A stretch of 6,344 nt of DNA from the NCBI GenBank assembly GCA_018667995.1, contig JABIQT010000645.1, forward strand, positions 1 to 6,344. Direction: 5' to 3'. Made by a program: the position numbers and the translations under genes. Under the pieces are notes generated by a model. It worked only from the letters and a program-made list of their open reading frames with translations, searched no databases and was not told where the DNA came from. This DNA is from Candidatus Latescibacterota bacterium (GTDB lineage: Bacteria; JAAXHH01; JABIQT01). Each line of letters starts with the position of its first letter. Position 1 is the stretch's first letter. Shown piece by piece: positions 1-6,344 of this stretch.

Positions 1-257
1 ATGACGATAGGGGGGTCAAGCAACTCACCGCCTTACTCGGGGTGGGCAGATGGACCGCTGACTGGTTTCTGGCGCGTTTTCTTGGGCGTGGAGACGCCAT
101 CGCTGCTGGCGACCTTGCGGTGAGGAAATCGATCGAACGGTTCTATTTCAAAGGTGAAAAGGTATCTGAGGAACAGATCAGAGCGTTCGCGGCGCGCTGG
201 GGAGACTATACCAATCTCGCAGTGCACTATCTGCTAACCTCGCATGTAGCGGGCTAA
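1..257 (+). CDS. DNA-3-methyladenine glycosylase (AlkA-type, HhH-GPD), C-terminal fragment
   Basis: This is the 3' end of a base-excision repair glycosylase that removes alkylated purines from DNA; the 5' part lies outside the window. The reading frame is open from base 3, and 84 residues are visible before TAA at 255-257. The fragment carries the helix-hairpin-helix motif LLGVGRWTADWFL (visible residues 11-23), which binds the DNA backbone. It is followed by AAGDLAVRKS, whose Asp (visible residue 37) aligns with the catalytic Asp of E. coli AlkA. The closing segment ARWGDYTNLAVHYLL matches the C-terminal helix of the AlkA family. The GTG at 42 lies inside the hairpin motif and is not a real start. 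The family call is firm. Which AlkA/Mag subtype it is cannot be settled without the N-terminus, so no symbol is given. Confidence 0.9.
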   Translation, partial: DDRGVKQLTALLGVGRWTADWFLARFLGRGDAIAAGDLAVRKSIERFYFKGEKVSEEQIRAFAARWGDYTNLAVHYLLTSHVAG

Positions 258-267
258 CACACCGACC

Positions 268-288
268 TTGGTCCTGCCACAGGACCGA
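268..288 (+). terminator. Perfect stem-loop after the glycosylase gene
   Basis: GGTCCTG (270-276) and CAGGACC (280-286) form a perfect 7-bp stem around the 3-nt loop CCA. One wobble pair and one A-T pair extend it outward to 268/288. It begins 10 nt after the glycosylase stop and ends 6 nt before the Shine-Dalgarno of the next gene. There is no U-tract after it, so it is not a classical intrinsic terminator. It could be a partial terminator, an mRNA-stabilising or processing hairpin, or a protein-binding palindrome. The structure is certain from the sequence; the role is inferred. Confidence 0.4.
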
Positions 289-294
289 CGACAT

Positions 295-301
295 AAAGGA
301 G
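295..301 (+). promoter_or_regulatory. Ribosome binding site for the membrane protein at 308
   Basis: AAAGGAG lies 6 nt before the ATG at 308. This is near-optimal spacing and it fixes the start of the membrane protein gene. Confidence 0.8.
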
Positions 302-307
302 ATTACC

Positions 308-775
308 ATGTTTGGACAGACTATGGGCACCTATTGGAACATAGCGAAGTTTGGTGTCGTAGTGATCCTGATCTCAGCTCTCGGAAGGTGGGGAATAAGT
401 CTCGCCGGCGTACCGTACTTTCCGAGGGGCAACGTCATCTTCAGCATCGTGCTCGCATGTACTTATGTGACGTTGTGCTACGGCGCGTTTACACCGAGGC
501 TGTACAATCTCACATTTCTGCAGACTCTGGTTCCTCCGGTGATTATCGTCTTGGTGGGGCAGTTACTTGTGGTCGCGTCCACCCTGGTGACCTATATGCT
601 GGGCATGGATTCCTACTTTAACAATCCTGAGGCATTGAATGTGGCCGAAAAGATGGCCTTCGGTGATGCCATGGTAACGCGACTCGCAGCAATCGTACCA
701 AACGTCATCAGTGGAGCCGTGGCCTGTAGCATCGGCCAGGGGCTCGGGAAACTGATGCCGAAGAGGGCAGAATAG
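308..775 (+). CDS. Four-helix integral membrane protein of unknown function
   Basis: This 155-residue hydrophobic protein has a strong Shine-Dalgarno (AAAGGAG, 6 nt upstream) that supports the ATG at 308. Four membrane segments can be read at about residues 12-34, 43-62, 73-98 and 122-145. The N-terminus is short, and a basic tail (KLMPKRAE) ends the protein. Loops carry conspicuous polar and aromatic stretches: AGVPYFPRGN between helices 1 and 2, TPRLYNL between helices 2 and 3, and about 20 residues (SYFNNPEALNVAEKMAFGD) before helix 4. These look like conserved-family features rather than random hydrophobic sequence, but I do not recognise a named family. No enzymatic motif, transporter signature or signal peptide is evident. 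It follows the glycosylase in the same direction with a 50-nt gap that contains a stem-loop, so co-transcription is possible but may be attenuated. Confidence 0.8.
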   Translation: MFGQTMGTYWNIAKFGVVVILISALGRWGISLAGVPYFPRGNVIFSIVLACTYVTLCYGAFTPRLYNLTFLQTLVPPVIIVLVGQLLVVASTLVTYMLGMDSYFNNPEALNVAEKMAFGDAMVTRLAAIVPNVISGAVACSIGQGLGKLMPKRAE

Positions 776-842
776 ACCGCCAACCAATCGACACCTGCGC
801 CGGGCACAGCACGTTTGCTGAAATCGGCCAGAACTCATAAAT

Positions 843-1226
843 ATGTATTCAAAACAACGGGTAGTTATGAACCGACCACGATTTGAAATCGGTGAAACCA
901 ATGTACTGTGCACCGATGCGGACCGATCTCTCGCTTTTTATCGCGATATACTGGGGTTCGAATATGTTACAGAGGACCACGGTGCACATCGCCTGAAATG
1001 CGGATCTGCCTTCGTGCTCTTGCTGCCCATAGCGGAGGAGCCTTCCCGGATCATCACCTATGGGGAAACAGCAGCGCTGTCCTTTGATCTCTATGCCCAG
1101 GATCTGGGACTGGCGCATGACTACCTGGTAGATAATGGCGTGGAGATTCAGACCGTTCGTATGACAGATGGATATCTCATCATTAAGGACCCGGATGGCT
1201 TGCTGCTCGAGGTTGTAGGCCCATAG
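843..1226 (+). CDS. VOC family protein (glyoxalase/bleomycin-resistance fold)
   Basis: This is a 127-residue protein of the vicinal oxygen chelate superfamily, with two beta-alpha-beta-beta-beta modules. The N-terminal module shows DADRSLAFYRDILGFEYV (about residues 25-42), the typical alpha-helix and LGF turn. The C-terminal module ends with YLIIKDPDGLLLEVVGP (111-127), where Glu123 sits at the usual metal-ligand position. The residue normally His, Gln or Glu at the start of strand 1 is Asn20 (GETNVLC), so metal binding may be altered or absent. Members include glyoxalases, dioxygenases and antibiotic-binding proteins, and the substrate here cannot be told. The start is uncertain: ATG 843 has no clear Shine-Dalgarno, and the in-frame ATG 867 (MNRPRFEIG) is an equally good start that keeps the whole fold. 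The stop is only 4 nt from the stop of the convergent gene. Confidence 0.88.
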   Translation: MYSKQRVVMNRPRFEIGETNVLCTDADRSLAFYRDILGFEYVTEDHGAHRLKCGSAFVLLLPIAEEPSRIITYGETAALSFDLYAQDLGLAHDYLVDNGVEIQTVRMTDGYLIIKDPDGLLLEVVGP

Positions 1227-1230
1227 CGGG

Positions 1231-1692
1231 CTATCCTATCGCCTCTTCGCTATCCAACCGTCCAACCCCGTCCAGCAACGGTACGGAAGCGCACGCCGGT
1301 CCTCCATCATTCGCGGTGGCGGCGTAAGAGGACTTGATACAGCTGCCATCTATAGCTGCTGCGGCCAACAGCATGGTGTGGGAAATGCCTGTCAATCCGA
1401 CCTTCGCACGCCTTTTCCACGGAGAATCCGTCTGTCCGGCATATTGTCCGATATTCAAATACACGAAACGCGCGCCTGCTTTGCCCTGAACAAACGCCCC
1501 ACCGAAATCAGGAATTTCAGCCGAAGTTACTTTTTTGACCGCGACCTCAAATGTGAATGAGAGGTCTTGGCCGTTCGATACGGTAGCATCGATAAATTCG
1601 GTCTTGGCACCGGAACCCTTAGCCCGGCAGAACAGCACGCCGGCAAGTGGACCTACCAGTGTAATGCAGAGCTTAACATTCATTTTTCCCAT
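1231..1692 (-). CDS. DUF5990-like protein of unknown function
   Basis: This is a 153-residue protein read from the ATG at 1692, chosen because AGGAGGAG lies 5 nt upstream; the in-frame ATG at 1716 would place that site inside the gene. The sequence resembles, from memory, the DUF5990 family: an N-terminal beta-strand KLCITLVGPLAGVLFC (about 7-22), the central motifs LSFTFEVAV (44-52) and GGAFVQGKAGARFVYLNIG (64-82), then AGQTDSPWKRRAKVGLTGI (85-103) and the late ANDGGPACASVPLL (127-140). The hydrophobic N-terminus could be mistaken for a signal peptide, but in this family it is the first strand of the domain, so a cytoplasmic location is likelier. No catalytic motif is known to me. It lies 47 nt downstream of the ankyrin gene on the same strand, so the two are probably one transcript. 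It converges on the VOC gene with a 4-nt gap. Confidence 0.82.
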   Translation of the reverse strand: MGKMNVKLCITLVGPLAGVLFCRAKGSGAKTEFIDATVSNGQDLSFTFEVAVKKVTSAEIPDFGGAFVQGKAGARFVYLNIGQYAGQTDSPWKRRAKVGLTGISHTMLLAAAAIDGSCIKSSYAATANDGGPACASVPLLDGVGRLDSEEAIG

Positions 1693-1697
1693 TGCCG

Positions 1698-1705
1698 CTC
1701 CTCCT
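1698..1705 (-). promoter_or_regulatory. Ribosome binding site for the DUF5990-like gene
   Basis: Read on the minus strand, AGGAGGAG lies 5 nt before the ATG at 1692. It decides between that start and the in-frame upstream ATG at 1716. Confidence 0.8.
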
Positions 1706-1739
1706 ACATGATCCATTTATACACATATGGCGAGTGAAT

Positions 1740-2894
1740 TCAACGATCTCTTCGGGCTTGCATGAGTAGGTCCGCAATCTCAGCATACCCTTGCGTCACT
1801 GCCGATTCGAGTGCGACATCCAGATCGTCGGCTCCCTGCTTGAGTAAGAACCTCACGATGTCTACCTTTCCATTGTAGCTGGCAAAATCAAGCGGTGTTG
1901 CGTTGAACTGTCCGTGTTTCATGTCCAGATCGGCCCCGGAAGCAACCAGGAATTGGACCATTTGAGACCTGTCCCAGAGAATGGCATCATGGACCGCCGT
2001 ACCGCCTCCGTCCCACAGGAAATCAATATCTGCACCAGACTTCAAGAGCATATCCGCAGTACCAGATTCACCGCACCGGGATGCAAATGCCAGGCCCTCC
2101 TGGAGCAGTCTCGGTTCCGTATTTTCACCGATGAGAATCGCCAACTGATCCGTCTCACCCAGGCCGGCAGCATCAGCAATGCTGTCCACTCTTGCGCCTT
2201 CCTCAACCAGGGCTTTCGCTGCCAAAGGATATCCCGATTGAATCGCGAGGCGCAATGGATACCCGTCATCGGATAGACCGTCAATAGCCGCACCTGCGGC
2301 AGCCAGCACATGAACAAACTCCGCCTGCACTCCAGCGTGAGCTGGATGGAAACTGCTAACCAGTAATGCGAGCGTTGTCTGGTTCAGACCACAGCCATAG
2401 GTCTTCGCCAGTGCATCGATTTCGGCGCCAGCACGAATCAATATACGAGCTATCTCTGGGGCGTTGGGGGGAGTCTTCTGGAGGTTATCTTCTATCCCAT
2501 TGGCAGCCACGTAATGCAATAGGGTCGCACCGTGCTTGGAAGCGGATCGCCCATGAACGATTCTTGGGTTTCCGGAAATCAGTCTCGACAATCCGAACGC
2601 ATCACCGCCGATGACCGTAGCTACTGCCCGGTCAAACACATCAGCCGAAACAAGCTTCCCGGCCTCTGTGTGGTGCTTCAATCGAGGCCAGCTCTTGAAC
2701 CCATTTTCTCGGGCAATCACGAGCTGGGCCTGGCTCAACGATAACGATTTTACGGGGGAATTCGGGCGGGGCCTATCGGCAAAATGACACCGCACCCGGC
2801 GTAGGGTTTCGCCATTCAGAGAGCCATAGCCTGCCTGCAATTCGCGAGCCTGCGATTTCAATTGATCGACGTTTAGAACTGGCGTAGTTTGCAT
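1740..2894 (-). CDS. Ankyrin-repeat protein with N-terminal AQLVIARE-type domain
   Basis: This is a 384-residue protein starting MQTTPVLNVDQLKSQ. The start at 2894 is preferred because AAGGGGG sits 6 nt upstream. The open frame runs on to 2981, but the extra 29 residues are not family-like. Residues about 8-77 form a small helical domain, with LKSQARELQ near the start and LSLSQAQLVIARENGFKSWP (51-70) followed by RLKHHTE. This combination is common in bacterial ankyrin proteins. From about residue 82 onward come degenerate ankyrin units, including ATLLHYVAANG (123-133), IARILIRAGAEID (148-160), YPLRLAIQSGYPLAAKALVE (212-231), TAVHDAILWDRSQMVQFLVA (299-318), SGADLD, and TPLDFASYNGKVDIVRFLLK (333-352) with QGADD. 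Ankyrin repeats are protein-interaction scaffolds; no catalytic domain or signal peptide is visible, so it is probably cytoplasmic. The partner is unknown. It is divergent from the DinB-like gene and is followed by the DUF5990-like gene. Confidence 0.9.
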   Translation of the reverse strand: MQTTPVLNVDQLKSQARELQAGYGSLNGETLRRVRCHFADRPRPNSPVKSLSLSQAQLVIARENGFKSWPRLKHHTEAGKLVSADVFDRAVATVIGGDAFGLSRLISGNPRIVHGRSASKHGATLLHYVAANGIEDNLQKTPPNAPEIARILIRAGAEIDALAKTYGCGLNQTTLALLVSSFHPAHAGVQAEFVHVLAAAGAAIDGLSDDGYPLRLAIQSGYPLAAKALVEEGARVDSIADAAGLGETDQLAILIGENTEPRLLQEGLAFASRCGESGTADMLLKSGADIDFLWDGGGTAVHDAILWDRSQMVQFLVASGADLDMKHGQFNATPLDFASYNGKVDIVRFLLKQGADDLDVALESAVTQGYAEIADLLMQARRDR

Positions 2895-2900
2895 AGCGAT

Positions 2901-2907
2901 CCCCCTT
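2901..2907 (-). promoter_or_regulatory. Ribosome binding site for the ankyrin-repeat gene
   Basis: On the minus strand AAGGGGG lies 6 nt before the ATG at 2894. It supports the shorter start over the in-frame start at 2981. Confidence 0.65.
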
Positions 2908-2964
2908 AGTACAACGCCTGTTGTTCGCTTGGCAGGCTCAAAGAAGAATCGAAGTTGTAGACTC

Positions 2965-2984
2965 GGAGTGGTGGGACACACTCC
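2965..2984. repeat. Inverted repeat in the divergent intergenic region
   Basis: GGAGTG (2965-2970) and CACTCC (2979-2984) are perfect 6-bp inverted arms separated by 8 nt. The repeat sits about 70 nt upstream of the ankyrin start, between two divergent genes, where an operator or a 5'-leader hairpin could lie. The arms are short enough that chance is possible. Confidence 0.35.
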
Positions 2985-3024
2985 CTTTCCGCAAACCGGT
3001 GGCGCCCTTAACGCTCTTCATCCA

Positions 3025-3053
3025 AGATTAGTCCCTGATCACAGTGCCATCAA
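3025..3053 (-). promoter_or_regulatory. Possible sigma-70-type promoter for the ankyrin/DUF5990 pair
   Basis: On the minus strand, TTGATG (3048-3053) and TAATCT (3025-3030) are separated by 17 nt. The match to the -35 consensus is fair and the match to the -10 is poor. The position would give a leader of over 100 nt that includes the inverted repeat at 2965-2984. This is a weak candidate, listed because spacing and location fit. No comparably good candidate was found for the divergent DinB-like gene in the same 251-nt gap. Confidence 0.2.
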
Positions 3054-3145
3054 GTAGGTAGATATTCAGTCCCGAAGAATGATTTCTATCTGCATGGATT
3101 GTATCCGAACCACCGATCAGACCACTCGTATCGACTGGAATTTCC

Positions 3146-3643
3146 ATGAATGAAAATGCCAGATTGCTTGCATCTATCGATGCCCAATATGAGAATGCGT
3201 GGACCATGCTTTGCGAGACTATCGAGGCATTTCGGCAACAAGACTGGCGTTCAGCCGATTTCTCATACCTTACCCCTGCTCGGCTTGCCTACCACACCAT
3301 AGAAACCGTGGACTTCTATGCGCGCCGCAACATGAGTGAATTTGTGTGGGGACACAGGGCAGGTATAGATTGGGAATCAACAGACGCTGACCGCCTCCCC
3401 GATCAGATAGCCACGCTGGAATACCTCGGTGACACTCGAGTGGCTAACAGCGAGTGGCTTCAGAGTATCGCGAGCATCGGTACCCAAACAGGTGGGCTAC
3501 TCGCCCCGGATGTCCAATTTCATGAAGAAGGAATGTGCTATCTCGACCGAGCGCTATACGTCTTGCGCCACACGCACCAGCACATGGGAGAACTGGCCGC
3601 AGAGCTTCGTCGTAGGGGGCTTCCCCGACCGGGGTGGCGTTAG
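3146..3643 (+). CDS. DinB-like four-helix-bundle metalloprotein
   Basis: This 165-residue protein fits the DinB/YfiT-type superfamily of putative metal-dependent, mostly thiol-linked enzymes. The evidence is the family's triad of histidines: His50 in LAYHTIETVDFYAR (helix 2), and His142 and His146 in RHTHQHMGEL (helix 4), spaced four residues apart. Total length is normal for the family. Between them, the loop at about 65-125 is rich in acidic and aromatic residues. The C-terminus ends RRRGLPRPGWR. The reaction cannot be predicted: members include thiol S-transferases, and many have no known activity. No clear Shine-Dalgarno precedes ATG 3146, so translation may be weak or from a leaderless transcript. 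The gene is divergent from the ankyrin gene and lies 156 nt before the DUF1579-like gene. Confidence 0.85.
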   Translation: MNENARLLASIDAQYENAWTMLCETIEAFRQQDWRSADFSYLTPARLAYHTIETVDFYARRNMSEFVWGHRAGIDWESTDADRLPDQIATLEYLGDTRVANSEWLQSIASIGTQTGGLLAPDVQFHEEGMCYLDRALYVLRHTHQHMGELAAELRRRGLPRPGWR

Positions 3644-3787
3644 GGGGCTCTGCGGCAATGGTGGGACCGCTGTGAGATTACGAAACAGTGAGCGGATATC
3701 TTGGTTCGACAGGATCAGGGGCGACGGACCAGGCAATCTGATTCCAATGAAAAACTCCCGATAACCCGGACGACCATGGTGGCCAAT
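3644..3787. other. Intergenic region without a recognisable gene
   Basis: The gap between the DinB-like and DUF1579-like genes holds no convincing ORF, strong terminator or promoter. An imperfect pairing of CCGCTGT (about 3667-3673) with a later ACAG/CGG stretch is interrupted by a bulge and was judged too weak to call. Confidence 0.5.
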
Positions 3788-3793
3788 AGGAGG
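3788..3793 (+). promoter_or_regulatory. Ribosome binding site for the DUF1579-like gene
   Basis: AGGAGG lies 6 nt before the ATG at 3800. It is a full consensus match with good spacing. Confidence 0.85.
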
Positions 3794-3799
3794 CTATAG

Positions 3800-4300
3800 A
3801 TGAGTGACGACACCAAAACGGATGGACCGACCAATCTTACCCCTACGGAGCTGTTTGAGTCTATTTCCGGTTCCTGGACGGGCACTTCTAGTACATGGTT
3901 TGAACCTGAGAAATTGGCCGACACCTCTGAGGTTGCGGGCACCATAGCAATTCTGCTTGCGGGACGCTTCTGTGAGTTCAACTACACCAGTACAGTGACA
4001 GAAGAACCATTCGAAGGGCGGTACCTTTTTGGCTTCAACACAGACAGAGAAACATTTCAAGCAGTCTGGGTAGACTCGTTTCATATGGGCAGCGCGATGA
4101 TGTCATGCGAGGGAAGAGGCACCCCCACCGGATTTTCAGTAATCGGAGCCTATGATGTCCCTGGCGGTCCCCCTTGGGGATGGCGCACCGAGGTCACGCT
4201 CGAGCATCCAAATACGCTAACGGTGACTATGTACAATATCACCCCGGACGGCCAGGAGGACAGGGGTGTCGAATTTACGCTGATGCGTGAGACGAAATGA
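3800..4300 (+). CDS. DUF1579-like protein
   Basis: This 166-residue protein has its start supported by a consensus AGGAGG. Recognisable family blocks are the opening ELFESISGSWTGTSSTWF (17-34), GRFCEFNYTS (55-64), the core EPFEGRYLFGFNTDRETFQ (69-87) running into AVWVDSFHMGSAMM (88-101), GGPPWGWRTEVTL (122-134), and the closing TMYNITPDGQE (143-153). These resemble DUF1579 proteins, which are thought to form a lipocalin-like beta-barrel and have no established activity. There is no signal peptide, so it is probably cytoplasmic. It is in the same direction as the DinB-like gene (156-nt gap) and the sigma-ankyrin gene (about 160 nt downstream). A shared transcript is possible but not shown. The paired DinB and DUF1579 families suggest a small-molecule or stress role, which is inference. 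Confidence 0.85.
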   Translation: MSDDTKTDGPTNLTPTELFESISGSWTGTSSTWFEPEKLADTSEVAGTIAILLAGRFCEFNYTSTVTEEPFEGRYLFGFNTDRETFQAVWVDSFHMGSAMMSCEGRGTPTGFSVIGAYDVPGGPPWGWRTEVTLEHPNTLTVTMYNITPDGQEDRGVEFTLMRETK

Positions 4301-4441
4301 TAGAGTCGCTCGCAGTGCCGAGCAACCAAGGCATCTCAGCCGTGACCACCCGCTGGGATCTCCCGGTTCATTCTATGAAAAACGACGTACTCTAACAACC
4401 TTTGCGGCTTTGAATGGGATACTGGCTGGACAACTCATAGC
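4301..4441. other. Intergenic region upstream of the sigma-ankyrin gene
   Basis: No convincing gene is seen here. An out-of-frame ORF beginning inside the end of the DUF1579-like gene crosses the whole region but has no family resemblance. In the sigma frame there are stops at 4393, 4411 and 4438, the last one directly before the Shine-Dalgarno. No strong promoter or terminator could be picked out by eye. Confidence 0.5.
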
Positions 4442-4447
4442 GGGAGG
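4442..4447 (+). promoter_or_regulatory. Shine-Dalgarno upstream of the sigma-ankyrin gene
   Basis: GGGAGG follows the in-frame TAG at 4438-4440. It lies 5 nt before a CTG (4453) and 14 nt before a TTG (4462), so it favours CTG by spacing, while TTG is the more common start codon. Confidence 0.5.
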
Positions 4448-4461
4448 CAATTCTGGACGAC

Positions 4462-6344
4462 TTGTCACTCATTTTCTATAGTGCCCAGAACGGGGATTCA
4501 AAAGCCTACGACGATCTTGTCCTGAGATTTCAGGACTATGCGGTCGGATATGCTTACTCCATATTGAGCGACCTACAGCTGTCCGAAGACGCCGCGCAGG
4601 AGGCGTTTGTGGAAGCCTGGGGACAACTACTGAAGGTATATCATCCAACCACATTCCCGGCGTGGCTTAGAAAGATCATCTTCAAGCACTGCGACCGAAT
4701 CTGCCGCAGACGCCGCGAACCGGTAGTGTCAAATGATGCGTTGTCAGGACTTGCCTCCCGAGATGCGCAACCAGACGGGTATCTCGAAACGAAAGAACTC
4801 CAGCACCAGCTGCGACAGGCCATGGGATTACTACCGAAGCATGAACGGGAGTGCATCCTTCTCTTTTATATGGGTGACCACAGCATGCGTGAGATCGGCA
4901 GTTTTCTCGAGTTGCCCGTCAATACAGTTAAGAGTCGCCTGCATTCAGGAAGGAGGCGACTCCGCGAGGGGATGGTCAACATGGTAGCTGATTATTTACC
5001 GAAACACGCTCCATCAAGAAACAGAGAATTCGCCGCACGAGTGGCAAGCCTCATACAGCCATTTTCGATGCGGACCCCAGAATACATACACGGCCTGATA
5101 ACCTTGGATGGAAACGATGCGTGGATGATCCTACGTGCCTCACTCGCGGGAGATGAGTCCACGGTGTTGCAGCTGTTGAAAAAAGATCCGAATTTGATCC
5201 ATGCGGACTTCTGGTATGAGTCTCCGCTGTCGCTCGCCGTACTTGGAAGCCATCCACACCTGGTGGCGCCCCTCCTTGCTGCAGGGGCAGATCCCGGGAG
5301 ATGTCGATCGCTGGTCATCCGTTGGGACGACCTATTGGACAGATCGTCAGAGAGGGATGATCAGGCGACCTGTGATCTGCTCCTGGATGCCATGAGAGAA
5401 CGATTCAACTATAGCCCGCTGTTTGACTCACTTTCAGGAGCAATACTCATAGAGCCCTCGGACGAGATTAATCGAATCATTGCCGACAGTCCGGAATTAG
5501 CACGTGCGGCTGATGCAACTGGAAATACAGCCATTCATTGGGCCGTGCTATCTCGCCGATTGGACTTGATCCCATTTTTTCTGGCATGCGGAACGGATAT
5601 GGGTGCCCGACGCATCGATGGGCGTTCCGCCCTGGATGTGGCTATCGATTTTTTCCCCGGTGACGGCCATGGTTTCTGGTTTCATCCACACTCCTTTGAC
5701 TTACCCGAGGACGCGAATCTTGATCGTTGGGTCTTCGTGAGGGTTTTAATCTCACAGGGGGCTGTTTACAGCCTCGCTGCAGCAGTAAGCATGGGCGATG
5801 AAGAGCAGGCAGCGGAGATCTTGAGAATCTGCCCTGAGGACGCATCCCTATTGGGCCCCACACACAGAAGTCCTCTGTCGCGAGCTGCACGGGAAGGTCA
5901 CACAAGTCTTGTCCAACTTCTACTTGACCATGGCGCCGATCCAAATCTCCCAGAGATGGATGCTCCTCGCGGCGCCGCGCTCTTCCTCGCTTCCGCACAT
6001 AATCACCTGGACGTGGCCAGGATACTTCTTGATGCCGGCGCAGACCCGAATGCGGAATATGACTCCTCAGGAGCATGTCTTGACATTGTCGGTCACACAA
6101 ACCCCGACTATTGTCATGAGATGAAGAAACTGCTGAAGCAGTATGGAGCCACCGAAGCTGACTGGTGCCTTGAAACAGTGGATTTTGTGTCGGCCATCGG
6201 CACCGAACCGGAAAGACTGATCGACCCCTGGTTTCTGCATCATATGCTGGCAAAAGAAGACGAAGACCTGGTAGACCTTGCTCTGAAAACGGATGCGGAT
6301 TTTCCAATCCGCTTGGCCACTGGCGTGTCGCCAAATGTCGTGAA
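4462..6344 (+). CDS. ECF sigma factor fused to ankyrin repeats (3' end outside window)
   Basis: The frame is open from 4441 to the window edge; about 627 residues are visible from TTG 4462. Sigma-2 spans about residues 8-85, with the -10-recognition segment EDAAQEAFVEAW ending at Trp53, then FPAWLRKII and a basic RRRR (82-85). Sigma-4 spans about 113-171: LRQAMGLLPKHERECILLFY, MREIGSFLELPVNTVKSRL and RRRLREGM, a complete helix-turn-helix for -35 binding. The rest is ankyrin-like: an acidic-hydrophobic linker, a first unit about 219-278 (SPLSLAVLGSHPHLVAPLLA, AGADP), a second about 354-395 (TAIHWAVLSRRLDLIPFFLA, RSALDVAI), and the clearest pair about 467-533 (SPLSRAAREGHTSLVQLLLD, HGADPN; LDVARILLDAGADPN). 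It presumably directs RNA polymerase to a dedicated promoter set, and the ankyrin part may sense a partner. No ATG is usable: the first in-frame ATG lies inside sigma-4. CTG 4453 is the alternative start. Confidence 0.88.
   Translation, partial: MSLIFYSAQNGDSKAYDDLVLRFQDYAVGYAYSILSDLQLSEDAAQEAFVEAWGQLLKVYHPTTFPAWLRKIIFKHCDRICRRRREPVVSNDALSGLASRDAQPDGYLETKELQHQLRQAMGLLPKHERECILLFYMGDHSMREIGSFLELPVNTVKSRLHSGRRRLREGMVNMVADYLPKHAPSRNREFAARVASLIQPFSMRTPEYIHGLITLDGNDAWMILRASLAGDESTVLQLLKKDPNLIHADFWYESPLSLAVLGSHPHLVAPLLAAGADPGRCRSLVIRWDDLLDRSSERDDQATCDLLLDAMRERFNYSPLFDSLSGAILIEPSDEINRIIADSPELARAADATGNTAIHWAVLSRRLDLIPFFLACGTDMGARRIDGRSALDVAIDFFPGDGHGFWFHPHSFDLPEDANLDRWVFVRVLISQGAVYSLAAAVSMGDEEQAAEILRICPEDASLLGPTHRSPLSRAAREGHTSLVQLLLDHGADPNLPEMDAPRGAALFLASAHNHLDVARILLDAGADPNAEYDSSGACLDIVGHTNPDYCHEMKKLLKQYGATEADWCLETVDFVSAIGTEPERLIDPWFLHHMLAKEDEDLVDLALKTDADFPIRLATGVSPNVV

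Follow-up and report, generated by a model that had tools for sequence, protein, structure and literature searches.

An ECF sigma factor fused in frame to a conserved ankyrin extension in a Latescibacterota contig

The window analyzed here is the whole of contig C622, 6344 bases from a fragmented Candidatus Latescibacterota genome (G000; 1165 contigs, ~85% complete). Its main feature is a forward-strand gene at 4462..6342 that fuses an ECF sigma factor to ankyrin repeats in a stop-free frame of 627 codons, with its 3′ end cut by the contig end. At the opposite edge (3..257, +) lies the C-terminal part of an HhH-GPD DNA glycosylase gene, identified by blastp and by the Pfam HhH-GPD match of its copy in genome G002. 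The fragment shares 72% identity with a gene close to a related sigma-ankyrin gene of the sister group (group B, below) in G002 and G004. Both settings also have a VOC protein gene near HhH-GPD (843-1226 in the window), although the two VOC proteins show no match to one another. The reverse strand at 1740..2981 encodes a free-standing ankyrin protein of 413 aa (Pfam Ank, 73.5 bits) that is a candidate partner of the fusion protein. By eye, the proteins encoded at window positions 1740-2981 (-) and at L010:6345-7661, both beside sigma-extension genes, carry a similar-looking N-terminal LKxxAKxL...AxARExGFxSWxxLK pattern.

The translation start of the fusion gene is uncertain within 4441..4464 (+), as judged from the sequence and the N-terminal alignment. 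The gene has no ATG start, and the candidates are ATT at 4450, CTG at 4453 and TTG at 4462, the last being the earliest common start codon. A GGGAGG at 4442-4447 is better placed for ATT or CTG than for TTG, and the N-termini of the orthologues lie a few residues upstream of the TTG position. The orthologues are 743-762 aa long, and the window gene therefore lacks ~120-130 codons that would lie beyond the contig end.

The frame runs from sigma region 2 through sigma region 4 and a linker into a divergent ankyrin array. Sigma region 2 (residues 19-84; 4516..4713, +) matches Pfam PF04542 with 26.7 bits against a cut-off of 24, and sigma region 4 (residues 115 to about 167-169; 4804..4968, +, or 4804-4962 in another placement) matches PF08281 (Sigma70_r4_2) with 45.9 bits against 25.7. 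The NCBIfam sigma70-ECF superfamily profile also matches (72 bits; cut-off 42.9), and PF04542, PF08281 and TIGR02937 all exceed their cut-offs. There is no Pfam match to the sigma-1 or sigma-3 domains in the 627 aa. The post-sigma-4 linker (residues 172-217; 4975..5112, +) is recognized in alignments by a PSxNxxFxxRV-like pattern. The ankyrin array (residues about 218-560; 5113..6141, +) is delimited by Pfam Ank_2, helix pairs and orthologue identity. Ank_2 matches residues 440-531 with 76.8 bits (cut-off 27.3) and Ank scores 67.4 bits, which places tandem ankyrin units above the Pfam gathering score. A profile built from the repeats of homologues locates the two clearest repeats at residues 469-496 and 500-531 (5866..6054, +) with 47.3 and 23.5 bits and a weak unit at residues 253-278; the remainder of 218-560 is divergent. 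These searches confirm the preliminary description, which had proposed a sigma-2/sigma-4 core continuing in one frame into several ankyrin units; the repeat profile shows two strong units and one weak one. AlphaFold2 gave a helix-pair pattern over about residues 218-560 in a low-confidence model. The mean pLDDT was 54.7 for the full window chain with six sequences and 38.4 for a Scytonema homologue without an alignment, both too low for statements on contacts.

Full-length orthologues of 743-762 aa (group A) are found in six genomes of the same order. They share 42-44% identity with the window protein over nearly its whole length, and the sigma and ankyrin parts are each 46% identical. Within group A the median dN/dS is much the same for the sigma, ankyrin and C-terminal parts (about 0.16-0.17) and is 0.23 in the linker. 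Both halves are under equal purifying selection and are conserved as a unit. Group B consists of sister paralogues of about 750 aa from the same genus. Contig C874 of the window's own genome encodes a relative of group B, and C192 encodes a third fused type. Many independent genomes carry the fusion intact, which excludes both a junction broken by a stop or frameshift and halves that are always separate genes; the ankyrin half is known also as a separate gene, beside the fused forms.

The same genomes also encode the ankyrin module by itself, in related proteins of 561-602 aa that are interspersed with the fused ones in the tree; fission or fusion has therefore probably occurred more than once. 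Sigma-less copies of the module are located at L015:3407-5092, L065:1443-3245 and L059:4373-6049. The group A genes (L050-L055) follow immediately after glnE, have glnA in the vicinity and adjoin pump genes that we take to be of the RND efflux type from a reading of the sequence and not from Pfam. A link between the group A gene and nitrogen control is possible. The earlier remark that no anti-sigma factor lies nearby holds, as Pfam detects none among the window genes, which cover one side of the fusion gene, or among the scanned neighbors of groups A and B.

We favor, at somewhat better than even confidence, a reading in which the C-terminal ankyrin solenoid would set how active the ECF sigma factor joined to it is, in place of a separate anti-sigma factor. 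The preliminary description had already suggested a regulatory role for the extension. That the ankyrin extension is conserved and under selection, with no anti-sigma factor in sight, agrees with this role; control by partner binding is the part of the proposal that we still infer, and intramolecular masking of sigma-2 or sigma-4 by the ankyrins would be a second possible mechanism.

The long-tailed ECFs form one clade against plain ECFs in the sigma-core trees (support 99/98 and 99/96). The plain ECFs have tails of 22 aa or less, and L124, with a tail of 69 aa, also falls inside the long-tailed clade. The sequences were sampled by similarity to the window, and the clade may be wider and contain unextended members. 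Most members carry the ankyrin module. A member from a Hainich groundwater bacterium carries a HEAT module, a Kiritimatiellae member has a C-terminal domain without a Pfam match, genome G314 has a DUF1835 module that alignment also places in G588, and the G054 member has a carboxypeptidase-regulatory and C-type lectin tail. The PSxNxxFxxRV-like linker after sigma-4 is visible in alignments across members with different modules. ECF-DUF1835 fusions, with further sequence, were seen at L120 and L122 in two genomes of one family. Another ECF at L061:8675-10546 has a tail of ~440 aa without a Pfam match and forms a tandem pair in some genomes (G005, G007, G003). Grouping the ankyrin members as a single clade gave p-AU 0.10 with a truncated Fischerella fragment left out, and one or several acquisitions of ankyrin are both possible on this value; the single-clade test is rejected if the fragment is counted as unextended.

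Ankyrin arrays are often scaffolds. The exchange of different solenoids within the clade, as if a binding surface alone were required, would suit an array that localizes the protein or scaffolds it at a membrane, in a complex or in an oligomer and has no on/off switch. The conserved linker after sigma-4 and the absence of an anti-sigma factor fit regulation better, and we regard a pure localizer or scaffold as the less likely account, though the strongest of the alternatives.

A conserved block, TTGTAACRCC-N13/14-GRYACTA, is found upstream of the group B genes. It is present in G002 at C1:1436949-1436976 and 1453227-1453254 (L153, L160), before the group B gene and before an operon encoding an AHSA1 protein and an ankyrin protein, and equivalents of both sites are found in other genomes of the genus. 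A search of 16 genomes with the pattern GTAACRNCN{13,14}GNNACTA returned 28 matches. Nine are directly before group B sigma-ankyrin genes, two more precede a group B-type gene at a contig edge or a fragment, 10 precede the AHSA1-ankyrin operon about 15 kb away, whose structure was read in G002, and seven are elsewhere. The reversed control pattern gave 22 scattered matches. Laid out like an ECF promoter, the block suggests that the sigma-ankyrin factor transcribes its own gene together with one ankyrin operon. Autoregulation is suggested because the ECF-like promoter is conserved at both positions, on the assumption that the motif is read by the sigma-ankyrin factor itself.

A promoter motif near homologues, which the preliminary description had proposed to look for, is thus present in group B, and the window gene does not share it. 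The group B matrix found nothing before the window gene, as 256 of 300 shuffles scored equally well. A hand-picked likeness upstream of the window gene (AAC at 4397, GATACTG at 4418) was dropped after the matrix performed no better than shuffles. The upstream regions of group A are conserved among close species and contain no clear ECF promoter. Four cyanobacterial homologues (L009, L012, L072, L073) show by eye an AAAC-N18-G[TA]CTTAT-like block ~30-40 bases upstream of the start. This block is unlike that of group B and is possibly a candidate autoregulated promoter.

The group B promoter bears on a second alternative, in which the sigma part has lost its function as a sigma factor and binds DNA or RNA polymerase as an adaptor while ankyrin does the main work. 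In its favor, close ankyrin-only proteins in the same genomes indicate that the module can stand alone. Sigma regions 2 and 4 nevertheless score above their cut-offs and experience no weaker purifying selection than the ankyrin part, and the sister group keeps an ECF-like promoter before its own gene, which makes an adaptor unlikely.

The window copy itself could be a decaying gene or the result of an assembly or frameshift error, given that the contig ends within it, that it lacks an ATG start and that the same genome has broken relatives (C393, C436). These relatives are located at G000:C393:4314-4448 and G000:C436:3966-4811; the former is 64% identical to residues 4-48 and has lost the rest. 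Against decay or error stand 627 stop-free codons and an identity to intact orthologues in six other genomes that holds throughout at the level given above. The fusion is not an assembly artifact because six genomes of the same order carry full-length orthologues with both parts equally constrained, and we consider decay of the window copy very improbable.

At least one relative of the fused family is present in each of the 16 genomes examined from the phylum. Outside the phylum the family is patchy, with members in cyanobacteria and two other lineages. In the cyanobacterial order containing Scytonema, 3 of 243 genomes have a member, and roughly 370 genomes across the domain yielded two sigma-ankyrin genes with frames of 560 and 405 aa. 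A plasmid search gave no further long fusion, and its best cyanobacterial match was a 275-codon gene. Symbionts and intracellular bacteria often have ankyrin proteins, and these genomes contain many ankyrin genes, but the same fusion in Scytonema and other cyanobacteria leaves a host-directed ankyrin part with an incidental sigma fusion as the least credible of the alternatives.

The favored reading, an ECF sigma factor controlled by its own ankyrin solenoid, would work as follows. The conserved linker after sigma-4 would couple the solenoid to sigma-4, and the binding of another protein to the ankyrin face would change the use that the sigma part makes of RNA polymerase or the promoter. Ankyrin repeats usually bind proteins, as a general property of the fold. 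In the sister group, the shared promoter motif predicts that the sigma factor transcribes its own operon and the AHSA1-ankyrin operon. The free ankyrin copies could be partners or competitors. Among the possible mechanisms, partner binding appears to have the most support, which comes from the analogy to ECF42, from the coexisting free ankyrin copies and from the sister-group ankyrin genes with the same promoter type. A broader proposal, which we offer as speculation and think doubtful, is that the clade uses plug-in modules (ankyrin, HEAT and others) as on-board receptors, that free ankyrins feed back on the ankyrin arm of the sigma factor, and that a partner-exchange switch replaces anti-sigma factors in small regulons of ankyrin proteins.

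With a sigma core and linker that stay while the C-terminal module is swapped, the clade amounts to a natural experiment in the control of sigma factors by their extensions. The conserved coupling of ankyrin to a sigma factor suggests that transcription switches can be modular and re-targetable, and the two operons predicted as the regulon of the sister group offer a concrete promoter for testing.

SigW of Bacillus lacks an extension and pairs with a separate anti-sigma factor. It is the best NCBIfam profile and PDB relative (structure 5wuq) of the window sigma core, with a profile score of 97.9 that is far below membership at the family's own cut-off of 209. At least 26 groups make up the established class of ECFs with regulatory extensions (PMC8999054). 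The window gene has features of this class in that its in-frame extension is conserved in orthologues and no adjacent anti-sigma gene is seen. The known extensions are mostly small ligand-type domains, TPR, WD40-like domains or membrane anti-sigma fusions, and ankyrin is not named among them in the searchable text (PMC8999054). No report of an ECF or sigma-70 fusion with ankyrin was found in the searchable literature. An existing group of the 2021 ECF classification, such as the cyanobacterial ECF237, might already contain the cyanobacterial sigma-ankyrin members.

ECF41 resembles the window protein in having an on-board regulatory domain instead of an anti-sigma factor (PMC8999054, PMC3426412), but its domain has a small-molecule-type SnoaL fold and the window protein has no SnoaL Pfam match. 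ECF57 shares a repeat-type interaction domain at the C-terminus (PMC8999054). In some ECF57 members this is of the WD40-like β-propeller type, whereas the window protein has an ankyrin solenoid and no WD40 match. The likeness is greatest to ECF42 (e.g. Sven_0747), which combines an ECF core lacking a recognized anti-sigma factor with a helical-repeat interaction extension and a linker beside sigma-4 (PMC8999054, PMC9023288). The sigma-4-proximal part of the ECF42 TPR extension is reported to require contact with sigma-4, and a protein partner has been proposed (PMC8999054, PMC9023288). The repeats differ, with TPR in ECF42 and ankyrin in the window protein, which has no TPR Pfam match. The ECF42 extension is about 200 aa, whereas the ankyrin array alone is at least 340 aa; ECF42 is accompanied by a YCII/DGPF gene and no such Pfam match occurs among the window genes; and the clade of the window gene, unlike ECF42, exchanges its modules. 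The best reading of this comparison, by analogy, is that the window gene would work like ECF42 without belonging to ECF42.
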